DNA of 64,000 nucleotides from contig NZ_LR746496.1 in NCBI RefSeq assembly GCF_902729405.1, positions 1,302,001 to 1,366,000 of the forward strand, written 5' to 3'. How positions within the stretch are numbered: the stretch's first letter is position 1; the number at the start of each line of letters is the position of its first letter. Shown here piece after piece: positions 1 through 64,000 of the stretch. Position numbers and translations under genes: made by a program. Source of the stretch: Acididesulfobacillus acetoxydans. GTDB taxonomy: Bacteria; Bacillota; Desulfitobacteriia; Desulfitobacteriales; Desulfitobacteriaceae. The notes under the pieces were generated by a model, which saw only the letters and a list, made by a program, of their open reading frames with translations, had not been told where the DNA came from and did no database searches.

Positions 1-24
1 CGCCGAAGCCGCTTATCCCAAAAT
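1..24 (+). repeat. fragment of the dispersed multi-hairpin element
   Basis: These bases match the interior of the longer copy near 17263-17286 (core GAAGCCGC, then TATCCCAAAAT) with one mismatch. The left part, if any, is outside the window. It points toward the thiolase gene, as the longer copies point toward their downstream genes. Confidence 0.5.
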
Positions 25-48
25 GATACCAAACGGAGGAAAACAGAG

Positions 49-1227
49 ATGAACGAAGTTGTCATAGTCAGTGCGGTTCGCACTCCCGTCGGTTCCTTTG
101 GCGGCGCTCTGAGCCAGGTATCGGCGCCGGACCTGGGGGCACTGACCATCCGGGAAAGCATCAGAAGGGCCGGCATCACCCCCGAAGAGGTGGATGAAGT
201 GATCATGGGCAATGTGCTGAGCGCTGGTCTGGGGCAAAACCCGGCCCGGCAGGCCGCTATGAAAGCGGGCATTCCGCAGGAAGTCCCTTCGTGGACGGTG
301 AGTAAGGTGTGCGGTTCAGGCCTGAAAGCTGTTGTCTGTGCGGCTCAGGCCATATTAGCCGGAGACGCCGAGATCATTGTCGCCGGGGGAATGGAAAGCA
401 TGTCCCTGGCGGCCTATGCTTTGCCTAAGGCCCGTACCGGTTACCGTATGGGAAATGCCACGGTTGTGGATACAATGATTATCGACGGTCTGACCGATGC
501 TTTCCACAACATCCACATGGGCCTGACCGCCGAAAACATCGCGGAAAAATTCGGCATATCACGGCAGGAACAGGATGAATTTTCCGTCCGCAGCCAGAAC
601 AGGGCCGAGAAAGCGATTAAAGAGGGCAAGTTCGCCGAGGAGATTGTTCCGGTGGTCATCCCGCAAAAGAAAGGGGATCCCGTCGTCTTCAGCCAGGATG
701 AATTTCCTCGCTTCGGCACGAGTGTGGAGACCCTGGACAAGTTGCGCCCGGCCTTTAAAAAGGACGGTACGGTTACCGCCGGGAATGCTTCGGGGATCAA
801 TGACGGGGCCGCGGCAGTCGTGGTCATGAGTGCCGCCAAAGCGGAGGCCCTGGGGGTCAGACCTTTGGTTAAAATCACATCCTGGGCTTCCGCCGGGGTG
901 GATCCCCTGATTATGGGCACCGGGCCGATCCCGGCGACCCGTAAAGCCTTAGCCAAAGCGGGTTTGAAAATCGAAGATATAGACGTGGTGGAGGCCAATG
1001 AGGCTTTCGCGGCTCAGGCTCTCGAGGTGGCGAAAGAGCTTAACCTGGATATGGAGAAGACTAATCTCAACGGGGGAGCCGTGGCCCTCGGCCATCCGAT
1101 CGGTGCATCCGGGGCGCGCATTCTGGTGACTTTACTCTACGAAATGGGCCGCCGGAAGGCCCGCAGGGGTCTGGCTACCCTCTGTATCGGCGGTGGCCAA
1201 GGAATCAGTATGGTTGTGGAGCGCTGA
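49..1227 (+). CDS. atoB: acetyl-CoA acetyltransferase (thiolase)
   Basis: Thiolase-family enzyme of 392 residues, the usual full length, which condenses two acetyl-CoA to acetoacetyl-CoA or performs the reverse thiolysis in the cytoplasm. The nucleophile Cys lies in [11 protein letters not shown] (about residue 88). The C-terminal motifs GHPIGASG (catalytic His) and LCIGGGQG (second Cys) are intact. The ATG is preceded by GGAGG with nine bases between. It stands alone: the next gene is on the opposite strand and a terminator-like hairpin follows. A degradative thiolase with longer substrates cannot be excluded from sequence. The symbol is a family assignment rather than proof of orthology. 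Confidence 0.93.
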
Positions 1228-1236
1228 GGCGGTTAT

Positions 1237-1269
1237 CGATGTTCAGCTTAAGCTGAACGAGTTCACTCC
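1237..1269 (-). repeat. fragment of the dispersed element (module 1 palindrome)
   Basis: Ten bases after the thiolase stop lies the palindrome TTCAGCTTAAGCTGAA flanked by GTGAACTCG and CATCG (read on the minus strand). This is the 5' module of the element seen at 17190, 20379 and 45260. Confidence 0.55.
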
Positions 1270-1352
1270 GCTTACCCGGGAAGCAGCGGACCCGGGAAGC
1301 GGATGCGGCGGCCGGGGGAACCGGTTTAGGCATCCGTGGCGACAAGCGAAGG

Positions 1353-1396
1353 CCCGGTCGGGAAGCACGCGGTGTTTTCCGGCCGGGACTTTTTTT
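1353..1396 (+). terminator. intrinsic terminator after the thiolase gene
   Basis: CCCGGTCGGGAA pairs imperfectly with TTCCGGCCGGG across a short loop and is followed by a run of seven T. This fits rho-independent termination of the thiolase transcript. Confidence 0.7.
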
Positions 1397-1460
1397 AGCT
1401 AATCAGAAAGTATAAGTCTGAGGGCACATAAGAAAACTGGCGTTGTCGCCTTGATTCAAC

Positions 1461-1482
1461 CGATCGCTCGTTTGAGCGATCG
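1461..1482. other. perfect hairpin between convergent genes
   Basis: CGATCGCTC and GAGCGATCG form a perfect nine-base stem with a GTTT loop, between the 3' ends of the thiolase and the glycosyltransferase. There is no T-run on either side, so it may be a transcript-end structure or a protein site rather than a classic terminator. Confidence 0.5.
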
Positions 1483-1522
1483 CGCCGGCTGAGTTTCCGC
1501 GGGACCCATCGGAAGGGTGGGT

Positions 1523-2740
1523 TCAGCGCTTGATGTGACCTGTCGAGCGCAAAATCTGACCGGGTTCGGGGCTGGCTTCCAGGCCGGAGCCGCGGCCGCG
1601 CGTGAGGCCGGGTTCTTGGGCGGGCACGGGGTCACCGGCAAGTGCCTGCCGGTAAAATTGCAGCAACTGTTCCGCGGGTCTCTCCCAGCCAAACTCGGCC
1701 GCCGTGGCCCGGGCCCGGCCGCCCATGTCCCGGCGCACCTGTTGATCCCGCAAGTCTTCGACCGCTTGCTCCAGGCTTTCGGCTTGGGCCGGGTTGTAGA
1801 GCAAGCCGTTTATTGCAGGGGCGATCTGTTCCCGGGCGGGACCGCTGTCCGCGGCGATCACCGGCAGACCGGAAGCCATGGCTTCTAAAATGACGAGGCC
1901 CAAAGTGTCGGTCAAGGAAGGGAAGAGGAAAATATCCGAGGAGGCATAAGCTTTCGCCAGGTCTTCGCCATGGAGAAAACCTGTGAAAACGGTCTGTGTA
2001 CCTTGGAAATGCTTCTCCAAAGCCTGGCGGTGGGGCCCGTCACCGACGAGGGCTAAGCAGAAATCTGCGGATTTGGTCAAAAGCGGGCGGATTCCTTCAA
2101 TACCTTTTTCTGGAGCCAGGCGGCCGACGTAAAGGAGCAGAAGTTTTTCCGGATGCCCGTTGCTGAGGCGTTCTCGCCAGGAGTTTTCGCGGTGGCTCGG
2201 GTGAAAACGGTCCAAGGCGACGCCGCGCGACCAAACGTGTACATTGCGGAATCCGCGCTCGGTTAAAGCGTTTTGGACAGCCCGGGAGGTGCAAAGATTG
2301 AGCCGGGCCTGATTGTGCAGGAGTTGGAGATATTTCCAAGTCAAGGGCTGAAGAAACGACAAGTGGTAGAATTTCATATATTGGGCGATATTGGTATGAT
2401 AGGAGGCCACAAGCGGCAGCCTCAAGCGCCTGCTGTAGTAGACGCCCGCTAATCCCAAGAAAGCCGGGTTCACCGCGTGAACTAAGTCCGGCTGAAATTC
2501 CCGCAGGTATTTTTTGACTTTCGCTGTGGGCAGAGAAAATTTACGGTCGGGATAGAAGAAAAAGCTTCGGGCAGGAACCCCCGCCACCTTGGCGCCCATG
2601 TATTCTTGCTCTCCCAGGTCGGGTGCGATCACCAGGACTTCGTGCCCGTTGCGCCGCAGCCAGCGTATAGAGGCACAAAGGCGGGTGACGACGCCGTCTG
2701 TGGAAGGAAGAAAGGTTTCAGTAATAATTGCTATTTTCAT
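1523..2740 (-). CDS. sqdX: SqdX-type sulfoquinovosyltransferase (GT4 family)
   Basis: GT4 glycosyltransferase of about 405 residues from the chosen ATG. The upstream in-frame extension of 25 residues is basic and not family-like, so the start is placed at MKIAIITETFLPSTDG. The N-terminal half follows the plant SQD2/cyanobacterial SqdX pattern: PSTDGVVTR, then YGAK-like YMGAKVAG, a Y-H-T-N segment (SYHTNIAQYMKFY), and VWSRGVALDRFHP. The C-terminal GT-B half has EKGI and the nucleotide-binding PSLTDTLGLVILEAMASG. The family transfers sulfoquinovose from UDP to diacylglycerol, making the sulfolipid SQDG at the membrane. The sulfoquinovose synthase gene lies immediately upstream on the same strand, so they probably form one operon. 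A related glucosyl or mannosyl transferase is the alternative, but the neighbour argues for SqdX. Confidence 0.82.
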   Translation of the reverse strand: MKIAIITETFLPSTDGVVTRLCASIRWLRRNGHEVLVIAPDLGEQEYMGAKVAGVPARSFFFYPDRKFSLPTAKVKKYLREFQPDLVHAVNPAFLGLAGVYYSRRLRLPLVASYHTNIAQYMKFYHLSFLQPLTWKYLQLLHNQARLNLCTSRAVQNALTERGFRNVHVWSRGVALDRFHPSHRENSWRERLSNGHPEKLLLLYVGRLAPEKGIEGIRPLLTKSADFCLALVGDGPHRQALEKHFQGTQTVFTGFLHGEDLAKAYASSDIFLFPSLTDTLGLVILEAMASGLPVIAADSGPAREQIAPAINGLLYNPAQAESLEQAVEDLRDQQVRRDMGGRARATAAEFGWERPAEQLLQFYRQALAGDPVPAQEPGLTRGRGSGLEASPEPGQILRSTGHIKR

Positions 2741-2830
2741 ATTTACTGGGGGCCCGGACAAGGCAAACTTTGACTCGCGGCGGCCAGGCCCGTCTCTCCT
2801 TTTTCTCAAGCGCAAGGTTTACAAGTCGTA

Positions 2831-3982
<1,152 letters not shown>

Positions 3983-4225
3983 TTATTCCCCTTCTTGCTC
4001 TTGATTTACGATATTCCCCGAACCCGTAAGTAATATTCTTGTACCGGGAGTTTGCCGCTTTCACTTTGTGATAACCCTGTGGAGCTTGCGGTAGGGTATG
4101 TGTGACGGAAATATCCGCTTATACCCAAGATATAAGGTTAACAAACGGACGTTAACGTTTAACGTGTTTTCTGTTAGGATTTGGTTAAGGTTGCTGCCAA
4201 ATGATAGGATGCGGGGGGGTGGGAT

Positions 4226-4819
4226 TCAGCGCCGAACACCGGCATAGTCACCGAAATGAAACAGCCTCAAGCCCCAGCGGCTGATCGGCTGAAGGAGAGA
4301 ACTGAAACGCCACATGACGAAGGAGCTGAGTGCGCCGACAACGGCCCCGCCCAAGACGTCGGTCGGCCAGTGCACACCGGTGTAAATCCGGGCGATGCCG
4401 ACCAGAACCGCGAGTACGGTAAAACTCACCTGAATCCAAGGCGCCGTTTTCCCGAAGGAGCCCACGGCAAAACCGAAGCTGCCTGAGACGTGGTCACTGG
4501 GAAAAGAAGCGTCCGGGGGGTGAGGAATAAGCTTGGTGAAAGTGCCGCGGGCCAGTGTTACGAAAGGGCGCGGCCGGAACCAAAAATGGGCAATGATCAC
4601 GTTGAAGAGAAGTGCCAGAATCCCTGACAACCCCATGATGAACAAGGCATGACGCTGTTTGCCTTCCTTTCTCGGTAAGAAGAACCAAGCCGCCAGGAAG
4701 AGCACCACGTAGAGTTCCAGAGCGTACTGCGCAATGAAGGCCATCACCCCGTCCAAGATGGGAACATGCCCCGCCCACTGATTGAGAAAGTGAAAGCCCG
4801 TAACATCAAAAGAATTCAA
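4226..4819 (-). CDS. PAP2-family membrane phosphatase, BcrC-like undecaprenyl-diphosphatase
   Basis: Integral membrane PAP2 phosphatase of about 197 residues with around five hydrophobic segments. Signature 1 ends in FRPRPF, signature 2 is SFPSDH, and signature 3 is RIYTGVHWPTDVLGG, so the catalytic His pair, Arg and Asp are present. BcrC/YwoA relatives recycle undecaprenyl diphosphate on the outer membrane face, and the N-terminal layout (FLNQWAGHVPILDGVMAFIAQYA) resembles them. I chose the TTG at 4819 because AGGGGGG lies eight bases upstream. An ATG 24 codons earlier would add a polar, non-family stretch. The lysine of signature 1 is not obvious. Lipid phosphate phosphatase is the alternative. 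Confidence 0.85.
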   Translation of the reverse strand: MNSFDVTGFHFLNQWAGHVPILDGVMAFIAQYALELYVVLFLAAWFFLPRKEGKQRHALFIMGLSGILALLFNVIIAHFWFRPRPFVTLARGTFTKLIPHPPDASFPSDHVSGSFGFAVGSFGKTAPWIQVSFTVLAVLVGIARIYTGVHWPTDVLGGAVVGALSSFVMWRFSSLLQPISRWGLRLFHFGDYAGVRR

Positions 4820-4891
4820 ACCAAAAGCCCCCCTATATAATCTCTTATTCGTCCCTATTGGACGGCTATGCTGCCCGGGCGCCACCGACAA

Positions 4892-5273
4892 ACGATGAAA
4901 ATGCGCCGAACCGATTCAAAGATAAAGACGGCGGGAAGGAGCGAAAAGTTCGCCGTCCTGGGCTACTTTTGGGTTCGCCGCTCAGCCTTGCCGGAGAACT
5001 TTCTCGATCCGGGCTGTTTTTTCTGTCAGTTCAGGGCGGTCTGATTCAAGAGGGTCGGCTTCAGGCAATTCGGCTCCGGAGCGTCTCTCTGCCGGCTGGG
5101 CCGGTCTGACTTGAGACGGTTTTGAACTTTGGATGAATATGTATCGTCTTTCTTAATGTGTGGTAACAATTTACGGGTCTGTTCACACGGTGCAGGACGG
5201 GAATAGGTATGGCTATTTCCGTCGGGTTCTGGCAATATAATAAGGGATAATCCGTGTGAGGGGACGGAATTTT
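4892..5273. other. intergenic region upstream of the ECF sigma operon
   Basis: No convincing gene. A weak SigW-like promoter is possible on the plus strand: TGAAC at 5123-5127 and CGTC at 5145-5148, which would fit autoregulation of an ECF sigma factor. The -35 departs from the usual TGAAAC, so this is tentative. Confidence 0.3.
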
Positions 5274-5828
5274 GTGACCGACAAAGATTTGGAGATTGTG
5301 CTCAGATGCCGCTCTGGTGATGAAGAGGCATTTACCGATTTCGTGTTGCACTACACCCCTTATGTCTACCGGACAGCTGTAGCTTTTTTACACGATCGGA
5401 CTGAAGCGGAGGACCTGACTCAGGAAATATTTCTAAAAGTTCATCGTTCTTTGTCACAGCTTCATGATCTCAGGACTTTTCCGGCCTGGTTCAAACGCTT
5501 GATTACCAATGCCTGCCTGGATCACTTGAAAAAAAAGACGCCTGTGCCAACCGCTGAATTCGAATTGGATCGTGCCGCGCCCTCAGGTCCGGAGCAGTGG
5601 GAAACCAGGCTGGTTCTGCGGGAAGCGTTGGCCGGGCTGAGCCTCGAGCAACGCCAGGTGTTGCTCCTGCGGGAGTGGCAGGGCTACGAGTACCGGGAAA
5701 TCGCCGAACTGATGGGAATTCCGCTGGGGACCGTGAAGTCGCGGCTGTTCAGTGCGCGGGCGCATTTGAAAAACGTGCTGGAAGAAGAACCCCGTGTCCG
5801 GGGTACGTCCACGGGGCGCGACCGGTAA
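5274..5828 (+). CDS. ECF-type RNA polymerase sigma factor
   Basis: Sigma-70 family protein of about 184 residues. Region 2 spans roughly residues 20-85 (DRTEAEDLTQEIFLKVHRSL, WFKRLITNACLDHLKKK). Region 4 covers about 120-175 (LSLEQRQVLLLREWQGYEYREIAELMGIPLGTVKSR, quoted in part) with a standard helix-turn-helix. It should direct RNA polymerase to stress or envelope promoters when released by its anti-sigma factor. The GTG at 5274 has GAGGGG ten bases upstream; the GTG six codons earlier has no such site. The anti-sigma gene follows on the same strand, then a membrane protein, giving a three-gene operon. Confidence 0.92.
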   Translation: MTDKDLEIVLRCRSGDEEAFTDFVLHYTPYVYRTAVAFLHDRTEAEDLTQEIFLKVHRSLSQLHDLRTFPAWFKRLITNACLDHLKKKTPVPTAEFELDRAAPSGPEQWETRLVLREALAGLSLEQRQVLLLREWQGYEYREIAELMGIPLGTVKSRLFSARAHLKNVLEEEPRVRGTSTGRDR

Positions 5829-5930
5829 GGCGCCCAATGACACAGCGGTTAGAGTCTAAGAGAGGGGTCCCATGCTCTTCCATCCGGGGCTTCCGGCTGT
5901 AGTTTGCTTTCAAGGAAGGAGAAGCTGAAA

Positions 5931-6434
5931 TTGGAATGCCGGGATTGTTTAGAGTTAATTTCAGAATACGTTGATGGGGAGTTGCCGTTAAAGCGGGTCT
6001 CAGATTTGGAAAATCATCTGGAAGGCTGTTCCGCCTGCCGGGCCTCGGAACGGGAACTGCGTGAACTTCGGCGGGAACTCAGGGGGGCCGTGGAAAGCTT
6101 GGTTCCGCCACGCGGTTTGGAAGAAAGGATTCTCCGCTCGCTCTGGGTCAGTGAGCGGAAAGCAAGGCAGGTTCGGACTGTCTGGACCGCTTTATTGTTA
6201 GCTGCACTTTTTTGCCCGTTCTTCCTTTTCCTTTCCCCGGTATTTGCCATGTTTCTCAACTTGGCCTACGTTTCGACAGACGCGTTGTGGCGCGCGGGCT
6301 TCACCTTATTGAAATCCGCTCCGGCCCCCCTGAGCCTGAGCCTGGGGGTAGCAGGCTTGTTGGTCATGGGGTTAGGGGCCTATTTGGTACGCAGGATTTT
6401 GCGCGATATTCCCGCGAACGAGGTGTTCTCGTAA
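5931..6434 (+). CDS. anti-sigma factor with zinc-finger domain
   Basis: About 167 residues from a TTG start placed nine bases after AAGGAAGGAG. The N terminus carries a zf-HC2 type zinc site: CRDC near the start, then HLEGCSAC about 30 residues later. These cytoplasmic domains bind ECF sigma factors. A leucine/arginine-rich linker leads to two hydrophobic segments (TALLLAALFCPFFLF and LSLGVAGLLVMGLGAYL), so the protein is membrane-anchored. It lies directly downstream of the sigma gene and its TAA overlaps the next ATG (TAATG), which implies translational coupling. I infer that it holds the 5274 sigma factor inactive until an envelope signal arrives. Confidence 0.85.
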   Translation: MECRDCLELISEYVDGELPLKRVSDLENHLEGCSACRASERELRELRRELRGAVESLVPPRGLEERILRSLWVSERKARQVRTVWTALLLAALFCPFFLFLSPVFAMFLNLAYVSTDALWRAGFTLLKSAPAPLSLSLGVAGLLVMGLGAYLVRRILRDIPANEVFS

Positions 6435-7288
6435 TGAAGAAAGCCGGAATCACCGGAACTTTCCTGGTGTTGCTGCTCTTGTTCCTTTTCTCTTGGCCGA
6501 CTCGGGTGCAAGCTTCCGAGATGTTGACCAAGTTGGGCGGGAACCCCGCCGAGGTCGGCCCGGGCCAGCGGGTAGACACGGTGGTGGCGGTCGGCACGGA
6601 TGCCCGGATTGCGGGTTGGGTTAAGGATATCGTTTTGGTCGTGAACGGTAATGTCGTCCTCGCCCCTTCGGCCCGAGTGGATTTGGTGATTGACCTGGGG
6701 GGACATGTTACCAACTTGGCTTCGGAAAAAGTCAAAACCGGGGTGTTTGAGGTGAATCCCACGCCGGGAGTGACGCAGGAGTTGTTGTTCGGCGCTCTTC
6801 TCCTGGTAGGAACTTGGCTGGTGCGTCTAATTGCCAGTTTAGCAGGTATTCTTTTGCTGACCGGTTTGGGCTATGCCCTGGACCGGCATTTTGAGCGCGC
6901 CGCGGCTTTTCTCGCGCATGCACCCGGACGCCTTTTTGCCATCGGTGTGGCAGGTGCTCTGGTGAGCTGGGCTCTGACGGTGCTTTTGTCTCTGACGATC
7001 ATCGGTATTCCCGTCGCTGTGTTGGTTTTTTTTCTCAGCCTCTTAGCGGCTTTTCTGGGTATTCTGCCGCTTATCGATTATTTGGGCAGGGAGTTTCTCA
7101 ACGCGAGGGTTCAGACCTATCCACCCATTACCCGCCGGCTGGTTTTGGCGAGTCTCTTCACAGCGTTGATCAATATTCCCTTGCTCGGTTTTTTCCTTCT
7201 TCTCATTTTTGGAGCGGTCGGGTTCGGGCTGACGACGGTTTTGTTGTGGAGTTTTTTCAAGGAGAGAAAAAGCGGGCGTCTAACCTAG
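6434..7288 (+). CDS. membrane protein with exported bactofilin-like segment
   Basis: 284 residues. A signal-like N terminus (LVLLLLFLFSWPTRVQA) is followed by a soluble region with short hydrophobic repeats (VKDIVLVVNGNVVLAPSAR, then VDLVIDLGGHVTN) resembling the beta-helical rungs of polymer-forming bactofilin-like domains. Four or so transmembrane segments fill the C-terminal 170 residues, ending in a basic tail. It is translationally coupled to the anti-sigma gene, so it is likely part of the same envelope-sensing unit or its main output. Similar sigma/anti-sigma/membrane trios are known in Bacillota; the molecular role is not established. Confident as a gene, not as to function. Confidence 0.75.
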   Translation: MKKAGITGTFLVLLLLFLFSWPTRVQASEMLTKLGGNPAEVGPGQRVDTVVAVGTDARIAGWVKDIVLVVNGNVVLAPSARVDLVIDLGGHVTNLASEKVKTGVFEVNPTPGVTQELLFGALLLVGTWLVRLIASLAGILLLTGLGYALDRHFERAAAFLAHAPGRLFAIGVAGALVSWALTVLLSLTIIGIPVAVLVFFLSLLAAFLGILPLIDYLGREFLNARVQTYPPITRRLVLASLFTALINIPLLGFFLLLIFGAVGFGLTTVLLWSFFKERKSGRLT

Positions 7289-7502
7289 TCCGGGAAAAGC
7301 GCGGATCCCACCCAAAGCGATCAGGCGGGCGGGATTGATGGACAGCCCGGTTCGTTGGAGCGGCCCCCTGCCCGTCGGGGACCGGAGCGCAGGTTTGCGA
7401 AGGGTTTCGGACCTATTCTAAGCCGGTTGGCCTGTGCGTTAGCCCCACTGATTGGTGTCGTGGTGATTGTGGAACTTTTAGGCAAAAAGGAGTCGGGTGC
7501 GG

Positions 7503-8804
7503 ATGTCATCCCAAGTGATCCTGTTTATCGCGCACTATGGCTATTACGGATTGTATTTGGTTCTGGGCGTGTCGATTATGGGTATTCCGCTGCCGGACGA
7601 GTTCATCATGACTTACGTGGGCTTTCTCACGTATGCGGGGAAACTCAATCCCGTTCTGGCCGTCGCTTCCGCGGCGTTTGGGAGCATGAGCGGGATCACG
7701 GTGGCGTATTGGCTCGGACGCCTGTTTCACGACAGGGTGCTTGCTTACCTGGAGAGGCATGCCGGGGGGGAGCGCCTGGAGAAAGTTCTTCGCTGGTACC
7801 AGCGGCAGGGAGGAAAACTTCTGACGGCCGGATATTTTATTCCGGGTGTACGTCACTTGTCGGGTTACGTTGCGGGCTTGAGTGGTTTGCCTTATCCCGG
7901 CTTTGCTTTTTTTGCCTATCTGGGGGCTCTTCTCTGGACCGCTGCTTTTATTTTTCTTGGCCGTCTTTTGGGCAGCCGTTGGCAGACGATCTTGCCTGTC
8001 ATTCACCGCTACGCAGTGCTCATGGGGATAGGCGCAATTCTTCTCTCCTTAGCTTTTTACCTGCTTTATAAGAATAGGGTCTCTTGGAGTGCCGGACTCT
8101 ATCAAGCCTTTAAACGTTGGACAAAGAAATACATGTCCCTGGGAAAGCGGCGCTTTGCGGTTACAGTGGGTGGCCTTAGTTTTGTGACACTTTTTGTCAT
8201 CCTTGCCGGTCTGATTCAGGATTTGGTTGCGCAGGAGGTGGGGCAGTTTGACAGGCTTGTGGTGGAGTGGCTGGAGGTCGGTTCTCCCCCGTCGGTGATC
8301 AGGTTTATGCAAGGTGTCAATGCTTTGGGGACGCACGTTGTGATTGCCCTGGTGTTCGTGGCCGCCGTTCTGGTTTTCCGTCAGCTCAAACGGGACTGGA
8401 GCCCTGTACTGCCCCTTATTTTGGCTTGGGGTGGAGGTACCCTGATTGACCGCCTCTTCCAACTAATCTTTCGCGGTGCGAATTTCAGTGTCTGGGAAGA
8501 CCTTACCCCTTTGCAAGCGCCCAGCTCCGGCTTTTTGTTGGGCGCGATCAGCTTTTATGCGGTACTGGGCTACATTTTTGGCAGGGAACGGGGGTGGTCC
8601 GGGCAGGGTCTTATTCTGGCGGGTGAAGTCATCCTCCTCACCCTTCTGGGGGTGAGCCCGGTTTATCTCCGGCTGCACCCCCCAAGTGCTACGGTCACTG
8701 GCTGGGTGGTGAGCCTGCTCTGGACTTTGGTTTGTGTCTTTATCTACGAATTTTGGCTTTACCGCCGGGAGAATGGGGTTTCGGCACATCCGGGCCCCCG
8801 TTGA
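7503..8804 (+). CDS. DedA-family protein fused to a degenerate PAP2 domain
   Basis: About 433 residues in two membrane halves. Residues 1-190 are a DedA/SNARE-associated domain (GIPLPDEFIMTYVGFL, SMSGITVAYWLGR, and the conserved re-entrant stretch AGYFIPGVRHLSGYVAGLS). DedA proteins act in polyprenyl-phosphate or phospholipid flipping. Residues 240-420 match PAP2 topology, but the signatures are decayed: PSSGF replaces PSGH (catalytic His lost) and RLHPPSATVTG replaces the usual H-x3-D, losing Asp. It is therefore probably not a phosphatase. A GTG two codons earlier is an equally possible start: AAAAAGGAG lies 5 bases from it and 11 from this ATG. It may share a transcript with the sigma operon. 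Confidence 0.85.
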   Translation: MSSQVILFIAHYGYYGLYLVLGVSIMGIPLPDEFIMTYVGFLTYAGKLNPVLAVASAAFGSMSGITVAYWLGRLFHDRVLAYLERHAGGERLEKVLRWYQRQGGKLLTAGYFIPGVRHLSGYVAGLSGLPYPGFAFFAYLGALLWTAAFIFLGRLLGSRWQTILPVIHRYAVLMGIGAILLSLAFYLLYKNRVSWSAGLYQAFKRWTKKYMSLGKRRFAVTVGGLSFVTLFVILAGLIQDLVAQEVGQFDRLVVEWLEVGSPPSVIRFMQGVNALGTHVVIALVFVAAVLVFRQLKRDWSPVLPLILAWGGGTLIDRLFQLIFRGANFSVWEDLTPLQAPSSGFLLGAISFYAVLGYIFGRERGWSGQGLILAGEVILLTLLGVSPVYLRLHPPSATVTGWVVSLLWTLVCVFIYEFWLYRRENGVSAHPGPR

Positions 8805-9038
8805 CCTCTTGACGGCAAGGAAGCTCAATGATAGCCTAACCGTGAGGTCGGAAAGCGGACCGGGACGGCCGAGGAATCCTGACAGGGCGGCACTTGGCCG
8901 CCACTCCCCGCGTACCCGGCACGCTGTGCAAGATCTCAGAAGATTCATGGTTGGTCGTGTTCTTTCCGCAACAGTGCTTTACGGACTTGTTGCAGGGGAA
9001 TTATGGCTGAAAAATCCAGGATTGAGGGGGATATCGGA

Positions 9039-9950
9039 ATGACACTTGACAAAGAGAAGACCACGATCGGTTTTATCGGCACCGGAGTCATGGGAAAGAG
9101 TATGGCCGGTCACTTGGTCAAAGCGGGGTATCGGGTTAAAGTCTTCAACCGGACGAAGGCCAGGACAGATGAACTCATCCGCTTGGGGGCCGAATGGAAA
9201 GACACCGTCGGCGAACTGGCGGCCGAGTGCGGGGTGATCATCACGATGGTCGGGTATCCGCAGGATGTGGAGGATATCTACCTGGGAGAAGGTGGGATTA
9301 TCCGGGAGGCCAAACCCGGCACTTACCTAATCGATATGACGACCTCCACCCCGTCTTTGGCCCGGCGGATTTTCGCCGAGGCCAGGGCTAAGGGTCTGTT
9401 GGCGCTGGACGCACCGGTTTCCGGCGGGGACGTGGGCGCAAGGGAAGCCCGTTTGGCCATCATGGCGGGCGGAGAGGAAGCAGACTTTAAAGCTGTCCTG
9501 CCTATCCTCAATCTTATGGGTGTGAACATTGTTCTCCAGGGGCCTGCGGGTGCGGGCCAGCATACCAAGATGTGCAACCAGATAGCTATTGCATCCGGCA
9601 TGATCGGGGTTTGTGAGGCCATGGCTTATGCGGTAAGAGCGGGTTTGAATCCGGAAGTCGTGCTAAAGAGCATTGCCGGCGGCGCCGCCGGAAGCTGGTC
9701 TCTGAGCAACCTCGCTCCCCGTATGATCGCCGGCGACTTTGAACCGGGCTTTTATGTGAAACACATGATTAAAGATATGGTGATTGCGCTGGATTCTGCC
9801 CGGGAAATGGGCCTGATGACCCCCGGCCTGGAACTTGCCAAGTCTCTGTATGACAAACTGGCGGCCCAGGGGGCCAACGAGCGGGGAACCCAGGTTTTGT
9901 TTAAGCTCTATCTGGAGGAGCGCCCTTTGGACTTCAGAGCCGCTCGTTGA
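9039..9950 (+). CDS. 3-hydroxyisobutyrate dehydrogenase-family NAD(P) oxidoreductase
   Basis: About 303 residues, typical for the beta-hydroxyacid dehydrogenase family (3-hydroxyisobutyrate, tartronate semialdehyde or related substrates). The Rossmann motif GFIGTGVMGKSMA is at the N terminus. The substrate motif DAPVSGGDVGA follows near residue 120, and the catalytic lysine lies in GAGQHTKMCNQ. The C-terminal helical domain contains SWSLSNLAPRM and GFYVKHMIKDM. Two starts are possible: this ATG with GAGGGGG eight bases upstream, or an ATG 12 codons earlier with AGGGG. The exact substrate cannot be read from sequence. No pathway partner is adjacent, though a semialdehyde dehydrogenase is encoded at 45613. 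Confidence 0.88.
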   Translation: MTLDKEKTTIGFIGTGVMGKSMAGHLVKAGYRVKVFNRTKARTDELIRLGAEWKDTVGELAAECGVIITMVGYPQDVEDIYLGEGGIIREAKPGTYLIDMTTSTPSLARRIFAEARAKGLLALDAPVSGGDVGAREARLAIMAGGEEADFKAVLPILNLMGVNIVLQGPAGAGQHTKMCNQIAIASGMIGVCEAMAYAVRAGLNPEVVLKSIAGGAAGSWSLSNLAPRMIAGDFEPGFYVKHMIKDMVIALDSAREMGLMTPGLELAKSLYDKLAAQGANERGTQVLFKLYLEERPLDFRAAR

Positions 9951-10016
9951 CTCCAGAACACTTGACAGTGCCGGGATAGCCGCAGGATTTTGATGTTTGC
10001 CCTGAAATAAGCGAAT

Positions 10017-10048
10017 CTCTGCCCGGGTCGGTTTTGACTCGGGCAGAG
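10017..10048. terminator. strong hairpin after the dehydrogenase gene
   Basis: CTCTGCCCGGGTC and GACTCGGGCAGAG pair across a short T-rich loop 67 bases after the stop. There is no T-run after the stem, so it may protect the 3' end or terminate inefficiently. Confidence 0.5.
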
Positions 10049-10539
10049 CACTCCCTGGGATTCCGTGACTTGTAACCTTTATTAACCAATTGTTAACCAA
10101 TTCGTAAAGGTTTGTCTAGGGAGTCTGGTGTATTCTGGTTCTGGGCGGGAACTCTTCCGTACTGAGGGTTGGCTCTGGCTGTCGGCTCGAGAGGAAGGAG
10201 AGAGTTTCAGGACGAACGGAAAAGAAAACTTTTGCCGGGGGTTGTTTATTTCGGGCGCCACTTTTTCTCCCCTTGAAACGTCTATATACTGTAAGGGGGA
10301 ATCCGCCTTTCCGGGAAGGAGAATCCCCCAGCCCGGTGGGCGGGAATCTGACGGGTCCCGCGCGAGATTGACCGGCTTTGGGTTTTAGACTCAAAGGAGG
10401 GATGCGTAGGGAAAATTAAAAAACGGTGCTCTGACCTGGCAGCGGGGGGTTGCCCCGCTGAGGTTCCAAGTTCCCGGCGCGGTTCTCGAGGGGCGGGCAG
10501 GCAGCAAACATATCCCGGCCGGGCGTCCCGAGTCAGGAA

Positions 10540-10757
10540 AGCAAAGACTAAGGCGAGCGAGAGCCTAAAGAGCCGGGAGAAAAGGAAGAGGATTCGAACG
10601 ATCAGGAAAAAAGCAAAGAAGATGACAACGCTCGGAAGAAGAAAGGAATTGGAACTATCCAGCAAAAGGAGCGAAGATTCAAACGATCAGGAAAGACAGA
10701 GAAGAAGCGAACGTCCAGGAAGGAAGAAGATTCACACGATCAGGAACATGAGGGAGG
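10540..10757 (+). repeat. GA-rich low-complexity leader with three imperfect repeats
   Basis: Purine-rich tract before the SLH gene. A motif of about 22 bases, GAAGATTCAAACGATCAGGA with small changes, occurs at 10588, 10673 and 10725. The spacing is irregular and there are no CRISPR-like spacers. The rest of 9951-10540 holds only a short TTAACCAATT direct repeat (10080-10103) and the hairpin above. Confidence 0.6.
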
Positions 10758-10766
10758 ATGATGGCG

Positions 10767-13055
10767 GTGTTTTTCACTAAGGGGAGTCACGCCGCAAAGC
10801 GCTATTTGGCTTTGCCGGCGGTTTCCGTTCTCCTGTGGCAGTTGGTTTTCCCGAGTTTTGCTTTGGCGGGGGGATTGGGTTTTGTGGCCGGGGGGACGGT
10901 CCCCGCCGGGCCGGCCGCTCCAGGGAACGCGAGCCAGACTATGCCGGATCCGGCGGTTTCGTTGACCAAGGCGATCGGCATTGTCAAGGACAACTTTACG
11001 ATTCCGGCTGAAGACACCCAGTTTTCGTCCGGGCTGAACATGTACAATCAAACCGAAACTTGGTCACTTAATTGGAGTTCCCCGGGTCAGCCGGGCGGAC
11101 AATTCTCCGCTCAAGTGGATGCCAAGAGCGGAGAAATCCTGAACATGAACAACTGGAAGGGAACTAATCAACCGGGGCCGTCCGTGCAGATTCCTAAAAT
11201 TCAGCCGGATGCCGCGCAGGCGATCGCACAAAAACTCGTGCAGCGTTTGGACGGCAGCAAAATGGCTGAACTTGGGCTGATGCCTATGGACGATCAGGTG
11301 ATTCCCCTCAACACTTATGGCCAGACCAGCTATAGTGTTCGCTGGCAGCGCCTTGTCCACGGCATTCCTTTTCCGGACAACGGAGTCTGGGTAAGGGTGA
11401 ATAGCTTAAACGGGGACATCCAAGGCTATTCGCTCAATTGGGCTCCCCTGAGCGGGATACCGTCGGCGACCGGAGTTATTTCGCCGAGTAAGGCTCAAGC
11501 GAGTTTTCTCAACAACCCGATGTTGACCCTCGAGTATTTTACCCCTCCCCCCTTCGGGCCCCTGGCCGCCGGGCAGAAGACTGTCGTGCAGCTTGTATAC
11601 GCTTTAAACAATGCCTACCAGGGCGGAGCGATTGACGCCTTAACAGGGGAGCCGGTCAAGACGGGTTTCCCGGGTATGTATGCCGGCTGGAAGGGCGGTT
11701 TTGGCGGAATGCCGAACCAAGGATTCGGAGGCTCATTTACCGTACCCCTCACTCCGTTGGAACAAAGCGCGGTCGCCGAGAACGCCAAATTAATCAGCCA
11801 GAACGAGGCGGTCGCCGCGGTCAAACGTTGGGTCAGTGTGCCGGACTCCCTGATTCTGCGCAGTGCCAACTTAACTACGGATAATATGTCCGGCGGGAAC
11901 CCGGTCTGGAACTTGAACTGGAGCGGGGGCAAAATTACGACTCCGGGCCAGGCACAGTTTATGTTTGCCCGGGTCGATGCCGTCACGGGCGAACTCCTGG
12001 GTTTTAATCTCCCTTATCCGGGACCGGGAGAGGGCAAGCCTGTTATCGACAGAACCCAGGCCCAAGCCGTGGCGGAAAGTTTCATCAAGAAAATTGAACC
12101 GGGCCATTTTGCGGAGATAAAACTTGCGGACTCCGATTTCCCCGCCGGTCCGGGCGGACCCGAGATCAATAACGGGGTGCAGATGTTCAATTATTATCGG
12201 CTTGTCAACGGTATTCCCTATCGAGCCAATGGTATTAATATCTCAGTGGACACGGTGAGTCAGAAAATCATTAACTATAATTTTAACTGGGCTAAGCTTA
12301 ACTTTCCTCCGGTCACCGGTATATTGACTGCTCGGCAGGTGAGCGAGGATTTTCTCAAGGCTGAGCCGCTTAAGCTCATGTACGTCCAGGTCTTCAATCC
12401 GGGTGCCGGCGATCATCCGCCTGGGATTCACTTGGTTTATCAACCGACGCCCGCAGGCGGAACCCCGGCGAGCAATATGCTGGATGCCAAAACTGGTGAA
12501 TTCTTGGGCTGGAACGGTCAGCCGGCCTCGCAGATGCCGAGAGCACATCACTTTACGGACATTGCCGACAGTTTTGCCGCAAAAGAGATCGCCCTTCTCG
12601 GACAGGCCGGGGTTTTTGGCGGGTATGGGAACCTGTTTCACCCGGATGAGTCGATCACGGCGGGTTCTTTGTTCAAGGCCATGCTGTTTTTGAAAAACGG
12701 GTACGGCGGGCCGATGCCCTACAATGCGGCGACAGACCAGGATATTATCAAGACCGCTCAACAACAGGGATGGCTCAAGCAGGATTTGCAAGCGGGGGCG
12801 ACGGTCAACCGGGAAGAGTTCACCAAGTGGATGATCCGCTATTTGAAATTGGAACCGGTTGCCCAACTCCAGGGGATTTATCAAGCCCCTTATTCCGACG
12901 TGAGCAAGGACTTCACCGGCTATGCCGCTTTAGCCAAAGGAATTGGCCTGTTTAACATTACCGGCGGCACTTTTGCTCCCACTCATGTGATGACCCGGGC
13001 TGACGCTGCCTACGGTTTGGTCAGGGCACTGATGCTGGGCCAAAGCGGTTCCTAA
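10767..13055 (+). CDS. exported YcdB/YcdC-domain protein with S-layer homology domains
   Basis: About 762 residues. A signal peptide covers the first 30 or so residues (AVSVLLWQLVFPSFALA). The middle holds four PepSY/YcdB-like units; each pair carries a sentence such as VHGIPFPDNGVWVRVN or VNGIPYRANGINISVD, followed by ..GYSLNW or ..NYNFNW. The C-terminal 180 residues contain S-layer homology repeats (HHFTDIADSFAAKEIALLG, and YSDVSKDFTGYAALAKGIG with TRADAAYGLVRAL), which anchor proteins to secondary cell-wall polymers. YcdB proteins are surface proteins of unclear role, perhaps peptidase regulation. The GTG at 10767 lies nine bases from GGAGG; the two ATG codons just upstream are too close to that site. 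Confidence 0.85.
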   Translation: MFFTKGSHAAKRYLALPAVSVLLWQLVFPSFALAGGLGFVAGGTVPAGPAAPGNASQTMPDPAVSLTKAIGIVKDNFTIPAEDTQFSSGLNMYNQTETWSLNWSSPGQPGGQFSAQVDAKSGEILNMNNWKGTNQPGPSVQIPKIQPDAAQAIAQKLVQRLDGSKMAELGLMPMDDQVIPLNTYGQTSYSVRWQRLVHGIPFPDNGVWVRVNSLNGDIQGYSLNWAPLSGIPSATGVISPSKAQASFLNNPMLTLEYFTPPPFGPLAAGQKTVVQLVYALNNAYQGGAIDALTGEPVKTGFPGMYAGWKGGFGGMPNQGFGGSFTVPLTPLEQSAVAENAKLISQNEAVAAVKRWVSVPDSLILRSANLTTDNMSGGNPVWNLNWSGGKITTPGQAQFMFARVDAVTGELLGFNLPYPGPGEGKPVIDRTQAQAVAESFIKKIEPGHFAEIKLADSDFPAGPGGPEINNGVQMFNYYRLVNGIPYRANGINISVDTVSQKIINYNFNWAKLNFPPVTGILTARQVSEDFLKAEPLKLMYVQVFNPGAGDHPPGIHLVYQPTPAGGTPASNMLDAKTGEFLGWNGQPASQMPRAHHFTDIADSFAAKEIALLGQAGVFGGYGNLFHPDESITAGSLFKAMLFLKNGYGGPMPYNAATDQDIIKTAQQQGWLKQDLQAGATVNREEFTKWMIRYLKLEPVAQLQGIYQAPYSDVSKDFTGYAALAKGIGLFNITGGTFAPTHVMTRADAAYGLVRALMLGQSGS

Positions 13056-13283
13056 GCGGTCGTCCCGCCGCCGCGCGGACAAGGCGGTGTTTAGCGTTAC
13101 CATGCGGCCAAGTCTTGTAAGGCTTGGTCAGGTGCGGAATCGCTTCTGCGGGCGGCGTGAAGAAATTCACAACGACTTGCGAGAGGCAGGGCCATCCCTG
13201 CCTCTTTCGATCCAGCACCCAGTGCCGGTTCTGAGTGCTGGACGAGAGCCAAGCAGAGCGCAGTCAACGATAGGTTCTTAGAA

Positions 13284-13316
13284 CCCCCTGGCTAAAGCCA
13301 GGCTTTGGCCAGGGGG
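13284..13316. other. GC-rich double hairpin after the SLH gene
   Basis: CCCCCTGGC and GCCAGGGGG flank an inner GGCTAAAGCCAGGC, so two alternative stems are possible. No T-run follows. Confidence 0.45.
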
Positions 13317-13377
13317 AGATTCAGAGTTTCGCGGCTGAAGCGGCGAGCCTGATAACTTTGGGTATCCGATGTATCTT

Positions 13378-13410
13378 AAGCCCGTGACGTTGTGTCGCCA
13401 CGGGCTTTTC
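13378..13410 (+). terminator. intrinsic terminator
   Basis: AAGCCCGTG and CACGGGCTTTT form a perfect stem followed by T residues. It can end the SLH transcript, with weaker function for the convergent ggt transcript. The following 138 bases to the ggt stop hold only loosely repeated TTCTCATG/GTCGTTCT motifs and no gene. Confidence 0.75.
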
Positions 13411-13548
13411 ATCCCTGATTTATCGATTTTCATGTCGATCTTTGCTTGTCGTTCTTGGACTCATCGGTTCTCATGTGTCGATTGCGGATGCGTCGTTCTC
13501 TGATTAGCGGATTCTCATACGGCGCTCCCCGGTTTGCCGATCCCGGAC

Positions 13549-15156
13549 TTACCAGGCCGCTACTTGTCCGTCCGTGCGGGGTTCGGCGGCACCGGCCAAG
13601 ACGCCGTCTTCATTCCGCCAGATGATTTGTCCGCGGCCGAAACTTCCCGACCCCAGGGGACGGACAATCCTGTGACCCCGCCGGGCCAAACTTTCGGCAG
13701 TGTGTTCGGGAACAGAGTGTTCGAGTTCGACCGTTTTGCCTTCAAGCCATTGCCAGCGCGGCGCATCCAAAGCGGCCTGGGGGTTGAGATGGAAGTCCAG
13801 GGCGTTTACCATAACCTGGAGATGGCCCTGGGGTTGCATGAATCCTCCCATTACACCAAAAGGACCGACGGCAGAGCCGCCGCGGGTGAGAAAACCGGGG
13901 ATGATGGTGTGGTAGGGGCGCTTGCCGGGTGCCAGGACGTTGGCATGGTCCGGTTCCAAACTGAAGTTACAGCCGCGGTTGTGGAGGCTGATGCCTGTGC
14001 CGGGTACCACCAGGCCGGAGCCGAAGCCCATGTAATTGCTCTGAATGTAAGAGACCATGTTGCCTTCCTTGTCCGCGGTGGCCAGGTAGACAGTTCCCCC
14101 CTGAGGCAGCCGGCCGGGCTCCGGTTCCAAGGCTTCCCGACCGATGAGCTTTCTTCTTTCCTCCGCATAGGCGGGGGAAAGGAGGTCCTTGACCCGCACT
14201 CGCATACTCCCGGGTTCGGCGATAAATTTACGGCCGTCCGCGTAGGCCAGCTTCATGGCCTCAACGCACAAGTGATAACGCTCGGCGCTGTCCTTCTCCG
14301 GCAGGTCCAGGCCGTTCAGGATGTTGAGCGCCATTAAGGCTACCAGGCCGTGTCCGTTCGGGGGTATTTCCCAGACCTGATAGCCCCTGTAGTCGACCTT
14401 GATGGGTTCTGCCCATTCCGGCCGGAAGGCGGCCAAATCCTCCAGACGCAGGTATCCTCCCTGCTGTCGGGAAAAATCATCAATTTTTTCAGCCAGAGTC
14501 CCCCGGTAAAAAGTCTCGGCTTCGGTTTCGGCGATCAGCCGCAAAGTCCGGGCGTGGTCCGGCGAACGCCAGATCTCGCCGATTTTGGGCGCGCGGCCCC
14601 TGGGTGCGAAAGTCTCAAACCAAGACTTAAATTCATCCCCTTTGAGTTCCCGGCGATAGGTGTCAAAAGCTGCAGACCATTGATAGCCGAGTGTCGGCGA
14701 AATGGGGTAGCCTTCATCGGCATAAGTGACGGCCGGTTGCATGACATCTGCCAAGGGTAAGCGCCCGAAACGCCGCGAGAGCTCTGCCCAGGCGGCCGGC
14801 GCCCCGGGAACGGTTACCGGAAGCCAGCCGTGTTTGGGGATTTCGCGCCAGCCTTTGGCCGTGAGGGTTTGGGCCGACAGCTTGTGCGGGGCGGGACCGC
14901 TGGCATTTAAGCCGTAGAGTTTCCCCTTGGCCCACAGGAGAGCGAAAGCGTCGCCGCCGATCCCGTTGGAGGTCGGTTCGACGACGGTCAGGGTTGTTGC
15001 GGCAGCGACGGCCGCGTCAATGGCATTGCCGCCCCGGCGGAGAACCTCCAGGCCGGCTTGGGCGGCCAGAGGCTGTGAAGTTGCCACCATTCCGTTACGG
15101 GCATAGACTGTGGTCCGGCGCGAAGCATAGGGGTAGAACAATGGGTCGTAGTGCAT
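13549..15156 (-). CDS. ggt: gamma-glutamyltranspeptidase
   Basis: 535 residues, an N-terminal-nucleophile hydrolase that cleaves gamma-glutamyl bonds (glutathione, polyglutamate or gamma-glutamyl amines) and transfers the glutamyl group. The N-terminal GMVATSQPLAAQAGLEVLRR and GGNAIDAAVA motifs are typical. The autocleavage site and catalytic Thr lie in QGGTVYLATADKEGNMVS (about residue 355). GFGSGLVVPGTGISLHNRG and the substrate loop follow. There is no obvious signal peptide, so this is the cytoplasmic YwrD-like type rather than the secreted enzyme. AGGAGG precedes the ATG by 13 bases, slightly long. Confidence 0.9.
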   Translation of the reverse strand: MHYDPLFYPYASRRTTVYARNGMVATSQPLAAQAGLEVLRRGGNAIDAAVAAATTLTVVEPTSNGIGGDAFALLWAKGKLYGLNASGPAPHKLSAQTLTAKGWREIPKHGWLPVTVPGAPAAWAELSRRFGRLPLADVMQPAVTYADEGYPISPTLGYQWSAAFDTYRRELKGDEFKSWFETFAPRGRAPKIGEIWRSPDHARTLRLIAETEAETFYRGTLAEKIDDFSRQQGGYLRLEDLAAFRPEWAEPIKVDYRGYQVWEIPPNGHGLVALMALNILNGLDLPEKDSAERYHLCVEAMKLAYADGRKFIAEPGSMRVRVKDLLSPAYAEERRKLIGREALEPEPGRLPQGGTVYLATADKEGNMVSYIQSNYMGFGSGLVVPGTGISLHNRGCNFSLEPDHANVLAPGKRPYHTIIPGFLTRGGSAVGPFGVMGGFMQPQGHLQVMVNALDFHLNPQAALDAPRWQWLEGKTVELEHSVPEHTAESLARRGHRIVRPLGSGSFGRGQIIWRNEDGVLAGAAEPRTDGQVAAW

Positions 15157-15543
15157 GGATTTCAGTTCGCCTCCTAAATAATTCTGCCTGACTTGCGGGG
15201 GTTCCCTTTTCTCTTAGCAGGAAAAACCAAGGTCCGCGTAATCGAAAAAAGTCCTACAATCATGCGAATGATAAGCCTAAGCCTAATCACCTAATCTGGA
15301 GACATAGGGGTCTATCATGGGTTTTAGATGAATTCGGGGCAGGTTCCTGAAGAGAAAATTTCGCCGTATCCCGCGGAAACCCTCTTTTTCGTGAGAAACT
15401 TGAAGAAACTTTGCCTGCCGCCTTCCTCCGGATTAATTCAGGGGGGAATCAATCGCCCCGGGAAAGTGGTTGTGCCCCGACTAATTTTGCCTTGAAATCC
15501 GCATCCTATAAGCATGGAAACTCTGAGGAACGAAGGGTGAGGG
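15157..15543. other. divergent intergenic region, ggt and zwf
   Basis: 387 bases carrying the ribosome site of ggt on one strand and the leader of zwf on the other. I see no gene, no convincing -35/-10 pair and no riboswitch. Confidence 0.4.
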
Positions 15544-17058
15544 GTGAGGCGATTGGCCGGGTTGCAGCCTGTCGAGGCGGTTTTGGTAATTTTCGGGGGC
15601 ACGGGGGATTTAACGTCCCGCAAGTTGATACCGGCTCTGCACAACCTAAAAGCGAAGGATTCGCTGCCACAGCACTTTGCTGTGATCGGCGTGGGGCGGC
15701 GGCAGCTCTCAGACCAGGAGTTCAGGAAAAATCTCTATCCGGCTTTGCGCCAGGCTGTAGGAGAGAATCTGCGGGCTGACACCTGGGCGGAATTACAAGA
15801 GAGGATCTTTTACCGCCGGTTTGATTTTCAGGATGAGCGGGGATACCGGGTGTTGAGAGAATTTCTGGAGCAAACGGATGCGGCTTATCAGACGGGTGGA
15901 AACCGGATTTATTATTTGGCTGTGGCTCCGGAGTATTTTGGGGTAATTGTCGAGAAACTTTATGCCAATGGCCTCGTGCGGAATCGCAGCGGGCAGGGTT
16001 GGCAAAGGGTTGTCATTGAAAAACCTTTCGGCCGCGATCTGGCTACGGCCAGGGTTCTTAACCGCAAAATCACGGCCGTCTTTTCGGAAAAGAACACTTT
16101 TCGGATCGATCATTACCTTGGCAAAGAGATGATCCAAAATATCATGGTTTTACGCTTTGCCAATCCGCTCTTTGAGGCAGTTTGGAATAACAAATACGTT
16201 GATAATGTCCAAATTTCGGCCACGGAGACGGTGGGGGTGGAAAACAGGGCCGGATATTATGAACAAGCGGGGGCTCTGCGGGACATGCTGCAAAACCACT
16301 TGCTGCAGCTCCTCACCCTCACCGGAATGGAACCACCGGTTAGTTTAACTACGGAGGCGGTTCGGGACGAAAAAGTTAAGGTCTTGCGTTCACTTCGAGC
16401 TTTGGCGCCGGAGAGGGTGGCAGGGGATGTCGTGCGCGGACAGTACGGCCCGGGTCGGATTGAGGGCGGGCAGGTGGCCGCTTACCGTGAGGAAAAGGGG
16501 ATATCTCCTTCCTCAGACACGGAAACTTTCCTCGCACTCAAAGTTGAGATCGATAATTTTCGTTGGGCCGGGGTGCCTTTCTATATTAGGACGGGTAAAC
16601 GCCTGCGCGCCAAGTCTACCGATGTTATCGTCCAATTTAAGGCTCTCCCGCCAATCCTCTACGTCAAGGAACATGGGGAGCTGGAGCCTAACATTTTAAT
16701 TATTCGCATTCAGCCTAAAGAAGGGGTGTATTTTCAGTTCAATGCCAAAAAACCGGGGATGGATCCGAGTATTTCCCCGGTCAAAATGGATTTTTGTCAG
16801 AACTGCGACTTTGAAAATAATTCCCCGGAGGCTTACGAAAAGTTGCTTCTGGATGTGATGCGCGGGGATCCCACCCTCTTTACCCGCTGGGATGAAGTCG
16901 AATACTCCTGGAAGTTTGTTGACCAAATAGCGCAAACCTGGGGGGAGGATCAAAGGATATCTTCACCGGTTCCTTATCCGGCCGGCACCTGGGGGCCGGC
17001 CGCGGCCGGAGAACTTCTGGCGCGGGACGGCAGGGCTTGGTGGTCACCCGGGGGATGA
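15544..17058 (+). CDS. zwf: glucose-6-phosphate 1-dehydrogenase
   Basis: 504 residues. Oxidises glucose 6-phosphate to 6-phosphogluconolactone with NADP, the entry to the oxidative pentose phosphate pathway. The nucleotide motif FGGTGDLTSRKLIPAL is at the N terminus. EKPFGRD follows near residue 160, and the family signature RIDHYLGKE with the catalytic His near residue 190. FYIRTGKRL in the C-terminal domain is conserved. The GTG start follows GAAGGGTGAGGG. No 6-phosphogluconolactonase or 6-phosphogluconate dehydrogenase is adjacent, although a family relative of the latter is at 9039. Confidence 0.96.
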   Translation: MRRLAGLQPVEAVLVIFGGTGDLTSRKLIPALHNLKAKDSLPQHFAVIGVGRRQLSDQEFRKNLYPALRQAVGENLRADTWAELQERIFYRRFDFQDERGYRVLREFLEQTDAAYQTGGNRIYYLAVAPEYFGVIVEKLYANGLVRNRSGQGWQRVVIEKPFGRDLATARVLNRKITAVFSEKNTFRIDHYLGKEMIQNIMVLRFANPLFEAVWNNKYVDNVQISATETVGVENRAGYYEQAGALRDMLQNHLLQLLTLTGMEPPVSLTTEAVRDEKVKVLRSLRALAPERVAGDVVRGQYGPGRIEGGQVAAYREEKGISPSSDTETFLALKVEIDNFRWAGVPFYIRTGKRLRAKSTDVIVQFKALPPILYVKEHGELEPNILIIRIQPKEGVYFQFNAKKPGMDPSISPVKMDFCQNCDFENNSPEAYEKLLLDVMRGDPTLFTRWDEVEYSWKFVDQIAQTWGEDQRISSPVPYPAGTWGPAAAGELLARDGRAWWSPGG

Positions 17059-17189
17059 GAGAGGGAAGCAAGATGAGAAAGCGGGGGGAGCCGTAGCAGG
17101 CGTGGAAAATGCGCGCAGGAGTGAGAGGAGCGGAGGGGAAGCGGAGTGGGAGGCGAAGGGAGCGGCCGGAGAAGCGGGGGAATATGTTC

Positions 17190-17411
17190 GGAAGTGAACT
17201 CGTTCAACTAAAGTTGAACATCGAGACTTCGGTGACGAAAGTCTCCAGTGGAGAGTTTCGCCGAAGCCGCCTATCCCAAAATTACGCTTCGCGGCGAAGG
17301 CGTCATTGTCCGGTGGACAATGACGGCCGAAGGCTGAGTCTACCCCCACCGAAGCAACGGGTAACCGCTCCCACTTGCAGAAGTGGGAGTCTCACGGTTG
17401 GATGAAAGGGA
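17190..17411 (+). ncRNA. HEARO/omega-RNA-like multi-hairpin element, copy A
   Basis: Longest copy of a dispersed element. Module 1 is the palindrome TTCAACTAAAGTTGAA. Module 2 holds several stems: GAGACTT with AAGTCTC; a GTCATTGTCC/GGACAATGAC hairpin; then GAGTCTACCCCCACCGAAGC; a 3' hairpin CTCCCACTTGCAGAAGTGGG; and a tail ending GGTTGGATGA. Copy B (39168-39362) shares the module 2 blocks in the same order with compensating changes in stems, which indicates a structured RNA or a mobile element. From memory, HEARO RNAs, the guide RNAs of IscB elements, are followed by ATGA or GTGA, as here. No IscB gene is present. An IS200/IS605 relic is the alternative. Confidence 0.5.
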
Positions 17412-17690
17412 CGGGGAAGTGGAGAAACCGTCTGCGGAAGTGAACTCGGAAGTTAGCGGAGCGGGCGAGGAACGGGTGCAGTCTGAGCAAGGGCGAAAGC
17501 AGGAAGGATCAGGAAAAGCAAGGATCAGGAAGAAAATGGACGGGAAGAGAAAAGATCGGGAAGAGAAAAGATCTAAAGGAGCAAGGATCAGGAAAAGCAA
17601 GGATCAGGAAGAGAAAGGACCAGGAAGAGCAAGGATCGGGAGGAGAAAGGATTAAGAAGAGAAAGGACCAGGAAAAGGGGAGGGATAGCT
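17412..17690 (+). repeat. GA-rich low-complexity tract before the cyclase gene
   Basis: Almost wholly purine on the plus strand, built from variants of AGGATCAGGAAAAGCA and AAGAGAAAGGA. It ends in the ribosome site of the next gene. No significant ORF of its own. Confidence 0.7.
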
Positions 17691-18344
17691 GTGGAGATAT
17701 ATGACATCTCGATGACGATTGCTCCGGGTATGACCGTTTATAAAAATAAAGCAGAAAAGAGACCTCTCTTTCGGGTTAATGAGGCGTTCAGCCGGGGCGG
17801 GAAAGCATATGAGTCTTCTCTCTGCTTGGACATGCATACCGGAACTCATCTGGATGCACCACTGCACATGATTGAAGGAGGAGGGACGGTTGACAGCATC
17901 GATCTCGAGCGATTCCTGGTGAACTGCCGGGTGCTCGATTTGACGGGGGTGAATGACAAAATCTCAAGCAAAGACTGCGCGGAACACGCGATCAAGGCCG
18001 GGGATTTTCTGCTTTTCAAGACCCGGAACTCGTCGCTTAATGCCTTTGATCCGGAGTTTGTCTATTTGGACCGGGATGGGGCGGCATATTTGAAGGAAAA
18101 AGAAGTAGCCGGGGTTGGAATAGATGCTTTAGGTATCGAAAGATCCCAGCCCGGACACGAAACCCACAAAATTCTCCTCGGGGGAGGCATCATCATCCTG
18201 GAAGGTCTCAGGTTAGGAGATGTGGAGGCGGGCGAGTACATTCTTTGCGCTTTTCCCTTGAAGATTCAAGGAGTTGAAGCGGCACCTGTCCGGGCGGTTC
18301 TTCTCAAAGGCCTTGACAGGCTTCCTCCGGTCCCTCTAATATAA
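17691..18344 (+). CDS. metal-dependent cyclase/hydrolase family (kynurenine formamidase-like)
   Basis: 217 residues, full length for the cyclase family (kynurenine formamidase, isatin hydrolase and related enzymes). The metal-binding signature is HTGTHLDAPLHM near residue 52. The later conserved GVGIDALGIE and the ETHK segment, with a His expected near the active site, are present. The family hydrolyses N-formyl, cyclic amide or lactam bonds using Zn or Mn. The GTG start is preceded by AAGGGGAGGGA. It may be cotranscribed with the next two small genes. The substrate is unknown, and no tryptophan degradation gene is near. Confidence 0.85.
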   Translation: MEIYDISMTIAPGMTVYKNKAEKRPLFRVNEAFSRGGKAYESSLCLDMHTGTHLDAPLHMIEGGGTVDSIDLERFLVNCRVLDLTGVNDKISSKDCAEHAIKAGDFLLFKTRNSSLNAFDPEFVYLDRDGAAYLKEKEVAGVGIDALGIERSQPGHETHKILLGGGIIILEGLRLGDVEAGEYILCAFPLKIQGVEAAPVRAVLLKGLDRLPPVPLI

Positions 18345-18437
18345 GGTAAACAAGGGGCGGTGAAAAATTGACCCAGTGGCGCAATTGCGGCGCCGGCCCA
18401 GTTTTCAGTGCCCTTGTCGGCGTTATAGAGGGGAGTG

Positions 18438-18791
18438 ATGGTTATCGTCCGGTCGGAAATGTTTTCGGTGGCTATTCTCTGGTTTGGTGTAGTTTCGGCC
18501 GTGATCCTTTTCAATTTGCCTTTCGGTTATTGGCGGGCGAGCGTTCGCAAGTTTTCCCGCCCCTGGTTCTTGTCGGTACACTTGCCGGTCCCTTTCGTTA
18601 TTTTCATGCGTATTTATTTTCGCTTAGGCTGGCACTGGACCACTTATCCGGTTTTGGTAGGCGCCTATTTTGCCGGGCAGTGGTGGGGAGGGCGTATCTA
18701 CCGGCGCCTGGATCGATCCATGAAGGCCTCATCCTGTTTGCTCGTTGACCTTTTCACGCTCTGGTCCGGTGGACGTGAAAACGGGGCCTGA
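18438..18791 (+). CDS. small membrane protein of unknown function
   Basis: 117 residues with three hydrophobic stretches (FSVAILWFGVVSAVILFNL, FLSVHLPVPFVIFMRIYF and YPVLVGAYFAGQWWGG), so probably three transmembrane helices. An ATG follows GAGGGGAGTG. It lies 94 bases after the cyclase gene on the same strand. I do not recognise a family. The C-terminal tail (SCLLVDLFTLWSGG) is mildly hydrophobic. Confidence 0.6.
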   Translation: MVIVRSEMFSVAILWFGVVSAVILFNLPFGYWRASVRKFSRPWFLSVHLPVPFVIFMRIYFRLGWHWTTYPVLVGAYFAGQWWGGRIYRRLDRSMKASSCLLVDLFTLWSGGRENGA

Positions 18792-18847
18792 TTAAGGAGA
18801 AACATTACAGAACACCCAGGAATAACCTAATAAAGAGGAGGTGTTCA

Positions 18848-19060
18848 ATGATGTTTCTGGGCCGGACTAGATTCCAAGGGACTGCCGGGGCAGAGGCGGC
18901 TGCGGGCAATGTGACCGAGGGTGGACCTGTCGGCGCCGGAGCTGCTATGCCGCTCGGTTTGCAGAGGTTTTTAAACAAAAAGGGAATCACATCTCAGGAG
19001 GATCTCATGAATCGCATCAACACAGGGAGTCCAAGGGTTTCATGGCGCCGACCCCGTTAA
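18848..19060 (+). CDS. small hypothetical protein
   Basis: 70 residues, not recognised. The call rests on a strong ribosome site (AGAGGAGG, seven bases from the ATG) and on a helical C-terminal segment (LQRFLNKKGITSQEDLMNRIN) that looks like a real protein surface. The first half is rich in Ala and Gly. A perfect terminator hairpin follows 50 bases after the stop, so it ends a transcript. No signal peptide. Confidence 0.5.
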   Translation: MMFLGRTRFQGTAGAEAAAGNVTEGGPVGAGAAMPLGLQRFLNKKGITSQEDLMNRINTGSPRVSWRRPR

Positions 19061-19110
19061 GGCGGGTTTGTACAGTGCGTTAGGCGACAAGAAAGTATGA
19101 GCCGGACGGA

Positions 19111-19138
19111 GAAAGAGCGAGGCTTGCCTCGCTCTTTC
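19111..19138 (+). terminator. terminator hairpin after the small protein gene
   Basis: GAAAGAGCGAGGC and GCCTCGCTCTTTC form a perfect 13-base stem with a two-base loop. The T-run is part of the stem, as in many bidirectional terminators. Confidence 0.75.
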
Positions 19139-19241
19139 GAAAAGTGGCAGCGGGGGGGCAAGGGTACCTCAGGCAGGAATTAGCCTATACATTTCACGAT
19201 CACCATCAGGATGCGGACCGGGCAGCGCCGGACGGCGAGCG

Positions 19242-19340
19242 AAGTTAACCGGTACATTGTCAGGTTTCTTTTGGGGTCCCCGCGGCTATACCGGGGGGAC
19301 AAGCCAAGTTAACCGGTACCTTGGCGGGTTTCTTTTTCGG
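19242..19340 (+). repeat. two direct repeats in the panB leader
   Basis: AAGTTAACCGGTAC followed by TTGTCAGGTTTCTTTT (19242) recurs at 19306 as the same start followed by TTGGCGGGTTTCTTTTT. Between them is a GTCCCC...GGGGAC hairpin. Each unit is a stem followed by a T-rich tail, so they could be tandem attenuator-like elements. Confidence 0.5.
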
Positions 19341-19349
19341 TTTGCCGGA

Positions 19350-19380
19350 GAAGGGCCTGCCGGGGGCCGGCAGGCCCTTC
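19350..19380 (+). promoter_or_regulatory. perfect hairpin in the panB leader
   Basis: GAAGGGCCTGCC and GGCAGGCCCTTC pair perfectly around GGGGGCC. It stands 52 bases before the panB start and is not followed by a T-run. It may be a leader structure or a terminator remnant. Confidence 0.5.
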
Positions 19381-19431
19381 TCATCTGAGAAACGGCAGCG
19401 GGGGATTGAATGGATGTGGGAGGAATTAAGT

Positions 19432-20331
19432 ATGCCTTACGGTGAAGATGCTTTGAGGACACGGAAAGTTATGACAATTGCAGGGTTGAAAGAGAAAAAA
19501 GCTGCGGGTGAGCCCCTTACCATGCTGACCGCTTACGATTTTCCGACTGCACAAATCGAGGACGAATTGGGGATCGACATGATCCTCTGCGGGGATTCCC
19601 TGGGGATGACGGTTTACGGCTACACTGGGACGATCTCAGTGACCATGGAACAGATGCTGCTCCATGCGGAGGCCGTGAAACGCGGCGCTCCTCATAGTTT
19701 TGTCATTGGGGACATGCCTTTCCTGTCCTACCAGGTTTCGGTCGAAGAGGCAATTCTGAATGCCGGCCGGCTTATGAAAGAAGCGCGCGTGGACGGGATT
19801 AAGCTGGAAGGCGGCCGGGAAATGGCCGATCGGGTCCGGGCGATCACGAAAGCGGGTATCCCGGTCATGGGACATATCGGTTTGACTCCCCAGTCTGTCT
19901 CGGCTTTGGGGGGATTCAGGGCTCAGGGCAGGGATCTCAGCGGGGCCGTTCGTCTGATCGAAGATGCCAAGATCCTGGAGGAGGCGGGAGCCTTTGCCCT
20001 GGTGTTGGAGGCGATTCCGGAGCAGTTGGGAGAGTTGATCACCGGGCAGGTTGACATACCGACCATCGGCATAGGGGCCGGCGCGTACACCGACGGTCAA
20101 GTCCTTGTGGTCCATGATGCCTTGGGTTTCTTTGGCGGACATGTGGCGAAATTCGTTAAACAATATGCCAACCTGAACCAGGTCATGAAGGACGGTCTGC
20201 GGGCTTACATGGACGACGTGGCCGGGCGCAAGTTTCCGGCGGCTGAGCACTGCTATGGCATGAGTAATGAAGTGCTGGCGCAGATCAAGGAAAAGATGGC
20301 GGGCGAGGGGTTCAAGAAGGCCTCAGATTAG
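19432..20331 (+). CDS. panB: 3-methyl-2-oxobutanoate hydroxymethyltransferase
   Basis: 299 residues. Transfers a hydroxymethyl group from methylene-tetrahydrofolate to 2-oxoisovalerate, giving ketopantoate, the first step of pantothenate synthesis. The motifs MLTAYDFPTAQ, CGDSLGMTVYGY (metal-binding Asp), GDMPFLSY, IKLEGG and GHIGLTPQS are intact, as is GIGAG. The ATG at 19432 has GGGAGG eight bases upstream; longer in-frame starts run through the leader hairpin. panC and panD are not adjacent. Beta-alanine, the other half of pantothenate, is apparently catabolised by the cluster at 45-50 kb. Confidence 0.96.
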   Translation: MPYGEDALRTRKVMTIAGLKEKKAAGEPLTMLTAYDFPTAQIEDELGIDMILCGDSLGMTVYGYTGTISVTMEQMLLHAEAVKRGAPHSFVIGDMPFLSYQVSVEEAILNAGRLMKEARVDGIKLEGGREMADRVRAITKAGIPVMGHIGLTPQSVSALGGFRAQGRDLSGAVRLIEDAKILEEAGAFALVLEAIPEQLGELITGQVDIPTIGIGAGAYTDGQVLVVHDALGFFGGHVAKFVKQYANLNQVMKDGLRAYMDDVAGRKFPAAEHCYGMSNEVLAQIKEKMAGEGFKKASD

Positions 20332-20654
20332 AAGAAATAGCTGCCGCGGTTCCCAGTCTCCGTTTCCTTGAGGAGCGGCGATGTTCAGCTTTAGCTGAAC
20401 GAGTTCACTTCCTGCGCCGCTTGCTTGGCCCGGAAGAAGAAGTTTTTGACCGTGCTCAAGAGGCTTTTTCAGCGGCTTGCCGTTAAGGACACAGGCCTTA
20501 AGGAAAAGCTTCTCCAGATGTGTCAGGCTCTGCAAGCGGAAGGACGGCTGCTTGCGGGAACGGTGCGAGAAGAAGTGCTGAAGCGGCTTCGCTAAGTATC
20601 TCAGGTACTGTGAATGAGGCGGAAAGAAGCAGGACGGTTAAGAGGTGGGCGAGT
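20332..20654. other. region between panB and the sigma-54 regulator, with an element fragment
   Basis: Positions 20379-20412 (minus) carry module 1 of the dispersed element (TTCAGCTAAAGCTGAA with GTGAACTCG before and CATCG after). The rest shows no gene. An in-frame extension of the regulator runs back through it but lacks protein-like sequence. Confidence 0.45.
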
Positions 20655-22367
20655 ATGAAGTATCGGCGCAGTGTAAGTTTATGCGTTGGGAAAAGACCTG
20701 CGGTTCTAAACTTTGACCGGTTTTTGCGTTTGCAGTCCAGTTCCATAAACGCGAATCAGTATGTCGAGTTTTCAGAAACGCGTCCGGAGGTTTTGGGCAT
20801 ACCCGCTGCAGCGCTGCCTTCTTACCGGGAACCTGCGACGGTAAGCTGGCGGGGCCGGTGGTATACATTACAGACGAAACGCCTGCCCGAAGAAACGGGA
20901 GGGTACCGGGTACTTATCTGCCCCAAGACTCGGGAAGAAGAATTGCGGCGAAAAGTTGCCATCTATGAAAAGATCCTAAATACGATTCATGAGGGTGTCC
21001 TGGTCACGGATCCCGGCGGACGTGTTATTTTTTATAATCAGGAATTGGCTGTGCTCGAAGGCATTGATCCCAGGGAAGCGATAGGAAAACACGTTACGGA
21101 GCTTTACCGCCAATCTCCCGGAGACAGTGAACATCTGCAGGTTTCTCAAACCTCTCGGCCGATACCGGAAAGTTTTCAAAAATATTTTACGCAAAACGGT
21201 GTGGAAGTCCATTCCGTGGCCAGTACCGTCCCGATTATCGAGAATGGTGAATTATTGGCAGTTTATTCGGTTTGCCGGGAAACCACCCACATGAAAGAGA
21301 TGTTGATACGTACGATGCAGCTTCAAGGCATGGACAGCGAGGCGGAGGAAAACCCGAAGACGGATGGCCGCAAAGTCCCCAAAAGCGCAACTTACAATTT
21401 CGCTCATATTGTGGGCAAGAGCAAGCCCATGCAGGAAGTCGTCCGAGCAGCGCAGCGGGCCATGCTGACTTCGGCGAACATTTTAATTTACGGAGAGACC
21501 GGCACCGGAAAGGAGCTTCTGGTGCAAAGTATTCATAACGGAAGCCCATGGCGGGCACAGCCTTTTGTGGCAATTAACTGTGCGGCCATACCGGAGAACC
21601 TCCTGGAGACCATGCTGTTTGGAGCGGTCAAAGGGGCGTATACCGGCGCTGTTCCAACGGTCGGTTTATGTGAATATGCGGCCGACGGCACGCTCTATCT
21701 GGATGAGATCAGTTCTATGAGTATCGGTTTACAGGCGAAACTTTTGCGGGCCGTTCAGGAGCGGAGTTTTCGGAAGGTGGGAAGTGTGACGGAAAGCCCC
21801 TTGCGCTGCCGGATTATTAGTTCGATTAACGTGGACCCTTTGACATGTCTGCAAAAACATTTGCTCCGTGAAGATTTATTTTACCGGCTTTCTGTAATTT
21901 CGCTCTATTTGCCGCCCTTGCGTGAACGCACCGGAGATATTCCGCTGCTCATCGAATATTTTATTAAAAAACATTCTCCGCGCAATGACCTGAAGAAGAT
22001 GGATCCCGATTTGGCACGTTTATTGCTGCATTATCGCTGGTCTGGTAACATCCGCGAGTTGGAAAATACCGTTGAAAGTATGATCTATTTGACGGGAGAA
22101 GAGAAGTGGCTGACCTATGAGCATTTACCTGCTTATCTAAAAGCTCAGGTGGGAAAAACCACACCCTTGCCCGCTGCGTCGGAAGGCGGTTCAGGACCGC
22201 GGCTAAATTCATCCCTTCTCAGTGCGGAGAACAATATTATCGTGGAGGCCCTTAAGAAGCATCGGGGCAACATAAACCGGGCCGCTAAAGAGTTGGGCAT
22301 CCTCCGGCAAAGCCTCCAATACCGTGTGAAAAAGCTGGGGATTGAGGTGGAGCAATTCCGGAAGTGA
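20655..22367 (+). CDS. sigma-54-dependent transcriptional activator (PAS-AAA-Fis)
   Basis: About 570 residues. An unrecognised N-terminal region of about 100 residues leads to a PAS domain (about 105-210: YEKILNTIHEGVLVTDPGG, VIFYNQELAVLEGID). The AAA+ domain follows: Walker A GETGTGKE, the sigma-54 contact loop GAYTGA, Walker B GTLYLDEI, and an arginine-finger region. A Fis-type helix-turn-helix is at the end (NINRAAKELGILRQSLQYRV). It should bind upstream sites and activate the two -24/-12 promoters at 22581 and 31926, so it is probably the inducer-sensing switch for the whole 22-36 kb block. The PAS or N-terminal region probably senses the substrate. Confidence 0.92.
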   Translation: MKYRRSVSLCVGKRPAVLNFDRFLRLQSSSINANQYVEFSETRPEVLGIPAAALPSYREPATVSWRGRWYTLQTKRLPEETGGYRVLICPKTREEELRRKVAIYEKILNTIHEGVLVTDPGGRVIFYNQELAVLEGIDPREAIGKHVTELYRQSPGDSEHLQVSQTSRPIPESFQKYFTQNGVEVHSVASTVPIIENGELLAVYSVCRETTHMKEMLIRTMQLQGMDSEAEENPKTDGRKVPKSATYNFAHIVGKSKPMQEVVRAAQRAMLTSANILIYGETGTGKELLVQSIHNGSPWRAQPFVAINCAAIPENLLETMLFGAVKGAYTGAVPTVGLCEYAADGTLYLDEISSMSIGLQAKLLRAVQERSFRKVGSVTESPLRCRIISSINVDPLTCLQKHLLREDLFYRLSVISLYLPPLRERTGDIPLLIEYFIKKHSPRNDLKKMDPDLARLLLHYRWSGNIRELENTVESMIYLTGEEKWLTYEHLPAYLKAQVGKTTPLPAASEGGSGPRLNSSLLSAENNIIVEALKKHRGNINRAAKELGILRQSLQYRVKKLGIEVEQFRK

Positions 22368-22399
22368 GGAAGGTACAAGAGGTACAACAAGAGAGAGCA

Positions 22400-22432
22400 A
22401 AAACCAGTGCAAACTAATGTTGCACTGGTTTT
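22400..22432. promoter_or_regulatory. perfect palindrome; terminator and/or activator site
   Basis: AAAACCAGTGCAA and TTGCACTGGTTTT are perfect inverse copies around seven bases, starting 33 bases after the regulator stop and followed by CTTTTTG. It can terminate the regulator transcript. It also contains the TTGCAC core found in the neighbouring candidate activator sites. Confidence 0.65.
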
Positions 22433-22446
22433 CTTTTTGCAGCCAA

Positions 22447-22455
22447 TTTTGCACC
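22447..22455 (+). promoter_or_regulatory. candidate upstream activator site
   Basis: TTTTGCACC lies 134 bases upstream of the -24 element at 22581. The same nine bases lie 129 bases upstream of the second sigma-54 promoter (31797). Confidence 0.45.
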
Positions 22456-22580
22456 TGATTTTGTCCCGGACATTCCCCCTCAAGCGATGGAAAGATTATC
22501 TTCAAGGACAAGGGGCCGGAAAACCTTGTTTGCCGACATAGCAGCCAGGCCGAGACCCCTTGTTTTTTCTAGACTATTTA

Positions 22581-22596
22581 TGGCACGGTTTTTGCA
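22581..22596 (+). promoter_or_regulatory. sigma-54 promoter (-24/-12) of the methyltransferase operon
   Basis: TGGCACGGTTTTTGCA matches the consensus TGGCAC-N5-TTGCA fully. Transcription should begin about 12 bases after the GC, some 50 bases before the first gene. Confidence 0.88.
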
Positions 22597-22661
22597 ATTA
22601 TCTCTATTTTGAAGGAACAAGTTTTGCATTAAAATTATTTTGTAACTAGGAGGATACAGGC

Positions 22662-24110
22662 GTGAAAGTCAATATGGCGAGCCAAACAACGGTGGGCTTG
22701 AATTTGTTGTCGGAAGACCAAATAGAAGAAATTCATTCCGCGACATTACAAGTCCTGCAAACGGTCGGAGTAGATGTCTACGAAGAGGAAGCTCTGGTGT
22801 TATTGAAGGGCTCCGGCGCCGACGTCGAAGGCAACAGGGTAAGGATTCCGGTTTGGATGGTGCAGGAGGCGTTGGCGAGCGCGCCAAAATCAGTGACGTT
22901 GTATAATCGTCAAGGGGAAGCGGCTTGCGTTCTGGAAAAGGGCAGAATTTATTATGGGAGCGGTTCGGATACGCCGTACACGATCGATTTGGAGACTGGC
23001 AAGAGACGTTTGGCGACCAATGAAGATGTGGGAAATGCCGCAAAGCTTGCTGATGCTTTGGAGCACATCAATTTCATTATGTCGTTAGGCCTGGCTTCGG
23101 ACACTCCTAAAGAGTCTTCCGACGTCTATCAGTATCTGGCAATGGTTACGAATACAACTAAGCCCATTGTCTTCACGGCGCATGATAAGCAAGGACTATT
23201 GGACATCCACGAGATATCCGCCTTGGTGGCCGGGGGTGAACGGGAATTGCGCAGGAAGCCCTTTCTGGCCTTATACGCGGAGCCGTCTTCCCCTCTGATG
23301 CATTCCAAGGAAGCGGTGGAAAAACTGTTGGCCTGCGCGGAAAAGGAAATTCCCGTCATTTATGTCCCGGCAACGATGCGTGGGGCAACGGGCCCGGTAA
23401 CTCCGGCCGGTTCTTTGGTCGTGGCCAATGCGGAGCAGTTGTCCGGGCTGGTGGTTCATCAGTTGAAGCGAAGAGGAGCGCCTTTCATCTACGGCGGCGG
23501 CACCCCGCCCATGGATTTGAGAACTTTCATCTGTTCCTACGGCTCGCCGGAACGAGACCTGGGCTGCACGGCCCTGGTCAAGATCGGCCAGCACTACAAC
23601 CTGCCCACATTTACGACCGCTGGCTGCAGCGATGCGCATGTGTTTGACCAACAGGCCGGGATGGAAGCCGGGTTCAACCTTTTGATTGCCGGACTGGCCG
23701 GGGGTAATCTGATTCATGATGCGGGCTATATCGGGATTGGTCTCATTTCCTCAATGGAGATGCTTGTCCTATGTGATGAGACGGTTAATAATGTGAAATA
23801 TTACCTAAACGGCATTGAAGTCAATACCGAAACGCTGGCGGTCGATGTCATTAAAGCGGTGGGCCCGGGCGGCAATTTTATCGGAGAAGAGCATACCCTG
23901 AAGCATTTCCGCCAGAACCGCATCAATACCCATGTGCTGAACAGGGAAAACCTGGACAACTGGGAGCTGGGAGGCGCCAGGACCTTCGGTGAATTGGCGA
24001 ACGAACGGGCGAAAGAACTGTTGGCGGAACATGAGGTGCCGTCCTTGCCTGCTGAGGTGCTCGATAGAATCGAAGAGATCGTCCGCAGGAAAAGGGGATT
24101 GGAGGAGTAA
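22662..24110 (+). CDS. MttB-family corrinoid methyltransferase, non-pyrrolysine, copy 1
   Basis: 482 residues of the trimethylamine methyltransferase superfamily, with no in-frame amber codon. The true TMA enzyme MttB carries pyrrolysine, whereas relatives lacking it act on quaternary amines such as glycine betaine, proline betaine or carnitine. Conserved landmarks include GATGPVTPAGSLVVANAE, FIYGGGTPPMD, GCSDAHVFDQQAGMEAG and the C-terminal HTLKHFR. It should move a methyl group from a quaternary amine to the Co(I) corrinoid protein encoded at 27265. The GTG start follows AGGAGG by eight bases. It is the first gene of a sigma-54 operon and is followed two bases later by a lyase. The substrate is unknown. 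Confidence 0.88.
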   Translation: MKVNMASQTTVGLNLLSEDQIEEIHSATLQVLQTVGVDVYEEEALVLLKGSGADVEGNRVRIPVWMVQEALASAPKSVTLYNRQGEAACVLEKGRIYYGSGSDTPYTIDLETGKRRLATNEDVGNAAKLADALEHINFIMSLGLASDTPKESSDVYQYLAMVTNTTKPIVFTAHDKQGLLDIHEISALVAGGERELRRKPFLALYAEPSSPLMHSKEAVEKLLACAEKEIPVIYVPATMRGATGPVTPAGSLVVANAEQLSGLVVHQLKRRGAPFIYGGGTPPMDLRTFICSYGSPERDLGCTALVKIGQHYNLPTFTTAGCSDAHVFDQQAGMEAGFNLLIAGLAGGNLIHDAGYIGIGLISSMEMLVLCDETVNNVKYYLNGIEVNTETLAVDVIKAVGPGGNFIGEEHTLKHFRQNRINTHVLNRENLDNWELGGARTFGELANERAKELLAEHEVPSLPAEVLDRIEEIVRRKRGLEE

Positions 24111-24112
24111 AG

Positions 24113-25732
24113 ATGACAGACGGAAGCCAGCGGGAGCGACTTATTCTAAATGGGAAGGACCTGACTTTAAAGGATATTGTCCGCGCAGCCCGGGGTATCG
24201 AAACGGAACCCGGCCGTTTCCCGGAAGTGCGCCTGTCGTCGGAAGCCGCAGCCAGACTGCGGGAAGTGCGTCAGTACATCGAGGAAAACTGGTTAAGGCC
24301 GGACGCTCCGACAATCTACGGGTTTAACTCCGGGGTCGGCAAGCTGAAAGACACCCACATTCCTCCGGAAGTGAATGATGCTTTTCAGAAACTGATGATC
24401 GAATCCCACTGTTCCGGCATCGGGGAGGCCGCGCCGGAAGAAGTGGTGAGGGCGACGATGCTTATACGGGCCAATGCCCTGGCTAAAGGGGTTTCCGGCG
24501 TGCGCATCCAAGTCGTGGAGAGACTCGTTGAAATGCTGAATCGCGGCGTACACCCGGTGATTCCCCTTTTGGGTTCTGTGGGGGCGAGCGGGGACTTGGC
24601 GCCGATGGCGCACCTGGTTTCGGCGCTGGTGGGACATCCGGAGGCTGAAGTTTTCTACAGGGGTGAACGGCTTTCAGCTCAAGAAGGACTGCAGCGCGCC
24701 GGAATGGAGGCTACTTTCACCATGAAGGCCAAGGATGTTCTGGGAATGATCAATGGTTGTACGTTTACCCTGGGCATGGCTGTTTTAGCGGCCTACGATG
24801 CCCGTCGGATCACCGCCTTGGCGGATATCGCCTGTGCCTTGAGCATGGAGGCTATGCGCGGGGAGATGGGTGCTTTTGATCCAAGGATTCAGGAAGCGCG
24901 TAATCATCCGGGGCAGATGGAAACCGCCGCCAATATCCGTCGTCTGCTTGCGGGAAGCCAGTGGACAACGGACACGGCCAGGAAGATAAAACTGAAGGAC
25001 GAAGTCCGGGACGGGGCGTGGCAGCCGCGGGTGCAGGACGCGTATGCTTTGCGCTGCGTGCCCCAGGTGCACGGCGCTGTCCTCGATGTACTCGCTTTCG
25101 TCGAGCAAATTTTGGTGCGGGAGGCGAATGCCGCAACGGACAACCCCCTCATGTTTATGGAGGAGGATGGGGAGTACACCGGGCTCAGCGGCGGAAATTT
25201 TCACGGAGAATACCTCGCTTTTGCGATGGATTTCCTGACGGTCGCCGTGCATGAGCTCGGAGATATTTCCGAGCGCCGGAGTGCCCGGCTGCTGGACCCG
25301 ACCATGAGTTACGGGCTTCCGCGCAACTTGGTCGGGACGACGGTGGGGCTGAATACAGGTTTCACTTTGGCCCAGTGTAGTGCCGCTGCGTTGGTAAGTG
25401 AGAACAAAACACTGTGTTTCCCGGCCAGCGCGGATTCCATCCCAACAAAAAGCAACCAGGAAGACCATGTCAGCATGTCGACATGGGCGGCCCGAAAAGC
25501 GCAAATGGTCATTAAGAATTTGTTTAAGATTCTCGGTATTGAAATTCTCTGCGCCGCTCAGGGAATCTCATGTATTGAAGAGCAGCTTGCGGGCTTGCAT
25601 TTGGCCCCGGCAACCCAAAAGGTATATGACCGTCTGCGTCAGGACGTGCCGGCTACAGGCGACGATCGCTATATGAATAAGCAAATGCGCTTGGCGATTG
25701 CCCTGGCGGAAAATGATGCTTTTTTGCAGTAA
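24113..25732 (+). CDS. histidine/aromatic amino acid ammonia-lyase homologue (MIO family)
   Basis: 539 residues of the HutH/PAL family, which eliminate an alpha-amino group to give an acrylate such as urocanate. The MIO-forming triplet is present in GSVGASGDLAPMAH. Residues matching the histidase active site are also present: the Tyr of YGFNSGVG, the His of ESHCSGIG, the Asn of INGCT, the Tyr and Arg of DAYALRC, the Phe of GGNFHGE and the Glu of NQEDHVSM. The histidase segment HPHSVDS is FPASADS here, so the substrate may differ from plain histidine. It lies between two quaternary-amine methyltransferases with 2- and 12-base gaps, which is not a hut context. It may act on a demethylated product or release an amine from a betaine, as ergothionase does. 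Confidence 0.85.
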   Translation: MTDGSQRERLILNGKDLTLKDIVRAARGIETEPGRFPEVRLSSEAAARLREVRQYIEENWLRPDAPTIYGFNSGVGKLKDTHIPPEVNDAFQKLMIESHCSGIGEAAPEEVVRATMLIRANALAKGVSGVRIQVVERLVEMLNRGVHPVIPLLGSVGASGDLAPMAHLVSALVGHPEAEVFYRGERLSAQEGLQRAGMEATFTMKAKDVLGMINGCTFTLGMAVLAAYDARRITALADIACALSMEAMRGEMGAFDPRIQEARNHPGQMETAANIRRLLAGSQWTTDTARKIKLKDEVRDGAWQPRVQDAYALRCVPQVHGAVLDVLAFVEQILVREANAATDNPLMFMEEDGEYTGLSGGNFHGEYLAFAMDFLTVAVHELGDISERRSARLLDPTMSYGLPRNLVGTTVGLNTGFTLAQCSAAALVSENKTLCFPASADSIPTKSNQEDHVSMSTWAARKAQMVIKNLFKILGIEILCAAQGISCIEEQLAGLHLAPATQKVYDRLRQDVPATGDDRYMNKQMRLAIALAENDAFLQ

Positions 25733-25744
25733 AGGAGTGAGAGT

Positions 25745-27175
25745 ATGAATTCTTGGCTGGAAGTGCTCAAGCCGGAGGAGATTGAAGAAATACACGCCGC
25801 GTCTCTGGAAGTTCTGGAAGACGTGGGCGTGGAGTTTCAGCTGGAAGAGGCGCGCGCCGCTTTCCAAGCCCATGGCGCCAGAGTGGCAGGCAGCCGGGTC
25901 TATATTCCGCGTCTGCTGATCGAGCAGGCCTTAACAGCGGCTCCGGAGCGCTTTCTCCTAGAAGCCAGGAATCCTGCCCGGTCAGTGTGGATAGGGGGTG
26001 GGGAAACCGTCTTTGCTCCACCAGCCGGATGCGTCTATGTGCAAGCCACCGGGACGGCACGGCGAAGCGCGGTACCGGCAGATTATATCGATCTTGTGCG
26101 TCTCGTGCACCAAAGTACGCATTATGGAACCAACGGCGGCGGGATCGTCATTCCCGAAGGTGATTTCGGTTCCGATGAGGAAAAATTCGCCTGGCTCCTG
26201 CTGGCTGGGCATTGGTATTCAGACAAGCCTCAGATGGGCTTGAACTTAGGTGCGAAGGTTTCCCGGCTGGCGCTGGATTTCAGCAGAATGGCTTTTGGCG
26301 GCCGGCCTGGATGCCGCATTTTAGGGACGATTAATCCAGATTCGCCGCTCATGTTTTCGCCAGAGATGCTGGCAAGCCTGCTCATTTACGCGCGGGAAGG
26401 GCAGGGCCTAATCGTCGCGCCCTGCAGCATGGCGATAGCCACCAGCCCGGCTACGCTGGCCGGAACCTTAGTCGTAAACAATGCGGAGATTTTGGCGGGC
26501 TTGACCTTGGCCCAGCTAGTCCGTCCGGGAACACCTGTGGTTTATGGCAATACCTCGACGATTGCCGATATGAAAACAATGGCGATTGCCCTGGGGGCCC
26601 CGGAGCTGTCCCTGCTGGTTTTAGGCACGGCACAAATGGCCCGGCGCTACCGTCTTCCTTCGCGGGCCGGCGGCTCCCTCACAGATGCCAAGGAGCCGGA
26701 TATGCAAGCCGGGCTGGAGTCCATGCTTTCCCTGCTGTCCACGGTCGCGGGCGGCGTGAGCATTGTCATGCATGCCGGAGGAATCTTGGATTCTTTTCTG
26801 ACCTTGTCTTATGAAAAGCTGATTATTGACGAAGATACAGGGGGTATGGCCAAACGCTTTCAGCGGGGGATCGAGGTCAACCGGGAGACCTTGGCGCTGG
26901 AAGCGATTGCCGATCGGGGCGCCGGCGGCAATTTCCTGGATCATGAGCACACCCTGAAGCATTTTCGGAACGAGATCTGGCGCCCGCAGCTGAGCGACAG
27001 GGAGGTTTATCAGGAAGGGCGCGATTATCAAGCCTACACTTTGGCCAAAGCCACCCAGGCCTGGCAGAAAAGGCTGGAGGGCTACTCCCGGCCGGTTCTG
27101 CCGGAGGAAGTTGAACGGGAAATGCTGGATTTCTATCATCAAAGATTTGGCTCCGAGCCGGTTTTGGATGTTTGA
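25745..27175 (+). CDS. MttB-family corrinoid methyltransferase, non-pyrrolysine, copy 2
   Basis: 476 residues, clearly related to but diverged from the protein at 22662, again with no in-frame amber codon. Shared landmarks: LKPEEIEEIHAASLEVLEDV at the start, SPATLAGTLVVNNAEILAG, GTPVVYGNTS, ADIGDAKEPDMQAGLESM-like SLTDAKEPDMQAG, and DHEHTLKHFRNE near the end. AAAGGAG precedes the ATG by seven bases. Two diverged copies in one operon suggest either two successive demethylations or two related substrates. It should pass methyl groups to the corrinoid protein immediately downstream. Confidence 0.87.
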   Translation: MNSWLEVLKPEEIEEIHAASLEVLEDVGVEFQLEEARAAFQAHGARVAGSRVYIPRLLIEQALTAAPERFLLEARNPARSVWIGGGETVFAPPAGCVYVQATGTARRSAVPADYIDLVRLVHQSTHYGTNGGGIVIPEGDFGSDEEKFAWLLLAGHWYSDKPQMGLNLGAKVSRLALDFSRMAFGGRPGCRILGTINPDSPLMFSPEMLASLLIYAREGQGLIVAPCSMAIATSPATLAGTLVVNNAEILAGLTLAQLVRPGTPVVYGNTSTIADMKTMAIALGAPELSLLVLGTAQMARRYRLPSRAGGSLTDAKEPDMQAGLESMLSLLSTVAGGVSIVMHAGGILDSFLTLSYEKLIIDEDTGGMAKRFQRGIEVNRETLALEAIADRGAGGNFLDHEHTLKHFRNEIWRPQLSDREVYQEGRDYQAYTLAKATQAWQKRLEGYSRPVLPEEVEREMLDFYHQRFGSEPVLDV

Positions 27176-27264
27176 GGAAAGGTTTTCGGCAGCAGATACT
27201 TTACAGGCAGGAAATTGCTGTTTCGGGTTTATTGATGCCTGAAATGTGAGAGGAGTAATAGGCA

Positions 27265-27894
27265 ATGGACTTTAAAGGAATGAACGAGCATGTCCTGAAG
27301 GGAAATGTGGAAGAAGTAACCCGGGGAACCCAAGAGATGCTGGAGAGCGGAGCGGAACCCCTCCGAATTATCAGTGAAGGTTTAATTCCGGGAATGAATG
27401 TGGTTGGAGGTTTGTTCAAAAAAGGAGAAATGTTTGTCCCGGAAGTGATGCGTTCGGCCAAAGCCATGAGCGCCGGCATTGCCTTGGTTAGACCGCTGAT
27501 CGCCGACTCGGACATTCCTACACGCGGCACTGTCTTAATGGGGACCGTGAGAGGAGATCTGCACGATATTGGCAAGAACCTTGTCAGCATGATGTTGGAG
27601 AGCCAAGGTTTCACCGTCATTGATCTGGGAGTCAACATTACTCCGGAACAGTTTGTGGCCGCGGCTGAAAAGCATCGACCTCAAATCATCGGGATGTCAG
27701 CCTTGCTCACGACCACCATGCTGGCCATGAGGGAGACGATCAAGGCTTTGCAAGAGGTAAATTTAACGGACGGGATTAAAGTGATGATCGGGGGTGCTCC
27801 GGTTACCGCGGCTTTTGCCAAGGAAATCGGTGCCGACGGATATGCTCCGGATGCCGGGAGCGCCGTCGAATTGTGCGAACAGTTTGTGGCCTGA
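27265..27894 (+). CDS. corrinoid protein of a methyltransferase system (MtgC/MttC-like)
   Basis: 209 residues. An N-terminal helical cap domain (about 1-85) with the GLIPGMNVVGGLFKKGEMFVPE motif is followed by a B12-binding Rossmann domain. The cobalamin signature is complete: DLHDIGKN (the His is the lower ligand of cobalt), GMSALLTTT, and IGGAPV. It accepts the methyl group from the MttB-type enzymes and gives it to a second methyltransferase, usually to tetrahydrofolate or coenzyme M. Neither that second enzyme nor a reductive activator (RamA type) is encoded in the window, so both must be elsewhere. Confidence 0.93.
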   Translation: MDFKGMNEHVLKGNVEEVTRGTQEMLESGAEPLRIISEGLIPGMNVVGGLFKKGEMFVPEVMRSAKAMSAGIALVRPLIADSDIPTRGTVLMGTVRGDLHDIGKNLVSMMLESQGFTVIDLGVNITPEQFVAAAEKHRPQIIGMSALLTTTMLAMRETIKALQEVNLTDGIKVMIGGAPVTAAFAKEIGADGYAPDAGSAVELCEQFVA

Positions 27895-27969
27895 GCGCAG
27901 CGTCTGCCCGCATGCGGAATGCTGACTGCGGAGATCCTGAACGTTTGATCGGAAAGAAGGATGAAAGGG

Positions 27970-28452
27970 ATGGAATTGCGGTTTACAGTGAACGGGCAGA
28001 AGCAGGTCCTGGAGGTTGAACCGCAAGCCCGGCTGCTTGACGTTCTACGGGAGCAACTTGGTTTGACGGGAGCAAAAGAAGGGTGCGGCGAAGGAGAGTG
28101 CGGGGCCTGTACCGTGCTGGTGGATAATCTTGCGGTTAACTCCTGCCTGGTTCTCGCACATCAGGCCCGGGGCAGGTCAGTGACAACCGTGGAAGGCCTC
28201 GCTCCTTCCGGCAAATTGGACGCTCTGCAACAGGCATTTATCCAGAAGGGTGCGATTCAATGCGGATACTGCACGCCGGGCATGCTAATGTCCGCCAAGG
28301 CGCTGCTCCTGCGAAAGCCGAAGCCAACTGAAGAGGAGATACGGATGGCCCTGGCCGGTAACTTGTGCCGCTGTACCGGTTATGTCAATATACTCAGGGC
28401 TGTTCAAGATGCCGCCGGTACCGCCGAATCCGGGGAGGTGCGGAAAGCATGA
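27970..28452 (+). CDS. molybdenum hydroxylase, [2Fe-2S] subunit
   Basis: About 160 residues, the small subunit of the xanthine dehydrogenase/CO dehydrogenase family. The plant-type cluster motif is CGEGECGACTVLVDN with a later Cys. The second cluster motif is CGYCTPGMLMSAKALL with GNLCRCTGY. It carries electrons from the molybdenum site to FAD. An ATG three codons upstream is possible, but its ribosome site would abut it. Its stop overlaps the start of the FAD subunit (ATGA), so the three hydroxylase genes are coupled. The order is small, FAD, large. Confidence 0.93.
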   Translation: MELRFTVNGQKQVLEVEPQARLLDVLREQLGLTGAKEGCGEGECGACTVLVDNLAVNSCLVLAHQARGRSVTTVEGLAPSGKLDALQQAFIQKGAIQCGYCTPGMLMSAKALLLRKPKPTEEEIRMALAGNLCRCTGYVNILRAVQDAAGTAESGEVRKA

Positions 28453-29453
28453 TGCACAAATTCCGGATGGCATGCCCGGACAGTGTTGCAGAAACCTTGG
28501 AGCTTCTGGCCGGAATGGAGGGGGAAATCGCCTATCTGGGCGGAGGGACGGATTTGGTCCCGCAGATGCAGGATGGCCGCAGACAGCCCGACTGGGTGGT
28601 TGACCTGTCACAAATCCCGGAACTCGCTTGTATCCGTTTTGACGGTGAGCGGATCCGGCTGGGCAGCACCGCGACCTTTACCCAAATTGCCGGCAGTGCC
28701 CTGATTGAAGAACAGGGCCGCTGCCTGGCGCAAGCCGCCGGACAGGTAGGGTCGGTTCAGATCCGAAACCGGGCAACGCTGGGAGGCAACATCGCTTCGG
28801 CTTCTCCGGCGGGCGACAGTTTGCCGGTCTTGTTGGCGCTGGATGCCAAGCTTACGGTTCTGGGGCCTGCGGGGGAGCGGAGAATTTCTTTCGAGCGTTT
28901 TCAGATCGAACCGGGAGAGGGATTAAGGCGCGGAGAATTAATTGCCGGGATCGATTTTGCGGCGGGGAGCAGAGGACATACCGGGGACGGGAGGCATGTC
29001 CCTGCCGACAAGTCGGATTTCAGCGCCGGCGGTAGGCATCCAATACGGGTAAGTGCCTTTGGAAAAATAGGATCGCGGCAGAGCGTGACGATCGCTAAGC
29101 TGAATATGGCAGCTTTTCTGGAGATGGAGCCGGGAGAGGGCATTGTGGTGAAGTCGAGGCTGGCCTTAGGGGCGCTGGGCCGGCATCCTTTCCGGTTGAG
29201 GAACGTTGAAGAGGAAATGCGCGGACGCCGGCTGGACGATTCTTTGATTGTGGATGTGACGAAGCGTTTGCAGGAAGTGGTGGATGGGGCCATTCCCGGA
29301 AGGTATTCCCAGACTTATAAACGGCAGGCGATCCGGGGGTTGGCCGCAGACGTGTTTGGCGATTTACAGCAGCAAGTGTCTGTCGAGAAAGCATCTTCGT
29401 CAAACGGCCCGGATCAGGGAGGGGGGAAGGAGGAACAGGAAATTGGCTGTTAG
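28449..29453 (+). CDS. molybdenum hydroxylase, FAD-binding subunit
   Basis: 334 residues. The FAD-binding motifs YLGGGTDLVPQM (about residue 33) and TLGGNIASASPAGDS (about 110) match the CoxM/XdhB family. The C-terminal domain (LALGALGRHPFRLRNVEEEM) is also typical. It takes electrons from the iron-sulfur subunit and passes them to NAD or another acceptor. Its 3' end overlaps the large-subunit gene. A stretch near residues 175-205 (GHTGDGRHVPADKSDF) looks like a family-specific insertion. Confidence 0.92.
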   Translation: MMHKFRMACPDSVAETLELLAGMEGEIAYLGGGTDLVPQMQDGRRQPDWVVDLSQIPELACIRFDGERIRLGSTATFTQIAGSALIEEQGRCLAQAAGQVGSVQIRNRATLGGNIASASPAGDSLPVLLALDAKLTVLGPAGERRISFERFQIEPGEGLRRGELIAGIDFAAGSRGHTGDGRHVPADKSDFSAGGRHPIRVSAFGKIGSRQSVTIAKLNMAAFLEMEPGEGIVVKSRLALGALGRHPFRLRNVEEEMRGRRLDDSLIVDVTKRLQEVVDGAIPGRYSQTYKRQAIRGLAADVFGDLQQQVSVEKASSSNGPDQGGGKEEQEIGC

Positions 29454-31758
29454 AGGCAACTTAGAAGATTCAGAGAACAGGCACGAGACAGCGGGGCCTG
29501 AGAAGCTCAAACAGGTAGGACGCAGTTATCCGCTTCATGATGCGGAGGCCAAAGCCACAGGACGTATCCGCTACACAGGGGATATGAGCCTGCAGGGCAT
29601 GCTTTGCGCCAGGATCCTTTTTAGTCCTCTTCCCCATGCGCGTATCAGGAGAATTGATGCCGCAGGGGCACTGGCGCTTCCCGGCGTTTACGGTGTGTTT
29701 ACGCATGAGAATACGCCTGATGTCCTGTACAACAGCCAGGTGTGGTATGCCGGACAAGAAGCGCTGAAGGATGAACGGCTGTTCCCGGATACCGTGCGTT
29801 ATATCGGGGACCGGGTCGCCGCTGTTGTGGCCGCGAATGAACAGACGGCCGCCAAGGCTTTAGGCCTGATAAAAGTCGACTACGAGGAACTTCCCGCGGT
29901 TTTTGAAGCGGAGCAAGCTTTGCGGACGGATGTGCCGGTGCCGGCTCTCGCTCCGTGGGCATCCCCCTTCTTCAGCAAGGAAATTTCTGTCGGCCATGTG
30001 GATGAATGCTTTGAGGCGCCTGATGCTGTCGTTATCGAAGACCGGGTGGAGACTCCGAAGATACACCATGCCGCATTGGAACCTCATGTCTGTGTGGCTT
30101 ATCCCGATCATAACGGTAAAATCACGGTGCTCACACCCTGCCAGATCCTCTATTCCGTCCGTCTGGTTGTTGCAACGGTTTTGGGGCTGCCGTTCAATAA
30201 GGTCCGGGTGCTCAAGACGCCGATGGGCGGCTCGTTTGGCGGGAAGCAAGAAGTGACATTGGAACCGCTGGCCGCTTTTTTTGCCCTGGCAACCGGCAGG
30301 CCGGTGAAGATTCAGCTGACTCGGCATGAGAGCATTATTTCCACACGCACCCGCACAAAGACCATCGGGTACGTGCGAACAGCCTGGGATAAGGCAGGCA
30401 ATCTGTTGGCCCGCGATCTAAAAACCGTGATCGACACCGGTGCCTATACCTCGAACGGAGCGATTATCGGGATGGCCATGGGCAAGAAAGCCTTTCGTTT
30501 ATACCGGATTCCCAATCAACGCTACCGGACAGAATCGGTCCATACCAACACTCCCGTCGCCGGCGCGGCCAGAGGTTATGGTTCACCGCAGATCCATGCG
30601 ATCACAGAGATCAACATCGATCATGCGGCAAGGAGGCTGGGAATAGATCCGGTTAAACTGCGCCTGCGCAATCTCGTGCGCCCGGGGGATTTGGATGCCG
30701 GCGGCGGGCCGCCGTTGGGTCAGGCCCAAATCATCGCATGTGTCGCGGAAGGCGCTAAAGCGTTTGGCTGGGCCCAAAGGCGCGATGCTCCCCACGGGAC
30801 GGGCCGCTTCCGGCGAGGCGCAGGCATGGCCTGTGCCACCCATTCCAACGGGTATTTTGGGGGATTTCAGGATTTTACGACCATGACTTTGCGCATGCTG
30901 GAAGACGGCAGTATGATTTTGAATTCCGGGATTCAGGATTTGGGCTGCGGGACGGTTACCAGCATGAAGCAGATCATTGCCGAAGTTATGGCGATTTCTC
31001 CCGATAGAATCGAAGCGCCCGAGGGAGATACGGAGACGAGCCCCTATGATGTGGGTTCGCAGGCCAGCCGGGTTACGCATGTAGCCGGAGCCTGTGCTTT
31101 GCATACAGCCGGGAAGCTGAAAGAAAAACTGTGCCGGGAAGCTGCCAAACTGTTGGAGTGCGCTCCGGATGAAGTGATTTTACAGTCGGAAAGAATACGA
31201 TCCGCGGCCCATCCTGAGAAAGACTGTTCCTATGGCGAAATGGTCAGTCTCATTCAGGAAAAAAACCGGACGGAGATCATTATTACGGAGACATTTCAAG
31301 CACAGGACAACCCGGGTTCCTACGGAGCTGATTTTGTGGAAGTCGAAGTGGATACGTGGACAGGTCTTGTCCGGGTGGTGGAAGTGCTGGCAGTGCATGA
31401 CGTCGGCAGGGCTATCAATCCCGGTTTTGTCCGGGGGCAGATTTACGGAGGAGTGCAAATGGGCATCGGCTACGCCCTGACGGAAGACATCGCTGTTGAT
31501 CCGGTCAGCGGCCGGGCGAAGGGCGATCGCTTCAGCCGTTATCACCTAGTTAACATGCCGGATATGCCTCCCGTACGGGTGATCCTGATCGAAAAAGGCG
31601 GGGATCTGGGACCGTTCGGAGCTAAAAGCATCGGGGAAATCGCCACTTGCCCGACCGCTCCGGCCGTAGTCAATGCGGTTAACCAAGCTCTGGGGACCAA
31701 CTTGGAGACTTTGCCCCTGACGCCGGAAAGGATATTACGGGCGCTTGCTTGTCAATAA
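29443..31758 (+). CDS. molybdenum hydroxylase, molybdopterin-binding subunit
   Basis: About 771 residues from a TTG start that has AAGGAGG nine bases upstream and overlaps the previous gene's stop. Motifs: GRSYPLHDAEAKATGRIRY at the start, GGSFGGKQE, GAARGYGSPQ, and near the C terminus GPFGAKSIGE, whose Glu is the catalytic base of this family. The enzyme inserts water-derived oxygen into an aza-aromatic or aldehyde carbon. In this operon the likely substrate is a heteroaromatic breakdown product, for example an imidazole or pyridine ring, but sequence does not decide between xanthine-, nicotinate- and other types. Confidence 0.93.
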   Translation: MAVRGNLEDSENRHETAGPEKLKQVGRSYPLHDAEAKATGRIRYTGDMSLQGMLCARILFSPLPHARIRRIDAAGALALPGVYGVFTHENTPDVLYNSQVWYAGQEALKDERLFPDTVRYIGDRVAAVVAANEQTAAKALGLIKVDYEELPAVFEAEQALRTDVPVPALAPWASPFFSKEISVGHVDECFEAPDAVVIEDRVETPKIHHAALEPHVCVAYPDHNGKITVLTPCQILYSVRLVVATVLGLPFNKVRVLKTPMGGSFGGKQEVTLEPLAAFFALATGRPVKIQLTRHESIISTRTRTKTIGYVRTAWDKAGNLLARDLKTVIDTGAYTSNGAIIGMAMGKKAFRLYRIPNQRYRTESVHTNTPVAGAARGYGSPQIHAITEINIDHAARRLGIDPVKLRLRNLVRPGDLDAGGGPPLGQAQIIACVAEGAKAFGWAQRRDAPHGTGRFRRGAGMACATHSNGYFGGFQDFTTMTLRMLEDGSMILNSGIQDLGCGTVTSMKQIIAEVMAISPDRIEAPEGDTETSPYDVGSQASRVTHVAGACALHTAGKLKEKLCREAAKLLECAPDEVILQSERIRSAAHPEKDCSYGEMVSLIQEKNRTEIIITETFQAQDNPGSYGADFVEVEVDTWTGLVRVVEVLAVHDVGRAINPGFVRGQIYGGVQMGIGYALTEDIAVDPVSGRAKGDRFSRYHLVNMPDMPPVRVILIEKGGDLGPFGAKSIGEIATCPTAPAVVNAVNQALGTNLETLPLTPERILRALACQ

Positions 31759-31796
31759 GTTTTTAACATGCAATAATATCTGGCAGAGAAATGCTT

Positions 31797-31862
31797 TTTT
31801 TGCACCCGTCTCAAGCTAAGCGTAAACCCGGTCTTATGGTTATGGGCGCAAAATGATTTTGC
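31797..31862 (+). promoter_or_regulatory. candidate activator sites upstream of the transporter promoter
   Basis: TTTTGCACC at 31797-31805 repeats the site at 22447. The near-perfect palindrome GCAAAATGATTTTGC at 31848-31862 carries two TTTTGC half-sites facing each other. Both lie at distances normal for sigma-54 activators. Confidence 0.45.
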
Positions 31863-31925
31863 ATCTCTACCGGGCTTAACTCGAGAAGGTCAGCGTACAC
31901 AGCGTTTTCAATATTATCTGAGAGT

Positions 31926-31941
31926 TGGTACGACTTTTGCA
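31926..31941 (+). promoter_or_regulatory. sigma-54 promoter (-24/-12) of the transporter operon
   Basis: TGGTACGACTTTTGCA matches TGGCAC-N5-TTGCA with one change. It lies 33 bases before the first permease gene and is not needed for the hydroxylase genes, which end 168 bases upstream. Confidence 0.82.
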
Positions 31942-31973
31942 ATGATTTTATCCCCGAAAAGGAGTGTGAGGAG

Positions 31974-32630
31974 ATGACTTGGGCTGATCTGTTCAATTTT
32001 GTAACCGGAAATGCCAGCACAATTCGTAGGTATTCGGAAACTCATTTTATTCTGGTGCTGGAAACCGTCATAGTCTCACTGATCCTGTGGGTGCCCTTAG
32101 GCCTGCTTCTCAGCAAAAGCGACAAGTGGGCCGGACGGGTTATGGCCCTGGCCAATCTGATCTTTTGCATTCCCAGCCTTTCCCTGTTTGCCATCTTTGT
32201 GACGATTCCCGGTCTGGGACTGGGGCGGAGGTCTTCCCTCCTGGCCTTGGTTCTCTATGCTATGATGCCTCTCCTGCGCAATGTTTATGATGGGGTAAAA
32301 AATGTGGATCGTAGCGTGATCGAGGCCGCTAAAGGCATGGGCATGAGTGAGGCGGGAATTATACGGGAAATTCGTTTCCCGCTGGGCCTGCCCGTCATCT
32401 TTGCCGGTTTTCGGATCACGGTTGTTATGACAACAGGGATGGCGACAATTGCCTCTTTTATCGGGGAACAGAATTTGGGCCGCTTTATAACCAACGGCAT
32501 GGTCCGTAACAATACGGAAATGCTGGTGACCGGCGCCGTCTTAATCTCTGTGATTGCCGTTGTGCTGGACACGATCCTTGGCTTGCTGGAAAAGGGGCTG
32601 ATCCCCCGGGGATTAAGGCTGCGCCGTTAA
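31974..32630 (+). CDS. betaine-type ABC transporter permease 1 (OpuCB/ProW-like)
   Basis: 218 residues with about five transmembrane segments. The permease-ATPase contact loop is VIEAAKGMGMSEAGIIREIRFPLGLPVI. This matches the small permeases of OpuB/OpuC and ProW systems for glycine betaine, choline, carnitine and related compounds; ergothioneine importers (EgtU) belong to the same family. GLGLGRRSSLLALVLY matches the conserved IPGLG.g..AL.AL region. AAAAGGAG and GAGGAG precede the ATG. First gene of the order permease, ATPase, permease, binding protein. Confidence 0.92.
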   Translation: MTWADLFNFVTGNASTIRRYSETHFILVLETVIVSLILWVPLGLLLSKSDKWAGRVMALANLIFCIPSLSLFAIFVTIPGLGLGRRSSLLALVLYAMMPLLRNVYDGVKNVDRSVIEAAKGMGMSEAGIIREIRFPLGLPVIFAGFRITVVMTTGMATIASFIGEQNLGRFITNGMVRNNTEMLVTGAVLISVIAVVLDTILGLLEKGLIPRGLRLRR

Positions 32631-32787
32631 TACTGACTTAGCCTGAAGGTATCTGCCCGCAGACGGAGAAAATTCCGGAATGAGCGGTAAGACTGCTAAG
32701 TCCGCTATGACCCGGAAATCAAAGCGTTCAAATGTCCAACTTTGTACTTCGCATATCGAATCTTGCACATCGTAAGGGGGGATGTCT

Positions 32788-33900
32788 GTGATAGAGCTAA
32801 GAGAAGTAACCAAGTGCTATAAAGGCCAAACTGTACCGGCAATTGAAAAGTTGTCCCTCTGCATAGATGAAGGGGAGATTTGTGTTCTGGTCGGTCCTTC
32901 GGGTTGCGGCAAAAGCACTACCTTGCGCCTAATTAACCGCATGATTGATCTTTCCTCAGGAACGATCCTAATCAATGGGGAAGACATTCTGAATAAGGAT
33001 CCGGATCAACTGCGCCGGGGCATCGGTTATGTAATCCAGCAGATCGGGCTTTTGCCGCACCGCACTATAGGGGAAAACATCGCGATTGTCCCACGCTTGT
33101 ATAAATGGCCCAAAGGCAAGATCAAAGAACGGGTAAATCAACTTCTGACCATCATAGGGCTCGATCCGGATCAGACAAGAAACAAATATCCTTCCCAATT
33201 AAGCGGCGGACAAATGCAAAGGGTAGGGGTAGCGCGGGCGATGGCTGTTGATCCGCCGATTATGCTGATGGATGAACCTTTTGGGGCGGTGGATCCCCTG
33301 GTGCGCAGCCACTTGCAGGATGAGTTTTTGCGCCTGCAAGAGGAAATTAAAAAGACCATTGTGTTTGTAACCCATGATATTAACGAAGCGATTAAAATGG
33401 GGGACAAGATTGCCATATTTAACGAAGGGAGATTGGTGCAATTCGGCACTCCGGAGCAAATCCTGACTGATCCCGCCGATGATTTCGTGGAAAATTTTAT
33501 CGGGCATGACCGGGTGGTGCGCATGCTCAGCCTTTACCGGGCGGAAGAAGCGGCCCGGAAGCGGGTGTGCGTCGTCCGGGACAATGAACTGGCCGGGCTG
33601 GCAGGCGAATTGCGCGAGGCCGGAACCGGGGTGGCCTTCATAATCGATGCCGGAGGCGGCCCTCTGGGCTATGTTACGGAAGAGGAAAGCACGGCCGTTT
33701 CCGGCCCGGAGAGATTAAAAGCCGTCGCCGCCGCACGGCGGAAAGCTTTTGTGCAGGCCAATACCCCCCTGCCGGACGCGCTGTCTATTTTGCTGGAATA
33801 TGATCTCGATTGGCTGGGGGTGCTGCAAGGGAAATCCCTCTGCGGCGCGCTGTCGTTTAAGGATATCCAAAGACATGTTTACCGGAGAGAAGGTGAGTAA
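32788..33900 (+). CDS. betaine-type ABC transporter ATPase (OpuCA/ProV-like)
   Basis: About 370 residues. The nucleotide-binding domain has Walker A GPSGCGKSTT, Q-loop YVIQQIGLLPH, signature LSGGQMQRVG, Walker B IMLMDEPFGAVD and the switch His in VTHDINEA. A C-terminal tail of about 120 residues (from about 255) corresponds to the tandem CBS region of OpuCA, but it is poorly conserved. CBS domains in this family sense ionic strength or nucleotides, so osmotic gating may be reduced here. The GTG at 32788 has AAGGGGGG six bases upstream; the ATG two codons earlier abuts that site. Confidence 0.93.
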   Translation: MIELREVTKCYKGQTVPAIEKLSLCIDEGEICVLVGPSGCGKSTTLRLINRMIDLSSGTILINGEDILNKDPDQLRRGIGYVIQQIGLLPHRTIGENIAIVPRLYKWPKGKIKERVNQLLTIIGLDPDQTRNKYPSQLSGGQMQRVGVARAMAVDPPIMLMDEPFGAVDPLVRSHLQDEFLRLQEEIKKTIVFVTHDINEAIKMGDKIAIFNEGRLVQFGTPEQILTDPADDFVENFIGHDRVVRMLSLYRAEEAARKRVCVVRDNELAGLAGELREAGTGVAFIIDAGGGPLGYVTEEESTAVSGPERLKAVAAARRKAFVQANTPLPDALSILLEYDLDWLGVLQGKSLCGALSFKDIQRHVYRREGE

Positions 33901-34551
33901 ATGACCTTGAGCTGGGCGCGTTTTCGGGTGGCTCTGTTTCAAAAGGCTCCCGGTGCTTTGTTGACCCACCTGCTGATTGTGGTCATCACGATGGTTCTGG
34001 CCATTGCCATATCCGTTCCGGTTGGAATTCTCTTAACCAGGCCCAAATTTCGCAGGTTCGGGATGTTGGTTCTCAATATCCTCAATATACTGCAAACTAT
34101 CCCCGGTTTGGCGGTGCTGGCTTTTACGATGCCGATTCTGGGACTGGGTCTTAAACCGGCTATCGTTGCCTTACTGTTCCAAAGCCTGCTGCCGATTGTC
34201 CGAAATACCATTGCCGGGCTGCTGGGGGTTAACGCCGACGTGAAAGAAGCCGCGGCGGGCATGGGAATGTCCCAGGCCAGAGTACTCCAGGAAGTTGAGC
34301 TCCCCTTGGCGATGCCGATCATTCTGAGCGGAATCAGGACCGCTACAGTGTATGTGGTCAGCACGGCAACTTTAGCTTCCATGATTGGGGCCGGCGGTTT
34401 GGGGGATATGATTTTTGGCGGTTTGGCTCTTATGATTCCTGAATACCTGATTGTGGGCGCCGGCTTGGGCGCACTGATGGCGATCGCCTTTGACCGGGCG
34501 CTAAGTTACCTGGAGCACATGATTACTCCTCCCGGTATGCGGGTTGAATAG
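33901..34551 (+). CDS. betaine-type ABC transporter permease 2 (OpuCD-like)
   Basis: 216 residues, five or so membrane segments. The contact loop reads VKEAAAGMGMSQARVLQEVELPLAMPIILSG (shown in part in the sequence near residues 117-140). NILQTIPGLAVLAF and ASMIGAGGLGDMIFGG are typical OpuC/ProW permease motifs. Its ATG directly follows the ATPase stop codon. With the protein at 31974 it forms the heterodimeric membrane channel. Confidence 0.92.
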   Translation: MTLSWARFRVALFQKAPGALLTHLLIVVITMVLAIAISVPVGILLTRPKFRRFGMLVLNILNILQTIPGLAVLAFTMPILGLGLKPAIVALLFQSLLPIVRNTIAGLLGVNADVKEAAAGMGMSQARVLQEVELPLAMPIILSGIRTATVYVVSTATLASMIGAGGLGDMIFGGLALMIPEYLIVGAGLGALMAIAFDRALSYLEHMITPPGMRVE

Positions 34552-34700
34552 ATTAACCTGACCGGGTCTGGAGAAAGGAGGAAATAAAAGGACAGAAATA
34601 AAAGGACAGATTAGATGGAATCAGGCACAGGTTCATGGGAGGAAAGACTCAGAAGTAAAAAGAGGAAGCGCAGAACGGATTGTGCGAAAGGAGAATGTTC

Positions 34701-35663
34701 ATGAAAAGGTTACCCCTGTTAGGACTGGTGACCGTTTTAACCCTGGTACTGGCTCTGGGGGCCATTGCCGGCTGCGGTACGGGGCAAAACGCGGCAAGTG
34801 CGGGGAATTCCGCAGCGGCGGGAAATGCTCCTAAAAAAGGCCCGATTATTAAGGTTTCATCCAAAACCTTCACGGAAGCCGAGCTTTTGGGCCAGATGAC
34901 TTATGATTACCTGAAATACCTTGGTTATCCCGTAGAGAACAAAATCGATCTCGGAGAAATAGCGGTCATCCGTCCGGCTCTGACATCGGGCCAAATCGAC
35001 CTCTATTGGGAGTATACCGGAACCGGCGTCGAAACGCTGATGCACCACGCGCCTGTTTATAATTCTCAGGAAAGCTACGATCTGATTAAAAACTGGGATG
35101 CTAAGAACGGGATTGACTGGCTGGATTATGCGCCCCTCAATGATACTTATGGGATTGTAGTCCGTCCTGATATTGCTCGGAAATACAATCTTAAAACTAT
35201 CTCTGATTATGTGAACCTTGTCAAGAAGGGAGTGCACCTGAAATTTGTAGGCTTCCCTGAGTGGGACGGCCGGGCCGACGGTTTGCCGGCATTTGAGAAA
35301 GCTTATAATTTCACGATGCCGAAACAAGATCTGGTCAACGTGGCTATGGGTTTAGGTTATGATACATTGAAAGCGAAAAAAGGAGATTTAATGATCGCCA
35401 ATACCACAGATGCGGGTATCGTCGCTGACAAGTTTGATCTTCTCCAAGATAACTTACATGCTTTTCCGGTCTATAATCCCTGTCCGGTCGTCAGAGAACA
35501 GATTGTGAAAGCTTATCCCACTTTGCCGGGTGACTTGAAAAAGCTGAGTTCTTTGCTGGACACGCCGACCATTACCGGACTGAACAAACAGGTTGATGTG
35601 GACAAGAAAAGTATTGAGACAGTCTCTTCTGATTTCCTCAAGAGCAAAGGCTTAATCAAATAG
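34701..35663 (+). CDS. betaine-type substrate-binding lipoprotein (OpuCC-like)
   Basis: 320 residues. A lipoprotein signal peptide ends at GAIAGC (lipobox Cys at residue 25), so the mature protein is tethered outside the membrane. The ligand-binding domain has SSKTFTEAELLGQMTYDYL and DLYWEYTGTG, the hallmark of OpuCC/OsmF/EgtU-type receptors, which hold quaternary ammonium groups in an aromatic cage; several Tyr and Trp are available (LYWEYTG, WLDYAPL). AAGGAG lies seven bases upstream of the ATG. Which betaine it binds is the key open question for the operon. Confidence 0.92.
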   Translation: MKRLPLLGLVTVLTLVLALGAIAGCGTGQNAASAGNSAAAGNAPKKGPIIKVSSKTFTEAELLGQMTYDYLKYLGYPVENKIDLGEIAVIRPALTSGQIDLYWEYTGTGVETLMHHAPVYNSQESYDLIKNWDAKNGIDWLDYAPLNDTYGIVVRPDIARKYNLKTISDYVNLVKKGVHLKFVGFPEWDGRADGLPAFEKAYNFTMPKQDLVNVAMGLGYDTLKAKKGDLMIANTTDAGIVADKFDLLQDNLHAFPVYNPCPVVREQIVKAYPTLPGDLKKLSSLLDTPTITGLNKQVDVDKKSIETVSSDFLKSKGLIK

Positions 35664-35680
35664 GTTTTCCCTTTGTTATA

Positions 35681-35711
35681 GGTCCGCCGGGAGAAATAAG
35701 CCTGGCGGGCC
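35681..35711 (+). terminator. terminator hairpin after the transporter operon
   Basis: GGTCCGCCGGG pairs with CCTGGCGGGCC across a nine-base loop, 17 bases after the stop. A short TTAT follows. A second small stem (GGCGAGG/CCTCGCC) is at 35842-35858. An orphan TTTTGCACC site is at 35796. Confidence 0.6.
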
Positions 35712-36033
35712 TTATGGCTCCTGTTTGCCAAAGCGCGTGCCCGGCCGGCGTGCTGCTATGATCAGGGTTTAGGAAATGTTTGGCACGTCTCAAAATTTTG
35801 CACCTGTTTAACAGAAGCAACGATTATTTGGAAACTTCAGGCGAGGTTCCCTCGCCTTAAAGCGGTTGACTAACCCCATCCCATAAACGCCGGGTTGCTG
35901 GGCGATTCTCTCTCAAACGCCTTCCTGGGTACTTTCTCCTTGTCAAAGATCGTTGTTTACGCTATTTGGCATCTTGGACTCAGGGACTTCCAGAATTAGT
36001 TAATGCGTCAGCACCGGCCGCCGGGCGGAAGCT

Positions 36034-36062
36034 TTGACAGTCCCTGCCCGGCATGGTAGAAT
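36034..36062 (+). promoter_or_regulatory. sigma-A promoter of the c-di-AMP riboswitch
   Basis: TTGACA and TAGAAT are separated by exactly 17 bases. Transcription would begin near 36069, just before the riboswitch. Confidence 0.8.
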
Positions 36063-36089
36063 AATTATAGGATGTAAGCCGCATCCGCG

Positions 36090-36272
36090 AGGGAACATCG
36101 CTGCCGGCGGCAACAACTGCATAAGATGAAAAGTTCAAGCGCTGAGTTCTCTGTCAGAGAAACGGGGGAACCAAAATTTCCGGGGTGAGTCCACGCGGGT
36201 ACTTGATTCCGTGTGGTAGGGTTATCTTTCGACCCGAACCCGTCAGCTAACTTCGTAAGCGTTGAAAGGAGA
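36090..36272 (+). ncRNA. cyclic di-AMP riboswitch (ydaO-yuaA class)
   Basis: The conserved blocks occur in order: GCGCTGAG, GTCAGAGAAACGGGGGAACC, GGGGTGAGTCC, GGTAGGGTTAT, CGACCCGAACCCGTCAGCTA and CTTCGTAAGCG. This matches the ydaO class, which binds c-di-AMP and usually turns off cell-wall hydrolase or osmolyte transporter genes. A good promoter is just upstream and a terminator 44 bases downstream. No standard target gene follows directly; the next gene is YopX-like at 36490. The betaine-type transporter lies upstream, not downstream. Confidence 0.92.
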
Positions 36273-36315
36273 TGTAGAGGCTGGGTTTAGCTTTTATATG
36301 CCTGTGTACCTTTTG

Positions 36316-36356
36316 ACCCCGCGCTTGTTGAAGCCGGGGTTTGTATTTGTGTTTTT
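36316..36356 (+). terminator. terminator in the riboswitch leader
   Basis: ACCCCG-C-GCTT pairs with AAGCCGGGGT across GTTG and is followed by a T-rich run (TTTGTATTTGTGTTTTT). It is the probable expression platform that c-di-AMP binding favours. Confidence 0.75.
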
Positions 36357-36489
36357 CCCCGTCAGCAGGGGATGTTGCGAACATCCCAACCTGCACAACC
36401 CGGTCGCCTTCAGCGATTGCGCGTGTTAGAGTCTCGTCGGAACGCAAGCTCAGTTCAAGGCTCGGTCCAGTGAAAGAGGAGGTAGCAAT

Positions 36490-36852
36490 TTGAAAGAGTT
36501 TAAGTTCAGAGTCTGGGATAAAGTCAAAAGAACGATGTTGAGGCCGCAGGCCATTACGTTTGATATCCAGAGTTTAGCGCCTTTCGCCGTCAGTGTACCC
36601 GGCCGTTCGTGGGAACCCGTCGGGAAATTCGACTTGCTCCAATGGACTGGTTTATCCGATACCAAGGGCAAAGAAGTGTACGAAGGTGATTTTATCAAGA
36701 TTGCGGGGACGATTTACCGAGTGACTTGGAGCCAAGCGGCCGCCGGTTTTGAACTGGTAGAGGTAGGGGATTCGGGTAATCGCAGTATCGTTGATGTTGG
36801 AATGGGCATACTGGTGGGAAATCAGTTTGAAAACAGCGATCTCGTGCACTAG
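36490..36852 (+). CDS. YopX-family protein
   Basis: 120 residues of the YopX family, mostly known from phages and plasmids, with no established function. Typical features are the N-terminal KEFKFRVWDKVKRTM, the LLQWTGLSDTKGKEVYEGDFI block and the C-terminal GNQFENSDLV. The TTG start has GAGGAGG close upstream. It is the first gene after the c-di-AMP riboswitch and its terminator, so its expression may depend on read-through. No other phage gene is near. A terminator hairpin follows at 36904. Confidence 0.85.
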   Translation: MKEFKFRVWDKVKRTMLRPQAITFDIQSLAPFAVSVPGRSWEPVGKFDLLQWTGLSDTKGKEVYEGDFIKIAGTIYRVTWSQAAAGFELVEVGDSGNRSIVDVGMGILVGNQFENSDLVH

Positions 36853-36903
36853 GATGCGGCTTGAGGAAGCCGGCAGTATTTCACATCCCAAGGAAACCCA
36901 ACA

Positions 36904-36940
36904 AACCGCAGTACCGAAATGTCGGTGCCGCGGTTTTCTT
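36904..36940 (+). terminator. terminator after the YopX-like gene
   Basis: AACCGCAGTACCGA and TCGGTGCCGCGGTT pair with two mismatches and are followed by TTCTTCT. Confidence 0.65.
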
Positions 36941-37038
36941 CTGTCGGAGAGTGCCTTTGAACCGGAATTCTCAATCACTTTGCCACGTGACGTTTTTTCT
37001 TCGGTCTCGTTTTAATATATGAGGGGGGAACAAAGGAG

Positions 37039-37884
37039 ATGGGAGCGGAGTTTAGGGGAGATGAAACCGAAACATGGTACAATCAAAGCGTGACGCGGCT
37101 TTATCGGTTTGTTTACGGACGAGTGCAGAATAGGGCTGAGGCGGAAGACATTACGCAAGAAGCGTATGTACGTTGTCTGAAAATGTACAAAGGCAGAAAC
37201 AGCTTGCCCCCCTACGCGTACTTGCGGCAGACGGCCCAAAACCTGATTTATGACCGCTATCGCAGTTTACTCACCCACCCGGTTTCGACTGTTGACCCCA
37301 AAAGGCCGCAACAAATCTATGCCCGGGCGAAAAGCGTCGTTTTCGCCTATGGTGACACCGTCGTTTCGGAAACCGTGCCCGATGCCCCCTTTGTTTTGTC
37401 CCCTGGAGCCGCCTTGGGTCAGGCGGACGGCGGTCAACTGGAAGTGTTGAAGGATAGTCTGCGCTGGCGCCAAGGTGGTTTGGAAATCAAAGCAGAGGGG
37501 CCCCGGGCACTTGAACTGGCCAGGCAGTTAGCGAAAATCACTCTGCCGCAGGCCGGACAAGGGACGGGTCAAGTGCCTCAGGTTAAAGTTCCGGTCAATA
37601 TGGAAGTGGTCAGAAACAGTCAACAGCAGGTGGATGCCGGCAGCAGCCCCTGGCAGCTCGATCCTCTGCAAGTGGCACAGACCTTCGTGGCGCTCAAGAT
37701 GTCGCCCGGAGGAATCAAAGGTAATCCGCCCGTCGCTTACTCCTCCTTTAAGTTGGCGGTGAACACCGGCGCGGAAGCCGTCGTCCGGGTGGCCCAGGGA
37801 CCGGTTAAGACCGTTTACCTGAAACGGCTGGTGCGCCAGGATGCGAGCGGCATTTGGACAGTGGTCGGCTACGCTCCCAGGTGA
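37039..37884 (+). CDS. sigma-70 region 2 fused to an unrelated C-terminal domain
   Basis: 281 residues. Residues 12-82 are a good ECF sigma region 2 (SVTRLYRFVYGRVQNRAEAE, ITQEAYVRCLKMY, YLRQTAQNLIYDRYRS). No region 4 follows. From about residue 85 the protein is a soluble, Val/Gln-rich domain ending in VYLKRLVRQDASGIWTVVGY, a style seen in exported domains of anti-sigma-like proteins of Bacillota. The joint may be a deletion that fused a sigma gene to its neighbour's 3' part. Without region 4 it should not recognise -35 elements as ECF factors do. ATG with AAAGGAG upstream. It may be a remnant or a new regulator. Confidence 0.7.
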   Translation: MGAEFRGDETETWYNQSVTRLYRFVYGRVQNRAEAEDITQEAYVRCLKMYKGRNSLPPYAYLRQTAQNLIYDRYRSLLTHPVSTVDPKRPQQIYARAKSVVFAYGDTVVSETVPDAPFVLSPGAALGQADGGQLEVLKDSLRWRQGGLEIKAEGPRALELARQLAKITLPQAGQGTGQVPQVKVPVNMEVVRNSQQQVDAGSSPWQLDPLQVAQTFVALKMSPGGIKGNPPVAYSSFKLAVNTGAEAVVRVAQGPVKTVYLKRLVRQDASGIWTVVGYAPR

Positions 37885-37961
37885 AAGAGTGGGTCGAGGA
37901 CATCGGTCCGGACGAACTATACTGCAAGAGCAGAAATACCTGAGGCCGCTTCTGTCAAAGG

Positions 37962-37997
37962 AAAGGTCCCGGAGAGAACTTCTCCGGGGCCTTTCTC
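37962..37997 (+). terminator. terminator after the sigma-fusion gene
   Basis: AAAGGTCCCGGAGA and TCTCCGGGGCCTTT pair across GAACT and are followed by CTCC. Strong stem, weak T-run. The bases to 38184 hold no gene. Confidence 0.65.
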
Positions 37998-38184
37998 CGT
38001 CAACCGGACGCCCGGTTTTATGATCTTCCTGTTGCACGATTAAGCCATCTGCCCCCACAATAAGGCTGACAAATTGTTTGGAGTACAGTTGACGCATGAG
38101 GGAATCTTTAAAAGGTGACGCAGCTTTTGGTGCAGGAGAGAGGCGAGAAATTTCCGATTTGTTGCCTTTCCGAGCTGAGAGGGG

Positions 38185-39147
38185 TTACGGTGCCTTTCCT
38201 GCCGGAAGTCCTCCTGCAGCCGTGGCGTATTCGACGGCGTTGAGGACCGCTCTTTCGACGGCGTCCACCGTGGCGGCGGCCAAAGCGAGGATTTCTCCGT
38301 GCCATTCACCTTTGACCTTACCGGTGGCCAGGGCGAAGAGGGTGTCCCCGTCGAAGAGGGTATGGACCGGCCGGATGGTCCGGGCCAGGCCGTCATGAGC
38401 CAGCTTGGCCAGGTGATTGGCTTGCTCCACACTCAGATCGGCGTCTGTTGCCACCACGCCGATGGTCGTGTTCGTCGCCCCCAAGATGGATTGCCCGCTT
38501 CCTTTCTGCACTTCCCGAGCCGTGTTGACGAAACGGCCGGTAAGGGGGTGGCGTGTGCCCGCCAGGATGGTGTTGTCTTGCGGGCGAACGACGTCGCCAA
38601 AAGCATTGACGACGATCAAGGCCCCGACTATGGCCTTGCCCACCCGGATACTGGCTGTACCCAGCCCGGATTTCGTGGCTTGCCCCGGACCGAAGAGCTT
38701 GCCCACAGAAGCTCCGGTTCCGGCCCCCACACATCCTTGAGCCACTTCACCCGTTCCGGCAGTCTGGCAAGCCTGATAGCCCATGGCTTCATCCGGCCAG
38801 GCGACTTGACCGAGAGGCAGATCAAAAATAACCGCTCCCGGGACGATGGGCACTTTGGTGACGCCGACATCATAGCCGATTCCCCGTTCCCAGAGGTAGC
38901 GCATGACGCCGGCAGCCGCATTCAGCCCGAAGGCGCTGCCTCCCGCCAGGAGAATGGCCTGCGCTTTGTCCACGAGGGTAGCCGGGCGGCAGAGATCCGT
39001 CTCCCGCGTGCCGGGGGCCGAACCGCGGACATCGACTCCGACCACAGCCCCCTCGCGGCAGATGATGACCGTGCAGCCCGTCAAAGCGTCACGGTTCTCG
39101 GCCTGTCCGACTTCGATTCCGGACACGTCGGTGATGGCATTGAACAC
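38185..39147 (-). CDS. P1/S58-family peptidase (DmpA-like aminopeptidase/esterase)
   Basis: 320 residues of the S58 family, whose members include L-aminopeptidase D-amidase/esterase DmpA and beta-peptidyl aminopeptidases. The precursor cleaves itself to expose a catalytic Ser or Thr. Here the site lies in GATNTTIGVVATDA (about residue 230). GCTVIICREGAVVGVDVRG, LLAGGSAFGLNAA and GCVGAGTGASVGK are conserved. The GTG start has GAGGGTGAT seven bases upstream. Some relatives act on beta-alanine-containing peptides, which would fit the nearby beta-alanine genes, but that link is inference. The 3' end of element copy B lies about 20 bases before the start, on the same strand. Confidence 0.9.
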   Translation of the reverse strand: MFNAITDVSGIEVGQAENRDALTGCTVIICREGAVVGVDVRGSAPGTRETDLCRPATLVDKAQAILLAGGSAFGLNAAAGVMRYLWERGIGYDVGVTKVPIVPGAVIFDLPLGQVAWPDEAMGYQACQTAGTGEVAQGCVGAGTGASVGKLFGPGQATKSGLGTASIRVGKAIVGALIVVNAFGDVVRPQDNTILAGTRHPLTGRFVNTAREVQKGSGQSILGATNTTIGVVATDADLSVEQANHLAKLAHDGLARTIRPVHTLFDGDTLFALATGKVKGEWHGEILALAAATVDAVERAVLNAVEYATAAGGLPAGKAP

Positions 39148-39167
39148 GAGATCACCCTCTTTTTTTT

Positions 39168-39362
39168 AATCCAATCGCAAGACTCCTACTTCTACAAGTG
39201 GGAGTGGGTCCCACGTACCCTGCTTCGGTGGGGGTAGACTCAGCCTTTGGCCGTTATTGTCCACCGGACGGTCACGCCTTCGGCGTGATCGTAATCATCA
39301 TTGGCAGTGTCCCAGTGGCGATAGTCTCCACTGGAGACTATCGCCACCGAAGACATTCTCAC
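39168..39362 (-). ncRNA. HEARO/omega-RNA-like multi-hairpin element, copy B
   Basis: Read on the minus strand it has the same order as copy A: AGTCTCCAGTGGAGACT, a hairpin with CGCCGAAGGCG, CCGGTGGACAATAACGG, CTGAGTCTACCCCCACCGAA, the 3' hairpin CTCCCACTTGTAGAAGTAGG, and a tail GATTGGATTA. Module 1 is absent. It lies in the leader of the S58 peptidase gene. Confidence 0.5.
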
Positions 39363-39623
39363 CGCACAAGTAACACCACCACCGTCACAGAGTCGCCCAA
39401 ATGAAGACAAAAAGCCCGCGACTCAACCGCAAGCCAGTACCAAAGATAAACGGGGCAACTGTCAGTATCAGGTTTTTCCCCAGGGCCGCTTTATGAGCGG
39501 AGCCAGTCCAATGCGGCGCCGGCCCGGTTTCCGGGGCGTGCTGGACGCGGAAGTTTCCGAGGGATATAATGGAAAAGGAGCGGATCGTGCAGAAACAGGG
39601 TTTCCCGGAAAGGAGAGTCTTAG

Positions 39624-40181
39624 GTGCTTCCCGAAAGGACTAAGGTCAGTTACGAAGAATTCCTGAGTTTGAACCAGGCGGACGAGAGATTGGAATATAT
39701 CGAGGGAGAAGTCTGTCTCCTGGTATCACCCAGTGTAGAGCATCAGCGTACGTTGCTCAATATAGCTTTTGTCTTTAAAAGTTATTTTAAGAGAAAATCT
39801 TGTGAACCGTTTATTGCCCCTTTGGATCTCATCCTGCGCAAGGAAGAGGAAGGTGTTCCCCACCATGTTCAGCCGGACATCATGGTCATATGTGATAAGT
39901 AGGGGCCAAAAGATAATCAATACCAAGGGATACCGTCTTTGATCGCGGAGATTGTATCGCCAACCAACGGTCCGTATGATCGGATCAAGAAATTCAATTT
40001 GTATATGCGCTTCGGGGTTAAAGAGTACTGGCTCGTCCATCCAAAGTTTAAAACAGTTGAGGTGAATGTCCTAAATGAGGAGGAGCTCTATGAGCAGTCA
40101 GGCATTTACAAAGGACCGGATGTCGTATTCTCACAGAGTTTCCCCGATTTGGCGGTTGATTTAAAAGATGTATTTGCTTAA
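39624..40181 (+). pseudogene. Uma2-family nuclease-like gene with an in-frame amber codon
   Basis: One reading frame encodes a full Uma2 (DUF820) protein of about 185 residues, except for TAG at 39900-39902. The first part has the family start (YEEFLSLNQADERLEYIEGEV) and VQPDIMVICDK. After the TAG the same frame resumes with GIPSLIAEIVSPTN and GVKEYWLVHP. The catalytic Asp and Glu of the PD-(D/E)XK-like fold are on opposite sides of the stop. The simplest view is a nonsense mutation. Read-through, including pyrrolysine insertion, is possible but unsupported here. Function of Uma2 proteins is not well known. GTG start with GGAGAG upstream. Confidence 0.8.
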
Positions 40182-40269
40182 GGGGCAGGTTAGGGAGGAA
40201 CGATATACGAAGTGCTGCTCCCATTTGTCAAGGGAAACTCTTGCGATCAAGATGAAAGGATGATGAAAG

Positions 40270-40734
40270 ATGGGGATACCCATGCGCAGACAGGACCGGA
40301 AAACGGAGGACGATCACGCTCAGGAGTTGCTGCGAAATGGCACTTATGGCATCTTGTCCACGGCGGATGCCCAAGGGAATCCTTATGGGGTTCCTCTAAG
40401 TTATGTCTACATAGGAAGGAATCTCTACTTTCACGGTGCCCACGAGGGTAGAAAAGTGACAAATGCTCGGCAAAATAAGCAGGCTTCGTTCTGTGTCGTA
40501 GACGGGGCTGAGCCTTTGCCGGAGAGGTTTAGTATGCGTTACCGCAGTGTCATCGTCTCCGGGGAAATCACAGAAGTGGAGGGAAGGGAAAAAAGAGAAG
40601 CCCTGCAGGGTTTTTTGCGCAAGTATTCGTCTAACTACCTGGAGGAGGGACGCCGCTATCTGGAAAAGACCGAAGAGCAAACCATCGTTCTCAGGCTGGA
40701 GGTTCAAGAGCTCTCGGGCAAGACCAGAAGCTGA
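40270..40734 (+). CDS. NimA-like pyridoxamine-phosphate-oxidase-fold flavoprotein
   Basis: 154 residues of the split-barrel FMN-binding family that includes nitroimidazole resistance protein NimA. Typical segments are LLRNGTYGILSTADAQGNPYGVPLSYVYI and LYFHGAHEGRKV, with a conserved His at the flavin site. It probably binds FMN or heme and reduces small molecules. AAAGGA lies about nine bases from this ATG; an ATG four codons later is possible. A 79-base copy of the 3' end of the PucR gene follows directly after its stop. Confidence 0.88.
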   Translation: MGIPMRRQDRKTEDDHAQELLRNGTYGILSTADAQGNPYGVPLSYVYIGRNLYFHGAHEGRKVTNARQNKQASFCVVDGAEPLPERFSMRYRSVIVSGEITEVEGREKREALQGFLRKYSSNYLEEGRRYLEKTEEQTIVLRLEVQELSGKTRS

Positions 40735-40735
40735 T

Positions 40736-40814
40736 CGGATAAGTAAGTTAGCGGCCGGTTTTTTCCGTTTCATTATCCTGTCGATGCAGCCAGGCATGGG
40801 CTCGCAGGGCTAAT
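40736..40814 (+). repeat. 79-base perfect direct repeat, copy 1
   Basis: Identical to 43381-43459. It contains the last codons and stop of the PucR gene (minus strand) without the rest of the gene. The pair brackets the SEC-C gene and the TnpB element (2.6 kb). The remaining 267 bases to the next gene hold nothing I recognise. Confidence 0.9.
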
Positions 40815-41081
40815 CTCCCCCTACCATGTCTTTGTGCTGGGTCTCCTGCTAGGGCTCCGTCCAGAGTATAAAAGGCTGACAAGACAGAGGCTTTGGTTCA
40901 AACAGATGATGATATGGAATTAGCATTTGATATCTCGGGGTCGGCAAGCACTCATGGGAAAAATATTATGATGTGATGAACAGTTCCTCATCAACCTCCG
41001 GAAAAGGCGCAGGGAAGAGATATTGCGGCACGGTTTGCGGCCCTGCTTGACTAAGGTTGGTACGAGAAAGGGGATGCCGAT

Positions 41082-41861
41082 ATGACCCTGTATCAAGATT
41101 TCGACAAGATTTTGGAGAAAGGCTATGAGGAATACTTTCAGCACCACGATTTGAAGGCTTGTGTACAGTGGCGGGATGCCTGGCTGCTTTTCCTGAGGAT
41201 CGTGGACAGTGAAGGAATTACTTCTATCAAAGAATTTGATCGAAGATTTCACGGTTATGAAATGGTTTTCAACTGGACTCAGGACTATGAGCAGGCTCTG
41301 GCCAATGCCGGACGCCGGGAATCCAATTTTTTCGCCACAAGAACCGCGTATTGTGAGGAATTCTTGCGCCGGTTTGAAAGTACCAGTGATCCGTTAGTGC
41401 TTCAGAACATGAGGAGAGCTGTCGGCGAATCGTATTTCATTTTAGGTCATAGGGACAAGGCTGAATCTCTCTTCGAGGGATGGTTGAGTCAGGATCCGAG
41501 TTGGGGCTGGGGCTGGATAGGTTGGGCCGACTGTTGGTACTTTGAAACCGTTGGAACCAAAGAGGATCTGGATAAAGCCGTTGAGATCCTAAAGAAAGGG
41601 CTGCAATCTTCGGATGGGCGGGACAGGGAATTCGTCCTCGAAAGGATGAGGGATGTTTACCTCAAATTGGGCTTGACAAAGGAAGCACAAATGTATGAAG
41701 AAATGCTGCGAGATTTCTTGGCTGAGAAAGAGATGCACAAGGTCGTGGAAACGTCTTTGCCAAAACTGGTCAATGGTCCGGCCGTGAGCCACAAGATCGG
41801 TCGCAACGATCCGTGCCCCTGCGGCAGCGGCAAGAAATACAAGAAGTGCTGTGGAAAATAA
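41082..41861 (+). CDS. TPR-like protein with C-terminal SEC-C zinc motif
   Basis: 259 residues. The C-terminal 20 residues are a SEC-C motif ([18 protein letters not shown]), a zinc-binding tag best known from SecA and found on many other proteins. The body is helical with repeat-like segments ([51 protein letters not shown]) that look like tetratricopeptide units. Such proteins may bind other proteins or ribosomes. I do not know a specific function. ATG follows GAAAGGGG. It lies between two copies of a 79-base repeat and next to a decayed TnpB element. Confidence 0.82.
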
Positions 41862-41894
41862 CCGGTGAAACGGGTGAAGGTCGGTGTAGATACG

Positions 41895-42113
41895 TTTTGA
41901 ACCTCCCCGGACTGAAGTCAGAGGATTCCCGGTTGCTTCCGGGGACTTCGTATCTGCCTGGGGTACACGTTAACCGAAGTGATCGGGCCGTAGGCCCCAC
42001 TGCTGATCCCGCATTTTACCCAGTCCAAAAGACCAGCGGGTTCGTGCCTCATCCGGTTAACCCTATAGGCTAACCGAACGCCCAGCCGTCACCGGCCAGG
42101 GCTTAAAGCGTAT
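41895..42113 (-). ncRNA. right end and probable omega (re)RNA of the TnpB element
   Basis: Downstream of the tnpB reading frame is a GC-rich structured stretch ending, on the minus strand, in GGAATCCTCTGACTTCAGTC and then CGGGGAGGTTCA. This ending (paired CTCTGACTTCAG-like stem, then GGGGAGGTTCA) is characteristic of IS200/IS605-family right ends, where the TnpB guide RNA scaffold ends and the guide begins. The guide would be the flanking host sequence starting near 41895. Confidence 0.5.
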
Positions 42114-43366
42114 TTAGGCAAGCCATTTTTTTCTGAAGTTCCGGCCAATACCGAGTGAACCGATGTAGTCCGCGTTCACGTCTTTGACGCCACAGGTCGG
42201 GCACTTGGCGTGAGCCACGCCTTGGTAACGCGTGAGTGTACCCCACAGTAGGGGCATTCTTTAGATGTATTCCTGGGACTGACCCGGTTGACCACAATCC
42301 CTTCGTGCAGCGCCTTATACCGGGTATACTTGACAATCCGCCCTTTGACCCAGAAGATAAATTTCTGGTTGAGCCGGTGAGACTTAGTTCCCTTGCTGGG
42401 CTTGAGGTTTGTTAAGTGCTCAAAGACGATGGTTTTAGCTCCGTGCTTTTTGGCAAACTCCACAATGGCCCTCGAAACCCGGTGTGCCACATCATCGTTG
42501 AAGTTGCCAATTTTATCCCAAAGGTCTGCCGCAAAGCGTTCCCCTTCGGGAATCACCCGGGTCTGTTTCTGAAGTCTCACAACTTTCTCAAGATAGCCCT
42601 TCCTAAGATGATTGTCCTCACCACCCGATATAACCTTAGTGGCTAAGACTCGACCTTTCCTATCCTGAATCGTCATGACGAGATGGTGGTTGATCCCTAA
42701 GTCCACGCAGCACATTCTGAAGTCGGTCTTTCCCACTCTGACCTGGACACTCTCCAACTTTACCGCTTTTCTCGGCAGCACTACCGGTACGTGTAACTGC
42801 CAGCCGCCCTGTTTATGGATGAGCATGGGGGTTCCCGCCTCATACCCAGCCGGCACAATCAGGGGTTGCAAGAGCACGGCTTTCCGGTACGCGTAGCTTT
42901 TACCGGTCCAGACTTTGAACAGGACATGGTGCGCATCCAGGATTTTAATCTCCGTTCCGTAATAAGTGAGCCAGTTGTTTCCGACCCCCGGAAAAAGCGG
43001 AGGATGTTCTTTAAACACAACCTCCTTTTTCCCTTGGCGCACTCTGACCTCGTTTTTCGCTGAGACCTTGCTTTTATGCTCCTGCCAGCGGTTGTAACGG
43101 GTAAGCCAGGAACAGGCTTCTCCATAGGCTTCCGCTATCGCGGCCCGCCGCATCCCGGAAGGGTAACGGGGAAACACTTCGTCGAAGGGGTAGAGCGGAT
43201 GAGGATTGTCTGCGCTCCGATGTGTTAAATGCTCTGCCGCATGAAGCCAGTCAGACACCCCGAGGAGTTCCTGATGTTCTTGAAACACGTGCAGAAAATA
43301 GTCCAGCACCTCCCGATACTGCCCGGTCGTGGCTGTGAGCAGAATACGGGTATCCTCGGGTACCAC
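42114..43366 (-). pseudogene. tnpB: TnpB (IS200/IS605 accessory nuclease), frameshifted
   Basis: TnpB-family RNA-guided nuclease of about 415 residues when repaired. RuvC-like residues: Asp in CVDLGINHHLVM, Glu in IVFEHLTNLKP, and the final Asp in VNADYIGSLGIG, which lies in a different frame. The zinc finger is split: CPYCG is in the main frame, but CPTCGVKDVNAD continues only after a +1 shift near 42215-42240, so the main frame ends early at a TGA. No TnpA transposase is adjacent. It is probably inactive as a nuclease but could be a recent decay. The element spans about 41895-43380, and its left end coincides with the second 79-base repeat. Confidence 0.82.
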
Positions 43367-43380
43367 AAGGTTATAGCGCT

Positions 43381-43459
43381 CGGATAAGTAAGTTAGCGGC
43401 CGGTTTTTTCCGTTTCATTATCCTGTCGATGCAGCCAGGCATGGGCTCGCAGGGCTAAT
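43381..43459 (+). repeat. 79-base perfect direct repeat, copy 2
   Basis: This copy is the native 3' end of the PucR gene (including its stop at 43393) and begins exactly where the TnpB element ends. See copy 1 at 40736. Confidence 0.9.
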
Positions 43460-45081
43460 TCCAAACTGAGGCGGTTCTCAGGTTTAAGGTAATGGCTGCC
43501 GAGGAGTTGTTCTATTTTCTCCAGACGATGGTAAAGCGTCTGGCGACGGATGAACAGCTTTCCGGCAGCTTCTTGTTTGGAGAGGTTTTCGTCAAGTAAG
43601 ACGCGGAGGGTCAGGAGGAGCTGGCTGCCCGACTTGGCATCATAACTGAGAATGGGACCCAGATAGTCTGCAATGAAAGATTCCAAGGCCTCGCGGCCCG
43701 CTTGTAAAAGGAGTCGGTAGACCCCCAGGTCTTCGAAAAAGGGACTGCGAAATTCTGCGGTGAAAGCGAGAACTTGTTCAGCTTCTTTAAAAGCTTGATC
43801 GGCATGGGCGTAGTTTAGCGAGGCATTGCTCACTCCGAGGTGCAAACGGACGTCCGCTCCGAGAGCCCGCCGAGCGGCTTCTACCATGTCGTTCAGCGCT
43901 TTTTCCAGAGGAAGCCGAGCGTTTTCGTGCGGAGACAGCCGCCTGGCAGGGACCGAGTTCGTTTCCACGAGCAGAAAGTAGAGACGATGGCCCCTACTTC
44001 TCAAGAGGGAGCGAAAGGAGTGCCGGGTTAGGAGGAAACGGAAGATCGCGAGTTGATCATGAAACGGGGAATCCGTTTCATGGGTCCAGTGGAGTTCGTC
44101 TTCGTCCGAGAGGGCTTCCAGGATGGCAGCCCAATAACGCGGACGATGGGAAGACGTGGCGTGCAAGCCCAGAATGGCCCGGAACTGCTCTTCTGTTCCG
44201 GGGCGGTTTTGCAGGATGTCTTCCAGAAGGCGGTTTTCGTTGTCCAAGGAGCGCTCTTGGGCAAACATCCGGCGCAACAGGATCTGGGCCATGGCGATGG
44301 CGGTATAGTCTAAAATGAGGTGCAACATCTCGTCCGGCTGGTTTTCGTAGAGAACCAGCCCCAAATAAGCGAGGACTTGGCCCATGGCGATCACAGGTTG
44401 GTAAAGAAAGTATTTGTGCGCGGCGATGGGGAGAAATCCACTGCTTTCCGGCAAAGGATCGAGACTCAGGAGAAAAGCCTGAAGCCAGCCGGTGAGTTCC
44501 GCCTGAACACTTTGAGGCATGTTTGGGGAGAAAAGAGGCGGACCCTGCAAGTTTAAAAAAAACGTCTGGGCTTGTACCATGGCTTGAAAGTGGCCTAAAA
44601 TCCGGGGCAAGCTTTGGGTTTGCAGAGTGAGTCTCTGCAAGTCACGGGCATAGCGCTCCAAACTTTTTAAGACTTGAGTTTGACAGTTGACCAAATTTTC
44701 ATGCAGGTCAAGGGTAATATCCACGAAGCGTACGGGTTGATGAAAGACGATTAAGGGGAATTCGTGGTGATCAGAGAGTTCGCGCATATCCCGGGGGATT
44801 TCCCGGATGTAGAGGCCAAGCTCCAGGCAGAGACCTACCGCCTGCCGCTGAATGACTTCATTGAGATAAGAAAGGCGCTTGGCTGCGCTCTCACCGAAAC
44901 CCACCCCGGTCGAAAGCAGGAGTTCGCCCCCGTTGAGAAAAGAAGCGTTTTCCGTACTCTCTAACACGTGAACCCAGCGAATCGGACGCGTCAGACCACG
45001 GCTGCCGGCAATTACCTCGGCATGTTGAAATAAGGGTCTTTTTAAGGCGTCGGCAATGGTGAGCAGCTGTTCTTTGTTCAT
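43393..45081 (-). CDS. PucR-family transcriptional regulator
   Basis: 562 residues. The N-terminal PucR domain (about 1-125: LTIADALKRPLFQHAEVIAG, LSTGVGF, FPLIVFHQPVRF) is followed by a GGDEF-like/CdaR middle region. The C-terminal PucR helix-turn-helix includes LRVLLDENLSKQEAAGKLFI and RRQTLYHRLEKIEQLLG. Such proteins regulate purine, pyrimidine or amino-compound catabolism in response to a metabolite. It is divergent from the semialdehyde dehydrogenase, aminotransferase and alanine dehydrogenase genes, so it probably controls them. Element copy C lies in its own leader, on its strand. Confidence 0.9.
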   Translation of the reverse strand: MNKEQLLTIADALKRPLFQHAEVIAGSRGLTRPIRWVHVLESTENASFLNGGELLLSTGVGFGESAAKRLSYLNEVIQRQAVGLCLELGLYIREIPRDMRELSDHHEFPLIVFHQPVRFVDITLDLHENLVNCQTQVLKSLERYARDLQRLTLQTQSLPRILGHFQAMVQAQTFFLNLQGPPLFSPNMPQSVQAELTGWLQAFLLSLDPLPESSGFLPIAAHKYFLYQPVIAMGQVLAYLGLVLYENQPDEMLHLILDYTAIAMAQILLRRMFAQERSLDNENRLLEDILQNRPGTEEQFRAILGLHATSSHRPRYWAAILEALSDEDELHWTHETDSPFHDQLAIFRFLLTRHSFRSLLRSRGHRLYFLLVETNSVPARRLSPHENARLPLEKALNDMVEAARRALGADVRLHLGVSNASLNYAHADQAFKEAEQVLAFTAEFRSPFFEDLGVYRLLLQAGREALESFIADYLGPILSYDAKSGSQLLLTLRVLLDENLSKQEAAGKLFIRRQTLYHRLEKIEQLLGSHYLKPENRLSLELALRAHAWLHRQDNETEKTGR

Positions 45082-45259
45082 AGAACGTTCAAGCCTCCAG
45101 TTTCTCCGCCTTTTAACATGACTTGCGATTTGCCCAAGCGTGGGACTCCCATTCCCGTAGATCCTCTGCTCCCGGGATGGCCACGTTTTTCAGCCGGCTT
45201 GAACTTCCCTGACTAATATCCGCAGGTCCCCATGGAGAATATTAATCCCTGCATTTTCA

Positions 45260-45378
45260 TCCACTCGTGAGACTCCCACTTCTACAAGTGGGAGTGGTGC
45301 CCCGTACTCCGCTTCGGTGGGGGTAGACTCCCTCACCGAAGTCTCGATGTTCAGCTTTAGCTGAACCAGTTCACCCCG
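45260..45378 (-). ncRNA. HEARO/omega-RNA-like element, copy C (internally deleted)
   Basis: On the minus strand: GTTCAGCTAAAGCTGAAC, CATCGAGACTTCGGTGA, then directly GAGTCTACCCCCACCGAAGC, the 3' hairpin CTCCCACTTGTAGAAGTGGG, and the tail GAGTGGATGA. It joins module 1 to the 3' part of module 2 and lacks the middle hairpins of copies A and B. It lies 180 bases upstream of the PucR start. The remaining intergenic bases to 45612 hold no gene. Confidence 0.5.
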
Positions 45379-45612
45379 GCTGCGTACTGACCGGCAAATG
45401 AGATATTGCCGTAATCCTCAGTGCACGCCACCGTATTTTCGTGAATGAGCTTTGCGGAAAGCCGGTGAAGCAGATCCCGACGCAGTGGGGATAGTTTACG
45501 TAGTGTCTAAAATACTAGGAGTAACAGTTGACACTTTGCCTCATGAGGAATCCTTAAATTCTGCTAAGATAAAAGTAACAGAATTTTTGAGATAAATAAA
45601 GGGGTGACCGGT

Positions 45613-47118
45613 TTGAACAGACGAAAAATCGAAAGATTGCAAAATTATATTGCGGGTCAATGGGTAGACCCTGCCCCCACCCGCTATGAAGAAGTGTATA
45701 ACCCGGCTACAGAAGAAGTGTTGGCAAAAGTCCCTTTCTCCGGACGGGCCGATGTGGATGCCGCGGTGCAAGCCGCGGCGGAGGCTTTTCCTGCCTGGAG
45801 CGCCACTCCGGTCGTGGAGCGGGCCCGTATCATGTTTCGCTTTCAACATCTTCTCTTTGGGCACCAGGATGAGTTAGCCCGCTCCATTACGACCGAGAAC
45901 GGCAAGAACATAAACGAAGCCAGTGCTGAAGTCCTGCGTGGCATAGAAATGGTCGAATTTGCCGCCGGGATGCCCACCTTGATGATGGGGGATGCCTTGC
46001 CCAATATTGCCCGGGGAATCGACGGTGAGACCATCCGCCTGCCTTTAGGGGTTGTGGGGGGAATTGTCCCCTTTAATTTTCCGCTTATGGTGCCGATGTG
46101 GATGTATCCGGTCGCACTCACGGCCGGAAATACTTTTGTCTTAAAACCTTCGGAACGGGCGCCTCTTTCTTCCATGCGGGCCATGGACTTATTACGGGAA
46201 GCCGGTTTGCCGGCTGGGGTGATCAATCTCGTCCATGGTGCTCATGAGGTGGTCAATGGCCTCTTGGAACACCCGCAAGTGAAGGCGATCTCTTTTGTCG
46301 GTTCAGAGCCGGTGGCCGAGTACATCTATAAGACCGCGGCGGCCAACGGGAAACGGGTTCAAGCCTTGGCGGGAGCGAAAAACCATCACCTGGTCCTGGC
46401 TGACGCCGACTTACGCCGGGCGGCCAAAACGATCGTCAGCTCCGCTTTCGGTTCGGCCGGAGAACGCTGCATGGCGGCCAGTGCGGTAGTTGTGGTCGCA
46501 GAAGTCGCCGACCGGCTTATGAGTCTGTTGCTGGAGGAAGCGGCCGCCTTGAAAATGGGACAGGGTTTGGAAAAAGGGGTGGACCTGGGCCCGGTTATTC
46601 GAGCCAACCACTTGGAAAGGGTGCACGGCCGGATCGAGAAGGGCCTGGCGGCGGGGGCGACCCTGGTCCGGGATGGGCGACAAGATGCCCGGGCCTTTGG
46701 GCAAGGATATTTCCTGGGCCCGACGATTTTCGATGATTGCCATCCGGATATGGAAATTGTGCGCGAGGAAATTTTTGCCCCGGTCCTCAGTGTCATGCGG
46801 GTCAAGGATTTTGAGGAAGGGCTGGACACCATCCGGATGTCCCGCTTTGGCAATGGGGCGACGATCTATACCCGCAGCGGTTATTACGCCCGGGAGTTCG
46901 TCCTCAGGGCAGAAGCCGGGATGATCGGAGTCAATGTGGGAGTCCCCGCTCCCATGGGATTTTTCCCTTTTTCAGGCTCCAAACGCTCCTTCTTCGGGGA
47001 CCTCCATGTCAACGGCAAGGATGGGGTTGAGTTCTATACCCGGAAGAAGACGATCACGGCCCGCTGGTTCGCGGAAGGAGATATGGGGATTGGCTCGCAG
47101 AAGGTGTTTGTCAAGTAG
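45613..47118 (+). CDS. mmsA: methylmalonate/malonate-semialdehyde dehydrogenase (acylating)
   Basis: About 501 residues. CoA-dependent aldehyde dehydrogenase family. VPFNFPLMVPMWMYPVAL, KPSERAPLSS, FVGSEPVAEYIY and the catalytic Cys in GSAGERCMAASAV are the MmsA/IolA pattern. It would convert malonate semialdehyde (from beta-alanine) or methylmalonate semialdehyde to acetyl-CoA or propionyl-CoA plus CO2. The TTG at 45613 has AAAGGGG eight bases upstream; a GTG three codons earlier lies within that site. With the aminotransferase and alanine dehydrogenase downstream it forms a plausible beta-alanine route. A taurine route would need other enzymes not seen here. Confidence 0.92.
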   Translation: MNRRKIERLQNYIAGQWVDPAPTRYEEVYNPATEEVLAKVPFSGRADVDAAVQAAAEAFPAWSATPVVERARIMFRFQHLLFGHQDELARSITTENGKNINEASAEVLRGIEMVEFAAGMPTLMMGDALPNIARGIDGETIRLPLGVVGGIVPFNFPLMVPMWMYPVALTAGNTFVLKPSERAPLSSMRAMDLLREAGLPAGVINLVHGAHEVVNGLLEHPQVKAISFVGSEPVAEYIYKTAAANGKRVQALAGAKNHHLVLADADLRRAAKTIVSSAFGSAGERCMAASAVVVVAEVADRLMSLLLEEAAALKMGQGLEKGVDLGPVIRANHLERVHGRIEKGLAAGATLVRDGRQDARAFGQGYFLGPTIFDDCHPDMEIVREEIFAPVLSVMRVKDFEEGLDTIRMSRFGNGATIYTRSGYYAREFVLRAEAGMIGVNVGVPAPMGFFPFSGSKRSFFGDLHVNGKDGVEFYTRKKTITARWFAEGDMGIGSQKVFVK

Positions 47119-47255
47119 GAGTCCGCGCCTGTTGCGGCTGGGGTTTAGGAGAAGTGGGGAGGGGAGGTTAACCCTCAGGGGTTGGGGCTGGGGCCGTTCT
47201 CTGCTGTAACTTTGGGTTTTAAGGCTGGTATGATCACAAACCCGTGAACATCGAA

Positions 47256-47460
47256 CTTCGGGTATGGAGTATGGAGTATGGAGTATGGAGTAGGAGTATG
47301 GGGCAGGAGTATGGAGCATGGAGTAGGAGTATTATGGTTGGGGTGACGATCTATGACGTCATAGCGAGGTATGGAGCATGGAGCAAGAGTATGGAGCATG
47401 GAGCAGAAGTATGGAGCATGAGGCAGGAGCATGGAGTATAGAACATGAGACTATGGAATG
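47256..47460 (+). repeat. tandem TATGGAG/CATGGAG microsatellite
   Basis: About 200 bases built from 7-base units (GTATGGA, GCATGGA) with drift, directly before the aminotransferase gene. The purine-rich strand is the coding strand. No gene. Confidence 0.85.
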
Positions 47461-47475
47461 AGAGGGGTGTGCCCG

Positions 47476-48840
47476 GTGGCTGAAGCTAAGGACTTGAAGA
47501 CCTGGAACAAAGAAGACTTGCTGGAAAAAGATCGTACTTATATGTGGCACCATATATCCCAGTACAATCCCAATCCCTTGATTGTAACGGAGGGCAAAGG
47601 ATCCTGGATTACGGATGTGGAGGGAAACCGGTATTTCGACGGGATGGCGGGTATCTGGTGCACCAATATCGGCTACGGACGGCCGGAACTGGCGGAGGCC
47701 GCCTACGAACAGCTCAAAACGTTGGCCTTTTTTCCTTTGACCCAAAGCCACATTCCCGCGATCGAGCTTTCCGAGAAAATCAGCGATTGGCTGGGGGATG
47801 AATACCGTATTTTCTTTTCCAACAGCGGTTCGGAAGCTAATGAGGTCGCTTTCAAAATCGCCCGTCAGTACCATCATCACCGGGGGCAGTCTAACCGTTA
47901 CAAGATCATTTCCCGCTACCGGGCTTATCATGGTAACTCCCTGGGGTCGTTGGCGGCCACCGGGCAGTCCATCCGGAAAATGGACTATGAACCTTTGGCT
48001 CCCGGATTCCTGCACGTCCAGCCTCCCTATTGTTACCGTTGTTCTTTCGGCAAAACCTATGGCAGATGCAATTTGGAATGTGCTCAGGTTTTTGCCGAAG
48101 CGATCAATTGGGAAGGGGAAGAAACCATAGCCGAAGTGATCATGGAACCGGCTATTACCGGGGGCGGAGTGATTGTCCCTCCGCCCGAGTACCTGCCCAA
48201 AGTGCGGGAGATTTGTGACAAACATGGTGTCCTTTTGCACATTGATGAGGTGATCTGCGGCTTCGGTCGTTCCGGACGGAAGTTCGGGCATCAAAACTTC
48301 GGAATCAAGCCCGATATTGTGACGATGGCTAAGGGGATTACGAGCGGTTATCTCCCCTTGTCGGCCACGGCTGTGCGGGCCCAGATAGCAGCCACTTTCA
48401 TGGGGACCGCTCCCAACCAGCATTTCCGTCATGTCAATACTTTTGGCGGAAACCCGGTATCCTGCAAGCTTGCGCTTAAGAATATGGAGATCATGGAAGA
48501 GGAGAAACTCGTCGAACGCTCCGAGCAGCTGGGCTTGGAACTGCGCCAAAAGCTCTCCGCCCTGGAGGATCACCCGCGCGTGGGCGACATCCGCAGCTTC
48601 GGCTTTATCGCCGGGATTGAGCTGGTGGAAGATCGGGAAACGAAAGAGCCCGCGGCTCCCGACAAAGTGGTTAAGGTCATCAATGAATGCAAAAAGCGTG
48701 GGCTCATCATCGGCAAAAATGGAGACACCATTCCGGGCTTTAACAACATCCTCACCCTTTCGCCTCCGTTTTCCACGACGAGTGAGGATATCGACTTTAT
48801 CGTGGGCGTGCTGAAAGAAGCTTTGGCGACGATTGAGTGA
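47476..48840 (+). CDS. class III aminotransferase (beta-alanine or taurine:pyruvate type)
   Basis: About 454 residues. Class III PLP aminotransferase. GIWCTNIGYG, the substrate and PLP contacts FFSNSGSEANEVAFKIARQY, SRYRAYHGNSLGSLAATG, the PLP Asp in LLHIDEVICGFGRSG and the PLP lysine in TMAKGITSGYLPLSA are present. Enzymes of this branch move the amino group of beta-alanine, taurine or putrescine-like amines to pyruvate, giving alanine. The alanine dehydrogenase encoded next would regenerate pyruvate. The GTG has AGGGG eight bases upstream; an ATG six codons earlier is less likely. Beta-alanine is favoured by the upstream semialdehyde dehydrogenase. Confidence 0.9.
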   Translation: MAEAKDLKTWNKEDLLEKDRTYMWHHISQYNPNPLIVTEGKGSWITDVEGNRYFDGMAGIWCTNIGYGRPELAEAAYEQLKTLAFFPLTQSHIPAIELSEKISDWLGDEYRIFFSNSGSEANEVAFKIARQYHHHRGQSNRYKIISRYRAYHGNSLGSLAATGQSIRKMDYEPLAPGFLHVQPPYCYRCSFGKTYGRCNLECAQVFAEAINWEGEETIAEVIMEPAITGGGVIVPPPEYLPKVREICDKHGVLLHIDEVICGFGRSGRKFGHQNFGIKPDIVTMAKGITSGYLPLSATAVRAQIAATFMGTAPNQHFRHVNTFGGNPVSCKLALKNMEIMEEEKLVERSEQLGLELRQKLSALEDHPRVGDIRSFGFIAGIELVEDRETKEPAAPDKVVKVINECKKRGLIIGKNGDTIPGFNNILTLSPPFSTTSEDIDFIVGVLKEALATIE

Positions 48841-48904
48841 GAAGGTATTCACTCTGGTTTCTGACTCGTGGGGCGTGGGGCTGGCCTCTGATTGCGTGGA
48901 GGTC

Positions 48905-49225
48905 AGTCGCTGGCTTGAAGAAAAGTGAGAAAAAATCGTGAAAGAGGGAGAAAAGGAGAGTCAAAAACTAAGAAGGAGAAAAGGAGGGTCAAAAACTAAG
49001 AAGAGTAGAAGAGAAGGTATAAAGGGCGAAGGAAAGAACAAAAGGTAAAAAAAGAAGAAACGGGAGAAAAGAAGGAGGAGAAGAGAAGAGAAAACAGAAA
49101 AAGGAGACGAGAGAGACAAGAGAGACGAGGGAGACGATAGAGAGACGAGAGAGACGAGAGAGACGAGGGAGACGATAGAGAGACGAGAGAGACGACAGAT
49201 GAGACGAGAGAGACAAGAGCAAAGG
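48905..49225 (+). repeat. GA-rich tract with GAGAGACGA tandem units before ald
   Basis: Almost all purine on the plus strand. Units such as GAGACGAGAGA and GAGACGATAGA repeat between 49100 and 49210. It ends in the ribosome site of ald. Confidence 0.85.
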
Positions 49226-49235
49226 AGAGAATGGC

Positions 49236-50339
49236 ATGATTGTCGGGTTACCGAGGGAGATCAAAAATAATGAGAACCGGGTGGGAATGGTTCCGGCAGG
49301 AGTTAAAGCCCTGGTGAAAGCGGGGCATCAGGTTCTGGTTCAGGCGGGGGCCGGAATAGGGAGCGGATTTAGCGACGAAAACTATGCGGCGGCGGGAGCT
49401 CAAGTTCTAGACTCAGCACCCGAAGTCTGGCACAGGGCGGAGATTGTCGTCAAGGTGAAAGAACCCCTGCCGGAAGAGTACCACTATTTCCGGGAAGGAC
49501 TCATCCTTTTCACGTATTTGCATCTGGCGGCTGCCGGAGATTTGGTCTTCAAACTGATGGAGCATAAGGTTAAAGCCGTTGCTTATGAAACGATCCAGTT
49601 GCCGGACGGTTCTCTTCCACTGCTCCAACCTATGAGCGAAGTCGCCGGCAGAATGTCTGTCCAAATCGGAGCGCATTTTCTGGAGAAGGCCCAGGGTGGG
49701 CGTGGAGTTTTGTTGGGCGGGGTGCCCGGAGTGGAGGCGGGGAATGTCGTGATTGTCGGGGGCGGGATCGTCGGCACCAACGCGGCGAAGATGGCCGTGG
49801 GTCTCAGAGCCAGGGTGACGATTCTGGAGAATAACCCGAAACGCTTGCGTGAACTGGAGGATCTGTTTGGAGCAACCGTTCAGGTCCTGATGTCCCATAG
49901 CTATAACATTGAGAAGTCGGTGGCCCGAGCGGATCTTTTGGTGGGGGCGGTCCTGATTCCAGGAGCTAAAGCCCCGCACCTCGTGACGGAAGAAATGGTC
50001 AAAACGATGAAACCCGGGTCTGTGATCGTCGATGTGGCGATTGACCAAGGTGGCTGCATTGAGACCATTGACAGGGTTACGACCCACGATCACCCAACTT
50101 ATGTGAAACACGGTGTTGTGCACTACTGTGTCGCTAATATGCCCGGGGCCGTGCCTTACACTTCTACCCTGGCTTTGACGAACGCCACTCTGCCCTACCT
50201 CATGCAATTGGCTGGCAAAGGGTTGGAACGGGCGGCGGCCGAAAACAGTGCGCTCAAGAAAGGCGTGAACGTCCTGGGGGGCAAGGTGACTTATCGGGCG
50301 GTGGCTGAGGCCTTCGGGCTGGAGGTCGGGGAGTGGTGA
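49236..50339 (+). CDS. ald: alanine dehydrogenase
   Basis: 367 residues. NAD-dependent L-alanine dehydrogenase, converting alanine to pyruvate and ammonia. The N-terminal motif [20 protein letters not shown] is diagnostic. [20 protein letters not shown], the nucleotide motif [16 protein letters not shown] and the active-site region [16 protein letters not shown] are intact. AAAGGAG lies upstream of the ATG. It closes an amino-group cycle with the preceding pyruvate-linked aminotransferase, a pairing known for taurine and beta-alanine catabolism. Confidence 0.96.
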
Positions 50340-50345
50340 AGCCAA

Positions 50346-50777
50346 TTGAAACCAAGATATTTTTCGCTAGGGGTGTATGGGAATTGGATTGGTCCGGTTG
50401 CATTTTGTGCGGGTGCGTTATTTTTGTACTGGGGGGGCTGGCCACTGGTTGGACAGGAAAGCCTACTCTTTTTGGTGGGGGTCGTGATCTATGCTTACTA
50501 CTTCAAACGTCTTTCTCTGCCTTTGAGGGATATTAAGGCGGGGGTGTGGTGGATCGCTTTTATTCTGTTTGAGAACATAATAAGCTATATTGGTTCGTTC
50601 AATAGCTCAGTCAAGCTAATTCCATTTCCTTGGGACAATGCAGTAATAATCGTTTTTGCACTGTTTTTTTACTACTGGGGCATCTCTTCTGGTTATAGAA
50701 CAAAAGAACTTGAAGATTATGTGAAGGGTGTGAATGCTGACTTTTGGGATGACCTCGGTGTTTGGGCTAGAGTATAA
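50346..50777 (+). pseudogene. C-terminal fragment of an APC-type amino acid permease
   Basis: 143 residues with about four transmembrane helices. IGPVAFCAGALFLYWGGW and the terminal ALFFYYWGISSGYRTKEL resemble the last helices of amino acid/polyamine permeases, normally about 450-500 residues. The first two thirds are missing and the frame opens with a TTG right after ald. It looks like the 3' remnant of a permease that once served the beta-alanine cluster. It is adjacent to the transposon, whose insertion or excision may have caused the loss. Confidence 0.65.
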
Positions 50778-50941
50778 AGTCCGAAAGCTGGCGGTATTGC
50801 CTGTCCAGGAATTGCCCGATATAATGACCATATCTTTGGAAAGGAAAAGGATGCCTCGTTAACCGTAAATCCGCCATCAACAGATTCACGAGAGGCATCC
50901 CTCAAAAAGGATCATGGTTATTATATCAAAATATGATCTAA

Positions 50942-51475
50942 TTGAAGACCCCCTTACTAAAGTTTTTTGTTAGGTGTGCAGAGTCCGTCCCTTGTCCTTG
51001 CTGCGGAGAACAGCTCAGCGTCATCGGAAGTCGAAGAAGGAAAATAAAAACCCGTTCTGGGCAAACCCGGGTGCTAATCATTCGTAGATTGCGTTGTGCG
51101 CAGTGCAGGCGAATTCATCACGAACTGCCTGACTGTATCGTGCCCTACAAACGTTATGAATCTTCCTGTATCGAATGCGTCGTTCTGGAGGGTTCTGAGC
51201 CTACCGACGTTGCGGCAGATAATGCCACATTGTACCGTCTGCGAGTGTGGTTTATCACGATCCTCCCGTATTTTCTGAGCTGTTTAAATGCCATTGCGAT
51301 TCGTCTTGGGCAAGACCCTGTGGAGGAGCCGTCCGTCCCCACACTTTCTGCACACCAAAGAATTGGACTTTACGTTGGACATACATCCGGTTGGCTGGCG
51401 AGAATTGTCCGCCCCCTCGTCAACACAAATTCCTGGGTACAGACCCGTTCTGCATTTCTGTCCGGAAACGCCTGA
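50942..51475 (+). CDS. DUF6431-type zinc-ribbon protein of the transposon
   Basis: 177 residues. Two CxxC pairs form a probable zinc ribbon near the N terminus (CPCC, then CAQC) with HHELPDCIVPYKRYE, the signature of DUF6431 proteins that accompany Firmicutes transposons. Its helical C-terminal part is of unknown function. TTG start. A short inverted repeat (GGTAGACT...AGTCTACC) lies between it and the transposase gene and could be a regulatory or transposase-binding site. Confidence 0.72.
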   Translation: MKTPLLKFFVRCAESVPCPCCGEQLSVIGSRRRKIKTRSGQTRVLIIRRLRCAQCRRIHHELPDCIVPYKRYESSCIECVVLEGSEPTDVAADNATLYRLRVWFITILPYFLSCLNAIAIRLGQDPVEEPSVPTLSAHQRIGLYVGHTSGWLARIVRPLVNTNSWVQTRSAFLSGNA

Positions 51476-51525
51476 GGTAGACTGAAAATCGAAGTCTACC
51501 TAAGAGAGAGGAAAGGTGTTTGCGG

Positions 51526-52320
51526 ATGAAAGATCAAAGAAAAGCCGAGGAGATTGCGGCCGAGCGTGTTCAGCTTTTGTCGCCTCTCCTGACGGAAGGG
51601 CTCGATCCGGCCAAAGCACGGGAGCTCAAGTACCAACTGTGCCTTGCCCACGGAATTTCCGAGCGAACCCTACGGCGTTACTTAGAGACTTATCATCAAA
51701 AGGGATTTGAGGGTCTCAAACCCCAAGGAAAAGGTCGAAAACCAACGGAGACGATCGCCCCAGAGCTTCTGGAACAAGCGATTCTGTTGCGTCGGGAGGT
51801 ACCCCGCCGGAGCATTGCCCAGATCATTCAGATCTTAGAATGGGAAGGCAAAGCGAACCCTGGAGAACTCAAACGCTCCACCTTGCAGGAAAAACTCACA
51901 GAGCGCGGTTACAGCACGCGCCAGATGCGGATGTATGCCAGTACAGACATCGCTTCCCGACGTTTTCAAAAGCGGCATCGTAATCAATTATGGCAATCCG
52001 ATATCAAATTTGGCCCATACCTTCCGATTGGCCTCAAAGGCTCCATGAAACAAGTGTATCTGGTCACCTTCATAGATGATGCGACACGGCATGTGTTGCA
52101 TGGGGCCTTCTATCCGACCCTTGATCAAATGATCGTGGAAGACTGTTTTCGAATGGCTATTCAAAAGCGGGGATTGCCGCAGGGGGTGTTCTTTGATAAC
52201 GGAAAGCAGTATAGAACCAAAGCAATGAGCCGAACCTGCTCCAAACTTGGCATCCGTTTACTCTATGCAAGGCCATATGCCGCAGAATCCAAAGGTTATG
52301 TTAAGACTTCCGTTATGTAA
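51526..52320 (+). pseudogene. transposon DDE transposase, N-terminal part (interrupted)
   Basis: The first about 256 codons of a DDE/rve-family transposase. The N-terminal helix-turn-helix (LCLAHGISERTLRRYLETY) is followed by the catalytic domain: first Asp in LWQSDIKFGPYL, second Asp in GVFFDNGKQYRT. The third acidic residue, expected in the following helix (ESKG-KIEKFNRLV), lies at the insertion point. The frame is broken after AAAGG at 52291-52295 by the RIT element, which adds seven foreign codons and a stop. The gene resumes at 58879. The ATG at 51526 follows GAAAGGTG. Confidence 0.88.
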
Positions 52321-52323
52321 AGA
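52294..52323 (+). repeat. left terminal inverted repeat of the RIT element
   Basis: Thirty bases starting GGTTATGTTAAG, the exact reverse complement of 58824-58853. Confidence 0.92.
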
Positions 52324-52377
52324 TTTTCGGTGAAATCCTTGAAATAACGAAAGTCCCAACGAGATTTCTTTACATAA

Positions 52378-53292
52378 TCATCTTCGGTTGAATGTTTTCA
52401 GCCACTGTTTCAAATCAGTATTGTTATCCCATTCCGCTGTCTCTGCTGGAACGATTTCTTTACTGGCTGCCTCAATCGCTTCACGTTTTCGCCTCGCATC
52501 TGCTTTTCCGTACACCTCCGTTGTTTTAACACTGACATGGCCAAGCAAATCCCGTATGTAAATCAAATCCACCCCGGAATCTACAAGCCCCATAGCGGTC
52601 GAATGTCTCATTTTGTGGGGACTGAAATCCTTTGGAATAATCTCCGGATTGATTTCCCGAGCGGATTTCGCATATTTAGTGACAAGATAGTTGATGCCTT
52701 GTCTGGTGAATTGAGTATTCATATGGTTTGTAAACAGCCATTCTTCCAGTTTTTCCTGCCTGTCATACCCCTTTCGAGCCAGGTATTTCTGTATGGGTGA
52801 AATGATATTGCCCATTAGGGGGACATAACGGCTTTTCTGCCCTTTCCCATGAACCAGGAGCGTATGCGGTGCATAAAGTGACAGATCTTTCACCCGGATG
52901 TTTATGAGTTCACTTACACGCAGGCCTGTTGTATAAAGAAGAGACAGAATAACATAATCGCGCAGACCATTAGACGATTCATGATCCACCTGCTCCATGA
53001 GCAGCTTTATCCCGTCCGTTTTCATATACGATATTTCTTTCTGAGGTACTTTTTTTACTGGAATTCCGAGGATTCGCTGATATTCATCCAAATGCTCAGG
53101 AAATTCGTACATAAGAAACCTTACAAAGCTGTTAATGGTAGCCTGCCGTTGGTTCCTTGTCGCTATCCCATTTAGCCGGTGTTCCTGAAGCCATTCCAGA
53201 AACAGCAAAACGTTCTTACGGGTCAGGTCAGATATCTGTATCCTGTCTGCGGATATATGGAGTTCTTCTTGCATGTATGTCAGAGGACGTAT
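52378..53292 (-). pseudogene. RIT tyrosine recombinase C, C-terminal part
   Basis: Phage-integrase family. The catalytic residues are present: Arg in TGLRVSELI, Lys region, HKMRHSTA (His-x-x-Arg), GHVSVKTTEVY with the nucleophile Tyr. The N-terminal part (MKTTDFALYLNKYFT...) is separated by the IS256-family element and lies at 54772-54908. The first codons here (about 53292-53275) continue the interrupted frame. Confidence 0.85.
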
Positions 53293-54772
53293 GAAGTTTT
53301 GTGTAAATGGTTAGAACTACCAATAAGGAGTTGATCATTTATGCAAGATGTTAAAGACCGGTTAGCCCGTGAAGTCGCCAAGGACTGTAAGACCGTCGAA
53401 GACGTCCACAACACGCTCAAAGACCTCTTCAGACGCACCCTGCAGGAGATTCTGGAAACCGAGATGAGCGACCATCTTGGTTATGAAAAACATAGTGTTG
53501 AGGGCAACAATTCAGGCAACAGCCGCAATGGATATTCGAGAAAGACCATTCAAACACGTATGGGTGAAACAGAACTGGCGATTCCCCGGGATCGCAACGG
53601 CGAGTTTGAACCACACATCATCAAGAAGTACGAGAAAAACGCCAGTGAACTCGAACAACAGATTATCGCGATGTATGCCAAAGGCATGTCGACCCGGGAT
53701 ATTGAAGCCCATATGCGCGATATCTACGGCATTGATGTCTCAGCCGAGTTGGTCAGTAAAATCACGGACAAGGTCATGCCACTCGTCACAGAATGGCAAT
53801 GCAGACCCCTTGAGCGTATCTATCCCATCGTCTTTCTGGACGCGATTCACTTCAAGGTTCGCAAAGATAATCGGATTGTCACCAAAGCCGCTTACTCTGT
53901 TTTGGGTCTGGATGTACAAGGCCGTAAAGATATTCTCGGAATCTGGATTGGCGAAAGTGAAAGTGCCAGCTTCTGGCTCAGTGTCTGCAACGACTTAAAG
54001 AATCGGGGCGTAGAAGACATCCTAATTGCCAGCAAAGACGGGCTGACAGGCTTCTCAGAGGCCATAAACAGCGTTTTTCCCCGAACATCGATTCAACTGT
54101 GCGTGATTCATCAGATTCGCAACTCCATGAAGTATATTTCCTTCAAAGATCGAAAGCCGGTGATGGCTGACTTAAAACAGGTTTACCAAGCGGCGACTTT
54201 GGATGAAGCCGAATTTGCTTTCGAAATGTTCAAAGAAAAATGGGGTAAGAAATTTCCATTGGTAATTCGTTCCTGGGAAAACAACTGGCTGGAGCTCACC
54301 ACTTACTTTGCTTTCCCCCGAGAAATCCGCCGGTTGATTTATACAACCAATACAGTGGAAGCCTATCACCGACAACTGCGGAAAATCACGAAAACGAAAA
54401 CGGCTTTTCCCACGGATGATGCCCTACGAAAAATCGTTTACCTGGCAACCATGGAAATCACGAAGAAATGGACTATGCCCGTTCAAAATTGGGCAGAATG
54501 TATCTCACAGTTTGCGATACAATATGGGGACCGGCTCAGCGGTGCGCTCTAGTCAGGGGCTTCGCCCCTGGAGTTTATCGCCTTGGTTCTGCCCGTAAGG
54601 AAATGGAGTTGGAAAGGGAACCCTATAAAGCCAGTTCCCATTTCCTCCGGCAGAAACCAGTTGGGCGCTCAGGTTGCTCTCCAGCAGAGCCCTACCCTCC
54701 CAGATTGGCAAGAGCCAGCTATATTCTAACCCAAAAATCGTTTGGGTAGAAATACCATTTACACAAAATAAT
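53293..54772 (+). mobile_element. IS256-family insertion sequence
   Basis: TTTTGTGTAAATGGT (53297-53311) is inverted at 54754-54768, giving terminal repeats around one transposase gene. It interrupts recombinase C of the RIT element. I could not find a clean target duplication. Confidence 0.85.
53341..54552 (+). CDS. IS256-family transposase
   Basis: 403 residues, intact. DDE transposase of the mutator/IS256 type: first Asp in YPIVFLDAIHFKVR, second Asp region KDGLTGFSEAI, the family Cys-x2-His in QLCVIHQIRNS, and the final Glu in TTNTVEAYHRQLRK. The N-terminal part (HLGYEKHSVEG, NSRNGYSRKT) is typical. It probably remains active. Its terminal repeats lie about 45 bases upstream and 200 downstream. 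Confidence 0.95.
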   Translation: MQDVKDRLAREVAKDCKTVEDVHNTLKDLFRRTLQEILETEMSDHLGYEKHSVEGNNSGNSRNGYSRKTIQTRMGETELAIPRDRNGEFEPHIIKKYEKNASELEQQIIAMYAKGMSTRDIEAHMRDIYGIDVSAELVSKITDKVMPLVTEWQCRPLERIYPIVFLDAIHFKVRKDNRIVTKAAYSVLGLDVQGRKDILGIWIGESESASFWLSVCNDLKNRGVEDILIASKDGLTGFSEAINSVFPRTSIQLCVIHQIRNSMKYISFKDRKPVMADLKQVYQAATLDEAEFAFEMFKEKWGKKFPLVIRSWENNWLELTTYFAFPREIRRLIYTTNTVEAYHRQLRKITKTKTAFPTDDALRKIVYLATMEITKKWTMPVQNWAECISQFAIQYGDRLSGAL

Positions 54773-54908
54773 TTACATTCCCGTATGTCACGTAGAGTAT
54801 GAATGCGTATCTGTAAGAATCAATAGTCATTGGCGTACTGCCGCTCTCATTGGGTAAATAAACGGTGAAATATTTATTCAAATACAGAGCAAAATCAGTT
54901 GTTTTCAT
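54772..54908 (-). pseudogene. RIT tyrosine recombinase C, N-terminal part
   Basis: ATG at 54908 overlaps the end of recombinase B by 14 bases. It encodes KTTDFALYLNKYFT and then PMTIDSYRYAFILYVTY, the SAM-like N terminus of a recombinase, until it runs into the IS256-family end. The rest is at 52378-53292. Reading the two together restores one gene of about 340 codons. Confidence 0.75.
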
Positions 54909-55651
54909 GGCTTACCACCTCACTGAACACCTTGTCCATCTTATCCTTGAAACGCTTCTCAATATACGGATACAGGCTCATTGTCAGTCTGACATACTGT
55001 TCCGTGGCGTAGATCGTCTTATGACCAAGATACGTAGACAGGATGGGAAGTGCCACGTACATATCCAACCCGGAGTCAACCATTTGCTTAAAGGAATGCA
55101 CAGAAAAAGTATGGCGCCAGTCGTGCAGCCTTGGCCCTCTGCCTCCCCCAAGGTATGGTATCCCGGCTTTCTGAAGGAATAGCCTATGGCATTCGTAAAC
55201 AACACGGCCGCTCAATCGTGCTCCGTTGGATGTGGTGAATATATACTGCTCATCATCCAAAAGATAAAAACATTTTTCTGCATACTTCTGCATCAAGTCT
55301 CCAAGCTCACCGCTCAAGACGATATGGCGTTCGTAATTGTTCTTTGTTTCAAAAAGCCTAATTATGCCGTCCTCAAGATCCACATCTTGTTTTCTGATGC
55401 CAAGCGTTTCATTTATCCTCGTTCCGCAGCAGTACAGAAGCCGGAAGAGTATCGGAAACTGGATGGCATCCTTACGATTCCGCGAGGACTCATATGTATC
55501 AACCGCATGAAAGTATCTTGTTATTTCATCTTCGGTATATATGTACGGCTGAAAACCCGTCTGTCTGTGGCTAATATCTCTTGTCACAAAGACGTGATAT
55601 CCCTTGCGGCTTAGATAGATCAAGAATCGTTTAATTCCATTTATCCGGGAA
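54895..55651 (-). pseudogene. RIT tyrosine recombinase B, C-terminal part
   Basis: Catalytic domain of a phage-type integrase: Arg in CCGTRINETLG, HDWRHTFSVH (His-x-x-Arg-His) and GHKTIYATEQYVR with the nucleophile Tyr. It begins within the gene, just after the IS3-family copy that has ATAG on both sides. The N-terminal codons are at 57252-57470. The original protein would read through THYSRINGIKRFL at the joint. Confidence 0.88.
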
Positions 55652-55920
55652 TAGCGGGGCAACCCCCTAATTTTAGAGCCTTACTCCCTTATTCTCGTGA
55701 TTTCATAGTTTTATGATTTTGTCCAAGAAGGCTTAGCATAAGCTCACTTGACAACCGCTTGGCCGAGTTTACAACTTCCGGCCTCTCAATGTAAAGGGTC
55801 CGCTTTGCCGGGCTTACGCCCGCCCTTGACATTGAAGTCCTCCAGCCGTTGTGCGCAGTCAAGCGGTTGTCAAGGGTTTATCCGCAGATGGAATCTGCCC
55901 TCTGCTGCACATCAGCACAC

Positions 55921-56808
55921 TTAAACTTTCACCACAAAGCGTTTGATTTCTCCTTTGCTGAGCTTTTCTTGGAATTCTTCAGGCGACAGGTCGTAAAGGC
56001 TGTCGTGATAACGGCGTTTGTTGTAGAAGTCAAGATAGTTAACGATTACCTCATACGCTTCGGCGTAACTGCCAAATTCATGTTTTGAGAGGCATTCCCG
56101 TTCTAGGTTGGAGTGAAACGATTCGATGTGAGCGTTCTTGTTCGGTGTCTTCGGCGGAATTCTCTCGTGCTCTACACCCCAACTTTCACAAGCGGTCTCA
56201 AAGATATGACTAATAAACTGCGGCCCATTATCTGTCCGGATCACGGGCTCATTTGAGCTTCCAAATATTCGCCGACGCCAGAGAGCTCTTTCCAAGGTCT
56301 GGGCGGCGTGTTTTCCTTCGCAGCTTAAACCAATATGGTAATCGACCAGACTGCGGTCATACACGTCAAGAATGCCCATGAGAAAGAAGAATCGGTCTTC
56401 TCCGCGGATGTATCCGTACTTGATGTCCATTTCCCAGAGTTGATTCGGTGCGGTTATCTCTCGATTTCTTGCGATCCGGCGGGGATGCTTGACTCGTAAA
56501 CGCTTAGCCGCCTCCAGAATATCCAGCTCTTTGCAGAGCCGATAGCCTTTTTTAAAGCTGATAACCAGATTCCTTTGCCTTCTTAAGCTTAAGGTGAGCT
56601 TTCGGTAGCCATACGCAGCCTCCTCTCCGGCCACAAGTTCCAGAAGCCATTCTTTGATCTCTTCGTCACTGATTAGCTTGCCCTCTTGGGTTCGGCAATA
56701 ACCTGGACGTGGGCGTCCCCCCTTGTTTTCACGCTCCTGCTTAGGTACCTGTTCCGATTTCCTTCGGTTGTAGTACGTTGCTTCGCTGACACCAACAATT
56801 CTGAGCAC
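55921..56808 (-). CDS. IS3-family transposase OrfB, copy 1
   Basis: 295 residues as an isolated ORF. rve/DDE domain: first Asp in LWEMDIKYGYI, second Asp in VIRTDNGPQF, Glu in KNAHIESFHSN. The HTH_21 region (EEAAYGYRKLTLSLRRQ) precedes it. In vivo it is probably made as an OrfAB fusion by a -1 shift at six A residues at the end of orfA, since the -1 frame continues without stop into this ORF (IEVAEQWIDRGYAVAHVLRI). It differs from copy 2 by RTQEGK against RTPEGK. Confidence 0.95.
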   Translation of the reverse strand: MLRIVGVSEATYYNRRKSEQVPKQERENKGGRPRPGYCRTQEGKLISDEEIKEWLLELVAGEEAAYGYRKLTLSLRRQRNLVISFKKGYRLCKELDILEAAKRLRVKHPRRIARNREITAPNQLWEMDIKYGYIRGEDRFFFLMGILDVYDRSLVDYHIGLSCEGKHAAQTLERALWRRRIFGSSNEPVIRTDNGPQFISHIFETACESWGVEHERIPPKTPNKNAHIESFHSNLERECLSKHEFGSYAEAYEVIVNYLDFYNKRRYHDSLYDLSPEEFQEKLSKGEIKRFVVKV

Positions 56809-56852
56809 ATGAGCTACTGCATATCCCCGGTCAATCCATTGCTCAGCAACCT

Positions 56853-57194
56853 CTATTTTTTCGGAAAGCCGGGCTGGCGGTTTTTTAGAAGATCCTGATA
56901 AATTGCGATCTCAAGGTCCTTTTCTCCAAGAATCGATTTGAGCCTTCCGTTTTCCTCCTCGAGCTCGCGAAATTCCTTGGGTGACGGAAGGTACTCCGCT
57001 ATCTTCTTTGCCTCGTCCGAAGCCTGTCCCCACGCCTTGTGCTCACTCTGCTTTCCCCAACGGTAGATTAGCCCAACGCTTATCCCATGTTTTTTGGCTA
57101 CGGGAACCGCGTTGCCGACCTCCCGTACCTCTCGAAGAACCTCGGTCTTAAATTCTTTTGAGTATCGATTACGCTTCACCATATCCCCCTCCAC
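56853..57194 (-). CDS. IS3-family transposase OrfA, copy 1
   Basis: 113 residues. Helix-turn-helix DNA-binding part of the IS3 transposase (RYSKEFKTEVLREVREVG, KHGISVGLIYRW) followed by a leucine-zipper-like coiled coil (EFRELEEENGRLKSILGEKD). Ends in PKK at an AAAAAA run where the -1 frameshift to OrfB can occur. Identical in sequence to the copy at 60571. Confidence 0.93.
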   Translation of the reverse strand: MEGDMVKRNRYSKEFKTEVLREVREVGNAVPVAKKHGISVGLIYRWGKQSEHKAWGQASDEAKKIAEYLPSPKEFRELEEENGRLKSILGEKDLEIAIYQDLLKNRQPGFPKK

Positions 57195-57251
57195 ATCTTC
57201 AGTGTACCCTATAAGGGGCTATGGCTCAAGTTCGGTTAGGGGGCTTTATAG

Positions 57252-57470
57252 ATAGTGCGTAGTGCTTGCCTCATTTTCTTTCCGCTGTATCCATTCTGTT
57301 GCATGCTGGCTGGTGAAAACTGGTTGACATATTTCATGTTCAATGCAAAAGTGGTCAAACTGCCGTAAATGGTTGCAATAACTTTTTTCTTTATACCCGG
57401 AGGCCACAATGTAGTCCAAATATTGACCTATCTCCTCTGAAAAAACGGATTTTAATTCTGATCTGTTCAT
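57252..57470 (-). pseudogene. RIT tyrosine recombinase B, N-terminal part
   Basis: ATG at 57470 overlaps the stop of recombinase A (ATGA) and follows GGGAGG by eight bases. About 73 codons (MNRSELKSVFSEEIGQYLDY, SYCNHLRQFDHFCIE) are the SAM-like domain of a recombinase, running into the IS3-family end. It continues at 55651. Confidence 0.85.
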
Positions 57471-58717
57471 GCTTCGCACCTCCCTGCCCTGTAGTGCTTT
57501 GAATATATCCTTGGCATGGAAAGCGGGCATTGGCGCAGCTTTTCCACATCTACTTTCAGATACACCTTGGTGCTCTCGGTATCCTGGTGCCCAAGGACAG
57601 TACTGATGATGGGCATGGAGACATTCTTTTTTAACATGTTAGTTGCCAAACTGTGCCTCAGAGAATGTGGTCCATGTTTCTTGGTTTCCCAGTTCATAAT
57701 GTTTGCCTTGCGCATGTATTTCGTCACAATGGAATGCACGGTCGGGGGTGAAAGCGGCCGGCCCTTTTTTGCTGATTCTGCCGACACGATGATTTCTTCT
57801 GAATCAGTTACAGGACGCCCGTGCTTCAGATAATCTATAATAGCGTTGCCCACTGAAGAGAGTAGTGGATACTCTACCGGTATATCCGTTTTATGTTGGC
57901 AGAAACGGACGATATTTTTGTCCCAGTCTATCTGACTGAACCGGAAGCCTACGATGTCACTGGAGCGCCATCCATATTCGGCTGCAAGCAATAAAATCAA
58001 GTAATCCCGTTTTCCTGTGACAGATGAGCGTTCCACTGATGAGATAATTGTACGGATTTCATCTTCATTGTATGTCGTAGGAATCTTGCAACGTCGATTG
58101 TAATTATCATCCAGAACGAAGATAGAGTTGTCTTTGTCGGTAATGCCGTTATCATGTGCGTATCGAAAATAGATACGCAGCGTTGAACTGCAGTTGTGCC
58201 TGGAGGCGAGCGAATAATCCATTGAGTCAAAGAAATCCTCAATGACCTCAATACAAAGATTATCTAGTGTTAAAAGGTGTTTTTCCAGGTAACAAAAGAA
58301 TCCGTATAGATACTGTTCCTTGTTCTTGATTGTGCTCTCCGAAAGAAGCTGCACATTGCGAAGGTAAGATAGGTACAGGCTTATATCCATGCCTATACTA
58401 CCGTGGAAAATCCTTTCAACCTGTGGGGTACGGAATTCAAAATCGCCGTCTTTCTGGTAAGAAGTCAGCATACGGACCGCACGTAGCCGTATCCGATTGG
58501 TGTGTGTTAGCTTTTCAGCCAATATATGAGTTCCCAGAGTCTCATCACAATACTGGAACCCAATTGATTCGGAAAAAGTCGTGTAGTTCTGCAGTTTCAT
58601 CCAATTAGCGAGATTTTCCCATTCTGCTTTGATTCTGCCGAGGTGTATAGCGGCATACTCCCGACTGTTTAGCTCGTCTTCGCATAAAGAAACCAATGTT
58701 TTAAAGTCAGTTACCAT
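57467..58717 (-). CDS. RIT tyrosine recombinase A
   Basis: 416 residues, intact, first gene of the trio. An unusual N-terminal region of about 130 residues precedes the SAM-like domain (SESTIKNKEQYLYGFFCYLE). The catalytic domain has Arg in YGWRSSDIVGFR, HSLRHSLATNML (His-x-x-Arg-His) and GHQDTESTKVYLKVD with the nucleophile Tyr. AGGAGGG precedes the ATG. Its stop overlaps the start of gene B. Being whole, it may still bind the terminal repeats although the partners are broken. Confidence 0.92.
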   Translation of the reverse strand: MVTDFKTLVSLCEDELNSREYAAIHLGRIKAEWENLANWMKLQNYTTFSESIGFQYCDETLGTHILAEKLTHTNRIRLRAVRMLTSYQKDGDFEFRTPQVERIFHGSIGMDISLYLSYLRNVQLLSESTIKNKEQYLYGFFCYLEKHLLTLDNLCIEVIEDFFDSMDYSLASRHNCSSTLRIYFRYAHDNGITDKDNSIFVLDDNYNRRCKIPTTYNEDEIRTIISSVERSSVTGKRDYLILLLAAEYGWRSSDIVGFRFSQIDWDKNIVRFCQHKTDIPVEYPLLSSVGNAIIDYLKHGRPVTDSEEIIVSAESAKKGRPLSPPTVHSIVTKYMRKANIMNWETKKHGPHSLRHSLATNMLKKNVSMPIISTVLGHQDTESTKVYLKVDVEKLRQCPLSMPRIYSKHYRAGRCEA

Positions 58718-58823
58718 AAATCAAACCCTCCTTGATGTTTTGATCTATGAGTAACACTTCCTGATTATTATGTAAAGATATATAACACCAAAACAGGGTG
58801 CTTCCGCATTTTGGAATCGCATT

Positions 58824-58853
58824 TCTTTACATAACGGAAGTCTTAACATAACC
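58824..58853 (+). repeat. right terminal inverted repeat of the RIT element
   Basis: Thirty bases beginning TCTTTACATAAC, the perfect inverse of 52294-52323. Further GTTATGTAAAG copies occur at 58857 and, partly, near 52366 and 58768, so the ends carry several recombinase-like sites. Confidence 0.92.
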
Positions 58854-58878
58854 TTTGTTATGTAAAGATTAACGTAAC

Positions 58879-59466
58879 AAAGGAAAAATTGAAAAATTTA
58901 ACCGGCTTGTTGATGCCTTCTTAAGCGAAGTCGCTTTGGAAAAGCCCAAGACCCTTGATCGACTTAATGAATTATTTCAAGTCTGGCTTAGCGAATGCTA
59001 TGAGAACAAACCGCATGCCGCACTGGAAAACAATATGAGTCCAGAAGCAGCCTATCGCAGTGACAAAAAACCCCTTCGCTTCCCTGACCCAGAGGTCTTG
59101 GCCAATGCGTTTTTACACTCAGAATCCCGCAGAGTGGATAAATCCGGCTGCATTAGCTTTATGGGCAAAAAATATGAAGTCGGGCTTTCCTTTATTGGCT
59201 GTAAGGTGAATGTGGTTTATGATCCGGCGGACATCAGCGAACTAACCATTGAATACGAAGGACACGCTCCCTGGAAAGCGCATGAACTCGTAATTGGAGA
59301 ACACGCCGGCAAACGCCCGGAGCTGCCGGAGCACCTCCAAGCACAAAAGGCGGACTCATCCAGATTACTGGGAGCTGCCGAACAGAAAAACCATGAGCGC
59401 CGTGAACGCCAAGCCCCGGCCCTCTCCTTCCGTACGGTTTACAAGGAGGGTGTGCAAGATGTTTGA
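58879..59466 (+). pseudogene. transposon DDE transposase, C-terminal part
   Basis: Continuation of the gene at 51526. The frame restarts at AAAGG (58879) with GKIEKFNRLVDAFLSEVALE and continues through a mu-transposase-C-like beta-barrel (SRRVDKSGCISFMGKKYEVG) to a basic tail. Joining 51526-52295 with 58884 onward gives about 450 residues. Its last eight bases overlap the ATPase gene. Confidence 0.88.
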
Positions 59467-60259
59467 AACATTCTATGGGTTTAGCCGGATACCCTTTTCA
59501 CGGGATATTCCAACCGCTGAACTTTACGAGTCGATCCTCTTAGACGAAACCTTAGGGCGGCTGGAGTATGCCGCCGAGCGAAGGTGGTTCGCCGTGGTCA
59601 CCGGCGATTGCGGGACGGGGAAAACCACAACCATTCGCCGTTATACGCAAACCTTAAACCCGTCCAAATTTAAAGTGCTCTATTTATCGGACTCCAAACT
59701 GACCCCCCGGCATTTTTACAAGGGACTTTTAGAACAACTCGGCTTCGAATCGAAGTTCTACCGTGGGGATGCCAAACGTCAGCTGCATCGGGAAATCGAA
59801 CTCATGAGGGGAATTCAACATCTGCAGCCTGTCGTGGTCGTGGATGAAGCTCATCTGTTAGACCGTGAAATGCTGGAGGAAGTCAGATTTCTGCTTAATA
59901 TGAATATGGATGCGGAAAGCCCCATGGCCCTCATTCTTGTCGGACAAACTGAACTTTGGGATCGGCTTCAACTTCAGGCTTATGCTGCTATTCGCCAGCG
60001 TATCGACTTGCAGTGTAAATTAACCCACTATGATCGTGCGGATACTGAGGCTTATATTCAACGCCACTTAGGGTATGCGGGAGCCAACAATGACATTTTC
60101 TCAGAGCAAGCCATCGACGACATCTACCGGTTTTCCAGCGGTTCCGCCCGGCTCATTAATAAAGTTTGTACCCATTGCCTCATGTATGGCGCCCAGAAGG
60201 GTCACCGGATTATTGATGACCGAATGGTGAAGCGCGTCATCGAGGGGGAACTGTCATGA
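59459..60259 (+). CDS. ExeA/TnsC-like AAA+ ATPase of the transposon
   Basis: 266 residues. FETFYGFSRIPFSRDIP is the usual ExeA-family start. Walker A is GDCGTGKTTTIRRY, Walker B is VVVVDEAHLLD, and sensor 1 is ILVGQTELWDRL. Such ATPases select targets and activate the DDE transposase (TnsC, TniB, IstB roles). AAGGAGG lies nine bases upstream of the ATG, which overlaps the transposase gene. It is intact, although its partner transposase is split. Confidence 0.92.
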   Translation: MFETFYGFSRIPFSRDIPTAELYESILLDETLGRLEYAAERRWFAVVTGDCGTGKTTTIRRYTQTLNPSKFKVLYLSDSKLTPRHFYKGLLEQLGFESKFYRGDAKRQLHREIELMRGIQHLQPVVVVDEAHLLDREMLEEVRFLLNMNMDAESPMALILVGQTELWDRLQLQAYAAIRQRIDLQCKLTHYDRADTEAYIQRHLGYAGANNDIFSEQAIDDIYRFSSGSARLINKVCTHCLMYGAQKGHRIIDDRMVKRVIEGELS

Positions 60260-60480
60260 ATCGTCAGGGGTATGACCTAACATACGATGAATTGACAGAC
60301 CGCTGGATAGTCCACAAGGGTCCACAAACCTTTGGACTTCACTGTGGGGAATGCTTTGAGCTTCGTATCGGGAACAAAAGCATACCCTGCCGCTTGGAAT
60401 ATGGGCAGCAATGGTACGTTGTTATCGATGGCACTCGGCTCAATTTGCGAATTTGGGACACCTACACAGTGAAAATCTAA
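60256..60480 (+). CDS. DUF5348-type small protein of the transposon
   Basis: 74 residues, overlapping the ATPase stop (ATGA). YDLTYDELTDRWIVHKG and GECFELRIGNKSIPCRLEY match small DUF5348 proteins found with these ATPase/transposase pairs. It looks like a single small beta-rich domain. Function unknown; conservation of position suggests a role in transposition or its regulation. Confidence 0.75.
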   Translation: MNRQGYDLTYDELTDRWIVHKGPQTFGLHCGECFELRIGNKSIPCRLEYGQQWYVVIDGTRLNLRIWDTYTVKI

Positions 60481-60570
60481 TGTGAGCTTGAAACAGGGGA
60501 GACCTATGCTGCTCTATAAAGCCCCCTAACCGAACTTGAGCCATAGCCCCTTATAGGGTACACTGAAGAT

Positions 60571-60912
60571 GTGGAGGGGGATATGGTGAAGCGTAATCGA
60601 TACTCAAAAGAATTTAAGACCGAGGTTCTTCGAGAGGTACGGGAGGTCGGCAACGCGGTTCCCGTAGCCAAAAAACATGGGATAAGCGTTGGGCTAATCT
60701 ACCGTTGGGGAAAGCAGAGTGAGCACAAGGCGTGGGGACAGGCTTCGGACGAGGCAAAGAAGATAGCGGAGTACCTTCCGTCACCCAAGGAATTTCGCGA
60801 GCTCGAGGAGGAAAACGGAAGGCTCAAATCGATTCTTGGAGAAAAGGACCTTGAGATCGCAATTTATCAGGATCTTCTAAAAAACCGCCAGCCCGGCTTT
60901 CCGAAAAAATAG
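60571..60912 (+). CDS. IS3-family transposase OrfA, copy 2
   Basis: 113 residues, identical to the copy at 56853. The frame ends at CCG AAA AAA TAG (60901-60912). Slipping back one base in the A run gives IEVAEQWIDRGY and enters OrfB, the usual programmed frameshift of this family. Confidence 0.93.
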   Translation: MEGDMVKRNRYSKEFKTEVLREVREVGNAVPVAKKHGISVGLIYRWGKQSEHKAWGQASDEAKKIAEYLPSPKEFRELEEENGRLKSILGEKDLEIAIYQDLLKNRQPGFPKK

Positions 60913-60956
60913 AGGTTGCTGAGCAATGGATTGACCGGGGATATGCAGTAGCTCAT

Positions 60957-61844
60957 GTGCTCAGAATTGTTGGTGTCAGCGAAGCAACGTACTACAACCG
61001 AAGGAAATCGGAACAGGTACCTAAGCAGGAGCGTGAAAACAAGGGGGGACGCCCACGTCCAGGTTATTGCCGAACCCCAGAGGGCAAGCTAATCAGTGAC
61101 GAAGAGATCAAAGAATGGCTTCTGGAACTTGTGGCCGGAGAGGAGGCTGCGTATGGCTACCGAAAGCTCACCTTAAGCTTAAGAAGGCAAAGGAATCTGG
61201 TTATCAGCTTTAAAAAAGGCTATCGGCTCTGCAAAGAGCTGGATATTCTGGAGGCGGCTAAGCGTTTACGAGTCAAGCATCCCCGCCGGATCGCAAGAAA
61301 TCGAGAGATAACCGCACCGAATCAACTCTGGGAAATGGACATCAAGTACGGATACATCCGCGGAGAAGACCGATTCTTCTTTCTCATGGGCATTCTTGAC
61401 GTGTATGACCGCAGTCTGGTCGATTACCATATTGGTTTAAGCTGCGAAGGCAAACACGCCGCCCAGACCTTGGAAAGAGCTCTCTGGCGTCGGCGAATAT
61501 TTGGAAGCTCAAATGAGCCCGTGATCCGGACAGATAATGGGCCGCAGTTTATTAGTCATATCTTTGAGACCGCTTGTGAAAGTTGGGGTGTAGAGCACGA
61601 GAGAATTCCGCCGAAGACACCGAACAAGAACGCTCACATCGAATCGTTTCACTCCAACCTAGAACGGGAATGCCTCTCAAAACATGAATTTGGCAGTTAC
61701 GCCGAAGCGTATGAGGTAATCGTTAACTATCTTGACTTCTACAACAAACGCCGTTATCACGACAGCCTTTACGACCTGTCGCCTGAAGAATTCCAAGAAA
61801 AGCTCAGCAAAGGAGAAATCAAACGCTTTGTGGTGAAAGTTTAA
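60957..61844 (+). CDS. IS3-family transposase OrfB, copy 2
   Basis: 295 residues with the DDE triad as in copy 1 (LWEMDIKYG, VIRTDNGPQF, KNAHIESF). One residue differs from copy 1 (Pro for Gln in RTPEGK), so the two copies moved very recently. Probably functional with OrfA through frameshifting. Confidence 0.95.
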   Translation: MLRIVGVSEATYYNRRKSEQVPKQERENKGGRPRPGYCRTPEGKLISDEEIKEWLLELVAGEEAAYGYRKLTLSLRRQRNLVISFKKGYRLCKELDILEAAKRLRVKHPRRIARNREITAPNQLWEMDIKYGYIRGEDRFFFLMGILDVYDRSLVDYHIGLSCEGKHAAQTLERALWRRRIFGSSNEPVIRTDNGPQFISHIFETACESWGVEHERIPPKTPNKNAHIESFHSNLERECLSKHEFGSYAEAYEVIVNYLDFYNKRRYHDSLYDLSPEEFQEKLSKGEIKRFVVKV

Positions 61845-62110
61845 GTGTGCTGATGTGCAGCAGAGGGCAGATTCCATCTGCGGATAAACCCTTGACAACC
61901 GCTTGATTGCGCACAACGGCTGGAGGACTTCAATGTCAAGGGCGGGCGTAAGCCCGGCAAAGCGGACCCTTTACATTGAGAGGCCGGAAGTTGTAAACTC
62001 GGCCAAGCGGTTGTCAAGTGAGCTTATGCTAAGCCTTCTTGGACAAAATCATAAAACTATGAAATCACGAGAATAAGGGAGTAAGGCTCTAAAATTAGGG
62101 GGTTGCCCCG
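61845..62110 (+). other. structured noncoding tail of the IS3 element
   Basis: 266 bases after OrfB without an ORF. CTTGACAACCGCTTG near the start is exactly inverted as CAAGCGGTTGTCAAG about 110 bases later. Inside are GGGCGGGCGTAAGCCC, and TTCAATGTCAAG facing TTACATTGAGAG. The same tail is in copy 1. It is longer than an IS3 end needs to be. Confidence 0.6.
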
Positions 62111-62443
62111 CTGCTCATTAAATTCAGGGAGATGTTCAGAATGCCAAAGACCTTCCCTCCATCGAACTATGGGATATCGGCCCAGCCAGCTTTAGAAAAA
62201 TACTTCATTCAGACCGGGTTCTATGATCTACTGCCTTTGGCCCTGCAATTAGCGGAAGAGCAAGGTTTTAACCAAGATGAAATAATTGAGGCTATTTGCA
62301 AAGTGAACGATAAGTTTGACCAGTACCCGCCGACTAAGAACAGAACAGCGTGGTTTAAGACAGTCTTTCAGGAAAAATTGAAAGAAGCCAGAGGAGACAT
62401 TCTGGCTTTCCAAGCCGCAAGGAAATTTCGGCAGTGCAACTAA
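62111..62443 (+). pseudogene. last gene of the transposon, split from its start by IS3 copy 2
   Basis: Small protein of about 110 residues, not recognised. The original ATG is at 60506 (after GGGGAG); its frame ATG CTG CT is cut by the IS and resumes at 62111 as LLIKFREMFRMPKTFPPSNYG. Internal ATG codons near 62132 could still start a nearly whole protein (103 residues) although without a strong ribosome site. The helical body (LPLALQLAEEQGFNQDEIIE, TAWFKTVFQEKLKEAR) resembles small DNA-binding accessory proteins. Possible function in transposition is inference. Confidence 0.6.
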
Positions 62444-62456
62444 CAAGGCCAACAAA

Positions 62457-62489
62457 AGCCGGTCAGCAGCAAGCTCCCGGCTCTTTTTT
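62457..62489 (+). terminator. terminator at the end of the transposon operon
   Basis: AGCCGG and CCGGCT pair around a 14-base loop, followed by six T (62484-62489). Confidence 0.65.
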
Positions 62490-62504
62490 ACCGAACATGC
62501 GCAA

Positions 62505-62881
62505 TGTAAACGACGGACGGACGGACGGATCCAGGAATTTCGGTCAGTCCATCCGTCAAATTACGGACAATTTACGCCATCAATCCACGGACACTATGCG
62601 GCGGCAGTAACACCTCGGGACGGTGGCGGATTCGCAACGGCAAAAGTTAGTCCAATGAGTGGAGGGGGGTATTATCGTATGGGGGAGGCCGAAAGGATAA
62701 TACCCCCAATAAGCAGAGGGTCCTCTCTTCGTAGTCTTGGACATCGTTGCAAAGCGATTAAGAAAGCATCGGCGGATGCCGGGGTGTACAGGATTAACTT
62801 AGAGCGCTGAAGAGGGGACAAGAAACCCCCGTGTGTAAAGATCCCTCTTGGGCAGCGCTATTTTAGAAAGGGTGGGGAAAC
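62505..62881 (+). other. transposon right edge and leader of the amidohydrolase gene
   Basis: A short ACGG tandem run (62510-62528) and several scattered GTCCGT/ACGGAC motifs (to about 62600) may be transposase-binding sites. GGGGGTATTATC (62665-62676) is exactly inverted at 62696-62707. The following 170 bases to the gene contain several GC-rich helices but match no riboswitch I know. Confidence 0.4.
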
Positions 62882-64000
62882 ATGGATCTTGAATTTATAG
62901 GCAAGATCTACACCTTGACCGGGACTGAGCCGGTCGACTCGATGATCGTCAGGGACAAGAAGATTGTTTATGCAGGTCCAAGGGTTCATGGAATACCAAG
63001 GCAAACAGTTGATTTGGCCGGAGCCATTGTACTGCCTGGATTCGTGGATTGCCATACCCACCCGCTACTGCTTGGCCTTTTACAAAAGCAAATCCGCACC
63101 AATCCGCCTTTACTGAATACTCTTGACGAATTTCTAAAGGCAATAGAGGACAGGGCGAGAGAGATTGAGAAGGGACAGTGGCTTTTGGGCGGTGGATTTG
63201 ACGAGTCCCAATGGAGTCTACCAAGACTACCACAGCGGGACGAGTTGGACCGCGTTTCCGGCGAACACCCTCTATTGATGGTGCGGGCGTGTGGACACAT
63301 CGCAGTCGCAAATTCATTAGCACTTAAATTAGCGGGCATTACGGAAGACTCCGTCGATCCTCAGGGAGGAAAAATAGTTCGCCATGAGGGTTTCTTAACC
63401 GGAGAACTGCAGGAGTCCGCAATCCCGTTAGTGGGCCGGTGTGTCCCAGAGCCAGACCCTTCGGTTACGGCGAGTGCCATTTCAGATGCGAGTAAGTACC
63501 TTGCCTCTCGTGGTGTAACAACCGTATGTGATATGGAAAGTGGAAGTGGCTCGTCTGAAGAATGGGATTTATACAGTGAAGGCTTACGTGAAGGAAATTG
63601 GAAGCAAAGGGTTGGCCTTTTCATAGTCTTTGAGTGGTTTAAGGTTCGTGGCAAGTTACCGCTCCTTGAACCGGGAGTTACGCAGGACTTGAAACTGCTC
63701 GGTCTGAAGGTGTTTGCCGATGGGAGCATTTCGGGACATACGGCGGCTCTACATGAACCCTACCTCCATGATTGGGGTAGGGGAATAATGCGGGTGAGTG
63801 AAAGGGAAATCGAGGAAGCGGCAAGCATGGCTTTAAGTCATGGGCTAAAACTCGCGGTTCATGCCATGGGCGATGCCGCGATTGACCTGGTCGTTACTGC
63901 TCTATCAAAATTTGGGGTCCATGGCGGCGACAGCTTCACGATAGAACACGCCGCACTGCCGACGACTTACGCGCAGGGAATGATGGCTAAGCACGGGATT
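62882..64000 (+). CDS. amidohydrolase (YtcJ-like), 3' end outside window
   Basis: At least 373 residues, open at the right edge. Amidohydrolase-3 family: the metal motif HTH is in LPGFVDCHTHPL, then GGGFDESQW, DGSISGHTAAL, and a later metal His in LAVHAMGDAAID and TIEHAAL. Members hydrolyse N-substituted formamides, imides or other cyclic amides. The ATG follows GAAAGGGTGGGG. If it belonged to the host genes left of the transposon, the mobile DNA has separated it from them. The substrate is unknown. Confidence 0.9.
   Translation, partial: MDLEFIGKIYTLTGTEPVDSMIVRDKKIVYAGPRVHGIPRQTVDLAGAIVLPGFVDCHTHPLLLGLLQKQIRTNPPLLNTLDEFLKAIEDRAREIEKGQWLLGGGFDESQWSLPRLPQRDELDRVSGEHPLLMVRACGHIAVANSLALKLAGITEDSVDPQGGKIVRHEGFLTGELQESAIPLVGRCVPEPDPSVTASAISDASKYLASRGVTTVCDMESGSGSSEEWDLYSEGLREGNWKQRVGLFIVFEWFKVRGKLPLLEPGVTQDLKLLGLKVFADGSISGHTAALHEPYLHDWGRGIMRVSEREIEEAASMALSHGLKLAVHAMGDAAIDLVVTALSKFGVHGGDSFTIEHAALPTTYAQGMMAKHGI

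Follow-up and report, generated by a model that had tools for sequence, protein, structure and literature searches.

A modular, gene-less hairpin element dispersed in Acididesulfobacillus acetoxydans and other Bacillota: a probable single-strand transposon of the palindrome-associated kind

Results

Copies and fragments in the 64-kb window

The window, the whole 64,000-nucleotide stretch of the Acididesulfobacillus acetoxydans genome analysed here, contains three larger copies and three fragments of one repeated element. Copy A (17194..17401, plus strand as shown) is a complete, expanded element of 208 bp, GTGAAC...TTGG, whose putative transposon strand is the reverse complement of the strand shown. 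Its near-terminal palindrome P1, GTTCAAC-TAAA-GTTGAAC (17202..17219, +), marks the right end in the IS605 orientation and lies 8 nt from the end GAGTTCAC. The arms of P2, CTTCGGTG...ACCGAAG (17227..17355, +), enclose extra hairpin modules with AGT and GGT loops. The second near-terminal palindrome, P3, CTCCCACTT-GCAG-AAGTGGGAG (17368..17389, +), marks the left end in the IS605 orientation and is followed, outside the element, by the target motif ATGAA (17402..17406, +; TTCAT on the reverse strand, that is TTNAT). Purine-rich degenerate repeats (AAGGATCAGGAAGAGAAAGGACCAGGAAGAG...) occupy 17440-17680, immediately downstream of copy A.

Copy C (45261..45374, minus strand) is a complete P1-P2-P3 core of 114 bp, which scores 127.7 bits and adjoins its target ATGAA at 45256-45260. 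Copy B (39171..~39371, minus strand) is a 5'-truncated expanded element with the target ATTAA at 39166-39170; a gene that starts at 39147 (minus strand) lies about 24 bp downstream. Two solo P1 ends lie at 1237..1266 (minus strand; CGAT-GTTCAGC...GCTGAAC-GAGTTCAC) and 20379..20408 (minus strand), and an internal-module fragment, CGCCGAAGCCGCTTATCCCAAAATGATA, is cut by the window edge at 1..28 (+). For copies A and C the boundaries are those established on sister copies, since none of the seven empty sites described below belongs to a window copy.

Two further features of the window are a c-di-AMP riboswitch (RF00379, 95.7 bits, 36130-36276, +), the sole Rfam match there at the gathering score, and a TnpB gene (42176-43366, minus strand; 396 aa, PF07282 match at its end). 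The element does not flank the TnpB gene, and no tnpA was seen near it in the gene lists examined.

The original prediction, made from the letters alone, had likened the copies to HEARO or omega RNAs that lack their nuclease. The copies and the fragments at 1, 1237 and 20379 are real, and their blocks follow the order it gave, far beyond chance. Some details changed: copy A carries TTCAACTAAAGTTGAA, a pair-preserving variant of the palindrome quoted as common to all, and copy B, which begins within an internal module, has no P1 palindrome. Those at 1237 and 20379, among the fragments, can now be identified as solo P1 ends.

Distribution and genomic context

With copy A as the query, blastn returned 61 matches in the genome (4.52 Mb, one contig) and 51 in the congener Peptococcaceae bacterium CEB3. 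Many of the 61 are parts of a shared copy, and together they represent dozens of loci. A covariance model added core copies that blastn with copy A did not list. A degenerate pattern of the 5' end occurs in at least 117 stretches of species genomes, and the genera listed among them include Desulfosporosinus, Desulfotruncus, Acetivibrio, Herbivorax, Tepidibacillus and others; viral contigs and plasmids gave no match. Within the phylum (Bacillota), the element model matches 24 of 398 genomes from 21 genera, in a patchy and often multicopy manner. Judged from the match table, 16 of these are strong and 11 both strong and multicopy; some of the 24 score weakly with the model and may be look-alikes of IS605 ends.

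The complete copies are mainly intergenic: 102 of 107 lie outside open reading frames of at least 150 aa, compared with 34% of random stretches. No orientation bias appeared between chromosome halves in a tally made by eye, with the halves taken without a located origin. Near one copy lies a fluoride riboswitch (L006 1774-1833, minus strand; 33.0 bits, one bit under the gathering score).

Core anatomy and modular hairpins

The core element is about 114 bp long and consists of GTGAACTC, the hairpins P1, P2 and P3, and a terminal GG. Its 5' part reads GTGAACTC-P1(GTTCAGC TAAA GCTGAAC)-ATCGAGA-P2(CTTCGGTGGGGG...CCCCCACCGAAG), and the linker after P2 leads to P3(CTCCCACTT GTAG AAGTGGGAG)-TCTCACGATTGG. 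On the reverse strand the layout is TTNAT|CCAATCGTGAGA-[P3]...[P2]...CGAT-[P1]-GAGTTCAC|. The ends, GTGAAC...GG, form no terminal inverted repeats; palindromes lie near both of them, nearer at the right end. P1 and P3 are unlike in sequence; in IS608 the two end hairpins are identical.

With lengths between 73 and 572 bp, complete copies have no room for a transposase. Most common, and also spread most widely, is the short P1-P2-P3 form; large copies such as A hold additional hairpins between the P2 arms. Recurring modules of the GAATAC type are present in 22 of 42 large copies and in none of 51 small ones. A loose pattern locates the 3' arm of P2 in 38 of the 42 large copies and the 5' arm in 25. 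Copy A is a core with hairpin modules inserted between its P2 arms. Copy C, which had been read as a clean internal deletion of A, is the core form itself, because the short form is the commonest and the modules sit between the P2 arms of large copies. Three very long copies (L062, L005 and L016; 349-400 bp) hold several nested hairpin modules and look like branched trees.

The pair-preserving stem changes first noticed between copies A and B are borne out by 30 diverse core copies. In the hairpins P1-P3, 95.7% of the cells are paired, versus 42-48% after sliding, and 12 pairs covary with both sides changed. Both DNA strands fold far better than shuffled sequences (z from -5.7 to -7.4).

Boundaries, target and empty sites

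Comparison with CEB3, for which the flanks of 18 copies were joined into a composite, decides the matter. This search for empty sites in relatives, which the original prediction had proposed as a check, gave seven orthologous sites, three of them exact: GAACCGGGA|ATAAAGGC, GTGCCAGA|ATGAACAA and GCGTA|ATGAGCCC. When filled, the three read A-[GTGAAC...GG]-AT.... The other four agree except for slight changes close by: in two of them a few bases next to the junction differ, and the remaining two hold 6-7 extra bases when empty. The insertion thus falls between A and ATNAA, and the target is not duplicated. It follows from this comparison that the element is GTGAAC...GG and that the ATGA or ATTA next to it belongs to a pre-existing ATNAA target. 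The tail formerly described as ending in GGATGA or GGATTA therefore keeps its GG, while the remaining four bases are target sequence, already present at the empty sites.

Alignment of 76 copies shows a sharp element boundary with flat flanks outside it, and no excess of identity between the 5' and 3' flanks at any offset. In 77 copies that were selected with the sequence after TTGG left unconstrained, the following bases are A (59), T (64), any base, A (73) and A (68). On the putative transposon strand the element stands directly 3' of TTNAT.

Discussion

A probable single-strand transposon, proposed to be served in trans

We suggest that the repeats are copies of a non-autonomous single-stranded DNA transposon of the palindrome-associated transposable element (PATE) kind, and we place the probability of this reading at about 0.84. 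By their published description, PATEs carry no gene, have a palindrome close to each end but no terminal inverted repeats, and adjoin at the left end a target that is not duplicated (PMC3119063). The rule for IS200/IS605 TnpA is that an element with two hairpins goes in on the 3' side of a short target (PMC7290912), and ISDra2 inserts 3' of TTGAT (PMC2806898). Since the anatomy of the element agrees with these marks and with this rule, we infer transposition of a single strand by a Y1 protein acting in trans; the Y1 chemistry, the strand that is transposed and the identity of the transposase are deduced from this likeness. Most likely the mover is an IS200/IS605-type or related enzyme that is encoded elsewhere and acts on single-stranded DNA.

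In the model that we propose, a Y1 (HUH) transposase acting in trans would bind the hairpins near both ends of one DNA strand. Its left-end cut would fall directly 3' of TTNAT, its right-end cut after GTTCAC. The strand would then leave as a circle and re-insert 3' of another TTNAT, an event expected to produce neither target duplication nor terminal inverted repeats. Copies would become longer or shorter as the P2 arms come to enclose more or fewer hairpin modules, with the ends unchanged.

None of 81 paired copies holds a transposase gene between its ends; the sole wide pairing, of 1.3 kb, spans a regulator-like ORF. The part of the original prediction that called the element mobile, structured and non-autonomous, next to an ATNA motif, holds, and its mechanistic kinship with the Y1/IS605-like transposon group that includes the ISC/HEARO elements also stands. 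Against the transposon reading, the scan of tnpA/tnpB loci turned up no autonomous parent that shares the element's ends, P1 and P3 are unlike, and the chromosome halves show no orientation bias. The genome's own tnpA/tnpB loci showed no sequence link to the element. One degenerate IS605 of Desulfotruncus ends in hairpin-AGGTTCAC.

Regulatory RNA, omega RNA and MITE

A chromosomally maintained regulatory RNA, or an attenuator-like repeat family that never was a transposon, would account for the intergenic location, the strong folding and the covariation, as well as for the genes within 300 bp on the 3' side, which are co-oriented more often than not (48 versus 21); the gene beyond the end of copy B is one of this kind. 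This last bias may, however, be due only to the A-rich target sites that precede ribosome-binding sites, and the neighbouring genes are unrelated. The precise empty sites in the sister species and the patchy distribution across families argue against maintenance as well. Across 121 matches, 79 stem cells hold G-U and 73 hold A-C, practically the same number, in an alignment that is fitted to the model and in which dead copies decay equally. Nothing therefore points to selection on an RNA strand: the equality shows that the copies are not maintained as RNA and is still compatible with a past RNA function. As the origin of the copies, a regulatory RNA is largely refuted and we consider it very improbable, although some single copies may affect expression.

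We give slightly less credence still to a HEARO-like omega RNA, in which a transcript of the strand shown would carry a guide from its left flank and serve IscB or IsrB in trans, with ATNAA as the TAM. The geometry fits, with a random left flank, a structured element and ATNAA on the right, and IsrB TAMs such as NTGA are published. The trailing ATGA that had been taken as a HEARO sign is, however, a property of the insertion site, common to IS605-type elements read in reverse. The genome does have an IscB with a HEARO, and the element ends share with the 5' end of that HEARO a layout of single strand plus hairpin. This one true HEARO (103.8 bits; L040, genome 3136706-3136985, minus strand) is unrelated to the element in sequence and adjoins the IscB (L224), a 425-aa open frame with an RRXRR match. 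The search for an IscB elsewhere, proposed as a check in the original prediction, thus led to a gene beside its own HEARO; as a partner of the element IscB is rejected, because 7 of 10 carrier genomes lack a match to its RRXRR domain. Moreover, no tested copy matched HEARO, a TnpB-associated RNA or any other Rfam model, even at E<=10, G-U and A-C are equal in the stems, and the element's parts occur in freely varying numbers. The identification as HEARO or omega RNA does not hold.

An MITE of an ordinary DDE insertion sequence, equally short, gene-less, multicopy and intergenic, deserves hardly any belief, as the ends GTGAAC...GG form no terminal inverted repeats, the target is not duplicated and the empty sites refute it.

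Candidate transposases

For the single-strand transposon, a REP-associated-type Y1 protein is our favoured candidate and an IS200/IS605 TnpA the second choice. Among the 398 genomes, REP-type Y1 proteins (alignment A2, E<=1e-30) are present in 114, namely in 8 of the 11 multicopy carriers and 106 of the 387 others (p=0.003), whereas IS200 TnpA (NF033573), also present in 114, occurs in 3 of 11 and 111 of 387 (p=0.65); these counts ignore phylogeny, and the cut-offs for 'strong' and 'multicopy' were set after the element table was known. We treat the association with REP-type Y1 as a lead, not a proof; IS200 TnpA shows no association that would name it as the partner by co-occurrence.

The copy-rich Desulfosporosinus sp. 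FKB has REP-type Y1 proteins only (by Pfam Y1_Tnp). A Herbivorax copy directly adjoins the stop codon of a REP-type Y1 gene. This is the one clear case of such flanking in 30 loci, and the rarity weighs against the candidate. So does the genome of the window, which has IS200-type tnpA genes and gave no match to REP-type Y1 at E<=1e-10, so that its copies may be relics. A single clade of carrier REP-type Y1 proteins tied to the element was sought in the Y1 tree and is not seen there. In an enlarged tree, five short Y1 proteins (185-222 aa) come out as a supported clade, and each of them belongs to a carrier genome; the sequences were added and the group defined once the first tree was known, which makes the clustering count no independent test. 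The short clade is thus only a lead as the partner of the element, and non-carrier genomes may hold further members. Judged by eye, the neighbour of the short REP-type Y1 gene (L371, L374, L375) is comM/yifB-like in two genomes, while a third has a dprA-like stretch there.

REP-like sequences were not found near subclasses 2.1 and 2.3 of the REP-associated-type Y1 proteins (PMC6006769). Tentatively, and with the odds still against it, the element might be the substrate of a REP-associated-type Y1 group that has no known DNA substrate, and a domesticated Y1 might spread a modular hairpin transposon across Bacillota. If so, the spreading protein would be a domesticated one that stands, in some genomes, beside comM-like or dprA-like genes.

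Significance

Our search of the published work found no description of the element family, which is weak evidence given its limited reach into the subscription literature, and we know of no name for it. What we describe is a real, widespread and apparently unnamed family of transposase-free, single-strand-type elements with defined boundaries and target, hosted by anaerobes with dozens of copies in their intergenic regions. Its modular growth between fixed ends offers a natural test of cargo tolerance in single-strand transposition, and it is a candidate substrate for REP-type Y1 proteins that have none. For annotation it carries a warning: covarying hairpins beside ATGA are insufficient to call a HEARO or omega RNA.

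Comparison with known systems

HEARO/ISC elements (RF02033) resemble the element in overall geometry, with an ATGA-like sequence on the 3' side, and differ from it in sequence and structure, in the missing model match and in their IscB, with which the element is not associated. The BOX elements of pneumococcus (PMC3049150) are likewise intergenic and structured, with fixed outer modules and a variable number of inner hairpin modules; their sequence is unrelated and, unlike here, their ends are reported as IS-like terminal inverted repeats (PMC3049150).

REP sequences and REPINs are intergenic palindromes present in many copies, for which a Y1 protein encoded once, TnpA-REP or RAYT, is the presumed mover (PMC6006769, PMC8266576), and the enrichment of such Y1 genes in multicopy carriers is a point in common. 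Unlike them, the element has no GT[AG]G foot, its conserved end being GAGTTCAC; it is 114 bp or more in length with three hairpins, and it rarely flanks a Y1 gene at the 30 loci compared.

ISDra2 (PMC2806898) shares a pentanucleotide target, which is TTNAT for the element, and subterminal hairpins at both ends, as judged by description; unlike the element it is autonomous, with tnpA and tnpB.

In these features the element closely resembles the PATEs of Haloquadratum (PMC3119063) and the ends-only elements of IS200/IS605, for example in Halanaerobium (PMC7290912). They too lack terminal inverted repeats and target duplication, have palindromes near the ends, with more space at the left end than at the right, are of a size without transposase and adjoin, in transposon orientation, a 4-6 bp target at the 5' end. 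We claim a likeness of anatomy, not of sequence. Unlike them, the element has had no IS605 with matching ends found for it and holds modular internal hairpins, and its conservation extends over many genera of Bacillota, in families unrelated to one another.
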